In this document: one piece after another, positions 1-64,000 of the stretch
Layout: every line of letters starts with the position of its first letter
How positions within the stretch are numbered: position 1 is the first letter of the stretch
DNA from: Thermococcus sp. JdF3
GTDB lineage: Archaea > Methanobacteriota_B > Thermococci > Thermococcales > Thermococcaceae
Assembly: GCF_012027495.1 (NCBI RefSeq)
Contig: NZ_SNUK01000005.1
Coordinates: 62,001 to 126,000, forward strand
Length of the DNA: 64,000 nucleotides
Reading direction: 5' to 3'
Position numbers and translations under genes: made by a program
The notes under the pieces: generated by a model
Told to the model about the DNA's origin: nothing
The model's input: the letters and a program-made list of their open reading frames with translations, nothing else
Database searches by the model: none

Positions 1-2
1 TG

Positions 3-1181
3 GAGGAGGACGTTATGAAGAAGCTGGGGGGACACTACGTTGCCCCAGAGGTGCGTTCGAGCTCGGGATTCATAGGAAGTGTCTTCCACTCCCTTGGGAA
101 GGCGATAAAGGCAAGGCCCCACGCGTTTCTCGGGGCGGTTTTTCTGGTCACCCTGATCTTCGCCTACGGTGTGACGCAGGTTACAACCGAGGTGAGGCTG
201 GAAAAGTTCATCCCCCCAGGAATGCCCGAGATAGAGGCACTCATGGACGTGAGAACTGAGTTTGGGGGCCAGGACGAGCTGTACGTGCTGGTGAGGGCGG
301 ACGACGTTAGGAACCCCGCCATCGTGAGGGCCATGTACCGCTTCGAGAATCAGGTGAAGGCGGACTCCTACTACAACGGGGTTTTCAGCTCCGAGAGCCT
401 GGCCGACGTCGTTTACAGGCAGTACGGCTACATTCCAAACGACGATGAAAAGATAAAGGAGGCACTGGCCTCATACCAGGGATCCGGCCTGGTCTCATCG
501 GATTACTCAATGGCAGTGATCAAGTTCACGGGGGACTTCGGCGGTGCGAGTATGGACGAGTTCAGGAGGATAATGCGCTATTTCGAGGATGAGACCGCGC
601 TGGCCCAGGGGACGGAGTTTCCGCCCGGGGTGAGGCTGGCCCTGACCGGCGACCTGTACCTGAACTACGTCCTCGACCAGCTCACCAGCGTTGAGATAAA
701 CCGCATCTCCACCTACGGAACGATCTTCGTTGTCCTCATCGTCATGCTCCTCTTCAGAAGAGTCCGGGTGGCCCTGGCAATGATAACCCCCATGTTCCTC
801 GGGGCGCTCTGGACCGTGGGCTTCATGGGGCTCGCGGGCATTCCATTCACCCAGAGCCTCGCGGGGGTTATATCCATGATAGTCGGCCTGGGCGTCGATT
901 ACGGCATGCACCTCACCCATCGCTTCCTGGAGGAGATGAACGAGGGCAGCACGCGGCCGATAGTCACGGCCGTAGGGAGCGTCGGGCCTGGCATACTCGC
1001 AGGTGCGCTGACGACCGCGGGAGGATTTCTGGCGCTCCTCGCGGGTGAGCTTCCAACGATACACGACTTCGGGGTAACCCTTGCCTTTGGAATATTCGCC
1101 TCGATGATGGCCACGTACCTCGTCACGCCCGCGCTGCTGCAGGTCTTCTACGGACGGAATATCGGAGGTGATAGGGAATGA
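3..1181 (+). CDS. RND/MMPL-family exporter, C-terminal half (partial, continues upstream)
   Basis: The reading frame is open to the left edge, so this is the 3' part of a larger gene; the ATG at 15 is probably internal. It encodes the second half of an RND-type pump: one membrane span (about residues 38-58), an extracytoplasmic domain of about 180 residues, then five spans, including the GLGVDYGMHLTHRF segment typical of the MMPL/SSD core. Such pumps move hydrophobic substrates using the ion gradient. It overlaps the next gene by 4 bases (ATGA), so the two are probably translated together and the secreted protein downstream is a likely partner. The substrate cannot be read from the sequence. 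Confidence 0.85.
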   Translation, partial: EEDVMKKLGGHYVAPEVRSSSGFIGSVFHSLGKAIKARPHAFLGAVFLVTLIFAYGVTQVTTEVRLEKFIPPGMPEIEALMDVRTEFGGQDELYVLVRADDVRNPAIVRAMYRFENQVKADSYYNGVFSSESLADVVYRQYGYIPNDDEKIKEALASYQGSGLVSSDYSMAVIKFTGDFGGASMDEFRRIMRYFEDETALAQGTEFPPGVRLALTGDLYLNYVLDQLTSVEINRISTYGTIFVVLIVMLLFRRVRVALAMITPMFLGALWTVGFMGLAGIPFTQSLAGVISMIVGLGVDYGMHLTHRFLEEMNEGSTRPIVTAVGSVGPGILAGALTTAGGFLALLAGELPTIHDFGVTLAFGIFASMMATYLVTPALLQVFYGRNIGGDRE

Positions 1182-3535
1182 AAAAGGCCGCGCTCATGGT
1201 CATTTTAATGCTCATTCTCCCGCTGGGAGGAAAGCCTGCCCTTGCAACGTACGAGGCCCTCCTCTTCGACGGATACATGGATAAAGGGGAATCGATCCTA
1301 GTGGGGCCCCTCGTGATAACCCTGGTGGACACGACGGTCAACTACACCACGGGGGATGAATACGCACTGTTCATAATAACAAAGGACGGTCAGCTAATCG
1401 GAGGAGAGTACGTCACCATATACGTCCCGGATCCCGAAAAGATGGCACGTCTTCTGGCAAATCCGGAGTTCCTGGTAGCCCTGGCCGAAACCCGGGGCTA
1501 TGACGTGGAGGAGTGCGCGGGATACGTGAACGACACCGCGGAGTTCAACGCCTGCCTGCTGGCCAATGCCTACGGCTTCTACCAGTGGCTCAACCACGCG
1601 TCCCCCGAGGAGATAGCAAAGGCGGTTATGCAGACCATAGACGAACATCCGGAGCTTGGAATAACGAAGGAGGACGTTACCAAACCGATAACATACCCCA
1701 AATCGATGCCGATCAAAGAGGGCGATACCGTGGAGTTCACTGTGGATAACAGAACGGTCACGCTGAGCGTTCCTGAGGTCTACCCCAACGTCGCCAGGGT
1801 GATTGTGAACGGACCTCCCCAGTGGAAGGGAGCCACGGCCCCCGGAAACATCGTATCGACCGTCAGGATCACGGAGTACGTGCATCCCGGGGACACAGCG
1901 ACGGTGGAGGTAACGCTGAAGAACGAGGGTGCCACAAAGGCCAGATACGTTAACGTCTTCGTATCCCCCGAGCCAATAGCGTTCAACAACACCCCCTCCC
2001 TCGCCAGCGGTCTCTCCACGGTTCTCTCCCAGGAGGTCTTCTATCCAAAGTGGAGCTCGGTCCAGTACGTGGAGTACATCGAACCCAAGGGGAGCACCAC
2101 GCTGACCTTCAAGATTAAGATAAACCCCAACGCGGACGTCGGGATATATCCAGTGTACGTGGGCATCATCTACTTCACCGGGATAGGAGAAAACATGCGC
2201 ATGGTCCAGTCATACAACGTGGTCGCGCTGAGGATATATCAGAAGCGCAGTGCGTTCGTTGAGATAACCAGGGTTGAGACCGAACCGATGGAGATAAGCC
2301 CCGGAGATACCTTTACCGTGCGCTTTACCCTGGAGAACCCCGGCGCCGAGCCGGTTAAGGCCCTCAGCCTGAAGATAAGCTCATACAAAGTGCCCGTCCA
2401 GGGAGAGATAAAGAACGTTGATCTCTCGGCACTCTCGCAGCTTCCACTGCAGGGGAGCGAGCAGCTCAGCGGAAGCCTTCAGGACGCGCTCAATCAGATA
2501 ATGGCCCAGCTCGCCAAGCAGAACATAGAGGCATTCCTGCCCATTGGAGAGGACAACGTGAAGTACGTGGCGGAACTTCAGCCGGGGGATAAAACGACCC
2601 TCGAGTTCAGAATCAAGGCCAACGACAGGCTGGAGAACGGCATATACCCGCTCAGGATAGAGCTGAAGTACCTCACCGAACCGAACGAGGAGGAGATAAC
2701 CGACGAAAGGCTGGTGGGAATAGACGTAACCGGAAGGGCGCAACTGATACTCTCAAAGGTCTCAACGTCCCCGGGCAAGATAATCCCCGGAACCGACAAC
2801 ATCGAGGTGAGCTTCCAGGTGGACAACGTCGGGACCGGGACTGCAAGGACAGTGACAGTGAAACCAATGCCGGAGTGGCCCTTCTCACTCAGCGAGAGCA
2901 GCGAGCAGATGCTCGGCCTCGGAAGCCTGGGGAAAGGTGACTCCGCACAGTCATCCTTCAAGATAAACGTCGCCAATAACGCCAGTTCGGGAACCTACGA
3001 GATACCGCTGCTCGTGACCTACACCAACGACCTTGGTATAACGAAGAACGTCACGCTCAGGGTTCCGGTCATAATCGGCGCGAAGCCGAACATCGAGGTG
3101 GTCGGGGTACGCTTCGACCCCGAACCCCTCCAGGGAGAGGCCGTCAACGTCTACATCAAACTGAAGAACACCGGCGGCGAGAAGGCTACAAGCGTTCTCA
3201 TCGAGGGCGTCGTGAAGGCGGATCAGCCCTTCAGCCTGGACAAGAGGACGGATTACATCGGCGATCTCGCCCCGGGGGCGGTCGGGGAAGGCGTGATAGT
3301 CCTCAGGATAGACAAGAACGCGATACCCAAGGACTACAGCATAGGACTGCGGATAAGGGCCGTCGGTGACCCCAACCAGGGGGACGACAACGTCTACGTC
3401 TTCGAGAGAACCGTCGTCATGACCGTGGGGGAGAACACGAAGACCGAGAGCAACCTCAGAAACCTGGCGATCGCCATCGGGGTCCTGGTGGTTGTAGTGG
3501 TGCTCTACACGTACATGAGGGGAAGGAGGAAGTGA
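1178..3535 (+). CDS. Secreted COG1361-type S-layer-like protein with C-terminal membrane anchor
   Basis: 785 residues. It has an N-terminal signal peptide (residues 1-23, cleavage near ALA-TYE), several repeated beta-sandwich modules of the NEW3/CARDB kind (for example around residues 245-350, 380-510, 540-640 and 650-750), and one C-terminal span followed by a short basic tail (RGRRK). Two cysteines about 15 residues apart near residue 115 could form a disulfide. Proteins of this build sit outside the membrane and are often encoded beside RND pumps in Thermococcales. The 4-base overlap with the pump gene supports a joint extracytoplasmic role in export or envelope assembly. Function is inferred from architecture and position. 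Confidence 0.8.
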   Translation: MKKAALMVILMLILPLGGKPALATYEALLFDGYMDKGESILVGPLVITLVDTTVNYTTGDEYALFIITKDGQLIGGEYVTIYVPDPEKMARLLANPEFLVALAETRGYDVEECAGYVNDTAEFNACLLANAYGFYQWLNHASPEEIAKAVMQTIDEHPELGITKEDVTKPITYPKSMPIKEGDTVEFTVDNRTVTLSVPEVYPNVARVIVNGPPQWKGATAPGNIVSTVRITEYVHPGDTATVEVTLKNEGATKARYVNVFVSPEPIAFNNTPSLASGLSTVLSQEVFYPKWSSVQYVEYIEPKGSTTLTFKIKINPNADVGIYPVYVGIIYFTGIGENMRMVQSYNVVALRIYQKRSAFVEITRVETEPMEISPGDTFTVRFTLENPGAEPVKALSLKISSYKVPVQGEIKNVDLSALSQLPLQGSEQLSGSLQDALNQIMAQLAKQNIEAFLPIGEDNVKYVAELQPGDKTTLEFRIKANDRLENGIYPLRIELKYLTEPNEEEITDERLVGIDVTGRAQLILSKVSTSPGKIIPGTDNIEVSFQVDNVGTGTARTVTVKPMPEWPFSLSESSEQMLGLGSLGKGDSAQSSFKINVANNASSGTYEIPLLVTYTNDLGITKNVTLRVPVIIGAKPNIEVVGVRFDPEPLQGEAVNVYIKLKNTGGEKATSVLIEGVVKADQPFSLDKRTDYIGDLAPGAVGEGVIVLRIDKNAIPKDYSIGLRIRAVGDPNQGDDNVYVFERTVVMTVGENTKTESNLRNLAIAIGVLVVVVVLYTYMRGRRK

Positions 3536-3584
3536 GCGGTAGCTTTAAACGGGCTTTGAATATAGAAATCCAAAGGTGGGAGAA

Positions 3585-4490
3585 ATGAACCTCAAGTACC
3601 TCCTCCTCGGACTGGCGTTAATCTTCATCGTCTGGGTGGGCTACGTCGCCTACGCGGCCTACACCCTCAGCCCCCGCGTTAGCGCCCAGTGGGGCTACGT
3701 GGACGAGGAAACAACCGAGATATGGATAGACGCAAAGCTCAACAGGCCCCTCCTCATCCCCGCCTCGATAGAGAACATGACCATAGAGTTCACCGGGATA
3801 CCCATCGCACGGGTCGAGAGGTTCGACTACAGCGCAACCGGCAGTGACGTGAGCATGGTTATGGCGATCGACAACCACAACCTCGTTCGCTCCCTCGCCA
3901 GGTACCTCGATGATGGACAGCGGGGCACGGTTCTCATAACCCTCCACGGGAAGCTCCTGAAGGTGATACCCGTCGATGCGGACATTCGGCAGGAGATAAG
4001 CGAGAACGTGCTGGCGTACCTCAACCTCACCGCGGAGAGCAGGGAGCTCGCGGGGGGACTGGTCAAGAGCCCGGCGCTGGTTGAGACGACCTTCGACTGG
4101 GCCGGTGAGAGGGACGGAAAGGCCGTTATCATAGCCCATATGAAGTTCTACAATCCCAACCGGTTCCCGGTTCCGGTGAGCAACGTGAGCTTCGACGCCT
4201 ACGCCAGCGGTATTAGAATCGGCTACGGGAAGACCATCAAAGGGGCAATCATACCGGCCAACGGTTACGCGACCATCGACGTCGAAACCTACATCGAAGA
4301 GGACTCCCTGCCGAAGGTCTGGGCGATACACATCAAGAGCGGTGAGGTCAGCAAGGTCAGGGCGGATATATTCTTCGACCTGAACGTTATGGACCAGCAC
4401 TACAGCGTGAAACTCGCCAGCTACGAAGAAACCATCCAAACAGACATAATGGGCGAGCTCAACAGGATGCTCGGGGATATGCTCGGATGA
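3585..4490 (+). CDS. Membrane-anchored LEA14-like (LEA type 2) protein
   Basis: 301 residues from ATG 3585, chosen because GGTGGGA lies six bases upstream; an in-frame GTG at 3576 is part of that ribosome binding site. One N-terminal span (residues 5-25) is followed by two extracytoplasmic domains. The second contains the pattern FYNPNRFPVPVSNVSFDAY, typical of LEA14/WHy desiccation-type beta-sandwich proteins. A TATA-like TTTAAA at 3544-3549 suggests its own transcript. Family members are linked to stress tolerance or envelope structure, but no role is established for the archaeal form, so the name describes the fold. Confidence 0.7.
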   Translation: MNLKYLLLGLALIFIVWVGYVAYAAYTLSPRVSAQWGYVDEETTEIWIDAKLNRPLLIPASIENMTIEFTGIPIARVERFDYSATGSDVSMVMAIDNHNLVRSLARYLDDGQRGTVLITLHGKLLKVIPVDADIRQEISENVLAYLNLTAESRELAGGLVKSPALVETTFDWAGERDGKAVIIAHMKFYNPNRFPVPVSNVSFDAYASGIRIGYGKTIKGAIIPANGYATIDVETYIEEDSLPKVWAIHIKSGEVSKVRADIFFDLNVMDQHYSVKLASYEETIQTDIMGELNRMLGDMLG

Positions 4491-4533
4491 AAGTTTTTAA
4501 GGGGCCTTTCTTTTTCCCTCTCTGGTGGGAAAA

Positions 4534-5052
4534 ATGAACGTGAGAGAGATTCACGAATTCCTCAACGAGATGTGGGAGAGCATATTCATCCTCAACGAGG
4601 AGCTTAAGCTCGAGCTCCCTAGAGAGGGCTTCAGGGTAGAGGACGTTGAGGAGGCCTTCGGTGCATACCTCTTCCTGGACGGTGAGTGGAGACTCATGAA
4701 GTACCCGCACCCGGCCTTTGAGATAAAACCCCAGATTGAGGCTGGCGCGACGCCGGAGAGCTACTACTTCGTCGTCGCCGTTCCAAAGGAAAGGATAAGC
4801 GAGAACTTCGTGGGTCTGTTCGTTGAGATATTCCCAAGGAGCTTCATATACGGCGCCCGGGATTTCCTCAGCGACGTATACAACTGGAGGCGCGACGGAA
4901 GGGCCTCCCCGACCGAGATACTGGAGAAAATCGAAGGGAGCAGTGAAAACCTCTTCCAGTTCGAGGCGAACTTCGGGAGCGCCGGGGCACTGAAGCAGGG
5001 GATTCTGAGGCTGATAGACCTCGGAAAGCGCTTTGAAATCTTCGACCTCTGA
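4534..5052 (+). CDS. Conserved Thermococcales protein, resembles DUF3201 (PH1010 type)
   Basis: 172 residues from ATG 4534, preceded by GGTGGGA; the GTG at 4525 falls inside that signal. A strong promoter (GAAAGTTTTTAAGG at 4490-4503) lies about 30 bases upstream. The product is soluble and acidic, with no signal peptide or span, and has a mixed helix/strand pattern ending in the LGKRFEIFDL tail. I recall the family as DUF3201, known from a Pyrococcus structure with no assigned function; that match is from memory. It is followed after 9 bases by the tRNA methyltransferase gene, so the two are probably co-transcribed. Confidence 0.7.
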   Translation: MNVREIHEFLNEMWESIFILNEELKLELPREGFRVEDVEEAFGAYLFLDGEWRLMKYPHPAFEIKPQIEAGATPESYYFVVAVPKERISENFVGLFVEIFPRSFIYGARDFLSDVYNWRRDGRASPTEILEKIEGSSENLFQFEANFGSAGALKQGILRLIDLGKRFEIFDL

Positions 5053-5061
5053 GGTGTCGCC

Positions 5062-6213
5062 ATGAAACCGGAGGAAGCATTTCCTGAAGAGCTCAGGGAG
5101 TACTACCGCAGCCTTTTTGGGGAGGAAGCGGAGGATATAATGGCAGCCCTCAGAACGCCGGTGGAGAAGTACTACATACGGGTGAACACCCTGAAGACGA
5201 GCAGGCAGAAGCTCATGGGAATACTCAGGAAGGAGGGCCTCAAGCCAAAGCGAAGTCCCTACCTCAGGGAGGGGATATACTTCGAGCGCGAAGGCCCAAA
5301 CTTCCCGGACGACTACGAGCCCGGCCTCCCTGTCGTCCGCGCCAACAAGTTCGCGAGCGAGAGCGTCTATCAGGGTGCGATGCTCTACGCGCCAGGGGTT
5401 CTGCAGGCGGACAAAAAAATCAAGCCCGGTGACGAGGTCGAGATACGCGACCCGAGGGGACTGCTCGTCGGGATAGGAATAGCGAGAATGAGCGCCAAGG
5501 AGATGATAGTTTCAACCAGGGGCCTGGCGGTGGAGGTCACCCTGCCGAAGTTCAAGCTTCCGAGCCTCAGCGAGCTTGAGTCCTTTAGAGAGGGCCTCTT
5601 CTACGCCCAGAGCCTGCCCTCGATGGTGGTCGCCCACGTTCTGGAACCGGGCGAAGAGGAGCTGATAATCGACATGGCGGCCGCCCCCGGCGGTAAGACG
5701 AGCCACATCGCCCAGCTGATGCAGAACAGGGGCGAGATAATAGCCATCGACAAGTCGCGCAACAGGTTGAAAAAGATGGAGGAGGAGCTGGAGAGGCTCG
5801 GCGTAAAGAACGTTAAGCTGATCCACATGGACTCAAGGAAGCTCCCGGAGCTGGGAATCGAGGCGGACAAGATACTGCTCGACGCACCGTGCACCGCTTT
5901 GGGAATAAGACCGAAGCTGTGGGAGAGCAGGACGCCAAAGGACATCGAGGCCACCGCACGCTACCAGAGGCACTTCATAAACGCCGCCATAAAATCCCTC
6001 AGGAAGGGCGGTGTTCTCGTCTACTCGACCTGCACGCTCAGCTACGAGGAGAACGAGGCCAACGTAAAGTACATCATGAGCAAAGGTTTAAAGCTCGAAG
6101 AGCAGAGCCCCTTCATAGGTTCGAGCGGTATGGGAATTGACGAGGTTCAGCGCTTCTACCCCAACAGGCACCTGACCCAGGGCTTCTTCATAGCCCGATT
6201 TAGGAAGGTGTAG
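5062..6213 (+). CDS. tRNA (cytosine-C5) methyltransferase, NSUN6-like, with internal PUA domain
   Basis: 383 residues. Domain order is an N-terminal RsmB-like region (1-85), a PUA RNA-binding domain (about 90-165, beginning VVRANKFASESVYQGA), then a Rossmann methyltransferase domain. SAM-binding MAAAPGGKTSHIAQ and the two catalytic cysteine motifs DAPCTALG and YSTCTLS are intact. A PUA inserted ahead of the catalytic domain is the mark of the NSUN6 branch; the archaeal member is known to make m5C72 in the tRNA acceptor stem. GAGGTG precedes the ATG by five bases and overlaps the upstream stop, indicating coupled translation. Assignment to NSUN6 rather than another NSUN group is inference from the PUA. 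Confidence 0.85.
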   Translation: MKPEEAFPEELREYYRSLFGEEAEDIMAALRTPVEKYYIRVNTLKTSRQKLMGILRKEGLKPKRSPYLREGIYFEREGPNFPDDYEPGLPVVRANKFASESVYQGAMLYAPGVLQADKKIKPGDEVEIRDPRGLLVGIGIARMSAKEMIVSTRGLAVEVTLPKFKLPSLSELESFREGLFYAQSLPSMVVAHVLEPGEEELIIDMAAAPGGKTSHIAQLMQNRGEIIAIDKSRNRLKKMEEELERLGVKNVKLIHMDSRKLPELGIEADKILLDAPCTALGIRPKLWESRTPKDIEATARYQRHFINAAIKSLRKGGVLVYSTCTLSYEENEANVKYIMSKGLKLEEQSPFIGSSGMGIDEVQRFYPNRHLTQGFFIARFRKV

Positions 6214-6215
6214 CG

Positions 6216-7241
6216 ATGGAGTGGAAGAAGTACTCCCTCCTGGGCCTCGGTCTGCTCATAATAATCCTCCTGGTCTGGTGGGCCGGCCTAGAGGACGTCA
6301 TCGAGATACTCAAGACGGCCAGGCTGAACTACTTCCTCCTGGCGGTTCTGGCCTACGTCGCGGCAGTCATCATGTGGGCGCTGCGCTGGCGCGTCCTGTT
6401 AAAGAGCCTCGGAATTAACGCCCCATTCAGAACGATAGTCGCGGGTCTCTTCGTGGGCGTCTTCATAAACAACGTAACCCCCGGCGCCAGGGGCGGCGGC
6501 GAGCCCGTCAGGATGTACTACATCTCCAAGCACACCAAGCAGCCCTACGGCCACGTTTTTGCCACCGTGATGATGGATAGAATAATGGACGTCATCCCGG
6601 TCGTCGTCATGCTCCTTCTCGCCACGGTCTACGTCTACAACCTCGGCTCCTTCTCGCTCACTCTGACACTGCTCCTCCTCAACGTATTCTTCGCCATAAT
6701 AACCCTCGCCACCGTTGGGATACTCCTGAGCGAGAGGAAGACGAAGGGAATCCTTTACTGGTTCTACCGCCTCTTCGGCAGGATAATGCCCAAGAAGGCA
6801 GCCAAGTACGAAGAGAAGTTCGTCCACGCCGTCGAGGTGAGCGTTCCCCAGTTCCAGGAAAACTTCAAACTCCTGATGAGGCACAAGGTGGCCTTCACGC
6901 TGTCCCTGATTTACTCCTTCGCCTTCTGGTTCCTCGTCCTGCTCCGCTCCTACTTCATCTTTATCAGCATAAACAGCCCGATAAGGCTCCTCGATGTCAT
7001 GGTCGTCCAGATGATAGGCATAGTGGTGGGAATGTTCATGATAATCCCCGGCGGAGCGGGAATAATAGAGGCCATAAACTCGGCCGTTTACGTTCTTCTG
7101 GGCATAAACAAGGAGATAGCAGTGACCGCAACGTTGCTGGAGAGGCTGATATCCTACTGGGCGCCAACGGCGATAGGAGGCGGTATAATGACCCACTTTG
7201 GCATCAAGGTGAGCGAAGAGAGGAAGGAGGAAAAGGTATAA
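6216..7241 (+). CDS. UPF0104 / LPG-synthase-like integral membrane protein (copy 1)
   Basis: 341 residues with about seven to eight membrane spans. It belongs to the UPF0104 (TIGR00374) flippase-like group related to the membrane domain of bacterial MprF and to AglD-like proteins. Recognisable segments are ALRWRVLLKSLGI, FVGVFINNVTPGARGGGEP, VMMDRIMDVIPV and [14 protein letters not shown], which carry the conserved small-residue and Pro/Gly turns. Such proteins are proposed to move lipids or lipid-linked sugars across the membrane. It starts two bases after the methyltransferase gene, with AAGGTG as ribosome binding site, and a close paralogue follows. The exact substrate is unknown. Confidence 0.85.
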   Translation: MEWKKYSLLGLGLLIIILLVWWAGLEDVIEILKTARLNYFLLAVLAYVAAVIMWALRWRVLLKSLGINAPFRTIVAGLFVGVFINNVTPGARGGGEPVRMYYISKHTKQPYGHVFATVMMDRIMDVIPVVVMLLLATVYVYNLGSFSLTLTLLLLNVFFAIITLATVGILLSERKTKGILYWFYRLFGRIMPKKAAKYEEKFVHAVEVSVPQFQENFKLLMRHKVAFTLSLIYSFAFWFLVLLRSYFIFISINSPIRLLDVMVVQMIGIVVGMFMIIPGGAGIIEAINSAVYVLLGINKEIAVTATLLERLISYWAPTAIGGGIMTHFGIKVSEERKEEKV

Positions 7242-7245
7242 ATCC
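7229..7245 (+). promoter_or_regulatory. Promoter of second UPF0104 gene
   Basis: AAAAGGTATAAATCC, a BRE/TATA pair overlapping the end of the first UPF0104 gene. A transcript would begin near 7264, which rules out ATG 7263 as the start and favours ATG 7281. Confidence 0.55.
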
Positions 7246-7280
7246 AATGCCTTAGTAGTTCAATGTTAGCGGTGTTGGGA

Positions 7281-8366
7281 ATGGACAAAAAGAAAATCGC
7301 ATTCTTCGCCGGCGCACTTATAGTAATCGGCGCCCTGATAAATTGGGCCGGAGCCCAGGGAATAGCCGAAATCCTCCGGGATTCGGACGTTAAGTACTTC
7401 CTCCTCGCCATCCTCGTTTACGTTCTCACCCTGGTCACCTGGGCGCTCCGCTGGAAGGTTCTCCTCAAGGGGCTCGGGATAAAGGTCTCGTTCAGGGCAG
7501 TTTTCTCGGCCATATTCGTCGGGATGTTCTTCAACAACATCAGCCCCGGTGCCAAGGGGCTGGGGGAGTTCATAAGGGTCTACTACCTCGCCAAGAGGGC
7601 GAAGAGCCCCTACGGGCCGATGACCGCGAGCGTTATGATGGACAGAATTCTCGACCTGGTCCCCATCGCCGTGATGATGGTAATCGCGACCCTCCACGTC
7701 TACCGGCTCGGCGAGACCGGTCTTACAGTCCTTATAATAGTGCTCGACGCTGTTCTAATGGCCTTCTCCGCCCTCGTGATAGGCCTCCTCATGAGCGAAA
7801 CCAGGGCCCCCGGGGCCGTCTGGTGGATTTACCGGCTCTATCACAGGATATCCGCCGGAAGGGCCGAGAAGCGCAGGGACTCCTTCCGGAACATTGCGGA
7901 GGTGACCATTCCCAGGCTTCAGTCAGACTTCAGGATTCTCTCACAGGACAAGATAGCAACCGCCGTGGCGCTCTTCCACTCCTTCGTTTACTGGGGCCTG
8001 ACGATACTCCGCTACTACCTCGTCTTTCTTGCAATACGCTATCCGATAGCCTCGATGGACATAACCGTCGTTCTGGTAGTGTCCATGGTCGTCGGGATGT
8101 TCGCAATAGTGCCTGGAGGGGCGGGAATAATAGAGGCCGTCAACTCCGCGGTGTTCATCGCACTGGGGATAAACCCGGAGTACGCGGTCACGGGGGTTCT
8201 CCTGGAGAGGCTGGTATCTTACTGGGGGCCGACAGTTGTAGGCTCCTTCGTGACCGCTGGCTATGAGGCAGAGGTTCCCGAGGAGGAGCTTCCGCTACCG
8301 GCCCCGGATGGGGAAACACTGAAGAAGAGGGAAGAGGAAAATAAGGGGGAAAGGGATGGGTCATGA
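7281..8366 (+). CDS. UPF0104 / LPG-synthase-like integral membrane protein (copy 2)
   Basis: 361 residues from ATG 7281, chosen because GGTG lies six bases upstream and the TATA box at 7235-7242 would start transcription near the earlier ATG at 7263. The whole length aligns with the preceding gene ([58 protein letters not shown]), so the pair is a tandem duplication followed by divergence. Copy 2 adds a charged cytoplasmic tail rich in Glu and Lys after the last span. It overlaps the NAD kinase gene by 4 bases (ATGA). A role in lipid or glycolipid translocation is inferred from the family. Confidence 0.85.
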
Positions 8367-9199
8367 AGTTCGGGATAGTGGCCAGGCGGGACAAGAAGGC
8401 GGCACTCAAACTCGCCTACCGCGTCTACGACTTCCTCAAGGTCAGCGGGTACGACGTCTGCGTGGACAGCGACACCCACAGACACCTGCCGGAATTCGAG
8501 GAGACGGACGTCTGCCCGCTTGAGGACTTCGACGTGGACTTCATCATCGTTATCGGCGGCGACGGGACCATACTGCGGGTCGAACACAGGACAAAGAGGG
8601 AGATACCGATCCTCGGAATAAACATGGGTACGCTGGGATTCCTCACGGAGGTCGAGCCCCACGAGGCCTTTTTCGCCCTCAGCAAGCTCATAGAGGGGGA
8701 CTACCATATAGACGAACGCATAAAGCTGAGAACCTACCTCAACGGGGAGAACACTGTTCCAGACGCCCTCAACGAGGTGGCGATTCTGACGGGAATCCCG
8801 GGAAAGATAATCCACCTCAGGTACTACATCGAGGGCGGGCTGGCGGACGAAATCCGGGCCGACGGCCTGATAGTCTCGACGCCGACGGGCTCGACAGGCT
8901 ACTCAATGAGCGCTGGCGGTCCCTTCGTTGACCCCCGCCTGGACGTGGTCGTTATAGCCCCCCTCGCCCCCATAGCGCTGAGCTCCAGGCCGATGATAAT
9001 CCCATCCTACAGCACGATAGACGTGAGGAACCTCGCCCTCGAGAGGGAGATAATACTCGCCATAGACGGCCAGTTTTACACCTACCTGAAACCGGAGACG
9101 GAGATAACGATAAAGCTCTCACCCAGGAGGACAAAGTTCGTGCGCTTCACGGACGAGGTCTATCCAAAGTACACCGCAAGACTGAAAAACAGGTTTTAA
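8363..9199 (+). CDS. nadK: NAD kinase
   Basis: 278 residues, the usual length for archaeal NAD kinases, which phosphorylate NAD(H) to NADP(H) with ATP or polyphosphate. The nucleotide-binding GGDGTILR (about residues 71-78), the following [10 protein letters not shown], the NEVAI strand and the [21 protein letters not shown] block are all intact. The ATG overlaps the stop of the upstream membrane gene (ATGA), indicating coupling. It is followed by a short convergent gap to the DUF835 gene. Nothing suggests loss of function. Confidence 0.95.
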
Positions 9200-9253
9200 C
9201 CCTTCGGGCAGGCAACTCCCCAAATCCCCTCAACACAGCCATCGGGGAAAACA

Positions 9254-12451
<3,198 letters not shown>

Positions 12452-12483
12452 ATCACCACCTCCGAAAGAATCTCCACAGGCAA

Positions 12484-12499
12484 TAAAAAAGCTTATTGG
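12484..12499. promoter_or_regulatory. Divergent promoter, coaD (+) and acyl-CoA synthetase alpha (-)
   Basis: An AT block, AATAAAAAAGCTTATTGG, serves both directions. On the plus strand the TATA-like part is centred about 28 bases before ATG 12521, giving an almost leaderless coaD. On the minus strand it lies about 35 bases before GTG 12451, which has a GGAGGTGG site. Confidence 0.45.
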
Positions 12500-12520
12500 T
12501 TCGTCGCCCAAGGTACCCCC

Positions 12521-13736
<1,216 letters not shown>

Positions 13737-13756
13737 GCCCTTTTCAACTTTTTCTG
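13737..13756 (+). terminator. T-rich terminator after tpiA
   Basis: Two oligo-T runs (CCCTTTTCAACTTTTTCTGG) directly after the tpiA stop, the usual form of intrinsic termination in Thermococcales. It lies ahead of the tRNA promoter. Confidence 0.4.
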
Positions 13757-13773
13757 GAGCAGAATGGGCTTAA

Positions 13774-13784
13774 GATTTATAAGT
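13774..13784 (+). promoter_or_regulatory. tRNA-Gln promoter (TATA box)
   Basis: GATTTATAAGT, centred about 29 bases before the first base of the tRNA, so the transcript would start within a few bases of the mature 5' end. Confidence 0.6.
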
Positions 13785-13808
13785 GGAGATTCGGCTTTTC
13801 TATCGGGC

Positions 13809-13884
13809 AGCCCCGTGGTGTAGCGGCCAAGCATGCGGGACTTTGGATCCCGCGACCCGGGTTCGAATCCCGGCGGGGCTACCA
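13809..13884 (+). tRNA. tRNA-Gln (anticodon TTG)
   Basis: The cloverleaf folds fully. The acceptor stem AGCCCCG pairs with CGGGGCT; the anticodon stem CGGGA pairs with TCCCG around a seven-base loop CTTTGGA, giving anticodon TTG (Gln). The T arm contains GGTTCGAATCC. The 3' CCA is encoded (13882-13884). There is no intron. The sequence agrees with Pyrococcus tRNA-Gln as I remember it. Expression is needed for glutamine codons; in archaea charging normally goes through Glu-tRNA(Gln) amidation. Confidence 0.97.
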
Positions 13885-14186
13885 CACAAACTTCGCCTGC
13901 GCGAAGTTTGACCAAGGTTCGTAGCTCCTTTTAAAAGGCTAAAGTCTGAGTGATTTTCTACCCGAACGGTTGTTTCAAGTGAGAGAACTTTTCAAGTTGC
14001 TCCTTGATAGGGGTTTAACTTTAAAATCGACGCCCAAAGGGCCTCAAAAGAGAGCAAACCCCGTGTAAAGGTCTGTTTAAACGTGTTCTCCTTGAGAAAA
14101 CGAGCCTTCTGAGTGCAAAATCCTTGTATTATGGTCTTTTAGAGGGTGAGCTACGTGCTTTTGGTGAAGCTTTTTCCAAAAGCTTC
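13885..14186. other. Non-coding gap after tRNA-Gln
   Basis: About 300 bases with no convincing gene. A hairpin at 13888-13909 (AAACTTCGC, loop CTGC, GCGAAGTTT) immediately follows the tRNA and may help end its transcript. The remainder is AT-rich with no ribosome binding site and no duplication of the tRNA 3' end that would mark an integrated element. I see no C/D-box pattern. Confidence 0.5.
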
Positions 14187-14879
14187 CTAAAACGCGAACT
14201 CCTCCACGCCAAAGCTCTCCACGACCCTCTCGAAGTCCGTCTCCGGAGCGTAGGTAAAGCCGCACGTGGTGCACTTAAGGACGCCGTTCTCCTCGCTCAG
14301 AGGCGAGAAGCAGACGGGACAGCGGTACTCCTCGCGGCTGAGCCCCTCGTAAACCTCGTCCTTCATGACGAGCAGGTTGAGCTCACTCTCCCAGTCCTCG
14401 TGCAAAAGCCCCCAGTAAGGAACCTCGACCGGGTAAAAGTCCTCAAGGATGAGCGCTTTAATCCCGATGCCCTTAACACCCGGCGGGAGCTTGCCGGTCG
14501 GCTCTATGCTCACCACGTACTGGTCGTAGAACTCGATGTGCTCCGCCCTAACCGTAAGACCGCGCGAGAGCCTTGAGCGGAGGGGAATGAGCTGGAGGAA
14601 AAGGCTTTCCCTTTCAACGTCCCAACTGGCGCTTACAGAGACGCTCCCCTTCGTGAAGAACCGGGTGATGTAGCGGTCGTCCCTCTCTTCGCCGGCAAGG
14701 TGAAAACCCAGCTTGCCCATCGCCCTTCCAAGGAAGTTCGGCCGAGGGAGCTTCCGATGGTTGATTAGATACTCCCCTATCCATCCCGCGAGGGGCATAG
14801 AATAGCCTATGAACACCTGCCTCTGAACCCGCAGGTAGGCCACGCTGGGGAGCAATTTGAACCCTGGGTTCATTCCCAT
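14187..14879 (-). CDS. Unknown protein with C-terminal zinc ribbon
   Basis: 230 residues; ATG 14879 is preferred because the TATA element CATATATATCATT (14898-14911, minus) lies about 25 bases upstream, though ATG 14873 is possible. There is no signal peptide. Residues 1-180 are a mixed alpha/beta domain I do not recognise. The C-terminus has a four-Cys zinc ribbon (CPVC near 187 and CTTC near 203). Ribbons of this kind occur in nucleic-acid-binding or multi-subunit proteins. It ends close to the DP2 3' end but has its own promoter. No function is assigned. Confidence 0.7.
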   Translation of the reverse strand: MGMNPGFKLLPSVAYLRVQRQVFIGYSMPLAGWIGEYLINHRKLPRPNFLGRAMGKLGFHLAGEERDDRYITRFFTKGSVSVSASWDVERESLFLQLIPLRSRLSRGLTVRAEHIEFYDQYVVSIEPTGKLPPGVKGIGIKALILEDFYPVEVPYWGLLHEDWESELNLLVMKDEVYEGLSREEYRCPVCFSPLSEENGVLKCTTCGFTYAPETDFERVVESFGVEEFAF

Positions 14880-14922
14880 CAAAGAAAGAGCGGCGTAATG
14901 ATATATATGATTAACGGAAAGG

Positions 14923-17900
14923 CTAGGAGCCGAAGAACTCGTCGAGGCTTATGCCCTTCTTTTTCTTCTTCATGGCGGCCTTTTCCTTCTTGACCGCCTT
15001 CTCGAACCCCTGCGATGGCTTTATCTTCTTCTCAGAGCGCTTGGAGGCCTTTTTGGATTCCTTCTTTTTCTCGGCATTGGACTTCTTCTTGAGCTTTCCG
15101 TTCGCCTTCAGCTCGTCGAGGTAGCCGTTTTTGCCGTTGGACTTTCCGGTACGGGCCTTTATCATCTTCTCGCACACGTCGGCCGAGAAGCCCATAAGCG
15201 TCCTCTGCCTCTCCGGGAAGACGTTCTCGAAGAGGGACTTTATGTCCTTCTCGGTCAGACATATCCTCTGCCTCGTGTAGTCGAGCACGTTGTACTTCGT
15301 GACGAGCATCTTCGCGGTTGGCAGGTACTTCTCTATGGCGCCCTTGCTGACGGTGAGGACTATCTTACCGCCGCACTTCGGGCACTTGCCGGTGAGGGGC
15401 GGTCTCCTGTATTTGGTGTTGCACTTGACGCAGCGGAACTCCTGACGGGTGAAGCTCCTCAGGTTGCCCCTCAAATCCGGGACGAGGTGGGAGTTAATTA
15501 TCGTTTCGGCAACGTGGTGCTCGTCCACCGCGCGGATGCGCTCAGCGAGGGCGAGCTGGCGCTCCACCTTCTCGACCATATCGCCGAGCTGTTTGTACAG
15601 GCTCATCTTCGGGCCGAGGCCGATGTCATCGGTGTCGTGGGTGAACTTCAGCCCCTCGTACATCTCCGGTTTGCCGAGCCTGTCCTCAACACGCTCGATG
15701 AACTTTATCTCCTTGGGCGATTTCATCTCGTAGGTGGCGCCGTAGAATTCAAGGGGATAGTAGCGGACCACGTCCATGTTGTGAACCTCACTGTCCACCT
15801 CGCGCGGGTCGAGGCGTGTGGTAACGACGAGCGGAGCGTCCATCTTGCCGCCGCGCTTCTCGGGCAGGTAGTACTTGCTGAAGTTAAGCAGTGCGTCGAG
15901 GAGGAGCATGACAGCATCCTCATCCCCGTCACAGTTGCGCCTTTTAGCTGCATGATAGTACGGGTGAGCGTAGCCCACCAGAACGTCCGAAAAGCCGATT
16001 ATCCTTCCGATGATTCCGGCCGAGGTGTGTGGGGCTAAACCTATAACGAGGTGCCCGACGAGGTCCTCCATCTTCTCGGCGTTGTAGAACCTCGGCAAAC
16101 CGTAGAACTTCTCGAGGAGGTCGTCTATGAAGCGGGCCACCTTGAGGAGATACCTCCCAGCCTCGTAGGGCAGTATGACGTCCTGGACTTTAAGCTCGAG
16201 TATCTGGTCGTCCCGCTCAAGGGGCTTGCCCTCGAAGTCGTGGGTGTAGCCGAGCTCGCGGAGCTTCTCCACGCTCGTGCCTATCTCCCTCGGCTTGAAG
16301 TGGGTTATTGGCGCGTCGGTGGCGTCGAAACGAATGGTACCATCTTTAAAGACGTAGACGTCGTTTTTGGCCCTTAAAAGGCCCTTCTCAAGCGGTTCTG
16401 CCATCTTAAAGCCGGAGGTCATACCCTGGACGCCCTTCAGCCTGTCGATGCCGTAGACCTTGACGTTCTCCATTGCGGCGCGGAGAAGCTCGGAGGGCTT
16501 TATGGTCCTCCTCGCGTAGGGCTTAAGCTCGGTTCCGCACTTCGGACAGCGGAAGTCAAAGTTCTCGGCCTCACCCTGCGAGTAATCAACGTTGCACTTG
16601 GCGCAGTGCCAGAGGAGCTCCTTCCGTGTCCCACAGCGCGGGCAGATGTGCTCAGGCCCTGTGTGACCGCATTCAGGGCACTTGAAGAAGGCTATCTCCA
16701 CGCTGGTGACCTTTCCCTCCTCGGCGGCCTTCTTTATGTCACGCGAGCTTCCACCGGCGAGGCCTATGGGGAAGAGAACCTGCACCGGCGGCTTCATCTT
16801 CCTCTCCTTGGCTTTCTCCGGCCTCCCCATTCTCGCCCCAATCCAGCTTATTCCCCTGTCCCTGAGCTTTATCCTGTTGTTTTCGTTGATGATGTCTATG
16901 GTGGTGTGGAAAGGCTTGGCTTTGAACTCCCACTCGAGGTTGCCGAGGGGAACGAGCAAAGCGGCACTCCAGGGGTAGTCGATTACTATGACCTTTTTCC
17001 TGCCCTCGGTCCGCTCAAGCCTGTGGGGGAGGCCGAGGAGTTCAAGGTAGCGTTTGATTTTGGGGTCGTTGTCAAGGGTCACTCTCTTAGCAAATTTAAG
17101 CTTTCTGAACTCCCCCCATTCGATTTGAGCACCCACAAGGGCCCTCTGGAGCTTCTCAACCTCCTCCGGCTCCAGCGTGTTCCAGTAGAGGGTGTAGTAC
17201 GGGTGAAGGGGAATATCAAGAACCTTGGAGATGTGTATCGCCTGCTCAACGCTCGGCCTCACGCGGAGGGGGTCCTTGAGGAGCTTCTCCAAGAACTCCG
17301 GGTCGAGTTCAATGTATTCCGCCGCCTCCTCGATGGCCTCGCGCGGGTTGTCGGAGAAGGGCTTAAGCTCGACCTCGTAGGTCTCGGCTATGGCCCCTAC
17401 CAGCTCCTGAATCCACCATTCCTCCGAGTAGTTGGCGGGAAGAAGGGTCTGGTTGTTCTCCACGAAGTCTCCGAAGTTCACAAGGGCATCGCCAACGTAG
17501 AGTATCTCCTCCAGCCTGTCGCGGACCTTGAGGGCGGTCTCGTAGTCGTCCACGCGTATAACGCTCCCGTCCTTGAGCTTGACTATCGGCCCCTCGACCG
17601 TCGTTGCGGGGGTTACGATACAGCCCTTGCCGGGCCTTTCCGTCTTCATCTGGGTTCCAATCGCTATGAACTCGTCGAGGAGGAGCATGGTGGCGGGGTT
17701 GACGCTCCAGGTGGCGAATCCGCTGACGCGGGAGCGGCCGTAGCGCAGACGGAAGCCGCCGTTCTCGGAGGGCTCGGCGAAGAGCGGCCGTCCACCGATT
17801 ATCTCCTTCGTGTACTTCTTGTTGGGGGCGATGTTGGCCTTAAAGCGCTCGTAGAGCTCGTAGTAGAAGCCTTTCTCAACTTTTTCGGCAACTTCCTCCC

Positions 17901-18813
17901 TGGCGCCGGAATCCTCGGCTTTGGATTCGGAAGATTTGGAATCATCCGCCTTCTTGCCCTTTTCTTTGGCATCAACGAACTCCTTTATCCAGTCCCAGCC
18001 GTCAACGCCCATCTTGTCTATGTACTTGACGAGCTTCTTCGCCTTCTGGAGGACACCCTCGGCGAGGACGAGAATCGCACCGCCGCGCAGGTGGTTGGTT
18101 TCAACGCCGGGAACGTCGCGGTGGGAAACCTCGACTTTATCCGTTTCTTCACCGGTGATCTCGATGGGAATGTTCTTCATAGCCAGCCTTACCTCATCGG
18201 CCTCGGGATGGTACTGCAGGCGCGTGACGGCGCGGTGGTAGAGGTCGATCTCCTCCACCATCCTCTCTATGTGCTTCTCGCTGGGCTTGAAGCGGTCGAG
18301 GCCGAGCTTCTTCCTGACGTAGTCTCCGACGAGGACGCTAAGGGCCTGGGCCGTTCCTCCGGAGCTCCTGATGGGGCCCGCGTAGTAAAGGGCCAGGTAT
18401 TCGGAATTGTCTCCCCACTCGTTCCTCTTGACCTTGACGTCGGCTATTCCCTCCAGGGGGGCGGAGACGATTCCCTCGGTGAGGATGGCAAGGGCGGTTC
18501 TAACGGCCTGCTCGGCGTAGCGCTCCTTGCTCCCAAGGTCACCGAACTTACCGTCTATAATCTCGTCAACGACCTTTAGGGCGGCCAGTTCTTTACCGTA
18601 CTCCTTAACAAGAACGCGTATCCTCTCGGCCACGCCCTTCGGACCGACGAGGCTCTCAACACGGCCGGCCATGTCGGTCGCCTGGGGGACCTCTACATCT
18701 AAGCTCGGATCCTTCCCCTGTTCACGGGCCTTTCTCGCCACCTCGTAAGCCCGGTCTATCTCGCGCTGGAGGGATTCAAAGTAGGCTTTCATTTCATTGG
18801 AATAAAGCTCCAT
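14923..18813 (-). CDS. polC: DNA polymerase D large subunit DP2
   Basis: 1296 residues from ATG 18813, five to six bases after GGGGGTGAT. DP2 is the catalytic subunit of the replicative polymerase PolD of Euryarchaeota, built on a double-psi beta-barrel core like that of RNA polymerase. The catalytic NCDGDED motif is intact (about Asn960, Asp962, Asp964). Zinc modules include CPECGHTGPEHICPRCG near 690 and CVKCNTKYRR with CPKCGG near 1135. The gene has no intein, unlike some Pyrococcus orthologues. A Ser/Asp-rich linker near 300 and a very Lys-rich C-terminal tail make it slightly longer than P. furiosus DP2. It is the last gene of the orc1-DP1-unknown-DP2 operon. Confidence 0.97.
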   Translation of the reverse strand: MELYSNEMKAYFESLQREIDRAYEVARKAREQGKDPSLDVEVPQATDMAGRVESLVGPKGVAERIRVLVKEYGKELAALKVVDEIIDGKFGDLGSKERYAEQAVRTALAILTEGIVSAPLEGIADVKVKRNEWGDNSEYLALYYAGPIRSSGGTAQALSVLVGDYVRKKLGLDRFKPSEKHIERMVEEIDLYHRAVTRLQYHPEADEVRLAMKNIPIEITGEETDKVEVSHRDVPGVETNHLRGGAILVLAEGVLQKAKKLVKYIDKMGVDGWDWIKEFVDAKEKGKKADDSKSSESKAEDSGAREEVAEKVEKGFYYELYERFKANIAPNKKYTKEIIGGRPLFAEPSENGGFRLRYGRSRVSGFATWSVNPATMLLLDEFIAIGTQMKTERPGKGCIVTPATTVEGPIVKLKDGSVIRVDDYETALKVRDRLEEILYVGDALVNFGDFVENNQTLLPANYSEEWWIQELVGAIAETYEVELKPFSDNPREAIEEAAEYIELDPEFLEKLLKDPLRVRPSVEQAIHISKVLDIPLHPYYTLYWNTLEPEEVEKLQRALVGAQIEWGEFRKLKFAKRVTLDNDPKIKRYLELLGLPHRLERTEGRKKVIVIDYPWSAALLVPLGNLEWEFKAKPFHTTIDIINENNRIKLRDRGISWIGARMGRPEKAKERKMKPPVQVLFPIGLAGGSSRDIKKAAEEGKVTSVEIAFFKCPECGHTGPEHICPRCGTRKELLWHCAKCNVDYSQGEAENFDFRCPKCGTELKPYARRTIKPSELLRAAMENVKVYGIDRLKGVQGMTSGFKMAEPLEKGLLRAKNDVYVFKDGTIRFDATDAPITHFKPREIGTSVEKLRELGYTHDFEGKPLERDDQILELKVQDVILPYEAGRYLLKVARFIDDLLEKFYGLPRFYNAEKMEDLVGHLVIGLAPHTSAGIIGRIIGFSDVLVGYAHPYYHAAKRRNCDGDEDAVMLLLDALLNFSKYYLPEKRGGKMDAPLVVTTRLDPREVDSEVHNMDVVRYYPLEFYGATYEMKSPKEIKFIERVEDRLGKPEMYEGLKFTHDTDDIGLGPKMSLYKQLGDMVEKVERQLALAERIRAVDEHHVAETIINSHLVPDLRGNLRSFTRQEFRCVKCNTKYRRPPLTGKCPKCGGKIVLTVSKGAIEKYLPTAKMLVTKYNVLDYTRQRICLTEKDIKSLFENVFPERQRTLMGFSADVCEKMIKARTGKSNGKNGYLDELKANGKLKKKSNAEKKKESKKASKRSEKKIKPSQGFEKAVKKEKAAMKKKKKGISLDEFFGS

Positions 18814-18895
18814 AGAAATCACCCCCACAAAACAGCCCAATGACCATCAAAAGAAGGGCGAAATAAAAAAACGGCATACCACATAAGTCGGCCAA

Positions 18896-18925
18896 GGAGA
18901 TACCGCCTAGTCTGGCGGTACCTCC
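18896..18925 (-). promoter_or_regulatory. Strong hairpin in the gap before DP2
   Basis: GGAGATACCGCC and GGCGGTACCTCC form 12-base arms with one mismatch around a six-base loop. The element lies between the unknown gene and DP2 and is not followed by a T-run on the minus strand. It may be a processing or attenuation site, or a trace of how the upstream gene was inserted. Confidence 0.4.
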
Positions 18926-18975
18926 ATTTCAGTTTTATGTTGCTCCAAATAAAAACTTTTCGAAAATCCAGAAAG

Positions 18976-20064
18976 CTATTCATAGGCGGAATCACCCCCA
19001 TAAAGAGAGACAAGTTCTCTAGCGTTGAGATGTTCAAGAGGGAATCCCAAAAGGCGAAGATACTCAGCTATCTGCCTGCCGTGTTCACCAAGAGAGACGA
19101 TAACACCACCAGCTGACAAGTGCTTAAAATCCTCTGTAAAGGAAAGGATCTTGAAGGAGCCCTCACGTTCTTCAACATATCTAAGAATGTACTCATAAAC
19201 GGGAGAGGCTTCAACCAGTTTTCTCTCATCCTTCCCATGTAACAGGCCTACCGAGGACAGTTCAGGAATCAGGTAAACAATCGGAAATGGACGATAGAGA
19301 AGGGGATTTATTTTAACCGAGGGATCATTATAAACAATATGGCCCAGGTCTCGATTTCCAACGTGATAGATTCTAAATCTATCGTCGTTAAATCCAAAGG
19401 GTTTTAGATACGATTTTAGCTCGCTAATATCAGGTTTTTTGTTCCTCAGTTTTATTATAGTTCCAATGTAGCCCAACAATAGATCAGCTGCGGAGATAAG
19501 CAAATTAACTTTATCCCCGTTGGGAACCACGTAAACCTCGTTGTTCTTGCACAACTCGTTCCATGCAGGAGTTTCCGGAGAGGTTGAGAAACTGTCTACA
19601 TAAATTCTAGCGCGTTTAATCCCGACCCGATGAATGACAGTCCAGGCAGGAATATATGCAAAATATGACTTAAGTGTACTTTCAATAAACGTTTTTACAC
19701 TCACGGGCTTTGCTTTTCCAGGGAGAGAGATCCCCGACGTCCCAAACGAAGCAAAAACAAAATTAACATAGAGACCCGAGGTGTTTACAACATCATTAAC
19801 AAAATCCCTCAAAAAAAGCATGTACTCTTTCAACTCGGATCCATCCATCAAAATTCCCCGAACGTCTACCGATGCAAAAACTCTCCGTGGAGTATAGACA
19901 CTATAGCGGGACTTAAATCGCTCCATAAACTCGTAGTAGAGCTCTCTGAAAACTGGATAATCCGAATCTCTAATACCAACAGCAACTCCAATCCGACTAA
20001 GGAATGAACCTCGCCTACCAACAAGCTTAAGAATGTCCTCATCAGAGCCAAAAAGCCATTGCAT
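18976..20064 (-). CDS. Unknown protein encoded inside the PolD operon
   Basis: 362 residues, starting three bases after the DP1 stop with GAGGGGG as ribosome binding site, so it is translated with DP1. In the Pyrococcus genomes I know, DP1 and DP2 are adjacent, so this gene looks inserted. It is AT-richer than both neighbours. There is no signal peptide or clear span. Acidic residues occur in strand-like settings (ASVDVRGIL near 67, ARIYVDSFSTS near 162), and LLISAADLLLGYIG near 198 recalls the end of DUF3800/RNase H-like proteins. That resemblance is weak and I do not assign a function. Confidence 0.7.
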   Translation of the reverse strand: MQWLFGSDEDILKLVGRRGSFLSRIGVAVGIRDSDYPVFRELYYEFMERFKSRYSVYTPRRVFASVDVRGILMDGSELKEYMLFLRDFVNDVVNTSGLYVNFVFASFGTSGISLPGKAKPVSVKTFIESTLKSYFAYIPAWTVIHRVGIKRARIYVDSFSTSPETPAWNELCKNNEVYVVPNGDKVNLLISAADLLLGYIGTIIKLRNKKPDISELKSYLKPFGFNDDRFRIYHVGNRDLGHIVYNDPSVKINPLLYRPFPIVYLIPELSSVGLLHGKDERKLVEASPVYEYILRYVEEREGSFKILSFTEDFKHLSAGGVIVSLGEHGRQIAEYLRLLGFPLEHLNARELVSLYGGDSAYE

Positions 20065-20067
20065 CGT

Positions 20068-22215
20068 TCAAACCCCCTCACAGTACTGGTCAAACCCCAC
20101 AACGGCCCTCAGGCGGGCGGTTTCGACGTCTATTATGGGCACCCTGGCGGGTGTTGGCATGATGTTCACCATCTTCTGGAACTCCGTCTGGGCCTGCCAG
20201 GTTCCGGTGTTTATCAGAAAAACGCCGTTGTACATCTTGTACTGCATAACGTGGACGTGACCGGCCTGGAAGAGGTCTGGAACGGATTCTATAACGAGGG
20301 TATCCTCCGAATCCGGTGCGACGGGCACCTTCTCCCCGAAGGTCGGCGCAAGGTGGCGGAGTTTGAGCAGGTCGAGCATGGCCTCGGCCGGCCTGTGGTG
20401 GCTCCTGTTCGGGATGAAGCTGACGACGTCCTCTATGCCGCGCCCGTGGGCGATGAGAAAGTCGCGTCCGTGAAGCCTCACGACGGCAGGGTTGCTTATC
20501 ATGACGGCGTTCTTGAGTTTTTTGAGGGGGCGGGCGTACTCATCGTAGAACCCCGGCTGGGGTAGGGCGGTTCTGGCGGCATCGTGGTTGCCCGGGCCGA
20601 TGAACATGGTTATGTGGTCGGGCACGTTGCGGAGGAGGTTCGCCAGGGCCGCGTACTGATCGAAGATGTCCGGAATCTCCAGCTCGTTGTACTGGCCGGG
20701 GTAGATGCCGATTCCATCGACGACATCGCCGGCGATTATCATGTACTTTATCCTGCTCACGAGCTCCTCCTCGGCGCGGTTGTTCACCTCACCGTTGAGC
20801 CACTCGAGGAAGCGTTCAAAGGCCTTCTCGCAGAACTTGTTGCTTCCCACGTGGATGTCGCTGAGGAGGATGGCGTAAACCTTCTCCTCGAGCGGAGGCT
20901 TGTCGCGCTTGAACTTCGGAACGTCCGGGAGGTAGATCCGGTTGGCGAAGAATATGCCCCTCCCCGAGTAGCGGCCGCGGAAGGCTATAACGGAATCGGG
21001 CATTATCTGGAAGAACTTCTTGCTCTCCTCGTTGTTGCGGTTTATGAAGACCTTGATTATCCCAGTGCTGTCCTCGACCTCAAACATGAATCCCTTAGCC
21101 GTCTCGCGCTTGCTGTTGATGAGACCGATGATGGTTACCTCCTCGTCCCCTCCCACGTAGCCCAGCTTCCCTATGTCTATGACGCTGCCGAGCTCGGGGT
21201 TCTCGCGGAGGATTCTGCGCATCTTTCTCAGCCGGCTTTTGAAGTAGTCCGAGTACACCTTGACGATTATCTCGCCCTCCTTGCTGGCGGCGCTCTTGAC
21301 CTTGGGAACCTCGAACTTCACATTCTTGACGTCGAAGACGAGCTCCCAGTCATCCTCTATCTCCCTCGCACGATAGTGGAAGCCCTCCCTGGGCGCTATA
21401 ACAACATCCGCGTACGTCGAGTAGCTCTTCTCCTCGGGAACCTCCTCGCCGACGTAGGCTATCGGCACCCCGTAGTCACCGTAAACTATCTTGGGCTTCA
21501 CACCGTTCCCGTTCTCGTCGGAGTAGTAGGATTCATCGTCAGTGTAACCGTTTCCGTTCTCGGGGAAGGCAGAGCCAGCAACCACGGCCTGGCCCCCTGC
21601 GGCTGGTTCGGACCGCAACACAGCACCGTTCTCCATCGGAAACGTCTCGAGGGGGGCATCCTCCCCGGCGGTCCCAGCGGACACGTTTTCCCCAACGGGC
21701 CCCTCCCCATCACCGCCGGCAGGCAGAGTTCCAGTGGAAATTAAACTCTCTCCCCCGGAATATTCGGATTGTTCTGGCTCAGATACGCCAAAAGACGCAG
21801 TTTCCACCGCAGATTCATCGGGATTTCCAGTGGAAATATAGGTTGGTGGTTCCCCTCCAGAAGAGCCCATCACGTCGCCGGGTTCAGCAACATGAACCCC
21901 ATCCGGGACCCTCTCAGCAAAATCGGAAGATCCTTCCGGCAGTTCATCAGATTCTCCAGATTCGAGGGGGATTTCTTCGACAGTCTCCTGGAGCTCGGGG
22001 GGACCCTCGCCGGCGGGGGGTTCCAGTGGAGCAGGCCCCTTCCCGCCGAGGAACTCCTTCGCAATGGCCGAGTCTATGACAAACGTGCCCCTGGCACGGG
22101 CGAACTTTATCAGCTCGGCGAGAGTGAAGTCCTTCTTATAGCTATCCACGAGAAGGTAGTAAGCCGAAGGGGTGATTAGATAGCGATTGGCCATTAAATC
22201 CTCGATCAAACCCAT
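20068..22215 (-). CDS. polB: DNA polymerase D small subunit DP1 (3'-5' exonuclease)
   Basis: 715 residues. DP1 is the Mre11-like proofreading subunit of PolD. After an N-terminal helical domain (1-50) comes a long variable linker (about 50-230) rich in Gly, Glu, Ser and Pro, an OB fold (about 310-400, with VTIIGLINSK), and the phosphoesterase domain with SDIHVG, IIAGDVVDG, GPGNHD, IAHGRG and QAGHVHV, all metal-binding blocks intact. P. furiosus DP1 is about 100 residues shorter. The excess lies in the linker, where three ORB-like repeats sit (codons near 63, 128 and 160). The ATG overlaps the orc1 stop (TGATG). Confidence 0.96.
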   Translation of the reverse strand: MGLIEDLMANRYLITPSAYYLLVDSYKKDFTLAELIKFARARGTFVIDSAIAKEFLGGKGPAPLEPPAGEGPPELQETVEEIPLESGESDELPEGSSDFAERVPDGVHVAEPGDVMGSSGGEPPTYISTGNPDESAVETASFGVSEPEQSEYSGGESLISTGTLPAGGDGEGPVGENVSAGTAGEDAPLETFPMENGAVLRSEPAAGGQAVVAGSAFPENGNGYTDDESYYSDENGNGVKPKIVYGDYGVPIAYVGEEVPEEKSYSTYADVVIAPREGFHYRAREIEDDWELVFDVKNVKFEVPKVKSAASKEGEIIVKVYSDYFKSRLRKMRRILRENPELGSVIDIGKLGYVGGDEEVTIIGLINSKRETAKGFMFEVEDSTGIIKVFINRNNEESKKFFQIMPDSVIAFRGRYSGRGIFFANRIYLPDVPKFKRDKPPLEEKVYAILLSDIHVGSNKFCEKAFERFLEWLNGEVNNRAEEELVSRIKYMIIAGDVVDGIGIYPGQYNELEIPDIFDQYAALANLLRNVPDHITMFIGPGNHDAARTALPQPGFYDEYARPLKKLKNAVMISNPAVVRLHGRDFLIAHGRGIEDVVSFIPNRSHHRPAEAMLDLLKLRHLAPTFGEKVPVAPDSEDTLVIESVPDLFQAGHVHVMQYKMYNGVFLINTGTWQAQTEFQKMVNIMPTPARVPIIDVETARLRAVVGFDQYCEGV
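21728..21748 (+). repeat. ORB-like repeat C (in DP1 linker)
   Basis: TTCCAGTGGAAA followed by TTAAACTC, close to the full ORB flank. It encodes part of the DP1 linker near residue 160. Confidence 0.6.
21824..21836 (+). repeat. ORB-like repeat D (in DP1 linker)
   Basis: Perfect TTTCCAGTGGAAA core, 96 bases from repeat C, in the same variable linker (residue near 128). Confidence 0.6.
22020..22032 (+). repeat. ORB-like repeat E (in DP1 linker)
   Basis: TTCCAGTGGA preceded by a G-run; the right arm is incomplete (GGAGC). DP1 codons near 63. Confidence 0.45.
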
Positions 22216-23462
22216 CAGAGCAGCCTCCTCTGGCGGGACATGCTCACCGTCAGCATGGTCTGAAGCTGGGAATCGTGTCTGTATATGTTCTTGACCTTAT
22301 AAGGTGTTACGTTGAGCCTTATCTCCTTCGTCCTGCCGTAGCGGCCCTTGCTGACGACCTTGGCGTTGATGATGCCGAGCATGTCGAGCTCGTTTATCAG
22401 GTCGCTCACGCGCCTCTGGGTAAGGGGTTCGAGGTCGATGTGGTCGCAGAGGGACATGTAAACCGAGTAAACGTCGCCCGTGTTGGCGGGCAGTTCGCCG
22501 TTCTCGTCCAGGAGGACTATTGCGTAGAGCAGAACCTTCGAGTGGAGCGGAAGGGTCTTTATGACCTCCTCCATGGTGTCCTGTTCTATCTTCTCCTGGG
22601 CCTTCCAGACGTGCCTCTCCGTGACCTTGCTCGCGCCCTCGCGCTCCGCTATCTCACCCGCAACGCGGAGCAGGTCAAGGGCCCTTCTCGCGTCGCCGTG
22701 CTCCCTCGCGGCCAGGGCGGCACACAGGGGGACGACGCCGTCGTCGAGAACGCCCTCGTTGAATGCGTCGCCCGCACGCTGCATCAGAATATCCCTGAGC
22801 TGGTTGGCATCGTACGGGGGAAAGACGACCTCCTCCTCGCTCAGGCTCGAGAGGACGCGCGCATCGAGGTACTCCTTGAATTTGAGGTCGTTTGAGATGC
22901 CTATGATGCTCACCTTCGCAAGGCCCAGCTCGGTGTTTATCCTCGTGAGGGAGTAGAGGATGTCATCGCCGCTCTTTTTGATTAACTTGTCAATCTCGTC
23001 CAGGACTATTATGACAAAGCGCTCACGGGCGTCGATTACCTCCTTGAGCCGGGCATAAACCTCATCTGTGGGCCAGCCCACGAGGGGAACCTCAACGCCG
23101 CTCTCGTTCTTAAAGTGGTTCACGATGTTCGCCAGAACGCGGTACTGGGTGTCCACTATCTCGCAATTGATATAGATAACGTCCACCGGAATCTCATACT
23201 TATCGGATATCCTCTTCAGCTCGTCGGTAACGAATTTTATGGTAACCGTCTTGCCCGTTCCCGTCTTCCCGTACACAAAAACATTCGAAGGCGTCTCGCC
23301 ACGGAGGACGGGAACCAGAATATGAGCCAGCTCCTCAATCTGCTCGCGCCTGTGGGGGAGCTCCTTAGGGGTATAACTGTGTCTGAGAACCTCTTTATTC
23401 TTGAATATCTTCTTGGCGTGAAGGTACTTCTCGAAGATTGAATCAATGTAATTGTCGTCCAT
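22215..23462 (-). CDS. orc1: Orc1/Cdc6 replication initiator
   Basis: 415 residues from ATG 23462, four bases after GGTG; the frame upstream to 23537 has no ribosome binding site. The protein binds ORB elements, opens the origin and recruits MCM. It has the AAA+ Walker A (YGKTGTGKT, near 65), Walker B (IIVLDEID), sensor 1 (IGISND), sensor 2 (GDARRALDLLR) and a C-terminal winged helix (about 325-415) that contacts the ORB. It is the only initiator gene in the window, heads the PolD operon, and lies 1.7 kb from the candidate origin. An ORB-like core sits 12 bases upstream of its ATG, suggesting self-regulation. Confidence 0.97.
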   Translation of the reverse strand: MDDNYIDSIFEKYLHAKKIFKNKEVLRHSYTPKELPHRREQIEELAHILVPVLRGETPSNVFVYGKTGTGKTVTIKFVTDELKRISDKYEIPVDVIYINCEIVDTQYRVLANIVNHFKNESGVEVPLVGWPTDEVYARLKEVIDARERFVIIVLDEIDKLIKKSGDDILYSLTRINTELGLAKVSIIGISNDLKFKEYLDARVLSSLSEEEVVFPPYDANQLRDILMQRAGDAFNEGVLDDGVVPLCAALAAREHGDARRALDLLRVAGEIAEREGASKVTERHVWKAQEKIEQDTMEEVIKTLPLHSKVLLYAIVLLDENGELPANTGDVYSVYMSLCDHIDLEPLTQRRVSDLINELDMLGIINAKVVSKGRYGRTKEIRLNVTPYKVKNIYRHDSQLQTMLTVSMSRQRRLL

Positions 23463-23473
23463 TCTCACCACCC

Positions 23474-23486
23474 ATTCCAATGGAAA
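23474..23486. repeat. ORB-like repeat F (orc1 leader)
   Basis: ATTCCAATGGAAA, symmetrical with a central A. It lies just upstream of the orc1 ribosome binding site, where bound Orc1 could block transcription or translation. Confidence 0.45.
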
Positions 23487-23562
23487 TCCAGGCCGGTTAT
23501 TGATTATTGTGCAAACCCAAATGATTGATTTTGCCAATTAAGCGATTAAAGACATTTAGTAT

Positions 23563-23581
23563 TGACTATTTCCCATAGTCA
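23563..23581. repeat. Short inverted repeat upstream of orc1
   Basis: TGACTAT - TTCCC - ATAGTCA, seven-base arms. It is about 100 bases upstream of orc1 in a 280-base non-coding gap that otherwise holds only AT-rich sequence; it is a possible regulator site. Confidence 0.35.
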
Positions 23582-23742
23582 TTTGCCAGATTTTGAACAT
23601 CAGACACATATTCCAGAGGAAGCACTGGATGCAGAGGAAAGCATAGATATTCGAGGTCATGGGTTTATATGCGTTGTTGAACAGGGGGATGTAAAAAGAG
23701 GATGAGAAAACAGAAGAGATGATCAAAGAGAACCAGCCAGCG

Positions 23743-24354
23743 TCACGCCTCTTCCGGCCCAGATTTTTCCCGGGTGACCTCAAGAACGGAATCCAGAAGC
23801 CCCCTTGCTTCCGCTTCGTCGAGTCCGACTTTAACGGTCAGGAACTCCATGAGCTGCTCGTAGGTGTAACCCTTCTCCACCCTCTCCAGGAGCATGTAGA
23901 GTATGCGGTCGAAGACCCTCTCCACAAATTCCTCCTCAAGACCCAGGGCCTCCACGCCGGACAGAAGTCCTATCGCCAGGGCGGTGAGGGCGTCGTTGAA
24001 CTCCTCCTTGCCAAGGGTCTTCTTGTCGAGGTCAACACGGATGTTGACGACGTCGTTGGGCCTCCCAAGGCTGAACTTCATCATGTATATCCTATCGTTC
24101 AGCTCAAGAAGGGTGTGGTAAACGTAGAGCCTGTCCTCATCGTTCATGCCGTAGGTCTCAAGGCTCGTCGGGATCACAAGGTGAACAAACCCGTCTGAGA
24201 ACATGACCACGAGGGTGAAAGGCATTTTCGGATGCTCGGCCACGTACACGGACTCGTCAACCGCCTTGACATCCCAGGGGAGATCAACTATGTCGGCGGC
24301 ATCTTCTCTGCCCGTCCTGAGCCACTCAAGAATCTGTGTTTCAATATCATCCAT
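23743..24354 (-). CDS. YbjN-like protein, tandem copy 2
   Basis: 203 residues from ATG 24354, preceded by GAGGTGG. Soluble and acidic, no signal peptide. The central part (LNDRIYMMKFSLGRPNDVV, then DLDKKTLGKEEFNDALTAL) resembles YbjN/type III chaperone-like proteins, a fold used as a stability or adaptor module; the match is by pattern. It aligns end to end with the neighbouring gene at 24560-25183, so the pair arose by tandem duplication. Position between the origin and the orc1 operon suggests, but does not show, a link with replication. Confidence 0.75.
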   Translation of the reverse strand: MDDIETQILEWLRTGREDAADIVDLPWDVKAVDESVYVAEHPKMPFTLVVMFSDGFVHLVIPTSLETYGMNDEDRLYVYHTLLELNDRIYMMKFSLGRPNDVVNIRVDLDKKTLGKEEFNDALTALAIGLLSGVEALGLEEEFVERVFDRILYMLLERVEKGYTYEQLMEFLTVKVGLDEAEARGLLDSVLEVTREKSGPEEA

Positions 24355-24559
24355 AACGAACCACCTCATATTATTAAACCCCAAGGTGTTAATAAGGGTT
24401 TCCATCCAGAACTTCCAAACAAATATGTCGAACCCACAATGTTCAAAAAGCACACAAATGGATACACTCCTCAGGGAATTCATCAGGGCATACCTCCCCG
24501 GCATCCACGAAAAGGGCAGCCATCGGCAGGTCCAAGAGAAAAAGCAAAAGCGGTGGACA

Positions 24560-25183
24560 TCAAAAATATCCAACATCCTTCTCGCGACCATCCACGGAGC
24601 GTTTCGCTGCGAAAACCTCATCCAGGAGGTTCCGCGCGTCCTCCACACTCATGCCAACCTTAACGGTTAGAAACTTCATCAGCTCCTCCCTGCTGGCACC
24701 CTTATCCACCCTGTCCACAACCATACCGACGATACGATCGAATATCTCGCGGGCGAATGCCTCCTCAAGACCCAACGCAGAGACAGCGGAGAGAAGCCCA
24801 ATGAGGAGTGCGGTGAGGGCGTCGTTGAACTCCTCCTTCCCCAGTGTTTTCTTATCCAGGTCAACGCGGAGGTACACATCATCGTTCATTCCCGACAGGG
24901 TGAACTTCATCATGTTCACCTGGTCGTTGAGGCGGAGGAGGGTGTGGTAGACCTTCAACCGGTCTTCATTGGCCATCGAGAAGGTCTCCAGCCCCAGTGG
25001 AACCAGGAGATGAATGAACCCCTCTGAAAAGACCACCAGGAGGGAGAAAGGCATCCTGGGATGTTCAGCCACGTAGGTGTTGGGTTGAATCGCCTTAACG
25101 GACCACGGCAGGTCCACTATGTCCTCCGCGGTATCATCACCCGCTTTCAGCCACCCAAGAACCCGAACCTCGATGTCGTCCAT
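24560..25183 (-). CDS. YbjN-like protein, tandem copy 1
   Basis: 207 residues from ATG 25183 with GGTGG five bases upstream. It shares with the next gene the opening MDDIEVRVLGWLKAG, the DIVDLPW block, YVAEHPRMPFSLLV and DLDKKTLGKEEFNDALTAL. The C-terminus differs and ends in a basic/acidic tail. It is the first gene left of the candidate origin and is transcribed away from it. A YbjN-like adaptor fold is my best guess; function is unknown. Confidence 0.75.
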   Translation of the reverse strand: MDDIEVRVLGWLKAGDDTAEDIVDLPWSVKAIQPNTYVAEHPRMPFSLLVVFSEGFIHLLVPLGLETFSMANEDRLKVYHTLLRLNDQVNMMKFTLSGMNDDVYLRVDLDKKTLGKEEFNDALTALLIGLLSAVSALGLEEAFAREIFDRIVGMVVDRVDKGASREELMKFLTVKVGMSVEDARNLLDEVFAAKRSVDGREKDVGYF

Positions 25184-25350
25184 GGAAACCACCGAAGAAT
25201 ACTATGCGATGTAGGTTAATTAACTTTGCACTTGAAACGGCACAGGCAAACCCGAGCCTTCGTTCTCCACAGGAAGCAAAGGGGTTAAGCGCCCATAACT
25301 GTACAGCGGAATTTTAGGTTTGTAAATGTTCAGATGAAATCAAACGATCA

Positions 25351-25363
25351 TTTCCACTGAAAG
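25351..25363. repeat. Degenerate ORB core G
   Basis: TTTCCACTGAAAG; the left arm is intact and the right arm has lost a G. It is the leftmost copy in the origin region. Confidence 0.35.
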
Positions 25364-25470
25364 GTGAATGAACTTAAATGAACATTAAAATGCGGACATT
25401 GGTGGACTGTTTTAGGCATTTATGGTAAACAAAAGTGTTTTGCAATTTAGAAAAGTTAAACACTTCAATA

Positions 25471-25499
25471 CCCCCTGGGAGTTTTATTTCCACTGGAAC
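25471..25499 (-). repeat. Full origin recognition box H
   Basis: Read on the minus strand: GTTCCAGTGGAAATAAAACT, then CCCAGGGGG. It has the dyad core, the AAACTC spacer and the G-string bound by the Orc1 AAA+ domain in known archaeal ORBs. It is opposite in direction to ORB I, 250 bases away. Confidence 0.8.
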
Positions 25500-25748
25500 C
25501 CGGTTTTGGCTACTCCCACAATTTTTTGTCTTTTTGGTGAAACTCTCCCACTTTCTTTTGAACTTTTGGTATTTATACATTTTCATGAACAATGTTCATA
25601 AAATTCAAAAATCTCTGAATAGTAATGAACAAAAGACCACAAAACTCAGAGCCTGTTTTTAAATCCGCTTGTTTGATGTTCGAAAGATTGTTTATAAACG
25701 CTTCTTTCATCTTTCTAGCCGTGAAAATCCGTCCATCTCCAAAACTGG
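25500..25748. other. AT-rich putative DNA unwinding element
   Basis: The segment between the two inverted ORBs is rich in T-runs and A-runs and carries a small inverted repeat (ATGAAC AAT GTTCAT near 25584). It has no gene with a ribosome binding site. Confidence 0.6.
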
Positions 25749-25776
25749 GTTCCAGTGGAAATGAAACTCTGGGGGG
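25749..25776 (+). repeat. Full origin recognition box I
   Basis: GTTCCAGTGGAAATGAAACT followed by CTGGGGGG. Dyad, spacer and G-string are all present, as in ORB H but on the opposite strand. Confidence 0.8.
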
Positions 25777-25807
25777 TCTTTCAGATGGACATCGAAAAAG
25801 ACCTTTG

Positions 25808-25829
25808 TTTCCACTGGAAAAAATACTCC
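25808..25829 (+). repeat. ORB-like repeat J (origin, right side)
   Basis: Perfect TTTCCACTGGAAA core followed by AAATACTCC, a partial ORB flank. It is about 70 bases upstream of the K+ channel gene. Confidence 0.6.
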
Positions 25830-25891
25830 ATCCGTGGACTTCTCGGAGCAGTGATGATAGTTTTTTAAAACCTCCCCTGTAACTTATAACC

Positions 25892-26908
25892 ATGATCCCG
25901 GTACCTCTCGTTCGAAGACTTCTCAGAATGAAGGTTAAGGTCAGCAGAAACCGGCTCCTTCAAATAGCGGCACTTGTACTCCTGCTGGCTGGTATTTTTG
26001 CGTTCCTGTTTGTGTATTTCGAGGATGTGGATTTTTACACGGCTTTTTACTGGGCCGTCATAACGATGGCCACAATTGGGTACGGCGATATAACGCCGCA
26101 GACCGAGGCCGGCCGCGCCGTGGCTATGGTCGCTGCCGTTGCAGGAATCTCGACGTTTACGGCCCTCGTTTCGATTCTGGCTGAATACTTCATTTCATCG
26201 TCTCTGAGGAGGATGATGGGCATGCACAGCGTTAGGTATTCTGGACACTACGTGATAATCGGTCGCGGGAGCAGCATCCCGAGCTGCGTGGATGAGCTCA
26301 TGGCCGCGATTTCCAGTGGAGAGGTGGAGATGCGGCCCATAGTGGTGGTATTCCCCGACGAGAGCGAGCGGAAGAAGGTTGAGCTTCCAGAGGAAGTGGA
26401 GGTCCTCATCGGCGACCCGACCAACCCCGAGACACTCGAACGCGCCCACGTGCGGGAGGCGTCCTACGTTATCCTCGCCCTTGAGGACGACTCGAAGTCC
26501 GTCTTCACCACCCTAATGGTGAAACGCATGTCCGGAGCGAAGGTCTTCGTCGAGGCCCTCCGGGGGGAGAGCCTTGAGCTGCTGAGGCAGGCCGGGGCTG
26601 ACCGGGTGATACTCAGCAGGAGCCTGGCTGGAAGGCTTCTCGCGAGCTCCGTTTTTGAGCCCGAGGTGGTGGACGTCATAGACGACCTGACCACCGCCGC
26701 CGGTGGCTACGATATCTCCGTTCTGGAGCGCAGGGATTTATGGGGCGTCCCGTACGTGGAGGCCATGAAACGCCTCCGCAGTGATGGCTACTTCCTATTG
26801 GGGTACTACCGGGGGAAGCCGGTTCTCAATCCTGCGCTGGATGAGGAGATTCCCAAAGGCTCCAGACTGATCGTCATAAAGCCCGGCTCTTCCAGTGGAA
26901 AAAGGTGA
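25892..26908 (+). CDS. Two-span K+ channel with RCK/TrkA-N regulatory domain
   Basis: 338 residues. Two spans (about 24-44 and 71-97) flank a pore loop with the selectivity filter TIGYGD (near 62-67), followed by an RCK domain (HYVIIGRGSSIP onward) and a C-terminal TrkA-C-like part, as in MthK-type calcium-gated channels. Glycines of the nucleotide-binding loop are partly replaced (GRGSSIPS), so the ligand is uncertain. ATG 25892 lies close behind a TATA-like TTTTTTAAAA and would be nearly leaderless; ATG 25928 is an alternative. Two ORB-like cores fall inside the gene, one at codons near 141 and one at the very end (SSSGKR). Confidence 0.9.
   Translation: MIPVPLVRRLLRMKVKVSRNRLLQIAALVLLLAGIFAFLFVYFEDVDFYTAFYWAVITMATIGYGDITPQTEAGRAVAMVAAVAGISTFTALVSILAEYFISSSLRRMMGMHSVRYSGHYVIIGRGSSIPSCVDELMAAISSGEVEMRPIVVVFPDESERKKVELPEEVEVLIGDPTNPETLERAHVREASYVILALEDDSKSVFTTLMVKRMSGAKVFVEALRGESLELLRQAGADRVILSRSLAGRLLASSVFEPEVVDVIDDLTTAAGGYDISVLERRDLWGVPYVEAMKRLRSDGYFLLGYYRGKPVLNPALDEEIPKGSRLIVIKPGSSSGKR
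26310..26322 (+). repeat. ORB-like repeat K (in K+ channel gene)
   Basis: TTTCCAGTGGAGA, one mismatch to the core, encoding ISSGE. Confidence 0.45.
26889..26901 (+). repeat. ORB-like repeat L (end of K+ channel gene)
   Basis: CTTCCAGTGGAAA, encoding SSSGK directly before the stop, a place with little protein constraint. Confidence 0.5.
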
Positions 26909-27033
26909 GCGGGTTGCTCCATTACCCTTACCGCCGGATTGCGTATTCAATCCCTACTAAAACGGTCCAGCAAGGGCGTGAATTCCTGGTATCTCCGGAT
27001 ATCCGGCACTTTTATCTTGCGCTCCATCGGAAA

Positions 27034-27048
27034 GAAAAGTATATAACC
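27034..27048 (+). promoter_or_regulatory. radA promoter
   Basis: GAAAAGTATATAACC, a good BRE/TATA pair about 50 bases before ATG 27096. It gives a leader of about 25 bases containing GGGTGA. Confidence 0.6.
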
Positions 27049-27095
27049 CTTCGGCTTTTTACCCCTATGAAAGGTAGCCGTAGCGGGTGAGTGAG

Positions 27096-29606
27096 ATGCC
27101 GAGGAAAAAGAAGGCTGAGGATGAAATAAAAGAGCTCGAAGAGTTTGAGGAGCTCGATGTCGTTGAGGAGTCCCCATCAAGCTCAACCAAGAAAAAGAAG
27201 GAGAAAGAGATAAAGACCCTTGAGGATCTGCCGGGTGTTGGCCCTGCCACCGCCGAAAAGCTCCGTGAGGCAGGTTATGACAGCATAGAGGCCATAGCCG
27301 TCGCCTCCCCAATGGAACTCAAGGAGATTGCCGGGATAAGCGAGGGTGCGGCGCTTAAGATAATCCAGGCCGCGAGGGAGGCCGCCAACATAGGTACGTT
27401 CATGCGTGCCGACGAGTACATGGAGAGGAGGAGTACCATCGGTAAGATTTCCACTGGAAGCAAGAGCCTTGACAAGCTCCTCGGGGGAGGCATAGAGACC
27501 CAGGCAATAACCGAGGTCTTCGGAGAGTTCGGCAGCGGGAAATGCTTTGCAAAGGACACGAGGGTTTACTACGAGAACGACACCCTCGTCCACTTCGAGA
27601 CCATCGAGCAGATGTACGAGAAGTACCGGGGGCTCGGCGGAGAGGTTCCGATGGATACCGGCTTTGCCGTTCCACTGGAAACGGTCAGCGTTTACACCTT
27701 CGACCCCGGGACCGGCGAGGTCAGGCGCACCAGGGCGGCCTACCTTTACAGGGAGAGGGTTAAAAAGCTCCTTCAGATCGCGCTCTCCCGCGGCAGGGTT
27801 CTGAAGATCACTGCCGTCCACCCGGTTCTCACCCTCAGGAACGGCCTTGAGTGGGTGAGGGCAGGGGAGCTCGCGCCCGGCGATGTTGTCGTTGGGGTCA
27901 GGGAGGTGCCGGCGAACTCCAATCCAGTTCCAGTGAACAGGGCCTATTTCCTCGGCCTCTTCGTTGCGGAGGGTACCGCAAATCCCCTTTCCATAACGAC
28001 GTCCTCGGAGAAGCTGAAGGATGTAATTGTGAGGTTCATTAAGGAGCACGACGGCTACGAGCCGACGGTTGAAGTCAGGAGGGGCCTCTACAGGATTCTG
28101 CTCCGGAAGAAAACCGCCGAGTGGCTTGGAAACCTGGCCGGCTCAACGGCCGGAACCAAAGCCATCCCCGATGAGGTGCTGAACGGCGACAGGGACGCCG
28201 TGGTCAGCTTCCTCGCTGGCTACCTGGACGGCGACGGACACGTCTCCAAGTCCCACGTTGAGTTCGTGACCAAGAGCAGGGAGCTGATGGAGGGGCTGAC
28301 CTTCCTCCTTAAGCGCCTTGGCATCTCGCCATCGGTTTCAACAAAAACGGTGAACGGTGAGACCTACTACCGTCTCTTCATAACCGGCGAGGACAGGGAA
28401 ACCTTTGCGGAGGTCATGTCGAGGTCCCTGCTCAAAGGCGGAAGCCTCCCGTCGGGTGGCGTTGGGAGGTATCCACCGGCGGTTGCCCGGTACCTTGCTT
28501 CCCTCTACGCCGAGTTCCGCCTGCCCAAGAGGGACGGCGAGACGGCCTACCATATCCTGACGAGGAAGCGCGACGTCTGGTTCACCGAGGGAACCCTGGA
28601 GGGGATCAGGGAGTACTTTGTGGGAGCCCTCGAAGCCCTTGAACGCGCCGAGGACGCCCTTTCCAGGGGCGAGAAGCCCGAGCTCCCCTTCCCGTGGACG
28701 AACCTCACGCGGTACGGCTTCACCGAAAGGCAGGCTTCAAACTACCGCACCCGCGGACTGCCGAAGAGCCCGGAGCTTAGGGAGCGCGTCGTGAGCGCTC
28801 TACTGGAGGAGATAGCCAGGCTCAGGAAGGTCGCACTCGGGGCCATAGAGTTCATAGAGACCGTCAAAAAGCTTGAGTTCCACGAGGTCGAGTCCGTCGA
28901 GCTGATCGATTACAATGACTGGGTCTACGACCTGGTTGTGCCGGAGACCCACAACTTCATAGCCCCCGATGGGCTGATTCTCCACAACACCCAGCTCGCC
29001 CACACTCTGGCTGTCATGGTTCAGCTCCCTGGGGAGGAGGGCGGTCTTAACGGCTCTGTCGTTTGGATAGACACCGAGAACACCTTCAGGCCGGAGAGAA
29101 TAAGGCAGATAGCCGAGGCCAGGGGCCTCGACCCTGACGAGACGCTCAAGAACATCTACGTTGCGAGGGCGTTCAACAGCAACCATCAGATGCTTCTCGT
29201 CGAGAGGGCCGAGGAGATAATCAAGGAGAAGGCCGAGACAGAGAGGCCGGTGAAGCTGCTGGTCGTTGATTCACTCATGGCTCACTTCAGGAGCGAGTAC
29301 GTCGGCAGGGGAACGCTTGCGGAAAGGCAGCAGAAGCTGGCCAAGCACCTCGCCGACCTGCACAGGATAGCCGACCTCTACGACATAGCGGTCTTCGTCA
29401 CCAACCAGGTGCAGGCGAAGCCGGATGCCTTCTTCGGCGACCCTACAAGGCCGGTTGGCGGCCACATACTGGCCCACAGCGCGACCCTGAGAATCTACCT
29501 GAGGAAGGGTAAGGCAGGTAAGAGGGTCGCCAGGCTCATAGACAGCCCGCACCTGCCCGAGGGAGAGGCGATCTTCAGGATAACCGACAAGGGCGCCGAG
29601 GACTGA
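27096..29606 (+). CDS. radA: RadA recombinase precursor with intein
   Basis: 836 residues encoded, 354 after removal of a 482-residue intein. Start ATG 27096 follows GGTGA by five bases. RadA is the RecA/Rad51-family strand-exchange protein for homologous recombination. It has an acidic/basic N-terminus, a helix-hairpin-helix domain ([20 protein letters not shown]), the polymerisation and ATPase core with Walker A GEFGSGK-T (split by the intein) and Walker [13 protein letters not shown], and loop 2 near [15 protein letters not shown]. The gene is rightward of the origin and nucS follows after 36 bases. One ORB-like core lies just before Walker A (ISTGSKS) and one inside the intein. Confidence 0.97.
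27448..27460 (-). repeat. ORB-like repeat M (in radA)
   Basis: TTTCCACTGGAAG, one mismatch to the core. It encodes ISTGS, a conserved RadA segment, with codons (TCC, ACT, GGA) unlike the AGC/ACC/GGC usual in neighbouring genes. Confidence 0.45.
27543..28988 (+). mobile_element. RadA intein with DOD homing endonuclease
   Basis: 482 residues inserted directly after the Walker A lysine (GEFGSGK / T). The first residue is Cys, the last are His-Asn, and the next extein residue is Thr, all as needed for protein splicing. Block B is ITAVHPVLT with the TxxH pattern. The two LAGLIDADG-type helices are [10 protein letters not shown] and [11 protein letters not shown]. The C-terminal splicing block contains [12 protein letters not shown]. 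Both endonuclease motifs keep an acidic residue, so homing may still be active. Inteins at this RadA site are known in other Thermococcales. Confidence 0.95.
27669..27681 (-). repeat. ORB-like repeat N (inside radA intein)
   Basis: GTTCCACTGGAAA, encoding PLET in the intein. Its presence in a mobile intron-like element suggests the motif arose or was selected after the intein arrived. Confidence 0.45.
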
Positions 29607-29642
29607 GTTAGTTTTTTAACCCTTCTTCTTTTACCTCACTCC

Positions 29643-30395
29643 ATGTCAAAGGTTGATGCCGTTCAGAACCCCTCCCGCGATGAGCTTCTGAGGATAGTTG
29701 ACTCCGCCCTGTCGTCCGAGGCAATGCTGACCATATTCGCCCGCTGTAAAGTTCACTACGACGGCCGGGCGAAGAGCGAGCTCGGCTCCGGGGACAGGGT
29801 GATAATAATCAAGCCCGACGGTGCCTTTCTCATCCACCAGAGCAGGAAGAGGGAGCCCGTGAACTGGCAGCCGCCGGGGAGCTTCGTGACCGTCGAAGAA
29901 AGGGATGGGGTGGTAATTCTCCGTTCCGTGAGGAGGAAGCCGAAGGAGGTACTTGAGGTTGAGCTTGAGGAGGTTTACCTCGTTTCAATGTTCCGGGCGG
30001 AGGACTACGAGGAGCTTGCTTTAACCGGCAGTGAGGCCGAGATGGCGGAGATGATATTCAATAACCCCCAGCTGATTGAACCCGGCTTCAAGCCCCTTTT
30101 CCGGGAGAAACAGATCGGCCACGGCATAGTTGACATTCTCGGCCGCGACAGGGATGGTAACCTCGTCGTCCTTGAGCTGAAGCGCAGGAAGGCCGACCTT
30201 CACGCCGTGAGCCAGCTGAAGCGCTACGTTGAAGCCTTGACCAGGGAGCACGGAGACGTTAGGGGAATCCTCGTTGCCCCGTCCCTGACCTCTGGTGCCA
30301 AAAAACTCCTTGAAAAGGAGGGCCTTGAGTTCCGGAAGGTTCAGCCGCCGAAGAGGGAAAAGCTCGGCAGGGGGAGGCAGAAGACCCTGTTTTAG
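29643..30395 (+). CDS. nucS: Mismatch-specific endonuclease NucS/EndoMS
   Basis: 250 residues. EndoMS cuts both strands at mismatches such as G-T and G-G and is part of non-canonical mismatch repair; it is stimulated by PCNA. An N-terminal DNA-binding/dimerisation domain is followed by a RecB-like nuclease domain with Asp164, Glu178 and Lys180 (GIVDILGRD ... VVLELK). The C-terminus QKTLF fits a PCNA-interacting motif. It follows radA with its own TATA-like GTTTTTTAACC, and that pairing is conserved in Thermococcus. It overlaps the convergent gene on the other strand by 4 bases. Confidence 0.95.
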   Translation: MSKVDAVQNPSRDELLRIVDSALSSEAMLTIFARCKVHYDGRAKSELGSGDRVIIIKPDGAFLIHQSRKREPVNWQPPGSFVTVEERDGVVILRSVRRKPKEVLEVELEEVYLVSMFRAEDYEELALTGSEAEMAEMIFNNPQLIEPGFKPLFREKQIGHGIVDILGRDRDGNLVVLELKRRKADLHAVSQLKRYVEALTREHGDVRGILVAPSLTSGAKKLLEKEGLEFRKVQPPKREKLGRGRQKTLF

Positions 30396-30772
30396 CCCAT
30401 GTCCATCTCCTGCGGCAGCATCTCCCTGACCCTGACGACCAGCACCGTGTTCCTCTTTTTCACTTCAACTATCCTGCCGAGGCCGAGGAGCCTCACCTGC
30501 GCCCTGCACACGGTTACTTCCCTCTCGTCGCTCTCCTCCCAGGGAATCCGCTGCTCCATGCTCTCCATGCGGAGTATCTCCGCGAGGAGCCCCTCGGTGC
30601 CTACAGTGACATCCTGGAAGGTCTCGTAGGTGAGGAAGACCCTTCCGAGCTCGCGCGCCCTTTCGAGCGCGATAACATTCCTCGCGCCCCTTATCTCAAG
30701 GGTTTTGTACGGGCTCCTCAAAAGCTCGTCAAGAACCCGTCTCGCGATTCCGGATAGGGTTATCGCCTCCAT
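30392..30772 (-). CDS. Conserved Thermococcales protein of unknown function
   Basis: 126 residues. GAGGTGAG before the ATG overlaps the stop region of the PAC2 gene ten bases upstream, so the two form an operon. The product is soluble with alternating hydrophobic strands (VFLTYETFQDV, VRLLGLGRIVEV) and no metal-binding motif. I do not recognise the family. It overlaps nucS tail to tail by 4 bases. Confidence 0.65.
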   Translation of the reverse strand: MEAITLSGIARRVLDELLRSPYKTLEIRGARNVIALERARELGRVFLTYETFQDVTVGTEGLLAEILRMESMEQRIPWEESDEREVTVCRAQVRLLGLGRIVEVKKRNTVLVVRVREMLPQEMDMG

Positions 30773-30781
30773 GCTCTCACC

Positions 30782-31510
30782 TCACAGGTATATGCTCTCA
30801 TACTGCTTCTCTGCCTTTCTCCTTGCCTGCTCCATCTGCTCATGCATCTTCCTCAGCTGGGCCTCTATCATCTCCGCCTCCTTGAGCAGGGGCTCCGTTG
30901 AGACCTCTATCGGTGTCAGCTTCTTCAGAACCTCTATGACGTTTGCAGCAGCCCTCGGGTCGGGTCTGTCCCCGAAGGTCTCTCCGAGGAGAACGTAGGC
31001 GTCCAGCCCTTCCCTGCTGGCCTCCCAGAGGAGCTTTCCGCTCATCCCCATTATCGAGCCGTACTGGAGGATTTTCACTCCCAGGTTTTCAAGCTCCCTG
31101 TTCAGCTCCTCCCTGGCTCCGACCCCCCAGACGTCCATCTTCTCCTTGAAGAGGCCTATGCCTATGCCCCCGATCGATATTACCTTCTGGACCTTCATCC
31201 CGGTCAGATAGTTCGCCATCTCCTTCGCTATCTCGTTCACGAGAGTTGGGGGGACATAGATGTCCGCAACCGCCACGATGATGTTGTCCTTTCCGTAGAA
31301 GCGGAGGGGAGGATTGGGCTTTCCTTCGAGGATGAGCGCCATCGGTGGTATGAACGGGCTTTCAACGTAGCCTATCATCTCCATTCCGAGCTCTCTGGCC
31401 AGAAAGTTCCCCGCTATGTGGCCGACCAATCCAATCCCGGGGTAGCCCTCTATCAGTATCGGATTCTTTATCTCCGGGAGCACTATCTTGACCGGACTCC
31501 CGTTGCCCAT
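30782..31510 (-). CDS. PAC2-family protein (proteasome assembly chaperone-like)
   Basis: 242 residues. The opening PILIEGYPGIGLVGHIAGNF and later VISIGGIGIGLF are typical of the archaeal PAC2/COG2047 family, related to eukaryotic proteasome assembly chaperones PAC2 and to archaeal PbaA/PbaB. A C-terminal charged coiled coil (about 205-240) fits a helical arm. GGGTGAG precedes the ATG. In archaea these proteins form ring-like assemblies, some interacting with proteasome-related factors; the partner of this one is unknown. Confidence 0.85.
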   Translation of the reverse strand: MGNGSPVKIVLPEIKNPILIEGYPGIGLVGHIAGNFLARELGMEMIGYVESPFIPPMALILEGKPNPPLRFYGKDNIIVAVADIYVPPTLVNEIAKEMANYLTGMKVQKVISIGGIGIGLFKEKMDVWGVGAREELNRELENLGVKILQYGSIMGMSGKLLWEASREGLDAYVLLGETFGDRPDPRAAANVIEVLKKLTPIEVSTEPLLKEAEMIEAQLRKMHEQMEQARRKAEKQYESIYL

Positions 31511-31561
31511 GCTCTCACCCCAGGAAGGATTTAGTTCCCAAAGGTTATTAAATTTTCGTCC

Positions 31562-31780
31562 CTACCGGGTGGTGCTTCCCTCCATTTCCCCCTTTATCTT
31601 CCACTCGTACCAGATGAAGCCTCCGAGTATCCAGCCAGTCATAAACTCCACAAACCAGCCAGCTGAGGGTTTGACTCCTGAACCGAGAAGATGGAACATG
31701 AGGAAAGTCCCTACGAACCAGCCGATGATTCCTGCAAGAGTCCATGAGAGGAGCCACCTAGTTCCGGGGCTGTCCAGCAT
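31562..31780 (-). CDS. Small membrane protein
   Basis: 72 residues with two hydrophobic segments (about 9-33 and 41-60) and a charged C-terminus (YEWKIKGEMEGS). A TATA-like element (AAGCTTAAGG, minus strand) lies about 35 bases upstream. No domain is recognised. It is supported by its length, span pattern and isolated position between two clear genes; another frame over the same bases lacks such a pattern. Confidence 0.5.
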   Translation of the reverse strand: MLDSPGTRWLLSWTLAGIIGWFVGTFLMFHLLGSGVKPSAGWFVEFMTGWILGGFIWYEWKIKGEMEGSTTR

Positions 31781-31873
31781 GGCCGACCCCTGCTGTCCCT
31801 TTGTTTTTCTATGCCTTAAGCTTTATCTTCTCAGGCGGAAGGCCCCTTCCGAAAGGCGGGGGTAGTTCACTCC

Positions 31874-31896
31874 GAGTTTCATTTCCACTGGAAAAG
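31874..31896 (-). repeat. ORB-like repeat O (mtnP promoter)
   Basis: Perfect TTTCCACTGGAAA core with the ORB flank GAGTTTCA on its left. It sits immediately upstream of the mtnP BRE/TATA (CCCTTAAATAA, 31901-31911). Confidence 0.65.
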
Positions 31897-31940
31897 CAAC
31901 CCTTAAATAACTCGGGCTTTATTTTTACAGGGTGATGTCT

Positions 31941-32714
31941 ATGGTAAAGATTGGTATCATAGGAGGTTCCGGCGTCTACGGCGTCTTCGAGCCGAAGGAA
32001 ACGGTGAAGGTCCACACTCCCTACGGCAGGCCTTCGGCTCCAGTGGAAATCGGGGAGGTAGAGGGCGTCGAGGTCGCCTTCATACCGCGCCACGGCAAGC
32101 ACCACGAGTTCCCGCCCCACGAGGTTCCCTACCGCGCTAACATCTGGGCCCTCAAGGAGCTCGGCGTCGAGAGGGTTATCGGAGTTACCGCCGTCGGCTC
32201 GCTCCGCGAGGAGTACAGGCCGGGCGACATCGTCATAACCGACCAGTTCATAGACTTCACCAAGAAGAGGGACTACACCTTCTACAACGGCCCGAGGGTT
32301 GCCCACGTGAGCATGGCCGACCCCTTCTGTCCCGAGATGAGGAGGATTTTCTACGAAACTGCCAAGGAGCTCGGCTTCCCGGTCCACGAGAAGGGCACCT
32401 ACGTCTGCATCGAGGGCCCGAGGTTCTCAACGAGGGCCGAGAGCTTCATGTTCAGGCAGTACGCCCACATAATAGGAATGACCCTCGTCCCGGAGATAAA
32501 CCTCGCGCGCGAGCTGGGCATGTGCTACGCCAACATAGCGACCGTCACCGACTACGACGTCTGGGCCGACAAGCCGGTTGATGCGCAGGAAGTCCTCCGC
32601 GTTATGGCCGAGAACAACTACAAGGTTCAGGAGTTGCTTAAGAAGGCCATTCCTAGGATTCCCGAGGAGAGGAAGTGCGGCTGCGCCGACGTGCTGAAGA
32701 GCATGTTTGTTTGA
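31941..32714 (+). CDS. mtnP: S-methyl-5'-thioadenosine phosphorylase
   Basis: 257 residues from ATG 31941, with GGTGAT upstream; earlier in-frame GTG and ATG codons lie in that site. It phosphorolyses MTA to adenine and methylthioribose-1-phosphate; hyperthermophilic relatives accept other purine nucleosides. Phosphate-binding [27 protein letters not shown] and the substrate region [22 protein letters not shown] are intact. The C-terminal CGC is the CXC redox motif of the thermophilic enzymes, used in disulfide stability. An ORB-like core lies in its promoter and another at codons near 34. The MTA deaminase gene is 2.7 kb downstream. Confidence 0.95.
32037..32049 (+). repeat. ORB-like repeat P (in mtnP)
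   Basis: GCTCCAGTGGAAA followed by TCGGGG. It encodes APVEI. It is the last of the 14 clustered copies, 6.3 kb right of the origin. Confidence 0.4.
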
Positions 32715-32757
32715 GTTTTTGGAATTACTCTTTTGAATTGTCTTTCTTTTCTCCTTA
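32715..32757 (+). terminator. T-rich terminator after mtnP
   Basis: Several oligo-T runs (GTTTTTGG, CTCTTTTG, TTTCTTTTCTCC) follow the stop directly and mark the left border of the AT-richer accessory segment. Confidence 0.4.
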
Positions 32758-32890
32758 TATAGTCTGCTCTGTGGTCAGCCAAATACTCTTCAAGTAATCT
32801 TTTTTATGACCCCTTGAAAAAAAACAATGATGCAATGGTAAAGCGTAAGATTTAAATATGATTTTGTCTTCATTAATGCTGGTGATACTC

Positions 32891-33655
32891 GTGAGGCGGT
32901 TCCTTGCCGTGGTGGTCGTCTTCCTCGTGCTGGGCTTGACCATCAGCTCCGCTATGGCGGCGTCTGATGTTGCGCCAAAGTCAACTCCGAATGTTCCCAC
33001 CACTCTAAACTGTCCTTGTTGTTCAGGGAACGTGAGCCTGCCGAGGGATCTTCGGGTGCAGGAACTGAAGGGTCCGGTAGCTTACTTTAAGGCACTTGAA
33101 GTATTTAATTCGAAGGACTCAGTACGATTACTAACACAGCTGAACAACACTACGCTAATACCAAAGTATCACAATGCCCGAGTTTTTCTGATTTGGCACG
33201 ACAATGTTACGATTGAGGTCGTGGAAATCTCCCTTGCTGGGAGTAATGAGGGTGAACTGGTTCTGATTAAGGAACCCTCTGGGGAGAGTCTTGCAGTGGG
33301 TATAAATACTGGAAAGAGTGTCACTATCCTCTCTTTGGAGAATGGCACTGTCGTTAAGAGGACTGTTAGAGTACTAAAAACAGGAGACATTACTCCTGCA
33401 GGTTACAAGCTACGTATTCCTCATGATACGTTTATGAAGGCGTGTAAGTGGGTTGCGTCCCATCTATGTGAAGAAGGCCTGCCCGGATGCCTTGCTTCGT
33501 GTATTTTTGCACCGGGATTTGTTGGCAAGGGCGTCTGCGTGATTCTATGCTGGGCGATTAAGGATCTGCTCAAAATTGAGCAAAATATCTGTGAACGGGG
33601 GGTTGAGCAGTTGTGTCGTAAACTACTTGAACTCGGGATAATCGTAATAGAGTGA
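32891..33655 (+). CDS. Secreted precursor with Cys-rich C-terminal domain, halocin C8-like layout
   Basis: 254 residues from GTG 32891 (GGTGAT four bases upstream). The ATG at 32858 lies within the TATA element GATTTAAATATG and cannot start the protein. A signal peptide (1-23, cleaved after AMA) is followed by a CPCC motif (41-44), a beta-rich domain (about 50-175) and a hydrophobic domain (about 180-254) with eight cysteines (185, 193, 200, 204, 216, 220, 234, 242). Signal, N-terminal protective domain and Cys-rich C-terminal peptide is the order of the halocin C8 precursor, whose parts act as immunity protein and antimicrobial. Relationship is inferred from layout only. A membrane protein gene follows after 10 bases. 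Confidence 0.7.
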   Translation: MRRFLAVVVVFLVLGLTISSAMAASDVAPKSTPNVPTTLNCPCCSGNVSLPRDLRVQELKGPVAYFKALEVFNSKDSVRLLTQLNNTTLIPKYHNARVFLIWHDNVTIEVVEISLAGSNEGELVLIKEPSGESLAVGINTGKSVTILSLENGTVVKRTVRVLKTGDITPAGYKLRIPHDTFMKACKWVASHLCEEGLPGCLASCIFAPGFVGKGVCVILCWAIKDLLKIEQNICERGVEQLCRKLLELGIIVIE

Positions 33656-33665
33656 GGGGGACGAC

Positions 33666-34181
33666 ATGGATTTGGGAGAGCTCTTGGTTTATGCCGTTTT
33701 CTTTTTCATAATCCCTGTATTGGCAACGTGGAAAATTAAGAATACTCACAGACGTGACCAGTTAATACTCCTGTCCTCTCTTTTGGGACTGCTTTATGCA
33801 GCGGTTAGGGAGGACTCTTTCATTTATGTGATTGGAGTAGTTATTGTTGCGTTGTTCTTAATGTTCGTAATGTTTCTCCCGGAGGAACCTAAGCGCAGGC
33901 TTGACTGGATTGTTGTTATCATTTCAACCCTATTTCTGAACTTGTATCTTCTTCACGGCCGCCTCGTTCCAAGGGGTCCCCTTTACCTCCTCTCCGGTCT
34001 CACGGTTTTCTTAGTGTGGGTGCTGGGGGTTCTCAGAATGAGTCTTGTATGTCTTGTAACCTCTGTAATCCTCTCCGGTTTGATATTTTACGGGTTTCCT
34101 TTTATTTCATTTGTGTTAGGAGTGTTCATGTTGCTCCTGTGCCGAGAGGAGATAACGGGATACAGGGGGATTAAGAATTAG
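33666..34181 (+). CDS. Polytopic membrane protein coupled to the Cys-rich precursor
   Basis: 171 residues, almost wholly hydrophobic, with about six spans (first near 6-22, last near 140-160) and short basic loops. It begins 10 bases after the precursor, whose final codons and GAGGGGG act as its ribosome binding site. No known transporter motif is visible. By position it is a candidate immunity or export partner of the Cys-rich protein; the same order, precursor then small polytopic protein, recurs at 41-46 kb. Confidence 0.65.
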   Translation: MDLGELLVYAVFFFIIPVLATWKIKNTHRRDQLILLSSLLGLLYAAVREDSFIYVIGVVIVALFLMFVMFLPEEPKRRLDWIVVIISTLFLNLYLLHGRLVPRGPLYLLSGLTVFLVWVLGVLRMSLVCLVTSVILSGLIFYGFPFISFVLGVFMLLLCREEITGYRGIKN

Positions 34182-34223
34182 TTATTACACCCTTGTACAT
34201 TTGGAAACGTGGGGGAATGGGGT

Positions 34224-34736
34224 ATGAGAAAGGCATGGTTGTCTGTCATTCTGATGGTTTTGGCGAGTGGTTGCATATCTACCTACCACTCAACAGAAGA
34301 TGTTCTCTCCTACTGGCACTCTATTGACTCTTTCACGGCCCATGAGGTGGTTAAAATTGGCAATCAAACCTTTGAGAGTTATGTAACCTTTATAAAGCCT
34401 GACAAAATCGCCCGAGCTGATTATATAAACGGGTCACCGGTTCAGAAGGTTGTTATTGAAAACAACACTCAGAAAGTCATAACGGCGAACGGGACGTTTT
34501 TCTTAAACGCCACACTTGATGACGTCAACGCTCTCGACCCCTTCGTTGCAATACTGAACAATCTTGACTCCTTCAACGTCAAGCGGCAAGGAGACATCTT
34601 GCTTCTCAAGCCGAAGACTGAAGGGATGCCAACCTACGAGGTTGAACTCAACGGAAAACTGCCGGAGATAATCACAATAAAACAAGCCGGACTGACGATT
34701 GTGGTGGAGTACAAGACGATTGAGGTGGTAAAATAG
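34224..34736 (+). CDS. Lipoprotein with LolA-like fold (predicted)
   Basis: 170 residues from ATG 34224, preceded by GGGGGAATGGGG; the GTG at 34209 is too close to that site. The N-terminus MRKAWLSVILMVLASGC is a lipoprotein signal with lipobox ASGC. The mature part (DVLSYWHSIDSFTAHEVV, then YVTFIKPDKIARADY) has the opening of LolA/DUF4367-type beta-barrel proteins that hold hydrophobic ligands. It follows the precursor/membrane pair after about 40 bases, so it may be part of the same group. The fold call is by pattern. Confidence 0.6.
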   Translation: MRKAWLSVILMVLASGCISTYHSTEDVLSYWHSIDSFTAHEVVKIGNQTFESYVTFIKPDKIARADYINGSPVQKVVIENNTQKVITANGTFFLNATLDDVNALDPFVAILNNLDSFNVKRQGDILLLKPKTEGMPTYEVELNGKLPEIITIKQAGLTIVVEYKTIEVVK

Positions 34737-34898
34737 CGTACGTTTATTTTTGGATCATGCCCGTTTCTCTTTTATGAAACTGTGTTTGTTTCTGGTGAAG
34801 AGCGTTTGGACTCTACTGAGATATCTTTCTATGTTTCCTGAAAAGTTGGGGAGTAAAGATTTTATACTGGTTTTTTTAATGGTCTGTGGTGACCTTTA

Positions 34899-35360
34899 AT
34901 GGATAGGGAAGTATTTTTAATAACAATAGTGCTCTTAATGGTTTCAGCATTAAGTTTTGCCAGCGCCTACGAGTTCCAGGCCTACGGCTACGTTACCAAG
35001 GTGGTCGATGGCGACACCGTGTGGTTCCACTCCTACTACGGCTACAAAGCCGGGGAAACCTTCAAGGTCCGCTTCGCCGACATAAACGCGCCCGAGATAT
35101 ACACCGATGAAGGCAAGGAATCGAAGGCAGCTTTGGAGTGGCTCCTCGATACGTACGGCCGCTACGTCTACCTCGACGTCGATGACATCTATGGAACCGA
35201 CCGCTACGGCCGCGTGGTCGCGGTGGTTTACCTCCCCTTCTGGTACTACGGCTACGCCCTGAACGTCAATGAGTGGCTCGTCGAGAGCGGCTACGCGAGC
35301 ATCTGGGACCACTACAACGAGTTCGACCCATACTCCTGGAGCCTCTGGGTTCCCATCTGA
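34899..35360 (+). CDS. Secreted thermonuclease (SNase-like)
   Basis: 153 residues with a signal peptide (1-22, cleaved near SASA-YEF). The staphylococcal nuclease fold is clear: VTKVVDGDTVWF, the catalytic strand VRFADINAPEIYTDEGKES and TDRYGRVVAVVY. The catalytic Asp, Arg and Glu positions are occupied, so it is probably an active extracellular nuclease. GC content returns to the genomic level here, but a TATA element (GATTTTATACTGG, 34858-34870) in the AT-rich upstream DNA drives it. It may supply nucleotides or degrade extracellular DNA. Confidence 0.88.
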   Translation: MDREVFLITIVLLMVSALSFASAYEFQAYGYVTKVVDGDTVWFHSYYGYKAGETFKVRFADINAPEIYTDEGKESKAALEWLLDTYGRYVYLDVDDIYGTDRYGRVVAVVYLPFWYYGYALNVNEWLVESGYASIWDHYNEFDPYSWSLWVPI

Positions 35361-35389
35361 GGCTTTTCTCTTCTCCGACACCTTTTTAA

Positions 35390-35402
35390 CTTCCACCGGA
35401 AA
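35390..35402 (-). repeat. Degenerate ORB core Q (mtaD promoter)
   Basis: CTTCCACCGGAAA, one internal change from the core. It lies between the TATA element (CTTTTTAACTT, 35382-35392) and the mtaD start, where bound protein would hinder initiation. Confidence 0.35.
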
Positions 35403-35430
35403 CACAACCCTTTAAAATGGGGTGGTGGAT

Positions 35431-36705
35431 ATGAGCATTCTCATCAAGAACGGTCACGTTATCTACGGCGAGAACTTTGAAGTGGTAAAGGCTGATGTCC
35501 TCATCGAGGGAAATCGCATTGTCAAGGTTGCTAAGGAAATAAACGAGGCCGCTGACACGGTCATCGACGCCAAGGGAAAAGTCGTTTCTCCCGGCTTCGT
35601 GAACCTTCACACTCACTCGCCGATGGGCCTCTTCCGCGGTCTGGCCGACGATCTGCCGCTGATGGAGTGGCTTGAGAAGCACATCTGGCCGAGGGAGGCA
35701 AAGCTAACTCGCGAGCACATCAAGGCCGGTGCCTACCTCGGTGCCCTTGAGATGATTAAGACAGGAACGACGACTTTTCTTGACATGTATTTTCAAATGG
35801 ACGCCGTTGCCGAGGCGGTTCTTGAGTCTGGCCTGAGGGGCTACCTCTCCTATGGTATGATAGACCTCGGCGACCCCGAGAAGACCGAGAAGGAGATAAA
35901 AGAGGCCCTCCGCACGATGGAGTTCATCGAGAAGCTCAACTCGGAGCGCGTTCACTTCGTCTTTGGCCCCCACGCTCCCTACACCTGCTCGATTGCTCTG
36001 CTGAAGGAAGTAAGGAAGCTGGCAAACGAGCACGGGAAGCTGATAACGATTCACGTCAGCGAGACGATGGCGGAGCTGGGAAAAATTCAGGAGAGATACG
36101 GCAAGAGCCCCGTTGTTCTTCTCGATGATGCCGGCTTCCTCGGAAACGACGTGATAATAGCACACGGCGTCTGGCTCGACAGCAGGGACATTCAGATTCT
36201 CGCGAGGCACGGCGTCACCGTCGCCCATAACCCAGCCAGCAACATGAAGCTCGCGAGCGGTGTTATGCCCCTCCAGAGGCTCCTCAACGCGGGCGTAAAC
36301 GTCGGCCTCGGCACCGATGGGAGTGCGAGCAACAACAACCTCGACATGCTCGACGAGATGAAGCTGGCGGCTTTACTCCACAAGGTCCACAACCTCGATC
36401 CGACGGTTGCCGATGCAAAGACGGTATTCAGTATGGCAACCCTCAACGGTGCAAAGGCGCTACGCCTCAACGCGGGGGTAATAAAAGAGGGCTATCTGGC
36501 TGATATAGTCATTGTGCACTTCAACCGGCCCCACCTGAGGCCTATCAACAATGTAATCAGCCACCTCGTTTACTCGGCCAGCGGCAACGACGTCGAGACC
36601 ACGATAGTCGATGGAAAAATCCTCATGCTCGACCGCGAGGTCCTCACGCTGGATGAGGAGAAGATAATTGATGAGGCCGAAAAAACGATAGAAAAGCTGG
36701 CTTAG
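35431..36705 (+). CDS. mtaD: 5'-methylthioadenosine/S-adenosylhomocysteine deaminase
   Basis: 424 residues from ATG 35431, preceded by GGTGGTGGAT. Amidohydrolase-superfamily deaminase that converts MTA or SAH to the inosine analogues. Metal ligands are visible in FVNLHTHSPMGLFRGLAD (HxH), IHVSET, IAHGVWLD and LGTDGSASNNNLDML. Together with mtnP 2.7 kb away it forms two routes for disposal of MTA from polyamine synthesis and of SAH from methylation. It ends one base before the convergent membrane gene. Confidence 0.93.
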   Translation: MSILIKNGHVIYGENFEVVKADVLIEGNRIVKVAKEINEAADTVIDAKGKVVSPGFVNLHTHSPMGLFRGLADDLPLMEWLEKHIWPREAKLTREHIKAGAYLGALEMIKTGTTTFLDMYFQMDAVAEAVLESGLRGYLSYGMIDLGDPEKTEKEIKEALRTMEFIEKLNSERVHFVFGPHAPYTCSIALLKEVRKLANEHGKLITIHVSETMAELGKIQERYGKSPVVLLDDAGFLGNDVIIAHGVWLDSRDIQILARHGVTVAHNPASNMKLASGVMPLQRLLNAGVNVGLGTDGSASNNNLDMLDEMKLAALLHKVHNLDPTVADAKTVFSMATLNGAKALRLNAGVIKEGYLADIVIVHFNRPHLRPINNVISHLVYSASGNDVETTIVDGKILMLDREVLTLDEEKIIDEAEKTIEKLA

Positions 36706-36706
36706 C

Positions 36707-37519
36707 TCAGAGACTCGCCAGCCAGTCCGGGTCGAGGTTTACCTTCTTTTCTCTCCATGTCCTGAGCGCTCTGTACATCGCCGCCCCAGCGATGGCTGAG
36801 AGAACGCTCGCGAGGCCAGTTATGAGGCCATCAAGCAGGCCCGCCACCAGCGCTCCAGTGAAGCCTCTGGCAACGAGGGAGGTCATGAAAACAAGTCCCC
36901 CGGCCGCGGCCCCGATGCCAATGATAACGGCCCCCATCAGGGCCCCGAAGACGAAAACCTCCCTGGCGTTGTCCAGTGTGGTTCCGATTATTCCCAGCCC
37001 TTCCCCGAAATCCTTGGTCCATATGTACGCCGGAAGCATCATGGTGATTATCCCCATCAGGAAGATCGCAGGAGGCAGTCCAAGCAGTCCCGCTATCACG
37101 TACTTCGTTGTTCCGGAGAGGGCGTAGTACGCCAGTATCGCGGGGAAGAGCATGAGGCCGCCGGCTATGAGGATGACGATTCCATAAACGATGCCCACCA
37201 GGAGGACCATTATCCCTCCTGTCACGGACTCCTTTATGAGGGCTGGCTCCTCGAAGGGTATGCCCTTTTTGTGATGGTAGAATGCCCTGGTGGGGTAGTA
37301 GAGGACTGTGAGTCTGATGAGCAGGGCTATAAGGACGAGCAGAACCGCGATGCCGATGCTGAAATCGGGACTGTATGTTACCAGCTCCACATTTGAATCG
37401 AGTCCGGAGATGGCCATGAGCGCACCGGCTATCCCCGACGCCGCAACGGGGTACCTCCATAGCTTTTTGTCCTCGGAAATGGATGTAATGGCTTCCGCCA
37501 GGGCTTCAAACGCTTTCAT
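36707..37519 (-). CDS. Polytopic membrane protein, DUF4013-like
   Basis: 270 residues with six to seven spans, rich in Gly and Ala (for example GIVYGIVILIAGGLML and VIIGIGAAAGGLVF). The N-terminal 25 residues are cytoplasmic, beginning MKAFEALAEAITSISEDKKLWRYP, an opening often seen in archaeal DUF4013 membrane proteins. No motif for transport or catalysis is visible. It is convergent with mtaD and has a 470-base gap upstream. Function is unknown. Confidence 0.7.
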   Translation of the reverse strand: MKAFEALAEAITSISEDKKLWRYPVAASGIAGALMAISGLDSNVELVTYSPDFSIGIAVLLVLIALLIRLTVLYYPTRAFYHHKKGIPFEEPALIKESVTGGIMVLLVGIVYGIVILIAGGLMLFPAILAYYALSGTTKYVIAGLLGLPPAIFLMGIITMMLPAYIWTKDFGEGLGIIGTTLDNAREVFVFGALMGAVIIGIGAAAGGLVFMTSLVARGFTGALVAGLLDGLITGLASVLSAIAGAAMYRALRTWREKKVNLDPDWLASL

Positions 37520-37989
37520 GGGGCATCACTTACATCTTCCCTTTTGAAATTCTCATTCTTCTGGAGGATGCGGCAAACTTCCCAATGACCCCTTAAAGTC
37601 GAAACCCTTAAATATCTTTCTGATTAATACTGCATTGAAAAGATTATTGAAAAATAGTTCCACTTGGAGATGTATCATGTGTTCTTTCGCCTTTGAGGGG
37701 ATGGTGTTGTCCTGAGTCCTTTCAAAAACCGCGTTCGAGTTTGCGCGTGGTTATCTTTTTCCTTGAAAACTTGCCCTTCGGTATGGGATGGAGGTCAGAA
37801 ACTAACATTTTTGTAAAGTAATTGCCGACGTGTTGTTTCCGCTCCAAAGGTGGCTGGAGGATCAGAGTATGTCCCCTTCGGGGGGTTGCTGAATGGCAAG
37901 AGTCACAACGGAAAGATTTTAATGCTTGAGGAAAAATACTGACTTCGAGCTGGAGGCACGTGAATAGAAACTATAGCCGGTGAGCTGGG
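37520..37989. other. Non-coding gap
   Basis: About 470 bases without a supportable gene. It holds TATA-like stretches for the leftward gene (CTTAAATATC, near 37609) and for the rightward DUF835 gene (AGATTTTAATGC, near 37915), and a small UUCG-type hairpin CCCC-TTCG-GGGG at 37873-37884. No C/D-box or tRNA pattern was found. Confidence 0.5.
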
Positions 37990-38946
37990 ATGATCGAGCT
38001 GATTTTTGGCGCGGCGTTCCTTGTATCGTACGTTTTACTATTCTATAATTATCACCTTACGGGACGGAAGGCGCTCGTTTACTACGCACTGGCGTGGTTC
38101 AGCCTTTCGATACATTTCTTCGTCCCAGGGGAATCAGTATACGCGGTTGGCCTCGCCTTCTTCGCATTCCTTATTTGGCTTGGGAACATAAGGGCCTCGG
38201 ATGAGCTCCTGTGCCCTCTTAGATATTCTCGGGAGCTTAGGTACTTCTCCGTTATCCCTATAGCGGGGTTGATCTTCCTGTTTCCTGAACATTCTATAGC
38301 TTCCTTCGCCGTTCTCTCGGCGAGTGTAATGTTCTCGGGGATTTACTTAATCCTTACTGGGAACGGCGATTTGAGGCTAATGGGACTCCTTGAAATTCTC
38401 TTTGCCGCCACTTCATTCCTCAGGGGTTACTACTTTTCCAATTCCTACGTTGGCCTGGTTGAGGCGCTCTTGGCCTTTGTCCTCTCCTACGTTTCAATAA
38501 AGACCTTCCTCGATAGTTCATTCATCGGCGAGTTTGAGGTGATGGATGTAAAGACCGAGCTGAAGCCAGGGGTGGTCATGCTCGGGTCCGTTTCAGAGGA
38601 TATCTTTGAGGGTGCTCTGGTATTTTCAAGGCAGAATAGAGAGTTCCCTAACTGGTTCTGGATAACCAAGGTTTCTGATGGGGGAATTTCGCCCACCAAC
38701 CTTCCCAAGATACTCGACATCGCTGTTAAATTCATGAAAAGGGCCAACGAGCACGGAAAGCGCCCGGTCATCGTTATCGACGGCCTTGAGTATCTAATCC
38801 TTGAGAATGGATTCCCCGCGGTTATCAAATTCCTGGCAACGATGAGGGACTACGCTTTGCTCCACAATGCAACCATCGTTATAGTGGGGGACGATTCCTT
38901 TCTGGATGAGCGGGAGAGGAAGATACTCCGCAAGCTCCTCGATTAG
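37990..38946 (+). CDS. Polytopic membrane protein with C-terminal DUF835 domain
   Basis: 318 residues. About seven spans occupy residues 1-180, then a cytoplasmic DUF835 domain with ITKVSDGGISPTNL, VIVIDGLEYLILENGF and IVIVGDDSFLDERE. The corresponding segments of the DUF835 protein at 9254-10051 match closely (WITQVSGGIPPTAL, VVIDSVEYLLLYNDF, LMVFVDDAV), but the membrane regions differ in length. GGTGAGC precedes the ATG. The family is common and unexplained in Thermococcales; a membrane-signalling role is speculation. Confidence 0.82.
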   Translation: MIELIFGAAFLVSYVLLFYNYHLTGRKALVYYALAWFSLSIHFFVPGESVYAVGLAFFAFLIWLGNIRASDELLCPLRYSRELRYFSVIPIAGLIFLFPEHSIASFAVLSASVMFSGIYLILTGNGDLRLMGLLEILFAATSFLRGYYFSNSYVGLVEALLAFVLSYVSIKTFLDSSFIGEFEVMDVKTELKPGVVMLGSVSEDIFEGALVFSRQNREFPNWFWITKVSDGGISPTNLPKILDIAVKFMKRANEHGKRPVIVIDGLEYLILENGFPAVIKFLATMRDYALLHNATIVIVGDDSFLDERERKILRKLLD

Positions 38947-39000
38947 CCAGCCCGGCAAAGCTCTTAAGTCCTTAAGGGATTAGATGAAACGGTGGGCCCA

Positions 39001-39546
39001 ATGGTCTCCTTTGAGATCGTCCGCGGGGACATAACCCGTTTTCCAGCCGAAGTCATAGTCAACGCCGCCAACAAATACCTTGAGCACGGCGGTGGTGTCG
39101 CCTACGCGATAGCCAGGGCCGCCGCTGGAGACGCCCGCGAGTACATCAGGATAAGCAAGGAGGCGATGAGGGAGCAGCTCGGAAAAAGCTCAATAGAACA
39201 CGGCGAGGTCGTTGTAACACCTGCGTTGAGGCTGGAGCAATACGGAATCAGGTACGTCATCCATACCGTTGGTCCCTACTGCGGCGGAGTCTGGGACGGT
39301 GAGAGGAAGGAAAAGCTTAGAAAGGCAATACTCGGCGCGCTGAAAAAGGCCGACGAGCTCGGTGTCAAAACCATAGCCTTCCCGGCCGTAAGCGCTGGCA
39401 TCTACGGCTGCCCGCTGGAGGAGGTCGTGAGGACGTTCAGGGAGACCGTAGAGGAGTTCTCGAAGGAAGCGAAGAACGTTAGGAGGGTTTGCCTGGTGCT
39501 TTATTCTGAAGAGACCTACAGGCGGGCCTTGAAGGCCCCGGGGTGA
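39001..39546 (+). CDS. Macro-domain protein (ADP-ribose binding or deacylase)
   Basis: 181 residues from ATG 39001, after GGTGGG. The macro domain is complete: IVRGDITRFPAEVIVNAANKY, the glycine-rich GGGVAYAIARAAG loop, and the FPAVSAGIYGCPLEEV phosphate-binding turn. Such proteins bind ADP-ribose or remove it, or deacetylate O-acetyl-ADP-ribose. The Asn and Asp positions used for catalysis in MacroD-type enzymes are present (VNAAN, GDIT). The NAD(P)H-hydrate repair gene follows after 40 bases, so a nucleotide-repair context is possible. Confidence 0.9.
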   Translation: MVSFEIVRGDITRFPAEVIVNAANKYLEHGGGVAYAIARAAAGDAREYIRISKEAMREQLGKSSIEHGEVVVTPALRLEQYGIRYVIHTVGPYCGGVWDGERKEKLRKAILGALKKADELGVKTIAFPAVSAGIYGCPLEEVVRTFRETVEEFSKEAKNVRRVCLVLYSEETYRRALKAPG

Positions 39547-39586
39547 AGTTTTTATCAACTTTCATCAACCCATGCCGGTGATACTC

Positions 39587-41029
39587 ATGCGCATCGAAGA
39601 TGTCTACATCTGGGATATCAACGCTAAGTGGCTTGGCATAACTCCTCACCAGCTTATGGAGAACGCCGGCGCAGGGGTTGCAAGGGTGATTGAGGAGAGG
39701 TTTGGTAAAGGGCTCAAGATAGCCGTTTTCTCCGGAACCGGCAACAACGGCGGCGATGGCTTCGTTGCTGCCCGGCATCTCAGCTTCGACAACGACGTTA
39801 CCCTCTTCCTGGTTGGGGACGAGGCCAAGATAAGGAGCGAGGAGGCAAGGCACAACTGGGAGATACTCAAGGGCCTGGACTTCGTGAAAATCCGGGTTCT
39901 CAAGGATTCCACCTACATAAGGTCCCTCGACCTGAGCGGTTTTGACGTCATCGTTGACGCTCTCCTCGGAGCCGGCACGAGGGGCGAGCCGCGCGAGCCG
40001 ATCCGCTCGGCCATCGAGAAGATAAACGAGTACGCCGGAAGGGCCAAGATAGTCAGCGTTGACCTCCCGAGCGGCTATCCGGGCGAGATCAGGATTAAAG
40101 CGGACTTCGCGGTGACCTTCCAGTGGGACAAGGAGGAATATGAGGGCTTCGAGCGCGTTGTGGTTAAGATAGGCTATCCGAAGGAGCTCTACCACATCGT
40201 CGGCCCCGGTGATGTGAAGTTCGCGCTGAAAAAGCGGGGCGAGCACAAGGGTCAGAACGGAAAGCTACTCATCATAGGCGGGAGCGGAGACTACTACGGC
40301 GCGCCCTACCTTGCGGCAAGGGCGGCATCTTATCTCGTGGACCTGGTTTACCTGGCTATGCCCGAGTATCCGGCGAGGCGCATAACCGACCCCGACCTGA
40401 TCCTCAGGCTGGTCGAAGGGAAGAACTTCTCGCCGGGGCACGTTGAAGAACTCCTGGGCATAGCCGAAAAGGCCGACGCCGTCGTCATCGGCCCGGGAAT
40501 CGGTCTCGCGGAGGAGACGAAGGAGTTCGTGAGGAGGTTCGTTAGGCGCTGCGAAAAGCCGATGGTGATTGATGCGGACGGCCTGAAGGCCATAGCCGGG
40601 GACTTGAGCGTTCTTGGAGGTAAAACCTTCGTTCTGACGCCCCACGCGGGCGAGTTCGGGGTTCTCTTTGGCGTGAAGCCCGAAGGTTCCTTCCAGGAAA
40701 AGGCGGAGCTCGTGAGGGTGAAGGCCGGCGAGGTTGGCGGCGTTATCCTGCTCAAAGGTGCCTACGACGTCATCAGCGATGGAACGGCATGGAAGTACAA
40801 CCGGACTGGCAACAGGGGCATGACCACCGGCGGGACCGGGGACGTCTTGGCGGGCCTCGTCGGCGCTCTGCTCGCCCTCGGCAACGAACCTTTAAGGGCG
40901 GCTTCCGCTGGAGCCTTCATCAACGGCCTCGCCGGGGACATGGTGAAGGAAGGGCTCGGCGAGAACTTCACCGCACTGGAGGTTGCGGAAAAAGTCCCGC
41001 ACGCGATCAGGTGGGTGGTGGAGTTCTGA
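39587..41029 (+). CDS. nnr: Bifunctional NAD(P)H-hydrate epimerase / ADP-dependent dehydratase
   Basis: 480 residues from ATG 39587, with GGTGAT upstream; the TATA element GTTTTTATC (39548-39556) places the transcript start after the ATG at 39572. It repairs hydrated NAD(P)H. The N-terminal YjeF epimerase domain has MENAG, FSGTGNNGGDGFVAARHL and VDALLGAGTRGEP. The C-terminal ribokinase-like dehydratase domain has LLIIGGSGDYYGAP, VIGPGIG, LTPHAGEFGVLFG and NRGMTTGGTGDVLAG. Both active sites look intact. It is the last ordinary gene before the accessory cassettes. Confidence 0.95.
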   Translation: MRIEDVYIWDINAKWLGITPHQLMENAGAGVARVIEERFGKGLKIAVFSGTGNNGGDGFVAARHLSFDNDVTLFLVGDEAKIRSEEARHNWEILKGLDFVKIRVLKDSTYIRSLDLSGFDVIVDALLGAGTRGEPREPIRSAIEKINEYAGRAKIVSVDLPSGYPGEIRIKADFAVTFQWDKEEYEGFERVVVKIGYPKELYHIVGPGDVKFALKKRGEHKGQNGKLLIIGGSGDYYGAPYLAARAASYLVDLVYLAMPEYPARRITDPDLILRLVEGKNFSPGHVEELLGIAEKADAVVIGPGIGLAEETKEFVRRFVRRCEKPMVIDADGLKAIAGDLSVLGGKTFVLTPHAGEFGVLFGVKPEGSFQEKAELVRVKAGEVGGVILLKGAYDVISDGTAWKYNRTGNRGMTTGGTGDVLAGLVGALLALGNEPLRAASAGAFINGLAGDMVKEGLGENFTALEVAEKVPHAIRWVVEF

Positions 41030-41038
41030 GTTTGGTTT

Positions 41039-41235
41039 TTCAACGCCTTTGGGGTTTTGTGTGGATCTCTTTTACTCAACTTGTTTTCGTCAAATTGGAT
41101 TGTGTTTTGACTGTTAAAATCTTTTTTTTCTCTTGGTTTGTAATTTACTACTTTAATAGAAAAACTTTTAAGGACTTGGATTTTATACCTGTTGAAGACT
41201 TGGGAAGGTGAAGTGCTTGAAGTTGCGGCCTTTGT
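41039..41235 (+). repeat. Duplicated promoter/leader of the secretory cassettes, copy 1
   Basis: Nearly identical to 43157-43353 over about 195 bases, from TTCAACGCCTTTGGGG through the promoter AAAACTTTTAAGGACTTGG to the first codons of the precursor gene. The promoter element and the translation start are retained in a shorter third copy at 46419-46494. It is a duplicated expression unit, possibly a recombination substrate. Confidence 0.8.
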
Positions 41236-41657
41236 TCCCTGAAAGCGCTGATGTAAATCTGAAAGAGGCAACCGATTTGGAGGGAAAAAAGATACTCTCC
41301 AATGAGTACAAAAAGGTGGAGTATCTTGGCCCGTGGATTGGGGACAAGAAGAACACGTTCCACTTCAAGAAGAAAGGCTGGTTGACTTGGAAGGTCGGAG
41401 TCAGAATCCCTGCGAAATTCACAAAGCGGGGGTGGACGATAGTTGGTACTTTGGGAACTTCCATGTCATCGTTCGGAGACACTACAAAGCTTGCGGCGAG
41501 TTTTTATGGCATTAAAAAGCTCGTCGAGTCTCTCGGTACAAAGTTCACTCTAAGTGCCCTAAAGAACTTGGCGTTGAAGTCTAACTTTGCAGGTCTTGTA
41601 GTCTCGATAATTGAAACTGGGGTCAACGCGGACATAGCCTTTGTGTACGTGGGGTGA
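41217..41657 (+). CDS. Cassette 1 precursor-like protein lacking the signal core
   Basis: 146 residues from TTG 41217, five bases after GGTGA; the homologous start is used in cassettes 2 and 3. The first residues (MKLRPL) match their signal peptides, but the hydrophobic core and cleavage region are missing and the protein goes straight into FPESADVNLKEA. The C-terminal third is hydrophobic and ends GVNADIAFVYVG, comparable to GASLDALIYEEV in cassette 2 and GANIDALIFEEV in the 26-residue ORF. Either the signal was lost by an in-frame deletion, making this a decayed copy, or the product acts inside. No known family is recognised. Confidence 0.65.
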   Translation: MKLRPLFPESADVNLKEATDLEGKKILSNEYKKVEYLGPWIGDKKNTFHFKKKGWLTWKVGVRIPAKFTKRGWTIVGTLGTSMSSFGDTTKLAASFYGIKKLVESLGTKFTLSALKNLALKSNFAGLVVSIIETGVNADIAFVYVG

Positions 41658-41662
41658 GATTT

Positions 41663-42040
41663 ATGAAACTTTTGAGGTTTTTCTATATTTACTCTTTTAT
41701 TGCTATTGTCGGACTGATTGAAGCCACCTTGGGTAAATGGGATACCTGGGAGATCGGGGAAGGAATTATTTACGCTGTGGTGATTCCCCTCGTCGTTGTT
41801 TCAGTGATATTAATTCTGTCTCTTGTATATGAAAGGTTTAAGACCAGAATGGGCTTCCATGAAAGAAAAAACTCAGACAGAAGCATTACAAAGCTTGTGG
41901 GGCTTTTGGTCATTGGTATTATCCTCGCGTACTTCCCGGCTTTGATTGGTGGACGGATAAAACCAATCCTTGGATGGTTTTGCCTGTTCATGGTGTTACC
42001 GGTTCTCTACAGGCTTGATAAAATCGTGGAGAGTGATTAA
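41663..42040 (+). CDS. Cassette 1 small membrane protein
   Basis: 125 residues from ATG 41663 with GGTGAG upstream that overlaps the precursor stop. Four hydrophobic segments (about 5-22, 36-56, 75-92, 97-115) are separated by a basic loop. It is the first of two polytopic proteins that follow each precursor. No family is recognised; candidate immunity or transport partner. Confidence 0.65.
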   Translation: MKLLRFFYIYSFIAIVGLIEATLGKWDTWEIGEGIIYAVVIPLVVVSVILILSLVYERFKTRMGFHERKNSDRSITKLVGLLVIGIILAYFPALIGGRIKPILGWFCLFMVLPVLYRLDKIVESD

Positions 42041-42529
42041 ATGTCCCAACTAGGTAGAACCTTGCTGAGGATTTCCTTTTATTCTTGGATGTTTTGTCTG
42101 CCCCAAATATTGTCCTTTACAGTGTGGGGCTTTGGATCCGGGTGGGCTGGAGCACTGCTGTTATTTTTGATTTCAAGTGTTGGTTATACGATTAGGGGTA
42201 TGGCGTTTTTGATTGTCCCATTGGGTCTTTTGAAAATGATCCTGCGGTCAAATATAACTGTAACGGAAGATTCTGTAAAATATTTCAGACCTGCTGCGTT
42301 TTATGGGGTGATTGCATTCGCTTTAAGGCTTTTTAATGTGTTTATTCCGGAATTTCTTCCAGTCAGAGTTATTCTTGAACAAAGCCTTCTTGTAATTTCT
42401 CTCGTTGTGTCTTACTATTACATGGGAATCATCGTCTCAAGGTCTTCACCTGGAAGAGTTTATTTGATTCGAATTTCCAGTCTATTGGTGGGTTTCGTAA
42501 CATTTTTCCTTTTGCCTCCCCCCATTTAG
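42041..42529 (+). CDS. Cassette membrane protein, paralogue family with proline-rich end (1 of 3)
   Basis: 162 residues; the ATG directly abuts the previous stop. Four to five spans. It shares with the proteins at 44248 and 45506 similar length, a central loop, and a hydrophobic C-terminal helix ending in a proline-rich tail (FFLLPPPI here). The segment LPVRVILEQSLLVISLV matches VPFRIIVEQIALMFGLI in the 45506 protein. Repeated presence as the second membrane gene of each unit suggests a fixed role with the precursor. Function unknown. Confidence 0.65.
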   Translation: MSQLGRTLLRISFYSWMFCLPQILSFTVWGFGSGWAGALLLFLISSVGYTIRGMAFLIVPLGLLKMILRSNITVTEDSVKYFRPAAFYGVIAFALRLFNVFIPEFLPVRVILEQSLLVISLVVSYYYMGIIVSRSSPGRVYLIRISSLLVGFVTFFLLPPPI

Positions 42530-42547
42530 TGCTGTCTGGTGATGCAC

Positions 42548-42709
42548 ATGGCAGAACCTCGGTTAATGACTATATCCATACCATTTGAAGGGTCGTGGAA
42601 AAAGACAAAAACCAAAACCCTGACTTTGTATCCAAGCGGAAACCTTCCCCCGTGCTGGAACGGAATATGCCCTACAAGTGTAGGGGGGTCAGCAGGTGGA
42701 CTGGATTAA
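42548..42709 (+). CDS. Possible 53-residue protein
   Basis: Starts at ATG 42548, with a good GGTGAT site four to five bases upstream, and overlaps the next gene by 14 bases. The product is soluble, basic in the middle (KKTKTKT) and has two cysteines five residues apart near the end (CWNGIC). No family is recognised. The signal and position support it, but its length alone does not. Confidence 0.4.
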   Translation: MAEPRLMTISIPFEGSWKKTKTKTLTLYPSGNLPPCWNGICPTSVGGSAGGLD

Positions 42710-43106
42710 ATTCCTGCCTCACGAGGAAGGCATTGGAAGGATAGGAAAAGAGGCTGTTTCATGCTTTGTTCTCCTTTTTTGGCTGTATATGACAACAATG
42801 TGGGCGATCTCAAAGGGAATGGTCGTGGATCCGGGGGAATTTTTCAGTATAATGCTGTCACCCAAGACAATTTTAATTGGACTTCTTGCGGTGATTGTTG
42901 CGACCTTGATGAGGAAGGGCACTGGTGGTAGAACTTCCCCCTACCGCTACGGCTGGATTCTGACAGTGTTGGGCATGCTCCTGTTCCCCTTTGTCTCCCT
43001 GACGAGGAGCTATCTGGTAGTAACGCTGTTCTTTATACTGTGGTACTATCTGGTCATCTGGACTTTTTCTTGGGAAGCTGCTCCGAAAAAGACAGAATTC
43101 TTGTAA
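42696..43106 (+). CDS. Cassette 1 membrane protein
   Basis: 136 residues from GTG 42696, with AGGGGGGT upstream. Four hydrophobic segments (about 19-40, 50-66, 80-97, 102-122) and a charged C-terminus (EAAPKKTEF). It does not clearly align with the other membrane proteins of the region. It closes cassette 1, ahead of the second leader copy. Confidence 0.55.
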   Translation: MDWIKFLPHEEGIGRIGKEAVSCFVLLFWLYMTTMWAISKGMVVDPGEFFSIMLSPKTILIGLLAVIVATLMRKGTGGRTSPYRYGWILTVLGMLLFPFVSLTRSYLVVTLFFILWYYLVIWTFSWEAAPKKTEFL

Positions 43107-43156
43107 TCTTAATTTCTTCTGTCAAATCTGACTGCACTCTGTATTGATATGGTCCG

Positions 43157-43353
43157 TTCAACGCCTTTGGGGTTTTGTGTGGATCTCTTTTACTCAACTT
43201 GTTTTCGTCAAATGAGGTTGTGTTTTGGCTGTTAAAATCTTTTTTTCTCCTGGTTTGTAGTTTACTACTTTAATAGAAAAACTTTTAAGGACTTGGATTC
43301 TATATCGGATTGAAAACTTGAGGAAGTGAACCGCTTGAAGTGGCGGCCTTTGA
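43157..43353 (+). repeat. Duplicated promoter/leader of the secretory cassettes, copy 2
   Basis: Matches 41039-41235 with a handful of substitutions and small indels. It contains the promoter AAAACTTTTAAGGACTTGG (43278-43296), then the ribosome binding site and TTG start of the cassette 2 precursor. Confidence 0.8.
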
Positions 43354-43997
43354 TGGCAGTCCTCATTGGACTGCTGATGGTTGGAGTGACAGCCGGGAGT
43401 GCTTTGGCAATGCCAGTTCAGAAGGAGCCTATACGGCCAGATGATGCAATAGGTGTTGGTGCTTATATAAAAACAACTCTTTATGGATTTGATGCAATTG
43501 TGGAAGAGAAAACCATATCGCTTCCCCCAACATCAGTATTTACAAAGGTTCGGTATTACAAGGTACGCCACAATGAACTTGGTGGAATACATGTGAAAAT
43601 ATACCGTCTTGTACCCCTAACTAAATACGCAGTTGCTTTTTACACTCCATCTAACTTGAAAGTATGGACAACTGCGTTAAGTGGAGCACACTTAATTAAT
43701 GTTGAAAACAAGGGAAACTACAAGGTCATAACTGTTGAAACTAATAGCAGGTTTACAGCGAACATAAGAATGGGAATAACATTTAACTCAGGATACGGAA
43801 AGCATGGTATATTGGTCATAGGACATATGAGTACTTCTGTACTTCAGAGTTATATAATGAGCCTCGCAAGTGCTGGGGGTATTATTGGGGGCTTTGTAGC
43901 CACAGGAACCACAGCACTGCTTTCTCAAGCAGTAGGAATCATTTTGACCCTAGCATCTGGTGCTTCTCTTGATGCGTTAATATATGAGGAGGTCTAA
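43335..43997 (+). CDS. Cassette 2 secreted precursor with hydrophobic C-terminal domain
   Basis: 220 residues from TTG 43335; the GTG at 43326 is too close to the GAGGAAGTG site. A signal peptide (MKWRPLMAVLIGLLMVGV..., cleaved after ALA near 25) is followed by a beta-rich domain (about 30-160) and a Gly/Ala/Ser-rich hydrophobic tail (about 165-220) ending SGASLDALIYEEV. The last codons GAG-GAG-GTC also form the ribosome binding site of the next gene. The arrangement resembles precursors of hydrophobic bacteriocins, where the C-terminal peptide is active; that is an inference. No cysteines are present. Confidence 0.7.
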   Translation: MKWRPLMAVLIGLLMVGVTAGSALAMPVQKEPIRPDDAIGVGAYIKTTLYGFDAIVEEKTISLPPTSVFTKVRYYKVRHNELGGIHVKIYRLVPLTKYAVAFYTPSNLKVWTTALSGAHLINVENKGNYKVITVETNSRFTANIRMGITFNSGYGKHGILVIGHMSTSVLQSYIMSLASAGGIIGGFVATGTTALLSQAVGIILTLASGASLDALIYEEV

Positions 43998-44000
43998 ACA

Positions 44001-44240
44001 ATGGTGAAAGTAACCCTTGCGGGAGTTACCCTCGCTGTTTTTTCCTTTTTGTTTAATTTTCTATTGGGAATAACTTTTGGGAGATTCGTAGCATTTGATC
44101 TTGTCATCCCCCTGTTCATATACTGGCTCTCTTTAAAATGGGAGAACAAAAAACCGGTTTTAAATGACATTATAGCTGACATTTCACTCATAATACTTTT
44201 AGGAAGCATAGGCTGGTATTTCAGTACGAACCTGGGGTGA
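44001..44240 (+). CDS. Cassette 2 small membrane protein
   Basis: 79 residues, with GAGGAGGT supplied by the end of the precursor gene. Three hydrophobic segments (about 5-24, 29-45, 58-75). It is the first membrane gene after the precursor, in the same place as the 41663 gene in cassette 1. No family is recognised. Confidence 0.6.
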   Translation: MVKVTLAGVTLAVFSFLFNFLLGITFGRFVAFDLVIPLFIYWLSLKWENKKPVLNDIIADISLIILLGSIGWYFSTNLG

Positions 44241-44247
44241 GGAGGAT

Positions 44248-44724
44248 ATGAGTAAGAGTAAATTTGTTCTTGACTTAATCTTTATTGGAGCGGGATTGTC
44301 TTTAAAGAACCTTCTGGTTATAGTCACATTAACTGCAATTAACTCTCAGGATGTTGGAAGTAGCATCGTGCTTATAGGTGCTGCTATTATTGGGGCATTT
44401 TTGAGATTTGCTATTTTGTATTCAATTTCAATGTTCTTGGTTTTAATTTCTCTGTATATATTAAACAGAACGAAACTTGATTCTTTGACAAAGTACGTTA
44501 TCGCATTTTATCCTCTTGCAATTTCGGGGATTATTAATGCAGTAGTGTACTTTGTAAAAAACATCTTTGTTTTAAGAGAGGTCGTGATGTTTGGAGGGTG
44601 GCTGTTTTCCTATCTCCTACTCGCCAAGTTGTTGCTGCACAATATAAAGAGACCTGTGCCGGTGTTTTTCAGTGCTATCTGCACCGCGATAGCTGTGTTC
44701 TACTTGTTACCACCAGTTCCATAA
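44248..44724 (+). CDS. Cassette membrane protein, paralogue family with proline-rich end (2 of 3)
   Basis: 158 residues, GAGGAGG upstream. About five spans with the overall pattern of the 42041 and 45506 proteins and the end VFYLLPPVP, equivalent to FFLLPPPI. It differs in the central loops, as expected for fast-evolving immunity-like proteins. Function unknown. Confidence 0.65.
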   Translation: MSKSKFVLDLIFIGAGLSLKNLLVIVTLTAINSQDVGSSIVLIGAAIIGAFLRFAILYSISMFLVLISLYILNRTKLDSLTKYVIAFYPLAISGIINAVVYFVKNIFVLREVVMFGGWLFSYLLLAKLLLHNIKRPVPVFFSAICTAIAVFYLLPPVP

Positions 44725-44759
44725 TGGGTGGAACTTATTGGGGGTAAGGAGGTTTAAAA

Positions 44760-45068
44760 ATGATTGCACTTTTTCTTTCTTTTTTATGCGGTGTTCTAGT
44801 CTCAACAACGTTGCTAACGGCATTAGTGGGAGTATTCCTCGTAAAACTTTTAGATTTGAAATACAATGTGTTCTCTACATTTCGTGGAAATATATCTTTC
44901 TTGGTAGGGGAATTATTTGGTGCGGGATTATGGTTTTTCATTTGGCGTAATTCCTACTTTGAACAATGGCATAGTATGTGGTGGGTTCCGGTATCATTGT
45001 TTGTTGCATTCTTGGTTAATGCGGTGAGAACATCTATGGATTACAAAAAATCTTCGGAGGGAACTTGA
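44760..45068 (+). CDS. Cassette 2 membrane protein
   Basis: 102 residues, AGGAGG upstream of the ATG. Three hydrophobic segments and a short charged tail (MDYKKSSEGT). Its stop overlaps the ATG of the 26-residue ORF (TGATG), so the two are translated together. It may belong to a unit whose precursor has been reduced. Confidence 0.6.
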   Translation: MIALFLSFLCGVLVSTTLLTALVGVFLVKLLDLKYNVFSTFRGNISFLVGELFGAGLWFFIWRNSYFEQWHSMWWVPVSLFVAFLVNAVRTSMDYKKSSEGT

Positions 45069-45148
45069 TGAAGAATGCACTTAGCTCCGCAATTGCACTT
45101 CTTCTTTCAGGAGCGAACATAGATGCACTCATATTTGAGGAGGTGTGA
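45068..45148 (+). CDS. 26-residue hydrophobic peptide, free version of the precursor tail
   Basis: MKNALSSAIALLL then SGANIDALIFEEV. It aligns with the last 26 residues of the cassette 2 precursor (SGASLDALIYEEV) but has no signal peptide or N-terminal domain. The ATG overlaps the upstream stop (TGATG), and GAGGAGGTG at its end is the ribosome binding site for the next gene, as in cassette 2. It is either a leaderless peptide or the remnant of a precursor; retained start, frame and signal favour expression. Confidence 0.55.
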   Translation: MKNALSSAIALLLSGANIDALIFEEV

Positions 45149-45150
45149 AA

Positions 45151-45522
45151 GTGAAGACGAATAAGAACCGTCTCTTTTTATATTTTTTAAAGGGGCTATT
45201 GGCCGCTATAACCCCGTGGACTGCCCTGCTGATTGGAATAGTGGTATATGTCAATAAAAGCAAATACTCATATTATTCAGCTTTGAGCACAAGCGTGGCC
45301 TTTTTGCTTGGAGGAGTATTTGGAGCACTTTTCGGATATTTTCTACTGGGTGATACATTTTTGGCTTGGTGGACTTCTTCAGGGGGATTAACCACCATAT
45401 TGATTGGCATAAGATTGTGGATTCCGGCATTGTTATTTGGGGCGTCTGTGATTGGGATACTGAAGTGGGGTTTTCAAAAATACAAAGAAACCCGGAGGGG
45501 TACCAATGAAGACAGCCAATAA
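45151..45522 (+). CDS. Cassette 2b membrane protein
   Basis: 123 residues from GTG 45151, with GGAGGTG provided by the 26-residue ORF; the GTG at 45145 is inside that signal. Three hydrophobic segments in residues 8-95, then a charged cytoplasmic tail (KYKETRRGTNEDSQ). It overlaps the next gene by 17 bases. It takes the same place as the genes at 41663 and 44001. Confidence 0.6.
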   Translation: MKTNKNRLFLYFLKGLLAAITPWTALLIGIVVYVNKSKYSYYSALSTSVAFLLGGVFGALFGYFLLGDTFLAWWTSSGGLTTILIGIRLWIPALLFGASVIGILKWGFQKYKETRRGTNEDSQ

Positions 45523-45973
45523 ATTGCTCCTTTGGTTTGTATCATTGTTCTTGTGTGGTATTGTTGTGTACTCTTATCAGATTGTGGGGTTTTACTGGAT
45601 GATTGTTGTTCTGAATGGTGAGCTTTCACGAATATGGGTGGCTGTGCTGGTGGCAGGGTTGAGGTTTGTGATTCAGTCTGCACTCCTTTTGGGGATACTT
45701 AGACTAATTTTGAAGGCTCTGCCAAGCTTGGAAGTCTACTTGAAATCAACCACACCACTCGTAGTGGCTGGCATGACCGGATCAATACTAAGGCTTTTCT
45801 ACAATGACTGGGTTCCTTTTAGGATAATTGTGGAGCAGATAGCTCTGATGTTTGGGTTAATCTTGGCTATGCTACTGCTGGGTAGAGGATTGAGCGCCGG
45901 GAAGAAGTCCTATTTATCTTGCGCTTTAGCTGGGCTTTTGGTGTTTTTGATCCTCGTCCCTATACCACTTTGA
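45506..45973 (+). CDS. Cassette membrane protein, paralogue family with proline-rich end (3 of 3)
   Basis: 155 residues with GGAGGGG upstream. Four to five spans. VPFRIIVEQIALMFGLI matches LPVRVILEQSLLVISLV of the 42041 protein, and the protein ends LILVPIPL. It completes the third repeat of the order: hydrophobic tail peptide, small membrane protein, 155-162-residue membrane protein. Function unknown. Confidence 0.65.
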   Translation: MKTANKLLLWFVSLFLCGIVVYSYQIVGFYWMIVVLNGELSRIWVAVLVAGLRFVIQSALLLGILRLILKALPSLEVYLKSTTPLVVAGMTGSILRLFYNDWVPFRIIVEQIALMFGLILAMLLLGRGLSAGKKSYLSCALAGLLVFLILVPIPL

Positions 45974-45996
45974 TATCATAAATGGGTGGTGTCAAA

Positions 45997-46416
45997 ATGA
46001 AACTCCCCTGAACTGAAGTTCCCCCACTTTATTTTACGCTGGTGGATTGCCGAGCTGGCCCTGGCACTCCTTGGTGGGTACTTTGGACTTGAGGCCCTTC
46101 TTGTCACGGGTTTTTACTGGCTGGGCTTCCCGGCACTGATGTGGCCCATGTGCTCCGCCTATAGGGATTCGAAGTACTGCTCGCTGGAAAGCAGGCTGTG
46201 GTTCGTGTTCTCCGGGGTGGTTTCGGCGTCTAATGTTTTCGTGTGGGTTTTCGGGTTTTATCCGTACTCCACGCGATAATTTCGCTCTTCTGGACGCTAC
46301 TGCTCTTCATGGTTGGACTGGCGTTGGGGGCTGAAAAACGCTTGGCCTTGCGGATCGTGAATAGAGTCATTTTGCGGTGGTTGAGCCTTTTCATATTTGT
46401 TATAAATTACTATTGA
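45997..46416 (+). pseudogene. Frameshifted membrane protein gene of the cassette region
   Basis: A good GGTGGTG site and ATG 45997 lead to a stop after four codons. The +1 frame then reads for about 90 codons as membrane protein (RWWIAELALALLGGYFGLEA onward) to a TAA near 46280. A third frame continues hydrophobic coding (ISLFWTLLLFMVGLALGAEK) to the TGA at 46414-46416. Two frameshifts in one otherwise coherent membrane protein gene indicate decay. A sequencing error could explain one of them. Confidence 0.6.
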
Positions 46417-46418
46417 AT

Positions 46419-46494
46419 GAGAAAACTTTTAAGGACTTGGATTTTATATCCGCTGGAAACTCTTGGAGGTGAACCGCTTGAAGTGGCGCCCGCT
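46419..46494 (+). repeat. Cassette promoter/leader, partial copy 3
   Basis: GAAAACTTTTAAGGACTTGG, TTTTATATCC, then GGAGGTGAACCGC and TTGAAGTGGCG, as in copies 1 and 2. The longer upstream homology is absent. Confidence 0.7.
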
Positions 46495-47527
46495 GGTGGC
46501 GGCCATCTTAGGACTACTTATGCTTGGAGTGACAGCGGCTGGAACAAATATATCCGCGGAGGAGACAAAGGAATCCAACAAAGATACGCTGGACATCAAA
46601 CTCCTGCCAAGCCTGCCGGGCAAAATGATGTACTTCTACGGGGAGGATGCAGTGAAAGCCCTGGTGGAGATAAACCGCAAAAACATGCCGCTTAGAATAA
46701 TTCCTGACCGAGGGTTATCCCGGGTAACGTTCGTGGGAGTGTATCGGGACACCCAAGACAGAGTTTACTACTACATCGTGGAGGGGCCGGCAAAAAAGGA
46801 GGCCGTTTTAGGGGACTTCATTAAAAAAGCAAAGAACTTCTCGCAGAGGCCGGCACGCAGGAAGATATCGATAATGGGACGAACCCGAGGTTGGACCGAC
46901 ATTGGGGCAGTCACATGGAAAAAGGCCTCCGTTGGAAACACAATGGAGATGGGGGTAACGGCAGAATTCAGCTATGTACCCACAACATCGGGGATGAAAT
47001 ACTACCTTGTGGAGATTCATCAGTCGGGCAATCCCAAGAGGAGCGACATAGCCGTTGATGAGATGACCGTTGGCATAAGTGTCCCGGACAGAATACCCAT
47101 ATCAGAAATATGGATAAACGATTGGCTACCCGGTATGGATGGGGGTCCCAAAAAATACTATTCATACACTTCAACAATAAATGCGGGTGGAAACTTACTC
47201 AGTTATTCCGCGTCCGCATCGGTTAGTGAGGAAACCAACGACGGTATCACTTTCAGATGGAAGGTTCGAAGTCATGAGCTGGGGAGGGATGTTAAGTTCA
47301 TTCATTATGACTTTGTAAAGAAGATTGGAAGTGGAAGGCTCTCAAAACCCGCCTACGGAGCAATCCTCAAGGCAAACCCCAGCGTTATCGTTGTCTCCAA
47401 GCCGAACACAGCCCGGTTATCCTTTGAGGCTCAAGCGAAGTTCAACGTTGCCAACTGGATGATTGTCCCAACGGATACGCTGAAATTCGAGGTTGAGGTT
47501 AGTCCCCTCTACGTGAAGGAATCTTAA
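46478..47527 (+). CDS. Cassette 3 secreted protein, large beta-rich cargo
   Basis: 349 residues from TTG 46478, six bases after GGAGGTG. The signal peptide MKWRPLVAAILGLLMLGVTA is homologous to that of cassette 2, but the mature part is unrelated: a long beta-rich domain with many Thr/Ser strands (TSTINAGGNLLSYSASASVS), and no hydrophobic tail. It lacks cysteines and known catalytic motifs. Same promoter and export signal with different cargo is the pattern of modular secreted effectors. No small membrane gene follows directly with a clear link; the next gene is at 47633. Confidence 0.7.
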   Translation: MKWRPLVAAILGLLMLGVTAAGTNISAEETKESNKDTLDIKLLPSLPGKMMYFYGEDAVKALVEINRKNMPLRIIPDRGLSRVTFVGVYRDTQDRVYYYIVEGPAKKEAVLGDFIKKAKNFSQRPARRKISIMGRTRGWTDIGAVTWKKASVGNTMEMGVTAEFSYVPTTSGMKYYLVEIHQSGNPKRSDIAVDEMTVGISVPDRIPISEIWINDWLPGMDGGPKKYYSYTSTINAGGNLLSYSASASVSEETNDGITFRWKVRSHELGRDVKFIHYDFVKKIGSGRLSKPAYGAILKANPSVIVVSKPNTARLSFEAQAKFNVANWMIVPTDTLKFEVEVSPLYVKES

Positions 47528-47632
47528 AATCTCAGAGAGAACCAGTCATGGTGCAAAAACGTGAAAGAGTGAACCTGTATGAAGTGGAAGCTTTGTTGGC
47601 AGTCCTGATTGGAGTAGCTGCAGGTGGTGAAA

Positions 47633-48007
47633 ATGGTCTCCGAAAACGCGGTTCGAGTTGTCATGTCGGTCCCGGTCGTTGTCCTTGCACTCGCTGTCCT
47701 CGCGGTCAGGGGATTCTCCCCCGAGACAATGCTCGTTCTGGTCCTTCTCTGGGTTGTGGGTGCCCTCCTCCCCCGCACCTGGGAGTTCCGGAACGGGAAA
47801 CTGGAGCTGGCCTTTTTACTCCGGAACGTCCTTCTGTATGCTGCTTTGGTGGTTCTCGTTGGGGCGGAGTTCCTGCTCCTTGGAGGGAGCGTCCATGGGG
47901 TCTCCAGGGAGACGGTAATGTTCTTCACGGCCTGGCTTCTCAGCGGGATTTTTGAGTTCCTATGGCCAGGATTCGCGAGAAAGGGAGCCACTCAAGTGTC
48001 GCCGTAA
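47633..48007 (+). CDS. Membrane protein after a decayed cassette leader
   Basis: 124 residues from ATG 47633, with GGTGGTG upstream. Four hydrophobic segments (about 8-28, 33-50, 63-84, 97-114). Upstream, 47571-47625 reads VEALLAVLIGVAAGG, which looks like a remnant of the cassette signal peptide (compare MAVLIGLLMVGVTAG), so this gene probably belonged to a fourth unit whose precursor is gone. GC content is back to the genome level. Convergent with the amylase gene, 40 bases away. Confidence 0.6.
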   Translation: MVSENAVRVVMSVPVVVLALAVLAVRGFSPETMLVLVLLWVVGALLPRTWEFRNGKLELAFLLRNVLLYAALVVLVGAEFLLLGGSVHGVSRETVMFFTAWLLSGIFEFLWPGFARKGATQVSP

Positions 48008-48047
48008 ACAGAAACGGGAAGAATGGAAACAACTGGAGTGGGAGACT

Positions 48048-49421
48048 TCAGCCCACCCCACAGTAGCTCCAGACCGAGTAGCCGTACTGGCCGTTGGCCG
48101 GGTCGTGGGCCGGGGCCTCGAGGTAGACCCAGCCGCTTGAGTCCACCCACTTGTCAACCCAGCCACCGAGGTTGCCGGTGTACTCGTGGATGCAGGAGCC
48201 GGCGAACTTCGGAACGTAGACCCACCTTCCGGCTTTGCTTAAGCCGAGGTTGATGTAGGTTATCAGTCCGGGCTTGTCGCCGTAGCCGTTTCTCACGAAA
48301 ATAAGCTCGTCGCTGTCGTAGTAGACTATGTGGGTGCTCCCTCCCGCGAGATGGTCGTGTATCCAGATGAGGTTCTTAAGCCTGTCCTTGTTGAGCCACT
48401 CCTCGTAGTCGCGGTAGAATATTGTCGGCTGTCCCTCGTAGGTGAGAATGAACGCGTAGGCAGGATACTTGTTCCAGATTATGTCGGTGTCGTGGTTGGC
48501 GACGAAGGTAACGGCCTTGAATGGGTCGCGGCTTACAACCGTCCCACCGTTCCTGAGGGCATCTACCAGCGCGGGAATGTTGTTGTTATCGAAGGCCTCG
48601 TCCATCTTGTAGTAGAGCGGGAAGTCGAAGACCTTGGCGCCGCTGTCGTAGGCCCAGCTCAGGAGGGCATCGACGTTTGTGTCCCAGTACTCTCCTACCG
48701 CCCAGCCGCCCCACCAGCTGAGCCAGTCCTTGACGACCCAGGGGGCGTAGCCCTTGACGTAGTCGAAGCGCCAGGCATCAACGCCGATGCTCCTGAGGTA
48801 GGCCGCGTAGCTCTCCTGGCTGGCCCAGAGCCAGTACTGGTCCCAGCTCTTGTCGTGGCATATGTCCGGATAGCCGCCAAAGGTTCCGGAATCGCCCGCG
48901 TGAAGCTCGTTCGGGTGGAAGTCGAGGTAGTTGGCGGTGTACTTGCCGGAGGCAACCTTGGAGAAGTCGGTCCAGGTGTAGTCGTTCACGAAGGGATTCC
49001 ACTCGAGGTCTCCGCCGGCGCGGTGGTTGATGACTATGTCGGCTATGACCTTCATGTTGTAGGCGTGGGCGGTGTTTATCATGTTCACCAGCTCGGCCTT
49101 TGAGCCGAAGCGGGTCTCAACGGTTCCCTTCTGGTCATACTCGCCGAGGTCGAAGTAGTCGTAGGGATCGTAGCCCATGGAGTAGCCGCCGCTCATGCCC
49201 TTGCTCGCGGGGGGAATCCAGATGGCTGAAATCCCGGCACTCGCCCAGTCGGGTATCTTCTGGGCTATGGTGTCCCACCAGATTCCCCCACCGGGAACGT
49301 CCCAGTAGAAGGCCTGCATTATGACGCCGCCGTTCTCGAGGGTTTCCGCCTTTGCCGGAACTGCCGAGGCGCTGAGAAAGACCAGAAGTACTAGAATTGC
49401 CACCAACACCTTTCTGGCCAT
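48048..49421 (-). CDS. amyA: Extracellular alpha-amylase (GH13)
   Basis: 457 residues from ATG 49421, after GGTGGTGATT. The signal peptide (1-25, cleaved near AKA-ETL) exports an endo-acting starch hydrolase. The (beta/alpha)8 barrel has the four GH13 regions: [23 protein letters not shown] (nucleophile Asp), VGEYWDT (acid Glu) and FVANHDTD (transition-state Asp). A C-terminal beta domain with the paired Cys of Thermococcales amylases (GSCIHEY, SYCGVG) ends the protein. The promoter carries a Thermococcales glycolytic motif, so it is probably controlled by TrmBL1/Tgr in response to maltodextrins. Confidence 0.97.
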
Positions 49422-49448
49422 GGCAATCACCACCGGATGGTCAGAATA

Positions 49449-49465
49449 TATCACCGATGGTGAAA
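49449..49465. promoter_or_regulatory. Thermococcales glycolytic motif (TrmBL1/Tgr operator)
   Basis: TATCAC-CGATG-GTGAAA, one base from the consensus TATCAC-N5-GTGATA. It lies between the amylase TATA box and the start. In known genes a site downstream of the TATA box gives repression, relieved by sugars. Confidence 0.8.
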
Positions 49466-49478
49466 TATTTAAACTTTG
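49466..49478 (-). promoter_or_regulatory. amylase promoter (TATA box)
   Basis: Minus strand CAAAGTTTAAATA, directly upstream of the glycolytic motif and about 45-55 bases before the ATG. Confidence 0.6.
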
Positions 49479-49619
49479 CCACTATTGTTCATTGTGGGAC
49501 GTAAAAGAACACCGGATGGAGGGTCAGAAATGAAACATCCCGTTTCAACATTGAGTTTTTCTCTCCGTGAGCTGCCCTTTGGGAGGGCCAGTTGAAAGAG
49601 AAAGGGCGGATAACACGGA

Positions 49620-50180
49620 TTAGTCATCTTCAATCATGTGTCGGGCCTCTTGGGCCTTTCCGCACAGCTCGCAGCTCTGCATGAAGACAAGCATGTTGAG
49701 GAGGTGGAAGAGCTCTATCTCCGTTAAGTCGACGTCGGCTTGGGATATTCTCTTGAGGATCGACTGAGAATTAATCTCTATTTCGTCCAGGACCTCCTTG
49801 GCAAGTTTTACCAGCTTCTCTCTGTTTTTTATTTTGAACCCTGCCTTCTCGAGGATCTGGACGAGCTTCTCCGCCTCGACCTGGAGGTAAGCCTGTCTGA
49901 ACTTCTCTACGCTCTCGTCTGGGTCTGCCTTGATGAGGTACAATCTCGCGGTCCTGGAGTAAACCCTTTCGTTTCCTTGGACCTCAAGCTCCTCCACGAG
50001 ACCTGCGTTTTCCAGCATCTTTATGTGTCTGTATATGGTCGTTCTGTCCTTTCCGAGGATATCGCTGAGTTCGTTGACGGTCATTGGGCGATCCCTTAGG
50101 AGTTGTAGGATTTTGAGTCTGGTCCCTTCTGAGAGCACCTTCACCTTCTCGGGTTCTGTGATTATCAAAACTTCCCTCAC
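49620..50180 (-). CDS. Winged-helix (ArsR-like) transcriptional regulator
   Basis: 186 residues from GTG 50180, which overlaps the stop region of the DUF211 gene (TGAGTG). The N-terminal wHTH domain is clear: EGTRLKILQLLRDRPMTVNELSDILGKDRTTIYRHIKMLENAGLVEEL. The C-terminal 110 residues form helices, with a CELC pair near 173 that could bind metal or sense redox. A related regulator heads the same operon (50511-51086). Target genes are unknown; self-regulation is likely. Confidence 0.88.
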   Translation of the reverse strand: MREVLIITEPEKVKVLSEGTRLKILQLLRDRPMTVNELSDILGKDRTTIYRHIKMLENAGLVEELEVQGNERVYSRTARLYLIKADPDESVEKFRQAYLQVEAEKLVQILEKAGFKIKNREKLVKLAKEVLDEIEINSQSILKRISQADVDLTEIELFHLLNMLVFMQSCELCGKAQEARHMIEDD

Positions 50181-50486
50181 TCAGTACTCCTCCAGCTTGT
50201 CCTGGGGGGTTTCTCCCTCCTCAACGATCTTCCTACCCGCCGCAACCATGTCTATGCTGTGCACCACGCCGCCGAACTCCTCTATCGTCCTGACTATCTC
50301 GTCGTAGTCGAGGTTGTCGCCGGCCATCGTTATCTTGACGTTCTCCGTCTCCTTGTCTATCTCGACGAGGGTTATGTTGACCCCATCGACCCCATCGAGC
50401 TCGCTGAGTCCGAGCGCCAGCTCCGTCACCATCGGCTGGTGCGGTTTAAGCACGTCCAGAACCAGTAACCTTATCCCCTTTGCCAT
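50181..50486 (-). CDS. DUF211 protein
   Basis: 101 residues, a small ferredoxin-like alpha/beta fold (MAKGIRLLVLDVLKPHQPM, then LDGVDGVNITLVEID). DUF211 is an archaeal family of unknown function that forms ring-like oligomers in known structures, as I recall. It lies between two ArsR-like regulators in one operon, 25 bases after the first and touching the second. The context suggests a ligand-sensing or metabolic-control role, without direct proof. Confidence 0.85.
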   Translation of the reverse strand: MAKGIRLLVLDVLKPHQPMVTELALGLSELDGVDGVNITLVEIDKETENVKITMAGDNLDYDEIVRTIEEFGGVVHSIDMVAAGRKIVEEGETPQDKLEEY

Positions 50487-50510
50487 ATCCCATCGCTTCC
50501 CCTTTGGGAG

Positions 50511-51086
50511 TTATTTTTTAAGTATTTCTCCCAGCTTCTTCAAGAGTGCCAGGGTCTCCTCGTCGCGGCCCATCCTGGCCATGGCCAGCCACTCGATGGC
50601 GTGGATGATATCTTCATTGGAGAAGTCTTTGAGCGCCTCTTCGTTGGCCTCGATCTCTTTGGATATCTCCGTTTTGTACTCATGCTCTTTCTTGAGAAGC
50701 TCATCCATCGTGTTTAGGAGCCCCTCGTCATCGAACTCGTATCCAAGGGCCTTGAATATCTCCAGCTTTATCTTGAGCCTTGAGCGGGCGAAGTAGCGGA
50801 GCTCCTCGTCTCCGAGGTACATGTTGATGTAGAAGGCATCGGCCGTTCTTCCGTAGTACTTCTCCACCAGGTTGCCCTTCATCTCCGTCCTCTTGACCTC
50901 GACTAAGCCGGCTTCCTTGAGCTTCTCGATGTGGTGGTATATCGTCTGGGGCGTCTTCCCCAGTATCTCGCTCAGCTGGGAGATGGTCATCTCCTTGTTG
51001 CGGAGCAGTCCGAGGATCCTTCTCCTCGTGTCCTCAAGCATCAGTTTTATAACTTCCGGGTCCGTTATGACCTTCACTTTCGCCAT
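50511..51086 (-). CDS. Winged-helix (ArsR-like) transcriptional regulator, operon head
   Basis: 191 residues from ATG 51086, with GGTGGTGG upstream; the in-frame GTG codon at 51095 is in that site. wHTH domain with LEDTRRRILGLLRNKEMTIS and QTIYHHIEKLKEAGLVEV. The C-terminal helical part is acidic and probably dimerises. It aligns with the third gene of the operon in the DNA-binding part. Two AACGTT palindromes in its promoter, exactly 20 bases apart, are probable operators, perhaps for this protein. Confidence 0.88.
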   Translation of the reverse strand: MAKVKVITDPEVIKLMLEDTRRRILGLLRNKEMTISQLSEILGKTPQTIYHHIEKLKEAGLVEVKRTEMKGNLVEKYYGRTADAFYINMYLGDEELRYFARSRLKIKLEIFKALGYEFDDEGLLNTMDELLKKEHEYKTEISKEIEANEEALKDFSNEDIIHAIEWLAMARMGRDEETLALLKKLGEILKK

Positions 51087-51103
51087 TTCCACCACCCAAT
51101 TTA

Positions 51104-51143
51104 AACGTTCTAATGCTTCTTTTAACGTTATGGCATATAACCC
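51104..51143 (-). promoter_or_regulatory. Regulator operon promoter with paired AACGTT sites
   Basis: The minus-strand TATA element GGGTTATATGCC (51132-51143) is followed by TAACGTTA (51123-51130) and AACGTT (51104-51109). The sites are spaced two helical turns apart and cover the expected transcript start, as fits a repressor binding as two dimers. Confidence 0.55.
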
Positions 51144-51248
51144 TTTTGCTTCCTGCGGTAACTTTATATATGTAAAGGCCCCGGTTCATTAGGGCCACTG
51201 CTGGACAAAATATCCATCTTCCCGGATGTACCCATCTGGGGAGGAAGG

Positions 51249-51258
51249 CTTAAATATG
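51249..51258 (+). promoter_or_regulatory. acdA promoter (TATA box)
   Basis: CTTAAATATG, about 36 bases before the acdA ATG, giving a short leader that contains GGAGGTG. Confidence 0.5.
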
Positions 51259-51289
51259 GGCTCCCGAAAAACCTTCGGAGGTGGACAAG

Positions 51290-52699
51290 ATGGAGGCACC
51301 AAAGCTCGATTTCCTGTTTTATCCGAAGAGCGTCGCGGTCATCGGGGCGTCAAACGTCCCCGGAAAGGTTGGAAACGCTATAATGCGCTCGATAACACTA
51401 AAATTCGACGGAAAGGTCTACGCAGTCAACGTCAAGGGCGGCGAGGTCGAGGTCAACGGGAAGAAGTTCCAGGTTTACAGGAGCATTAAGGAGATACCCG
51501 ACGATGTCGACGTCGCCGTCATAGCGGTTCCGGCGAAGTTTGTCCCCGACGTCATAGACGAGTGCGGCGAGAAGGGGGTTAAGAGCGCCGTCGTCATCTC
51601 CGCCGGCTTCAAGGAGGCCGGAAGGGTCGAGCTTGAGGAGGAGCTTGTTAAGCGCGCCAGAAAGTGGGGAATAAGGCTCGTCGGTCCGAACTGTCTCGGC
51701 GTCACCAACCTCGAGAACGGCTTCGACTGCAACTTCAACCCGCCGGAGAGACAGGCGAGGCCGCCCTTCGGAAAGGTAGCCTTCATGAGCCAGAGCGGTG
51801 CCTTCGGTGCTGCAATCCTCGACTGGGCCGCCAGCCACAAGATAGGAATGAGCAAGTTCATCAGCCTCGGAAACATGGCCGACCTCGACGAGAGCGACTT
51901 CATGGCCTACCTTGGCGACGACCCGAAGACCGGAGTCATCACCGGCTACATCGAGGGCGTCAAGGACGGAAGGAAGTTCTTCAACACTGCCAAGGAGGTC
52001 ACCCTCAAGAAGCCCGTCGTCATACTCAAGAGCGGTAGAACTGAGGCCGGCGCCAAGGCCGCAGCTTCCCACACCGGTTCACTCGCAGGTTCCTTCAAGA
52101 TATACGAGGCCGCCTTCGAGCAGACCGGCGTTCTGAGCGCCAAGAGCATGCGCCAGCTCTTCAACTACGCGAAGGCCCTGGCGATGCAGAAGCCGGCGAA
52201 GGGCAACAGGGTCGCGATAGTCACCAACGGCGGTGGAGCGGGAGTCATGATGAGTGACGGCCTGCTCGAGAAGGGAATGAAGCTCGCCGAGCTGAGCGAA
52301 GAAACCAACGAGCGCTTTAGGAAAGACATCGAGGAAGGCAAGCTCCCGCACCACATGAGCTACAGGAACCCGATAGACGTCATAGGCGACGCCCCGTCGA
52401 GCAGATATGAGATAGCCATGCGCTACGCGCTGGAGGATGAAAACGTTGACGTCCTCGTCGTCATAGCGCTCTTCCAGAGCCCGGCCCTCGACGAGGGAAT
52501 CGTCGAGGCGATAGCCAGGATGCAGGAGTACGGCAAGCCGATAGTCTTCGTCGCCCCCGGTGGGACTTATCCGCACAAGATGGCCAGGAACATCGAGCTC
52601 AAGGGCGTTCCCGTCTACGAGACAGTCGAGGACGGCGTCGATGCGGTCTACGCCCTCGTCAAGTACGGCGAGTGGCTGAAGGAGAATGGAAAACTTTAA
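51290..52699 (+). CDS. acdA: Acetate-CoA ligase (ADP-forming), alpha subunit
   Basis: 469 residues from ATG 51290, five bases after GGAGGTG; the GTG at 51281 is within the signal. It provides the CoA-binding, ligase and phosphohistidine parts of ADP-forming acetyl-CoA synthetase, working with a separate beta subunit (not in this window). YPKSVAVIGASNVPGKVGN, FMSQSGAFGAAI and AASHTGSLAGS (His near 260) are intact. Of the two alpha subunits here, this is the longer and more standard, similar to ACS I. It yields ATP from acetyl-CoA at the end of glycolysis and pyruvate oxidation. Confidence 0.95.
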   Translation: MEAPKLDFLFYPKSVAVIGASNVPGKVGNAIMRSITLKFDGKVYAVNVKGGEVEVNGKKFQVYRSIKEIPDDVDVAVIAVPAKFVPDVIDECGEKGVKSAVVISAGFKEAGRVELEEELVKRARKWGIRLVGPNCLGVTNLENGFDCNFNPPERQARPPFGKVAFMSQSGAFGAAILDWAASHKIGMSKFISLGNMADLDESDFMAYLGDDPKTGVITGYIEGVKDGRKFFNTAKEVTLKKPVVILKSGRTEAGAKAAASHTGSLAGSFKIYEAAFEQTGVLSAKSMRQLFNYAKALAMQKPAKGNRVAIVTNGGGAGVMMSDGLLEKGMKLAELSEETNERFRKDIEEGKLPHHMSYRNPIDVIGDAPSSRYEIAMRYALEDENVDVLVVIALFQSPALDEGIVEAIARMQEYGKPIVFVAPGGTYPHKMARNIELKGVPVYETVEDGVDAVYALVKYGEWLKENGKL

Positions 52700-52780
52700 A
52701 TTCCCTTTCTCCCTTTCTCTTCCCATGCTGGGTGATTGCTTTTGGCCCTGGTGAAGCCGACCTCTTCTTGACCGTCTTAG

Positions 52781-52805
52781 TCTGGAGTTTCGTTTCCACT
52801 GGAGA
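52781..52805 (-). repeat. ORB-like repeat R (trpS leader)
   Basis: TTTCCACTGGAGA with GGAGTTTCG on its left, the ORB spacer. It is the only copy far from the origin (27 kb) and lies just upstream of the trpS ribosome binding site. Confidence 0.55.
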
Positions 52806-52819
52806 TGGAGGTGCTTTGA

Positions 52820-53974
52820 ATGGGCGACTTTAAGGTCACTCCATGGGACGTTGAAGGTGTGGTAGACTACGCGAAGCTTATAGTCGAGTTCGGAACCAGC
52901 CCGCTTACGGATGAGCTTATAAAGAAGACCGCGGAGCTTACGAAGAGCGAACTTCCAATATTCTTCAGGAGGAAGTTCTTCTTCTCTCACAGGGACTACG
53001 ATAAGGTTCTTGCCGACTACGAAACGGGGAAGGGCTTCTTCCTCTACACCGGCAGGGGTCCGAGCGGGCCGATGCACATAGGTCACATCATACCGTTCTA
53101 CGCCACCAAATGGCTCCAGGAGAACTTTGACGTCAATCTCTACATCCAGATAACCGACGACGAGAAGTTTCTGTTCAAGGACAAGCTCACCTTCGACGAC
53201 ACCAAGAGATGGGCCTACGACAACATCCTTGACATCATAGCGGTCGGCTTCGACCCGGATAAAACGTTCATCTTCCAGGACAGCGAATTCACCAAGATAT
53301 ACGAGATGGCCATTCCTATAGCCAGGAAAATAAACTACTCGATGGCCAGGGCCGTTTTCGGCTTCACGGACCAGAGCAAGATCGGAATGATATTCTACCC
53401 GGCCATACAGGCCGCTCCGACCTTCTTCGAGAAGAAGCGCTGTTTGATTCCAGCGGCCATAGATCAGGACCCCTACTGGAGGCTCCAGAGAGACTTCGCG
53501 GAGAGCCTCGGCTACTACAAGACCGCTGCAATTCACTCCAAGTTCGTTCCGGGGTTGATAGACCTCGGCGGAAAGATGAGTGCAAGCAAGCCAGAGACGG
53601 CCGTCTACCTCACTGATGACCCCGAAGAGGCGGGTAAGAAGATATGGAAGTACGCCCTCACCGGCGGGAGGGCAACCGCCAAGGAACAGCGTGAGAAGGG
53701 AGGAGAACCCGAGAAGTGCGTCGTCTTCAAGTGGTTCGAGATATTCTTCGAGCCGGACGATAAGAAGCTCATGGAGCGCTATCACGCGTGCAAAAGTGGC
53801 GAGCTCCTCTGCGGCCAGTGCAAGCGCGAGCTGATCGAGCGCGTTCAGGAGTTCCTCAAGGAGCACCAGAAGAAGCGCAAGGAGGCCGAGAAAAAGGTCG
53901 AGAAGTTCAAGTACACCGGTGAGCTGGCGAGGGAGCAGTGGGATAGGGCGATTCCGGAGCCGTTGAGGGGCTGA
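52820..53974 (+). CDS. trpS: Tryptophanyl-tRNA synthetase
   Basis: 384 residues, the archaeal/eukaryal type. Class I signatures are GRGPSGPMHIGHIIPF (HIGH motif) and GGKMSASKP (KMSKS variant). IPAAIDQDPYWRLQRD contacts tryptophan and adenylate. Cys-rich CGQCKRE near the C-terminus lies in the anticodon-binding region. GGAGGTG lies six bases before the ATG. A leader of about 100 bases carries ORB-like repeat R; the nearest TATA-like element is at the acdA 3' end (AACTTTAAAT). Confidence 0.96.
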   Translation: MGDFKVTPWDVEGVVDYAKLIVEFGTSPLTDELIKKTAELTKSELPIFFRRKFFFSHRDYDKVLADYETGKGFFLYTGRGPSGPMHIGHIIPFYATKWLQENFDVNLYIQITDDEKFLFKDKLTFDDTKRWAYDNILDIIAVGFDPDKTFIFQDSEFTKIYEMAIPIARKINYSMARAVFGFTDQSKIGMIFYPAIQAAPTFFEKKRCLIPAAIDQDPYWRLQRDFAESLGYYKTAAIHSKFVPGLIDLGGKMSASKPETAVYLTDDPEEAGKKIWKYALTGGRATAKEQREKGGEPEKCVVFKWFEIFFEPDDKKLMERYHACKSGELLCGQCKRELIERVQEFLKEHQKKRKEAEKKVEKFKYTGELAREQWDRAIPEPLRG

Positions 53975-54035
53975 AAGACTAAGTTGCGGTCGTTTATTCG
54001 GCCGTTTCTTGTTTTCTTAGCTTTGAGTGGACTCA

Positions 54036-54278
54036 TCAGAACCAGTTGCCGATGTCAAAGATTTCGTCTGGCTCTGCTCCATCATCGAGTATCAGTTCAA
54101 TGATGGTGTCTTCAAACTCTTCCTCATAATCCCTGTTATTCTTCGAGTTCCTCGCGGCCGCCCTCATCGCTCTGGCCTTAAAACCGGCGTCGGCTTTAAT
54201 GGCCCTTCCGCTGTCGACGGCGCTCTGTATCCTTGAGGCCGCTTCGGGCGTCATGGGTTTGGAGCCCTTCTTTCCCAT
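54036..54278 (-). CDS. Small SMP-like protein
   Basis: 80 residues from ATG 54278, six bases after GGAGGTG. The first half (KPMTPEAASRIQSAVDSGR, then GFKARAMRAAARNSKNN) has the pattern of SMP (seed maturation protein-like) domains found in plants, fungi and scattered prokaryotes, from memory. The second half is acidic. Function is unknown. It is divergent from the large helical protein gene that follows. Confidence 0.7.
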   Translation of the reverse strand: MGKKGSKPMTPEAASRIQSAVDSGRAIKADAGFKARAMRAAARNSKNNRDYEEEFEDTIIELILDDGAEPDEIFDIGNWF

Positions 54279-54410
54279 TTGGGTCACCTCCGGGTGTTGT
54301 CGTTATACTATTGGGCTTAGTTACTGATATATGTTTTTGAGCTAATAATCTGATATTTGAGTCACAATATATTTAACTCCTCCAGAACAGACCTCAAAGT
54401 GGTGGGCACG

Positions 54411-56804
54411 ATGGGTGAAAATGAGAACATCAGCTCGAAAAAAGAAAATGCCTGGAGAACCCTCAAGCTCAAAAACGATGTTTTTGAAGCATTTGAGGAG
54501 ATAAAAGATGCTTTAAAAGCCAAGCACGGTAAAAAATCCATAAGCAACTCCGATACAATGCAATTTCTTCTCTACCTCGCTAAGGTCGCACTTGAACTGG
54601 AAGGAAACCCCAAGCTTGAAGGTGTCGCAGAACCCCTTGACTACGATGTCCTGACGAACCTTGAAAGATACTCTCAATCTATCGCCGATTCTTTGGGGAT
54701 TCCTGTTAAACACGTCAGAGGTGGCGTTTTGTGGGGCATTTTGGAAGTGGCGAACGAAGCGATCCAGGAAGACTGGAAAAAAGGTGAATATTACCTGAAG
54801 CTGGCTCAGAGCTGGGTGGGAGAGTATTCTTTTCACCCTTACGAGGAGGTTTCAAAAACTATTGAATCTTTAATCAAGAATATTCCGTGGACTGGACAGC
54901 GCAATCCTCACAGAGAGAAAATACACGAGAGGCTCTTTGAAAACGTTGAGAATCTTGTTGCGTTGATACTTCTGCGTCCCAACGCTCGAATCCTGGGAGC
55001 TTTAGTGCTCAATGAGATCCATGTTGGAAAATGGGAGAGGGCACTAAACTTTATCAAGGGGGTACTCCTCTCTGAAGGCCTGAATAAGGAAGAGCTTATT
55101 GGCCTGATTGAAGAGTTCATTAAAAACGCCGGTAAAGAGCTTGATCCCGAGACGCTGGAAGATTACGTTAGGCAACTCATCAAGGCTGCCGGCTCACTTT
55201 CCATAGAGCTGGAAATAATAGAGATTGCCTCCGATTTCACCGATGTCACACCCTTTTACAGCGAGATTCTGGAGAGGGGCTATCTCTTCCCAGAGCATCG
55301 GCTTGAAGTTTCCAGATCAATGATTCGGACGGCATCGAGAAAAAGTGATAGGACCCTTCTTGACCGTGCAATTGAGGTCGCTAAAAAAGAACTTGGAAAG
55401 TTAAGAACAATTCCGGGTTCCAATTTTGAGTACTATCGCTGGAGTATAGCGGAAACGCTGGTCAAAGCTGGATTTTGGGATAGCGTAATCAAACTTAAGT
55501 TCGATGATGAAATACCGTCTATTCGTTATTACACTTTTATGGCCCTCTCCCTCCTGGAGAAAAATTTTGATGATGGCTGGAGGGAGTTTGAGAAGATTGC
55601 GAAGATGATGTGTATAGAAGAGTGTAGGTACTTAGAAACGAATCCTGGAGTTTTTGAGTTGTTCCTTCCCCAGGAAGCAGAGGATGATATAAAAGAGTGC
55701 CTTAATAAACTCGAGAGTTCAAGCGTTGATTTCGGAAAGTTTTGGTTGAGTGTTTGGGGAAATGGGCTCTTTGAAATAAACGGAAAAATAGAAAGAATAG
55801 ACGTCCACTGTCTGTGTCATGATCGGCAAAATAAAGTTATTTCCCTGTTTTTGGACGAGCGCAGTGAACTCCCTCAAGAGGTCGTTGTGAAGTTTATATC
55901 ACGGCTTTTAAACCTCGGGGCTAAAGTTAGTATCCTTGATCATAAACTTATGCTTGCAGTGCTCCTAAGTGAATACGATGAATTCAGGGATATGGCAAGG
56001 GGCTTAGTTAAAGAAGCCATTGAAGAAGCCCGTAAGGAATATGGTATCAGCTCCATTGTGCGTTATCTGCGTTCTCCCGGATTTGTCAAACTTTTGGTTA
56101 GCGTTGGAATTGATCCAATGGAGATACTTAAAAGCACTGTGAAAGGGCTCATCCAGGTCAGACGTTCAAAGGGTGGGAGGCTTTATCCATCTGATATTCA
56201 TTACCTCGTGAGGGGGTTCATTGCTGCTCTGGTCTTCAACGCTGAAGACAAAGACGAAATCAACGAGATCCTTGGTCTAATTGAAAATGGTAAACTTCTT
56301 GAGGTATTTGCGAACATAATAGAGGATCCGTCTCTCAGGCGCGCACTTGGAGCGTCAGAATTGCCTTCTAAGCAAGATTTAACTAACTACTTCCTTGAGG
56401 CCTATATGGAGAAGAATGGGTACACATCAACGGCTATTTTCATTCTGGAAAAGGAACTCAAAACGTATTTACTTCCTTATCTGGTAGATGGGCTGTTGAG
56501 CGAAGGAAATGTTGAACTGGTTGACAGATTAGTTTCGAAGTTCGGTTTGGGCTGGTTTGAAATGATACGGGGCAGACCTGAAGATGGACTAAAAATTCTT
56601 TTGAAATATCGGTTTGAGAAGTGCATCTCGGAGTTCAAGAAGAGGGGCAAAAAAGGGGAAGAACTACCCGGGTGCTACAGGACAGTTCTTTCACTCCTAC
56701 GTGCATCGAGGAGATACCTTAAGCCTGAGGATTATGGCTCTCTGGGTGGAAAATACACCGGCAGGCTCTTGGCGTGGAAAGTCCTCAAAACTGGAAAGGG
56801 CTGA
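54411..56804 (+). CDS. Large unknown protein, RHH-like N-terminus plus helical repeats
   Basis: 797 residues from ATG 54411, after GGTGGG. A TATA element (ATATATTTAAC, 54366-54376) lies about 40 bases upstream, which excludes the earlier in-frame start at 54357. The N-terminus (WRTLKLKNDVFEAFEEIKDA, then SNSDTMQFLLYLAK) looks like a ribbon-helix-helix DNA-binding domain. The rest is almost all helical, with repeats about 35-40 residues long, reminiscent of TPR/HEAT arrays. No ATPase or nuclease motif is visible. AT-richer than its neighbours, suggesting transfer. It might be a regulator or part of a defence or mobile-element system; none is demonstrated. Confidence 0.65.
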   Translation: MGENENISSKKENAWRTLKLKNDVFEAFEEIKDALKAKHGKKSISNSDTMQFLLYLAKVALELEGNPKLEGVAEPLDYDVLTNLERYSQSIADSLGIPVKHVRGGVLWGILEVANEAIQEDWKKGEYYLKLAQSWVGEYSFHPYEEVSKTIESLIKNIPWTGQRNPHREKIHERLFENVENLVALILLRPNARILGALVLNEIHVGKWERALNFIKGVLLSEGLNKEELIGLIEEFIKNAGKELDPETLEDYVRQLIKAAGSLSIELEIIEIASDFTDVTPFYSEILERGYLFPEHRLEVSRSMIRTASRKSDRTLLDRAIEVAKKELGKLRTIPGSNFEYYRWSIAETLVKAGFWDSVIKLKFDDEIPSIRYYTFMALSLLEKNFDDGWREFEKIAKMMCIEECRYLETNPGVFELFLPQEAEDDIKECLNKLESSSVDFGKFWLSVWGNGLFEINGKIERIDVHCLCHDRQNKVISLFLDERSELPQEVVVKFISRLLNLGAKVSILDHKLMLAVLLSEYDEFRDMARGLVKEAIEEARKEYGISSIVRYLRSPGFVKLLVSVGIDPMEILKSTVKGLIQVRRSKGGRLYPSDIHYLVRGFIAALVFNAEDKDEINEILGLIENGKLLEVFANIIEDPSLRRALGASELPSKQDLTNYFLEAYMEKNGYTSTAIFILEKELKTYLLPYLVDGLLSEGNVELVDRLVSKFGLGWFEMIRGRPEDGLKILLKYRFEKCISEFKKRGKKGEELPGCYRTVLSLLRASRRYLKPEDYGSLGGKYTGRLLAWKVLKTGKG

Positions 56805-56807
56805 TTG

Positions 56808-57770
56808 TTATTCAAAAACTCCCCACCCCTCCTCAAACTTCCTTTCTTCCTCGGCTTCTTCCTCCAGCTCGACCCTGAAGGTCTCCTCGGCTTTAACGTC
56901 CGGCCTCAGCCGTATGTCCAGAATTCCCCGGATTATGAACTCGCCGTGGCCGAGGAGGACGGTCCCGCCGCCGAGGGAATGGGCGACCATCTTGGGCGTT
57001 ATCGTGCCGTAGGAGCCGACCATGATGACCTTCTCCTCCAGGAGCATTCTCTCCCTGAACTCGAAGCTCTGCCCCTTCCCGATTATCTTCTCATATTCAA
57101 AACCATCCGTGCTGAGGGCGACCTTTACGCGCCTCGCCTTCGCCAGGGTGGAATAGACCGTTCCGGCAATGAACTTTCCTTCCCCCCTGAAGTTTATCTG
57201 GGCCGAATCGCTCTCCGTGGCAACCGCCACCGTGCCGCTCCCCCTGACCTCTCCCTCGTCGGTGAAGAAGAGCAGCAGGATGTTCCTGTAAAGCTCGTCG
57301 GTTATACGAACCGCTGGAGCCCTAACAAAGCCCGTGCCGTCCGGTGAAACGGCCGCTTTGAAACCCGCTTTGGGAAACAAAACCCCTGACGCCCTTATCT
57401 TCCCCTCCGCAATGAACTTCCTCTCCACGTGGTAGCTCCGGTTCTTTCCGCTCCCGACCCAGTATCCCTTCATCTCAAGCTTTCCCGTCTCGAGTTCAAG
57501 TTCCTCCGGAAAAGTTGCCCCTGAGTCGGAGAAGCCCACCAGACTCGCGAAGTTCTCGGCGCGCCGGTATTCCCTCCGCTTTTTGAGCAGGGCGTAGGCC
57601 CCGAGGGACATCATCAGCAGGAAGAAGATGAAGAACCCCAGTATGAACACCCCTCCCTCGGGAACGTTGATGAGCATGTATATCAGGGGCACCGTGAAGA
57701 GCACTATGAAAAGCACCAGGAAAACGAAGACGAGCGTGCTTCCCCTCTCCTTGAGGACGACGAGCTTCAT
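56808..57770 (-). CDS. Membrane protein of unknown function with large soluble domain
   Basis: 320 residues from ATG 57770, after GGTGAAA. Two adjacent N-terminal spans (about 14-34 and 42-62) are followed by a soluble domain of about 250 residues, mostly strands, with a Glu-rich C-terminus. No motif is recognised. It is convergent with the large helical protein gene, three bases apart. Widely spaced Gly-rich loops (HSLGGGTVLLGHGEF) suggest a beta-barrel or sandwich. Confidence 0.65.
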   Translation of the reverse strand: MKLVVLKERGSTLVFVFLVLFIVLFTVPLIYMLINVPEGGVFILGFFIFFLLMMSLGAYALLKKRREYRRAENFASLVGFSDSGATFPEELELETGKLEMKGYWVGSGKNRSYHVERKFIAEGKIRASGVLFPKAGFKAAVSPDGTGFVRAPAVRITDELYRNILLLFFTDEGEVRGSGTVAVATESDSAQINFRGEGKFIAGTVYSTLAKARRVKVALSTDGFEYEKIIGKGQSFEFRERMLLEEKVIMVGSYGTITPKMVAHSLGGGTVLLGHGEFIIRGILDIRLRPDVKAEETFRVELEEEAEEERKFEEGWGVFE

Positions 57771-57909
57771 GGGTTTCACCGGTGAATGTTTGGGAGAAGT
57801 GGTTTATTACCTCTTTCTTTTGAGAGCCTCGCCCTTGTGAGGGGATGAGGCCAGCCTTCCCGCGAGCGGTTTATAACCGATGCCCCCAACCGTTGTTGGG
57901 GTGTTGACG

Positions 57910-58587
57910 ATGGTTCGCCTTCCATTCCGCGATGGATTTTACGAACTGAGGCCGGGCAAGATAGTGGCTTTGGCGAAGAACTACGCCGAGCACGCGAGGG
58001 AGATGGAGAGTGAGGTTCCAGAAAGGCCTGTCTTCTTCCTCAAGCCGCCGAGCTCGCTGATAGGCCCGGGTGAGCCTATAATACTGCCCAGAATGAGCAG
58101 GAGGGTTGACCACGAGGTAGAGCTGGCGGTGATAATTGGAAAGCGCGCGAAGCGCGTGCCGAGGGAAAAGGCGATGGAGTACGTGCTCGGCTACACGATA
58201 CTCCTCGACATAACCGCCCGCGACCTCCAGGCCGAGGCGAGGGAGAAGGGCCTTCCCTGGAGCCTCCCCAAGGGCTTCGACACCTTCGCTCCAGTCGGCC
58301 CGAGGGTCGTTGATAAACGCGAGCTGAAGATAGATGACCTGGAGATAGGCCTCAAGGTGAACGGCCAGCTAAGACAGCTCGGACGGACGAGCGAGATGGT
58401 CTTCAAGGTCCCGGAGCTGATAGAGTACATAAGCTCCGTCATGACGCTCGAGCCGGGAGACATACTAGCGACCGGGACTCCAGCAGGGGTAGGCCCGCTC
58501 AGTCACGGCGACAGGATTGAGGCCTGGATTGAGGGAATTGGGAATGTCGAGTTCGACGTCCTGGCCGAGGGTTCAATACTGTGCTGA
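57910..58587 (+). CDS. Fumarylacetoacetate hydrolase-family enzyme
   Basis: 225 residues from ATG 57910, after GGGGTG; the TATA element GGTTTATAACC (57869-57879) excludes the earlier start at 57880. FAH-fold enzymes act on 2-oxo acids or acylpyruvates with Mg2+ or Mn2+. KIVALAKNYAEHAREME, the metal-binding DHEVELAVIIG and LEPGDILATGTPAGVGPL are intact. The substrate, such as acylpyruvate or oxaloacetate, cannot be decided from the sequence. It is transcribed alone. Confidence 0.92.
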   Translation: MVRLPFRDGFYELRPGKIVALAKNYAEHAREMESEVPERPVFFLKPPSSLIGPGEPIILPRMSRRVDHEVELAVIIGKRAKRVPREKAMEYVLGYTILLDITARDLQAEAREKGLPWSLPKGFDTFAPVGPRVVDKRELKIDDLEIGLKVNGQLRQLGRTSEMVFKVPELIEYISSVMTLEPGDILATGTPAGVGPLSHGDRIEAWIEGIGNVEFDVLAEGSILC

Positions 58588-58632
58588 GAAACTTTTTTAA
58601 GTTTTTAATCTTTAACTGTCTTCGGTGGTGTT

Positions 58633-58971
58633 ATGAAGCCCGTCCGCTGGCTGGTAGTTCTCCTCTTGGTCCTGGTGGTGCTCAGCTCCGCCTGCCTGGA
58701 CAACAATTTCGTCTACGCCAGGGGAAAGAACGTTCCGGCCGGGGAGAGCAGGGAGTGGCCTTTCAGGGGCCCGGCGAACCTGACGGTCGAGATAAGCTCC
58801 AGCGTCCCCGTCGAGGTGAAGGTTGTCTCCTCCGACGGAACCGTGCTGAGGGACTTTGGAACCGTCAGGGAAGTAAATGCGGTCGTTGAGCTTCCGGAGG
58901 GCAGGTGGAAGGTCGCGGTGAGCAATCCGGGCAACGAGACCGCGGTCATTGACGTGACCCTGAAGACCTGA
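58633..58971 (+). CDS. Small secreted lipoprotein
   Basis: 112 residues, GGTGGTG upstream. The signal peptide ends in a lipobox (LSSAC, Cys near 21), so the mature protein is lipid-anchored outside. The mature domain is a compact beta-sandwich of about 85 residues (ANLTVEISSSVPVEVKVVSS). TATA-like AACTTTTTTAAG lies at 58590-58601. No function is known. Confidence 0.75.
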   Translation: MKPVRWLVVLLLVLVVLSSACLDNNFVYARGKNVPAGESREWPFRGPANLTVEISSSVPVEVKVVSSDGTVLRDFGTVREVNAVVELPEGRWKVAVSNPGNETAVIDVTLKT

Positions 58972-59312
58972 GCCTTCGTTTTTCCCGGAACTTTTCCTAA
59001 ATCGCTTCAGCATTTTCAAGTTTCAACTAACCATCGTTCGGCGGATTAAACGGCACATTAAACACCCTTCGAGCCTTCAATGTCGTAATGTGCGTTGGTG
59101 TCCAATTGTCCATCTTCCTGATGAATTTTTATTCATGCTGAGACTAAAAACGGCATAGAAGTCTGTTTTAACTCGTCTTTGGTTTTAAATCCGCGTTCTT
59201 GGCATTTACAGGGCTGAAAAACTTTATATTGCCAAACGGACCAATCTCCCAGGAATGCACATTCCCACGGAACATGGACATGAATGCTCATAACTGTACA
59301 GGAGGTTGGGAG
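58972..59312 (+). promoter_or_regulatory. Non-coding gap with OPT transporter promoter
   Basis: About 340 bases without a supported gene. The TATA element is AACTTTATATTG (59220-59231), giving a leader of roughly 60 bases before ATG 59313 with a small hairpin GGAATG-CA-CATTCC. An AT-rich inverted repeat ATGAAT-TTTT-ATTCAT lies at 59120-59135. Confidence 0.5.
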
Positions 59313-61064
59313 ATGGCGGACGCCAACTGGAAGGTTGGAGACGCGAGCTGGAAGCGTAAGGATTCGGACGAGACCTACCGCGAAGTGACGCCCGCGGCGA
59401 TAATCCTCGGCGTCATCTGGGGCGCCTTCATGGCGGCCAGCTTCACCTACGCGGGAATGATAATGGGCTTCACCTCCGGCGGTTCGGCGATAGCTGCCAT
59501 CGTCGGCTGGGGAGTTCTGAGGGGAATCCTCAAGAAGGGAACCGTCGTCGAGAACAACATCGTTCAGACCATAGCCTCTGCCGTCAACATCTCGGTCTCG
59601 GGAGTCATCTTCACCATCCCGGCGCTCTACATCATGGGACTCCACGAGGAGATAAACACGACCTACTTCTTCCTCGCCACAGCGGCCGGAGCTATACTTG
59701 GAATCACCTTCATAATCCCACTGAGGAAGCAGATGATTGAGATAGACCGCCTCCGCTTCCCGACCGGGACTGCCGTTGCCACCGTCCTGAAGACCCCTGG
59801 AAGCGGAATCGAGAAGGCCAGACTGCTCTTCCTGGGCATGGCCGTCAGTGCAATAGTCTACCTCATCCAGCAGTTCCCGGTGCTCGGCCTCCCGGAGATA
59901 ATCCCCGAGTACATAGACCTTGGCGCTATACTCCACCTCCCCGAGTGGGTCAGCCTGGCCATGGCCCTCTCGCTGATGGTCTTTGGAATGGGCCTCATCA
60001 CCGGAAGGAACGGCCTCATAGTCCTCGCCGGTGGAATACTCTCCTACTACATCATCACGCCCATAGTTAAGACCCTCGGCTGGCTCCCGAGCGACGTCAC
60101 CGGCGGTGCCGTCAGCGGCTTCGTCTACGCCAACATGACCAGGCCGCTCGGTATCGGAATGCTCCTCGGCGGCTCGATAGCGGGCCTCATACTCTCGATG
60201 CCCGTCATTATAGTCGCCCTTAAGAGCATAGCCAACGCGAGCAAGCTCGGAACCGGCAGGAACGAGGAGCTCCCGATAAAGTACCTCTACGCTGGAATAG
60301 CCCTTGCCTTCCTGCTGCTCCTCATTACCACCTACCAGCTGGGTAACCTCGGCATCGGCAGGAGCCTGCTCACGGCACTCGTCGGTGTCGCCTGGATATT
60401 CGTGGCGGCGCTGCTCGTTGCTATGTCCACCGGAATGACCGACTGGAGCCCGGTTTCGGGCCTCTCCCTCGTGTCGGTCATGATACTCCTCTACCTCACC
60501 GGCAAGCAGGTGCCGCTGACCATACTCCTTGGAGCCACCGTCGGTGTCGCCATCTCCGGCGCCGCTGACATGATGCAGGATCTCAAGACCGGCCACCTCG
60601 TTGGAGGTATTCCCTCCAGGCAGCAGAAGGTTGAGCTCCTCACCGCCTGGATAGGCCCGATAATAGCCCTCACCGTCGTTGGCCTCATATGGAAGGCCTA
60701 CGGCATCGGAAACGAGACCGTCCCGGCACCGCAGGCCATGGCCCTCAAGTCCATGGTCGATGCGATCCTCGGCGGCAACGTCCCGGTGGACAAGTTCATC
60801 GCGGGAGGAATCCTCGGCTTCGCCCTCTCCATGAGCGGAATACCGGGACTTGGCGTCCTCGTCGGCCTGTCGATGTACCTGCCGATGCTCTACATCCTGC
60901 CCTACGGACTCGGCTGTATCGTCCACGAGGTGGCGAAGAGGAAGAAGGGCAACGAGTTCATAACCGAGAAGGTGCTCCCGGTCGCGGCCGGACTGATGGT
61001 CGGAGAGGCGGCAATGACGCTCCTCTTCGCGGTCCTGACCGTTATGGGAGTGCTCCACCCGTGA
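59313..61064 (+). CDS. OPT-family oligopeptide transporter
   Basis: 583 residues from ATG 59313, after GGAGGTTGG. About fifteen spans, family OPT/YSL, proton-coupled uptake of small peptides or metal chelates. Recognisable parts are YTYAG-like FTYAGMIMGFTSGGSA, PLRKQMIEIDRLRFPTGTA and MGLITGRNGLIVLAGG. It is coupled to the next gene by a short gap with GAGGTGAT. Peptide uptake fits the peptide-fermenting lifestyle, and an ABC peptide transporter lies nearby. Confidence 0.93.
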   Translation: MADANWKVGDASWKRKDSDETYREVTPAAIILGVIWGAFMAASFTYAGMIMGFTSGGSAIAAIVGWGVLRGILKKGTVVENNIVQTIASAVNISVSGVIFTIPALYIMGLHEEINTTYFFLATAAGAILGITFIIPLRKQMIEIDRLRFPTGTAVATVLKTPGSGIEKARLLFLGMAVSAIVYLIQQFPVLGLPEIIPEYIDLGAILHLPEWVSLAMALSLMVFGMGLITGRNGLIVLAGGILSYYIITPIVKTLGWLPSDVTGGAVSGFVYANMTRPLGIGMLLGGSIAGLILSMPVIIVALKSIANASKLGTGRNEELPIKYLYAGIALAFLLLLITTYQLGNLGIGRSLLTALVGVAWIFVAALLVAMSTGMTDWSPVSGLSLVSVMILLYLTGKQVPLTILLGATVGVAISGAADMMQDLKTGHLVGGIPSRQQKVELLTAWIGPIIALTVVGLIWKAYGIGNETVPAPQAMALKSMVDAILGGNVPVDKFIAGGILGFALSMSGIPGLGVLVGLSMYLPMLYILPYGLGCIVHEVAKRKKGNEFITEKVLPVAAGLMVGEAAMTLLFAVLTVMGVLHP

Positions 61065-61074
61065 GGTGATGGAA

Positions 61075-61587
61075 ATGAAGAAGCTCGCTGGAAACGTCCT
61101 GCTCACGGTAGGCCTCGTTGCGGGAGCCATCACCGCCGCCAGGATCCCGCCCATGTGGGGCGGCTTAGCCGCTTCCCTGGTCGTCATGGGGGCGGGCATC
61201 TTCCTCAGGCGCCAGGGTGCGAAGGAGGAGCTCCACAGGGCGGCCCAGAGCGGAACCGGAGGCGTCAGGGAGCTTGAGAGGCTCCTCACCGATGCCCTTG
61301 GCAGGATCGAGAGGATAATGGACGCCCCGCGCGAGAAGGCCGTTGAAGAACTCACCGGAATCCTCGAGGAGCTCGATGAGTTCGCCGAGAAGGCGCAACC
61401 CCTCAGGATAGAAGGCCTCATGACTTACGGAACCATCATGAGCGTCTTCAGCAGGGGCGAGAGGGCCCTCAACAGGGCCTGGAGCGCCTTCGCGGACGGC
61501 TATGAAAACGAGGGAAGGAGATACCTCCGCTACGGCTACGAGGACCTCAAGGAGACCCTCAGCGCGGTCAAGGCGCTGAAGGTCTGA
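61075..61587 (+). CDS. Membrane-anchored partner of the OPT transporter, unknown
   Basis: 170 residues from ATG 61075, five bases after GAGGTGATG, starting ten bases behind the OPT stop. Two N-terminal spans (about 6-24, 27-44) are followed by a helical cytoplasmic domain (about 50-170) with coiled-coil character. Tight linkage to OPT suggests an accessory role. No family name is recalled with confidence. Confidence 0.75.
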   Translation: MKKLAGNVLLTVGLVAGAITAARIPPMWGGLAASLVVMGAGIFLRRQGAKEELHRAAQSGTGGVRELERLLTDALGRIERIMDAPREKAVEELTGILEELDEFAEKAQPLRIEGLMTYGTIMSVFSRGERALNRAWSAFADGYENEGRRYLRYGYEDLKETLSAVKALKV

Positions 61588-61611
61588 GCTCTCTTTCTTT
61601 TCTTTCCCCGG
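61588..61611. terminator. T-rich gap between convergent genes
   Basis: CTCTCTTTCTTTTCTTTCC follows the upstream stop on the plus strand, a plausible terminator for the OPT operon. Confidence 0.4.
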
Positions 61612-62805
<1,194 letters not shown>

Positions 62806-62828
62806 ATTTTCGGTCAAAATAATTTGTC

Positions 62829-63860
62829 ATGAGGCTCCCGCTTAGGACCCTCACCCGGCTGGTGGCGGTTTACCTCGGCGTCCTCTTAGTGATCGTTCTG
62901 GTAGCCGGCGCCAGCTCGAACAAACTGACATGGGAGTACGCCCACGAGGCGGTTCTTAATATCCGCGAATCCAACCCGGTTTTTTACGCCGAGCTTGAGA
63001 GGAACGCCACCAGGGAGGGCCTGACAGTTGATGAGTACTACTATCGAATACTCACCAAGGCAAAGGGAGTCGAAACCGACAACCTTCTCCTCATGGGGAT
63101 AGACCTCCTCAGGAAGAGCTTTGACTACTACCGCGAGAACCCCAAGTACGACTTCGCCCACGTCATAAAGGTGACCCTCGCCGTCATGGGGCTGGCCATG
63201 CTCCTGACGATTTTCCTGGGTCTGTTCCTGGGTTTTAAGCTGGCAAACGGAAGGTTCCTTGGGACGGTTGAGGGCCTGGCTCGCTTCTTCAACGGCCTGC
63301 CCTCCTGGTGGATAGGTGCGGTTCTGATAGCGGTCTTCGCCGTTGAGCTCGGCGTTCTTCCCATCGCCGGCCTGAGGAGCACTCCACCAAAGGAGGGCTT
63401 TGGGGGCTTCATCGACATCCTCTGGCATCTCGTCCTTCCCGTTACCACGCTGGTCTTCGTCTACGTCTGGGAGTTCGTGGTCACGGTGGCCCACGAGGTG
63501 AGGAACGAGCTTGGAAAGCCCTACGTCTTCACCGAGAGGGCCAAGGGCCTTCCCGAGGGGATGATATACAGGAAGCACGTTCTCAGAAACGTTTCCATCG
63601 TCCTGAGTTCTTTCACGGTCCAGAAGTTCGTTGAGATGTTCACGGACTACATAGTCATAGACGTCCTCTTCGGCCTCGGCGGCCTTGGAACACTCCTGAG
63701 GGCCAGCTTCGTCAGGACCATAGTCCCGGCCATAGGCGTCGTCGTGCGCTTCGACTACCGCCTCTTCTTCGTCGTAACGCTGTCGATAGCCACCATAACG
63801 TTCCTCTTCTCCCTCCTGCTGGAGCTGACCAAAGGACTGCTCGATCCGAGGGTGAGCTGA
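62829..63860 (+). CDS. Peptide/sugar ABC transporter permease (Dpp/Opp B type)
   Basis: 343 residues. One N-terminal span, a long extracytoplasmic domain (about 27-110), then five spans with the BPD_transp_1 core. The EAA-like loop for the ATPase is FTERAKGLPEGMIYRKHVLRN (RAKGL...), followed by FGLGGLGTLL. It is the first permease of an oligopeptide- or sugar-type ABC importer; the second begins one base after its stop. A binding protein or ATPases would lie beyond the right edge. Confidence 0.9.
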   Translation: MRLPLRTLTRLVAVYLGVLLVIVLVAGASSNKLTWEYAHEAVLNIRESNPVFYAELERNATREGLTVDEYYYRILTKAKGVETDNLLLMGIDLLRKSFDYYRENPKYDFAHVIKVTLAVMGLAMLLTIFLGLFLGFKLANGRFLGTVEGLARFFNGLPSWWIGAVLIAVFAVELGVLPIAGLRSTPPKEGFGGFIDILWHLVLPVTTLVFVYVWEFVVTVAHEVRNELGKPYVFTERAKGLPEGMIYRKHVLRNVSIVLSSFTVQKFVEMFTDYIVIDVLFGLGGLGTLLRASFVRTIVPAIGVVVRFDYRLFFVVTLSIATITFLFSLLLELTKGLLDPRVS

Positions 63861-63861
63861 A

Positions 63862-64000
63862 ATGGGAAGGAAAGCGGGAGTGGCGATACTCGTAATCTTC
63901 GCGCTCTTCGTAATCTTCTCGAACGCGGGCGTGAGCGAGGAGGACATTGCCAACTGGGAGAATCTCAACTACTGGAAGGACAACCCGCGAATGGCATATC
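63862..64000 (+). CDS. Second ABC transporter permease, N-terminus only (partial)
   Basis: The first 46 codons of the next gene, running off the window. GGTGAG is seven bases before the ATG. One span (about residues 5-22, VAILVIFALFVIFSNAG) is followed by the start of an extracytoplasmic domain (EEDIANWENLNYW), as in DppC/OppC-type permeases with extended loops. Role is inferred from position. Confidence 0.7.
   Translation, partial: MGRKAGVAILVIFALFVIFSNAGVSEEDIANWENLNYWKDNPRMAY

What the first reader, a model, noticed from the sequence alone, without database searches (positions are those of the whole stretch)
32891..34181. Candidate archaeocin: halocin C8-like precursor in Thermococcus
Signal peptide, beta-rich middle domain and hydrophobic C-terminal domain with eight cysteines match the order of the halocin C8 precursor, where the C-terminal peptide kills and the middle part protects. 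A polytopic membrane protein follows at once. AT-rich composition suggests transfer. Antimicrobial function is inferred from layout, not shown.
Basis: inference. Interest (0 to 1): 0.72.

Follow-up and report, generated by a model that had tools for sequence, protein, structure and literature searches.

The report
Halocin-like archaeal toxin precursor gene cassette
A heat-loving Thermococcus carries a three-gene set that very probably makes a secreted killing peptide, a matching membrane protein that protects the producer, and a surface lipoprotein, and different Thermococcus strains appear to swap the killing parts, as rival bacteria do with their toxins.

Summary
Gene 32891-33655 (GTG start, 254 aa) encodes a signal peptide, a CPCCSGN leader, a strand/helix-pair/six-strand beta domain and a helical hydrophobic tail with eight cysteines. 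A polytopic membrane protein follows after 10 bp, then a lipoprotein. The window protein itself matches no profile. However, 12 of 94 Thermococcales genomes carry its family, and siblings with the same leader bear tails over the cut-off of the halocin C8 domain model TIGR04449. The window tail is a divergent variant (8 of 10 cysteines; profile score above all 600 shuffles).

Three results point to an exchangeable toxin-immunity cassette. (1) The next-door membrane protein tracks the tail type: 12 of 16 similar tail pairs have homologous neighbours, against 0 of 155 dissimilar ones. (2) Membrane genes persist without a toxin at the same chromosomal slot in five genomes. (3) Synonymous divergence falls from about 1.0 in the leader to 0.1-0.3 after codon 50, so toxin, immunity and lipoprotein genes moved together. 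The lipoprotein is modelled with a LolA fold.

Best reading: a halocin C8-like archaeocin precursor with separate membrane immunity. Killing, cleavage and protection are inferred, not shown. New variant of a known kind.

The parts
32851..32858 (+). TATA-box-like TTTAAATA of the cassette promoter
   Evidence: read directly; it overlaps the alternative ATG start at 32858, which argues for GTG 32891
32881..32886 (+). Shine-Dalgarno-like GGTGAT
   Evidence: read directly, 4 nt before GTG 32891
32891..33655 (+). halocin C8-like precursor (P0001, 254 aa)
32891..32959 (+). signal peptide (residues 1-23, ..SSAMA|AS), Sec-like: siblings have K-R and no twin-arginine motif
   Evidence: cleavage site inferred by eye
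33011..33031 (+). conserved leader motif CPCCSGN (residues 41-47), close to the recombination step near codon 50
33050..33370 (+). pro-domain: strand, helix pair (residues 62-82), six-strand beta meander (90-160); the beta part co-varies with the tail type
33404..33652 (+). C-terminal tail (residues 172-254), helical, 8 Cys: proposed antimicrobial peptide, type A
33666..34181 (+). polytopic membrane protein (P0002, 171 aa), proposed tail-specific immunity protein
34224..34736 (+). lipoprotein (170 aa, lipobox ..LASGC) with a predicted LolA fold, common to the cassettes of all tail types

Best explanation
The locus is a mobile three-gene antagonism cassette of Thermococcales. The first gene makes a secreted halocin C8-like precursor: signal peptide, short conserved leader, beta-rich pro-domain, and an exchangeable hydrophobic cysteine-rich tail. 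The tail would be cut off outside the cell and act on the membranes of related strains. The second gene makes a polytopic membrane protein specific to that tail type, which protects the producer. The third makes a surface-anchored lipoprotein with a LolA-like hydrophobic cavity, which probably handles or sequesters the hydrophobic peptide of any type at the membrane. Shown by sequence: the three-gene order, conserved leader versus variable tail, the tail-membrane protein pairing, immunity-only loci, exchange behind codon 50, and homology of sibling tails to the halocin C8 domain. Inferred: cleavage, killing, protection, and the role of the lipoprotein.
For: Family in 12 of 94 Thermococcales genomes. 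Sibling tails hit TIGR04449: L009 41.7 bits, E 1.8e-10, over the cut-off of 24; L004 and L008 about 20 bits, G070 24.1 bits with its neighbours in frame. Window tail against those tails: hhalign score 24.4, reached by 0/300 full shuffles and 0/300 shuffles with Cys columns fixed. Tail type predicts the next gene: 12/16 tail pairs with at least 40% identity have homologous neighbours, 0/155 below; 0 of 20,000 permutations reach this. A type-B tail in an unrelated second precursor family is followed by a type-B membrane relative, E 3e-6 and 7e-6. Membrane genes without an intact precursor at the same slot in G061, G060, G015, G024 and a decayed G029; G015 keeps the last 20 toxin residues upstream of the intact membrane gene. 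Membrane and lipoprotein genes are fused in G059. Slot empty in 15 of 40 genomes surveyed. dS: leader 0.72-1.07, rest of precursor 0.14-0.30, membrane and lipoprotein 0.14-0.26, flanking MTAP 0.58-0.66. Lipoprotein model pLDDT 90.4, best PDB match LolA, E 4e-8, probability 1.00.
Against: The window protein itself matches no Pfam, NCBIfam or PDB entry and has no detectable match to a haloarchaeal halocin C8-like protein. Its tail similarity is weak (hhalign probability 35%). Its tail has 8 Cys, not 10. No protease gene is in the cassette. The precursor model is of low confidence and matches no solved fold. Pair counts are not independent, because sequences within a tail type are related. Nothing here measures killing or protection.
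Confidence: 0.82

Rival explanations
1. Self-contained immunity as in halocin C8: the beta-rich pro-domain, released by cleavage, binds and neutralises the tail, and the membrane protein has another role.
For: In family 1 the beta domain co-varies with the tail (87-91% identity within type A, 20-31% between types). A review states that ProC8 is processed into the immunity peptide HalI and the 76-aa halocin (PMC11509114). A helix pair precedes the beta part; a paper title cited in that review names a helix-loop-helix in HalI as essential for immunity.
Against: In family 2 the whole N-terminal part is 69-76% identical across different tails, so it cannot be tail-specific there. Membrane genes, not pro-domains, are what survives in loci that have lost the toxin. 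Tail type predicts the membrane gene in both families.
Confidence: 0.2
2. The membrane protein is a tail-specific exporter or processing factor, not immunity.
For: It lies immediately downstream, is polytopic and matches the tail type.
Against: The precursor has its own signal peptide; the proteins are small, unrelated between types and the window's copy has no ATPase or protease signature; copies are kept where no precursor exists, which makes no sense for an exporter.
Confidence: 0.07
3. A non-lethal surface system (kin recognition, signalling peptide or adhesion) with variable cysteine-rich tails.
For: Variable tails with matched receptors would also give pairing and module exchange; no killing has been measured.
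Against: Sibling tails fall in the halocin C8 domain family, whose founding member kills (citing Sun et al. 2005). Loci with rows of several different membrane genes and no or one toxin (G029, G054, G052) look like stacked immunity.
Confidence: 0.1

Closest known systems
Halocin C8 (ProC8/HalC8) and NCBIfam TIGR04449 halocin C8-like domain
   Same: Order signal peptide, middle domain, C-terminal cysteine-rich peptide; siblings of the window protein carry tails over the TIGR04449 cut-off. A Haloferax larsenii halocin C8-like gene is likewise followed, after 19 bp, by a 68-aa membrane-like protein.
   Different: Window tail scores on no model, has 8 Cys (the first of CxxC and the last are missing) and ends in a Cys-free LELGIIVIE. 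Sec-like signal instead of the Tat signal reported for ProC8. Tail-matched membrane gene and LolA-fold lipoprotein in the cassette.
Second Thermococcales halocin C8-like precursor family (this work; L079-L084, L086; 315-332 aa)
   Same: Conserved N-part with exchangeable TIGR04449-type tails and tail-matched small membrane genes; a type-B tail and its membrane partner are shared with family 1.
   Different: Unrelated N-part, constant across tails; different chromosomal site; no LolA-fold lipoprotein found in the cassette.
Bacterial polymorphic toxins and bacteriocins with cognate immunity genes
   Same: Conserved leader, variable tail, adjacent matched immunity gene, orphan immunity genes; in family 2 an orphan toxin tail (L081, G070).
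   Different: Tail is a small cysteine-rich membrane-type peptide, not an enzyme; no dedicated secretion machinery seen.
LolA/LolB/RseB-fold lipid- and lipoprotein-binding proteins; by analogy NisI-type immunity lipoproteins (from own knowledge)
   Same: Predicted LolA fold with hydrophobic cavity and lipoprotein anchor.
   Different: No sequence match to Pfam families; archaeal; role not tested.

Membership tests
Halocin C8 domain (TIGR04449) | profile score over the curated cut-off (24 bits) | tested here: not met
   Window protein: no hit at E<=10. Siblings with the same leader: L009 41.7 bits, G070 24.1 with its neighbours in frame
Halocin C8 domain (TIGR04449) | homologous C-terminal peptide | tested here: inconclusive
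   hhalign probability 35%, score 24.4, 0/600 shuffles reach it; no match to a haloarchaeal sequence
Halocin C8 domain (TIGR04449) | ten-cysteine pattern with CxxC at the start and C-terminal Cys | tested here: not met
   8 Cys; most align with the sibling pattern, the first and last are absent
Halocin C8 precursor | order signal peptide, middle domain, C-terminal peptide | tested here: met
Halocin C8 precursor | Tat signal | tested here: not met
   MRRFLAV in the window, K-R in siblings, no Tat consensus (by inspection)
Halocin C8 precursor | release of an active C-terminal peptide | not testable with these tools
   needs mass spectrometry and killing assay
Halocin C8 precursor | immunity encoded by the same gene | not testable with these tools
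   co-variation of pro-domain and tail is compatible; family 2 argues against it there
Polymorphic toxin / bacteriocin locus | conserved leader with exchangeable tail | tested here: met
   leader 86% vs tail 24% (G000-G070); leader 70% vs tail 98% (G000-G044); dS step near codon 50
Polymorphic toxin / bacteriocin locus | adjacent gene matched to the tail type | tested here: met
   12/16 vs 0/155 pairs, 0/20,000 permutations
Polymorphic toxin / bacteriocin locus | immunity genes without toxin | tested here: met
   G061, G060, G015, G024, G029
LolA-fold lipoproteins (third gene) | LolA fold and lipobox | tested here: met
   AF2 pLDDT 90.4; Foldseek LolA E 4e-8, TM 0.67..LASGC. No Pfam sequence match

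The most novel reading that the evidence does not exclude
Thermococcales have a recombining bacteriocin system with three parts: exchangeable halocin-type tails, including tail kinds outside all current models; tail-specific membrane immunity; and a common LolA-fold surface lipoprotein that loads, ferries or sequesters the peptide at an archaeal membrane. A LolA-like protein working in antagonism in archaea would be new.
Probability: 0.35. Interest if true: 0.75.

Novelty: new variant of a known kind. Interest (0 to 1): 0.62.

Why it matters
Characterised archaeocins come almost only from haloarchaea and Sulfolobales. Here are sequence-level signs of toxin-immunity warfare among hyperthermophilic Thermococcales: paired immunity genes, immunity-only loci and module exchange at a defined leader. 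It gives testable gene pairs in a genus with laboratory genetics, a tail type that current models miss, and an unexpected LolA-fold partner.

Tried and rejected
Direct profile membership of the window protein: no meaningful hits in Pfam, NCBIfam or PHROGs, none in PDB sequences. Fold match of the precursor: none significant; weak PCNA- and FABP-like matches ignored. Direct similarity to a haloarchaeal precursor: tail not detectable, middle 43 columns at hhalign probability 3.6%, not claimed. Common origin of the two Thermococcales N-parts: not detectable. Virus or plasmid carriage: no hits. Type-A tail outside Thermococcales: only weak hits at E>=0.018 within the sampled phylum; those inspected did not look like precursors, and the G015 hit is the toxin remnant. 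ATG 32858 as start: rejected because it overlaps the TATA box. The survey of archaeal toxins by Makarova et al. 2019, which I recall as enlarging the halocin C8 family, is not held in the library, so I cannot say whether any of these Thermococcales loci were listed there.

Full report
What is there. The window lies in a 2.14-Mb genome in 48 contigs. Its nearest named relatives are Thermococcus MAGs. Gene 32891-33655 has a promoter-like TTTAAATA, a GGTGAT ribosome site and a GTG start, and encodes 254 residues. A 171-residue polytopic protein follows after 10 bp and a lipoprotein 42 bp later. All three are AT-rich at third positions (GC3 0.48-0.56) between MTAP (0.83), SNase (0.77) and an amidohydrolase (0.72).

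Anatomy. AlphaFold2 on the 11-member family alignment gives a signal helix, a disordered leader containing CPCCSGN, one strand, a helix pair (62-82), six beta strands (90-160) and a helical tail (178-247). Mean pLDDT is 63.6 and no solved structure matches. The tail has eight Cys in the order C-x7-C-x6-C-x3-C-x11-C-x3-C-x13-C-x7-C.

The family. The protein matches no profile by itself, but relatives exist in 12 of 94 Thermococcales genomes, its own included. Their first 50 residues, with CPCCSGN in nearly all, are conserved; the tails are of several kinds. L009 has a tail at 41.7 bits to TIGR04449 (cut-off 24); L004 and L008 are near the cut-off, G070 (L004) reaching 24.1 bits with its neighbours in frame. 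The window tail (type A, with a 35-40% identical type A' in three genomes) compares with those tails at hhalign score 24.4. None of 300 column shuffles, nor of 300 shuffles that keep the Cys columns in place, reaches this score (max 22.5). So the homology chain is strong through the precursor N-part and moderate through the tail. The first CxxC cysteine and the last cysteine of the ten-Cys pattern are both missing in type A, which would fit the loss of one disulfide (inference).

A second family. Six further Thermococcales genes over the TIGR04449 cut-off, in six genomes, form a different precursor family of about 315-332 aa. Its N-part is 69-76% identical across members and its tails differ. 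In G070 a 164-aa orphan piece with a truncated N-part and yet another tail lies just behind the complete gene and its membrane gene, as in toxin tail cassettes of polymorphic toxins.

Pairing. For 19 precursors of both families I compared 90-residue tails and the immediately following small gene. Among tail pairs at least 40% identical, 12 of 16 have homologous next genes; among the other 155 pairs none has; no permutation of 20,000 reached 12 (maximum 7). Relatedness inflates these counts, but six tail types with two or more members each keep their own neighbour, and one (type B) does so across the two unrelated families. The lipoprotein is the control: it is 45-92% identical across all family-1 types, while the membrane proteins of different types are not recognisably homologous.

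Slot and orphans. All family-1 cassettes but one that lie on long enough contigs sit between MTAP and the amidohydrolase. That interval is empty (about 110 bp or less) in 15 of 40 other loci surveyed. Five genomes carry membrane genes there without an intact precursor: G061 (membrane gene plus intact lipoprotein), G060, G015 (the last 20 residues of an A' toxin remain upstream), G024 (lipoprotein truncated) and G029 (three membrane genes of three types and a broken lipoprotein). G054 and G052 have extra membrane genes behind the lipoprotein. G059 carries its cassette elsewhere and has membrane and lipoprotein parts fused in one 272-aa protein. This is what immunity genes under selection by neighbours' toxins would look like.

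Exchange. Within type A, dS is 0.72-1.07 in codons 1-50, 0.14-0.30 in codons 51-254, 0.16-0.26 in the membrane gene and 0.14 in the lipoprotein, against 0.58-0.66 in MTAP. Conversely G000 and G070 have similar leaders (dS 0.48) but different toxins, and G051 and G018 have leaders as close as their MTAP genes (0.27 and 0.31) with different toxins. So resident leaders acquire new pro-domain, tail, membrane and lipoprotein genes as a block, with a step near the CPCCSGN motif. Low dN/dS in the tail (0.04-0.17) indicates purifying selection on the peptide.

The third gene. The lipoprotein is modelled at pLDDT 90.4. Its best solved matches are LolA (E 4e-8, probability 1.00, TM 0.67), LolB and RseB. 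These folds hold acyl chains or hydrophobic segments (own knowledge). As it is common to all tail types and surface-anchored, I think it binds the hydrophobic tail generally (carrier or first-line sequestration), while the membrane protein gives specificity. This step is inference.

Protection: which part. In family 1 the beta pro-domain co-varies with the tail, so a halocin C8-like masking role is possible. In family 2 it does not. Across both families it is the membrane protein that tracks the tail, and it is the membrane gene that persists alone at the family-1 slot. I therefore assign specific immunity to the membrane protein and masking to the pro-domain.

Comparison with the known. A review gives halocin C8 as a 283-aa precursor exported by Tat and cut into HalI and a 76-aa peptide (PMC11509114). 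The window system shares the layout but not the Tat signal, the ten cysteines or a profile score, so it is filed as a divergent halocin C8-like variant. A Haloferax larsenii halocin C8-like gene also has a 68-aa membrane-like protein 19 bp downstream, so a membrane partner may be general. The 2019 archaeal toxin survey could not be read here, so prior listing of these loci cannot be excluded.

Limits.

Noticed in passing
window 41208-47527: AT-rich block with two secreted proteins sharing a leader (43326-43997, with a Gly-rich hydrophobic C-terminus, and 46463-47527; 57% identical over the first 34 residues) and a row of small polytopic membrane genes, some weakly related (42041-42529, 44248-44724, 45506-45973). 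It could be a second leader-conserved toxin/immunity array.
   Followed up: partly
window 34899-35360: Secreted staphylococcal-nuclease-like protein (Pfam SNase, 37.3 bits), also present in the same slot in genomes without the cassette.
   Followed up: no
window 27087-29606: RadA-like gene of 839 aa apparently carrying an intein; the orthologue is 357 aa in G044 (L032) and 836 aa in G018 (L038).
   Followed up: no
L081 6743-7237 on the reverse complement (G070:C1): Orphan toxin-tail gene of the second halocin C8-like family, with truncated N-part and a tail unlike the others, directly behind a complete precursor and its membrane gene.
   Followed up: partly
window 54357-56804: AT-rich 815-aa ORF; no annotation was sought.
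   Followed up: no
L139 3293-4451: Haloferax larsenii plasmid halocin C8-like gene followed by a 68-aa membrane-like protein, possibly an unrecognised immunity gene.
   Followed up: partly
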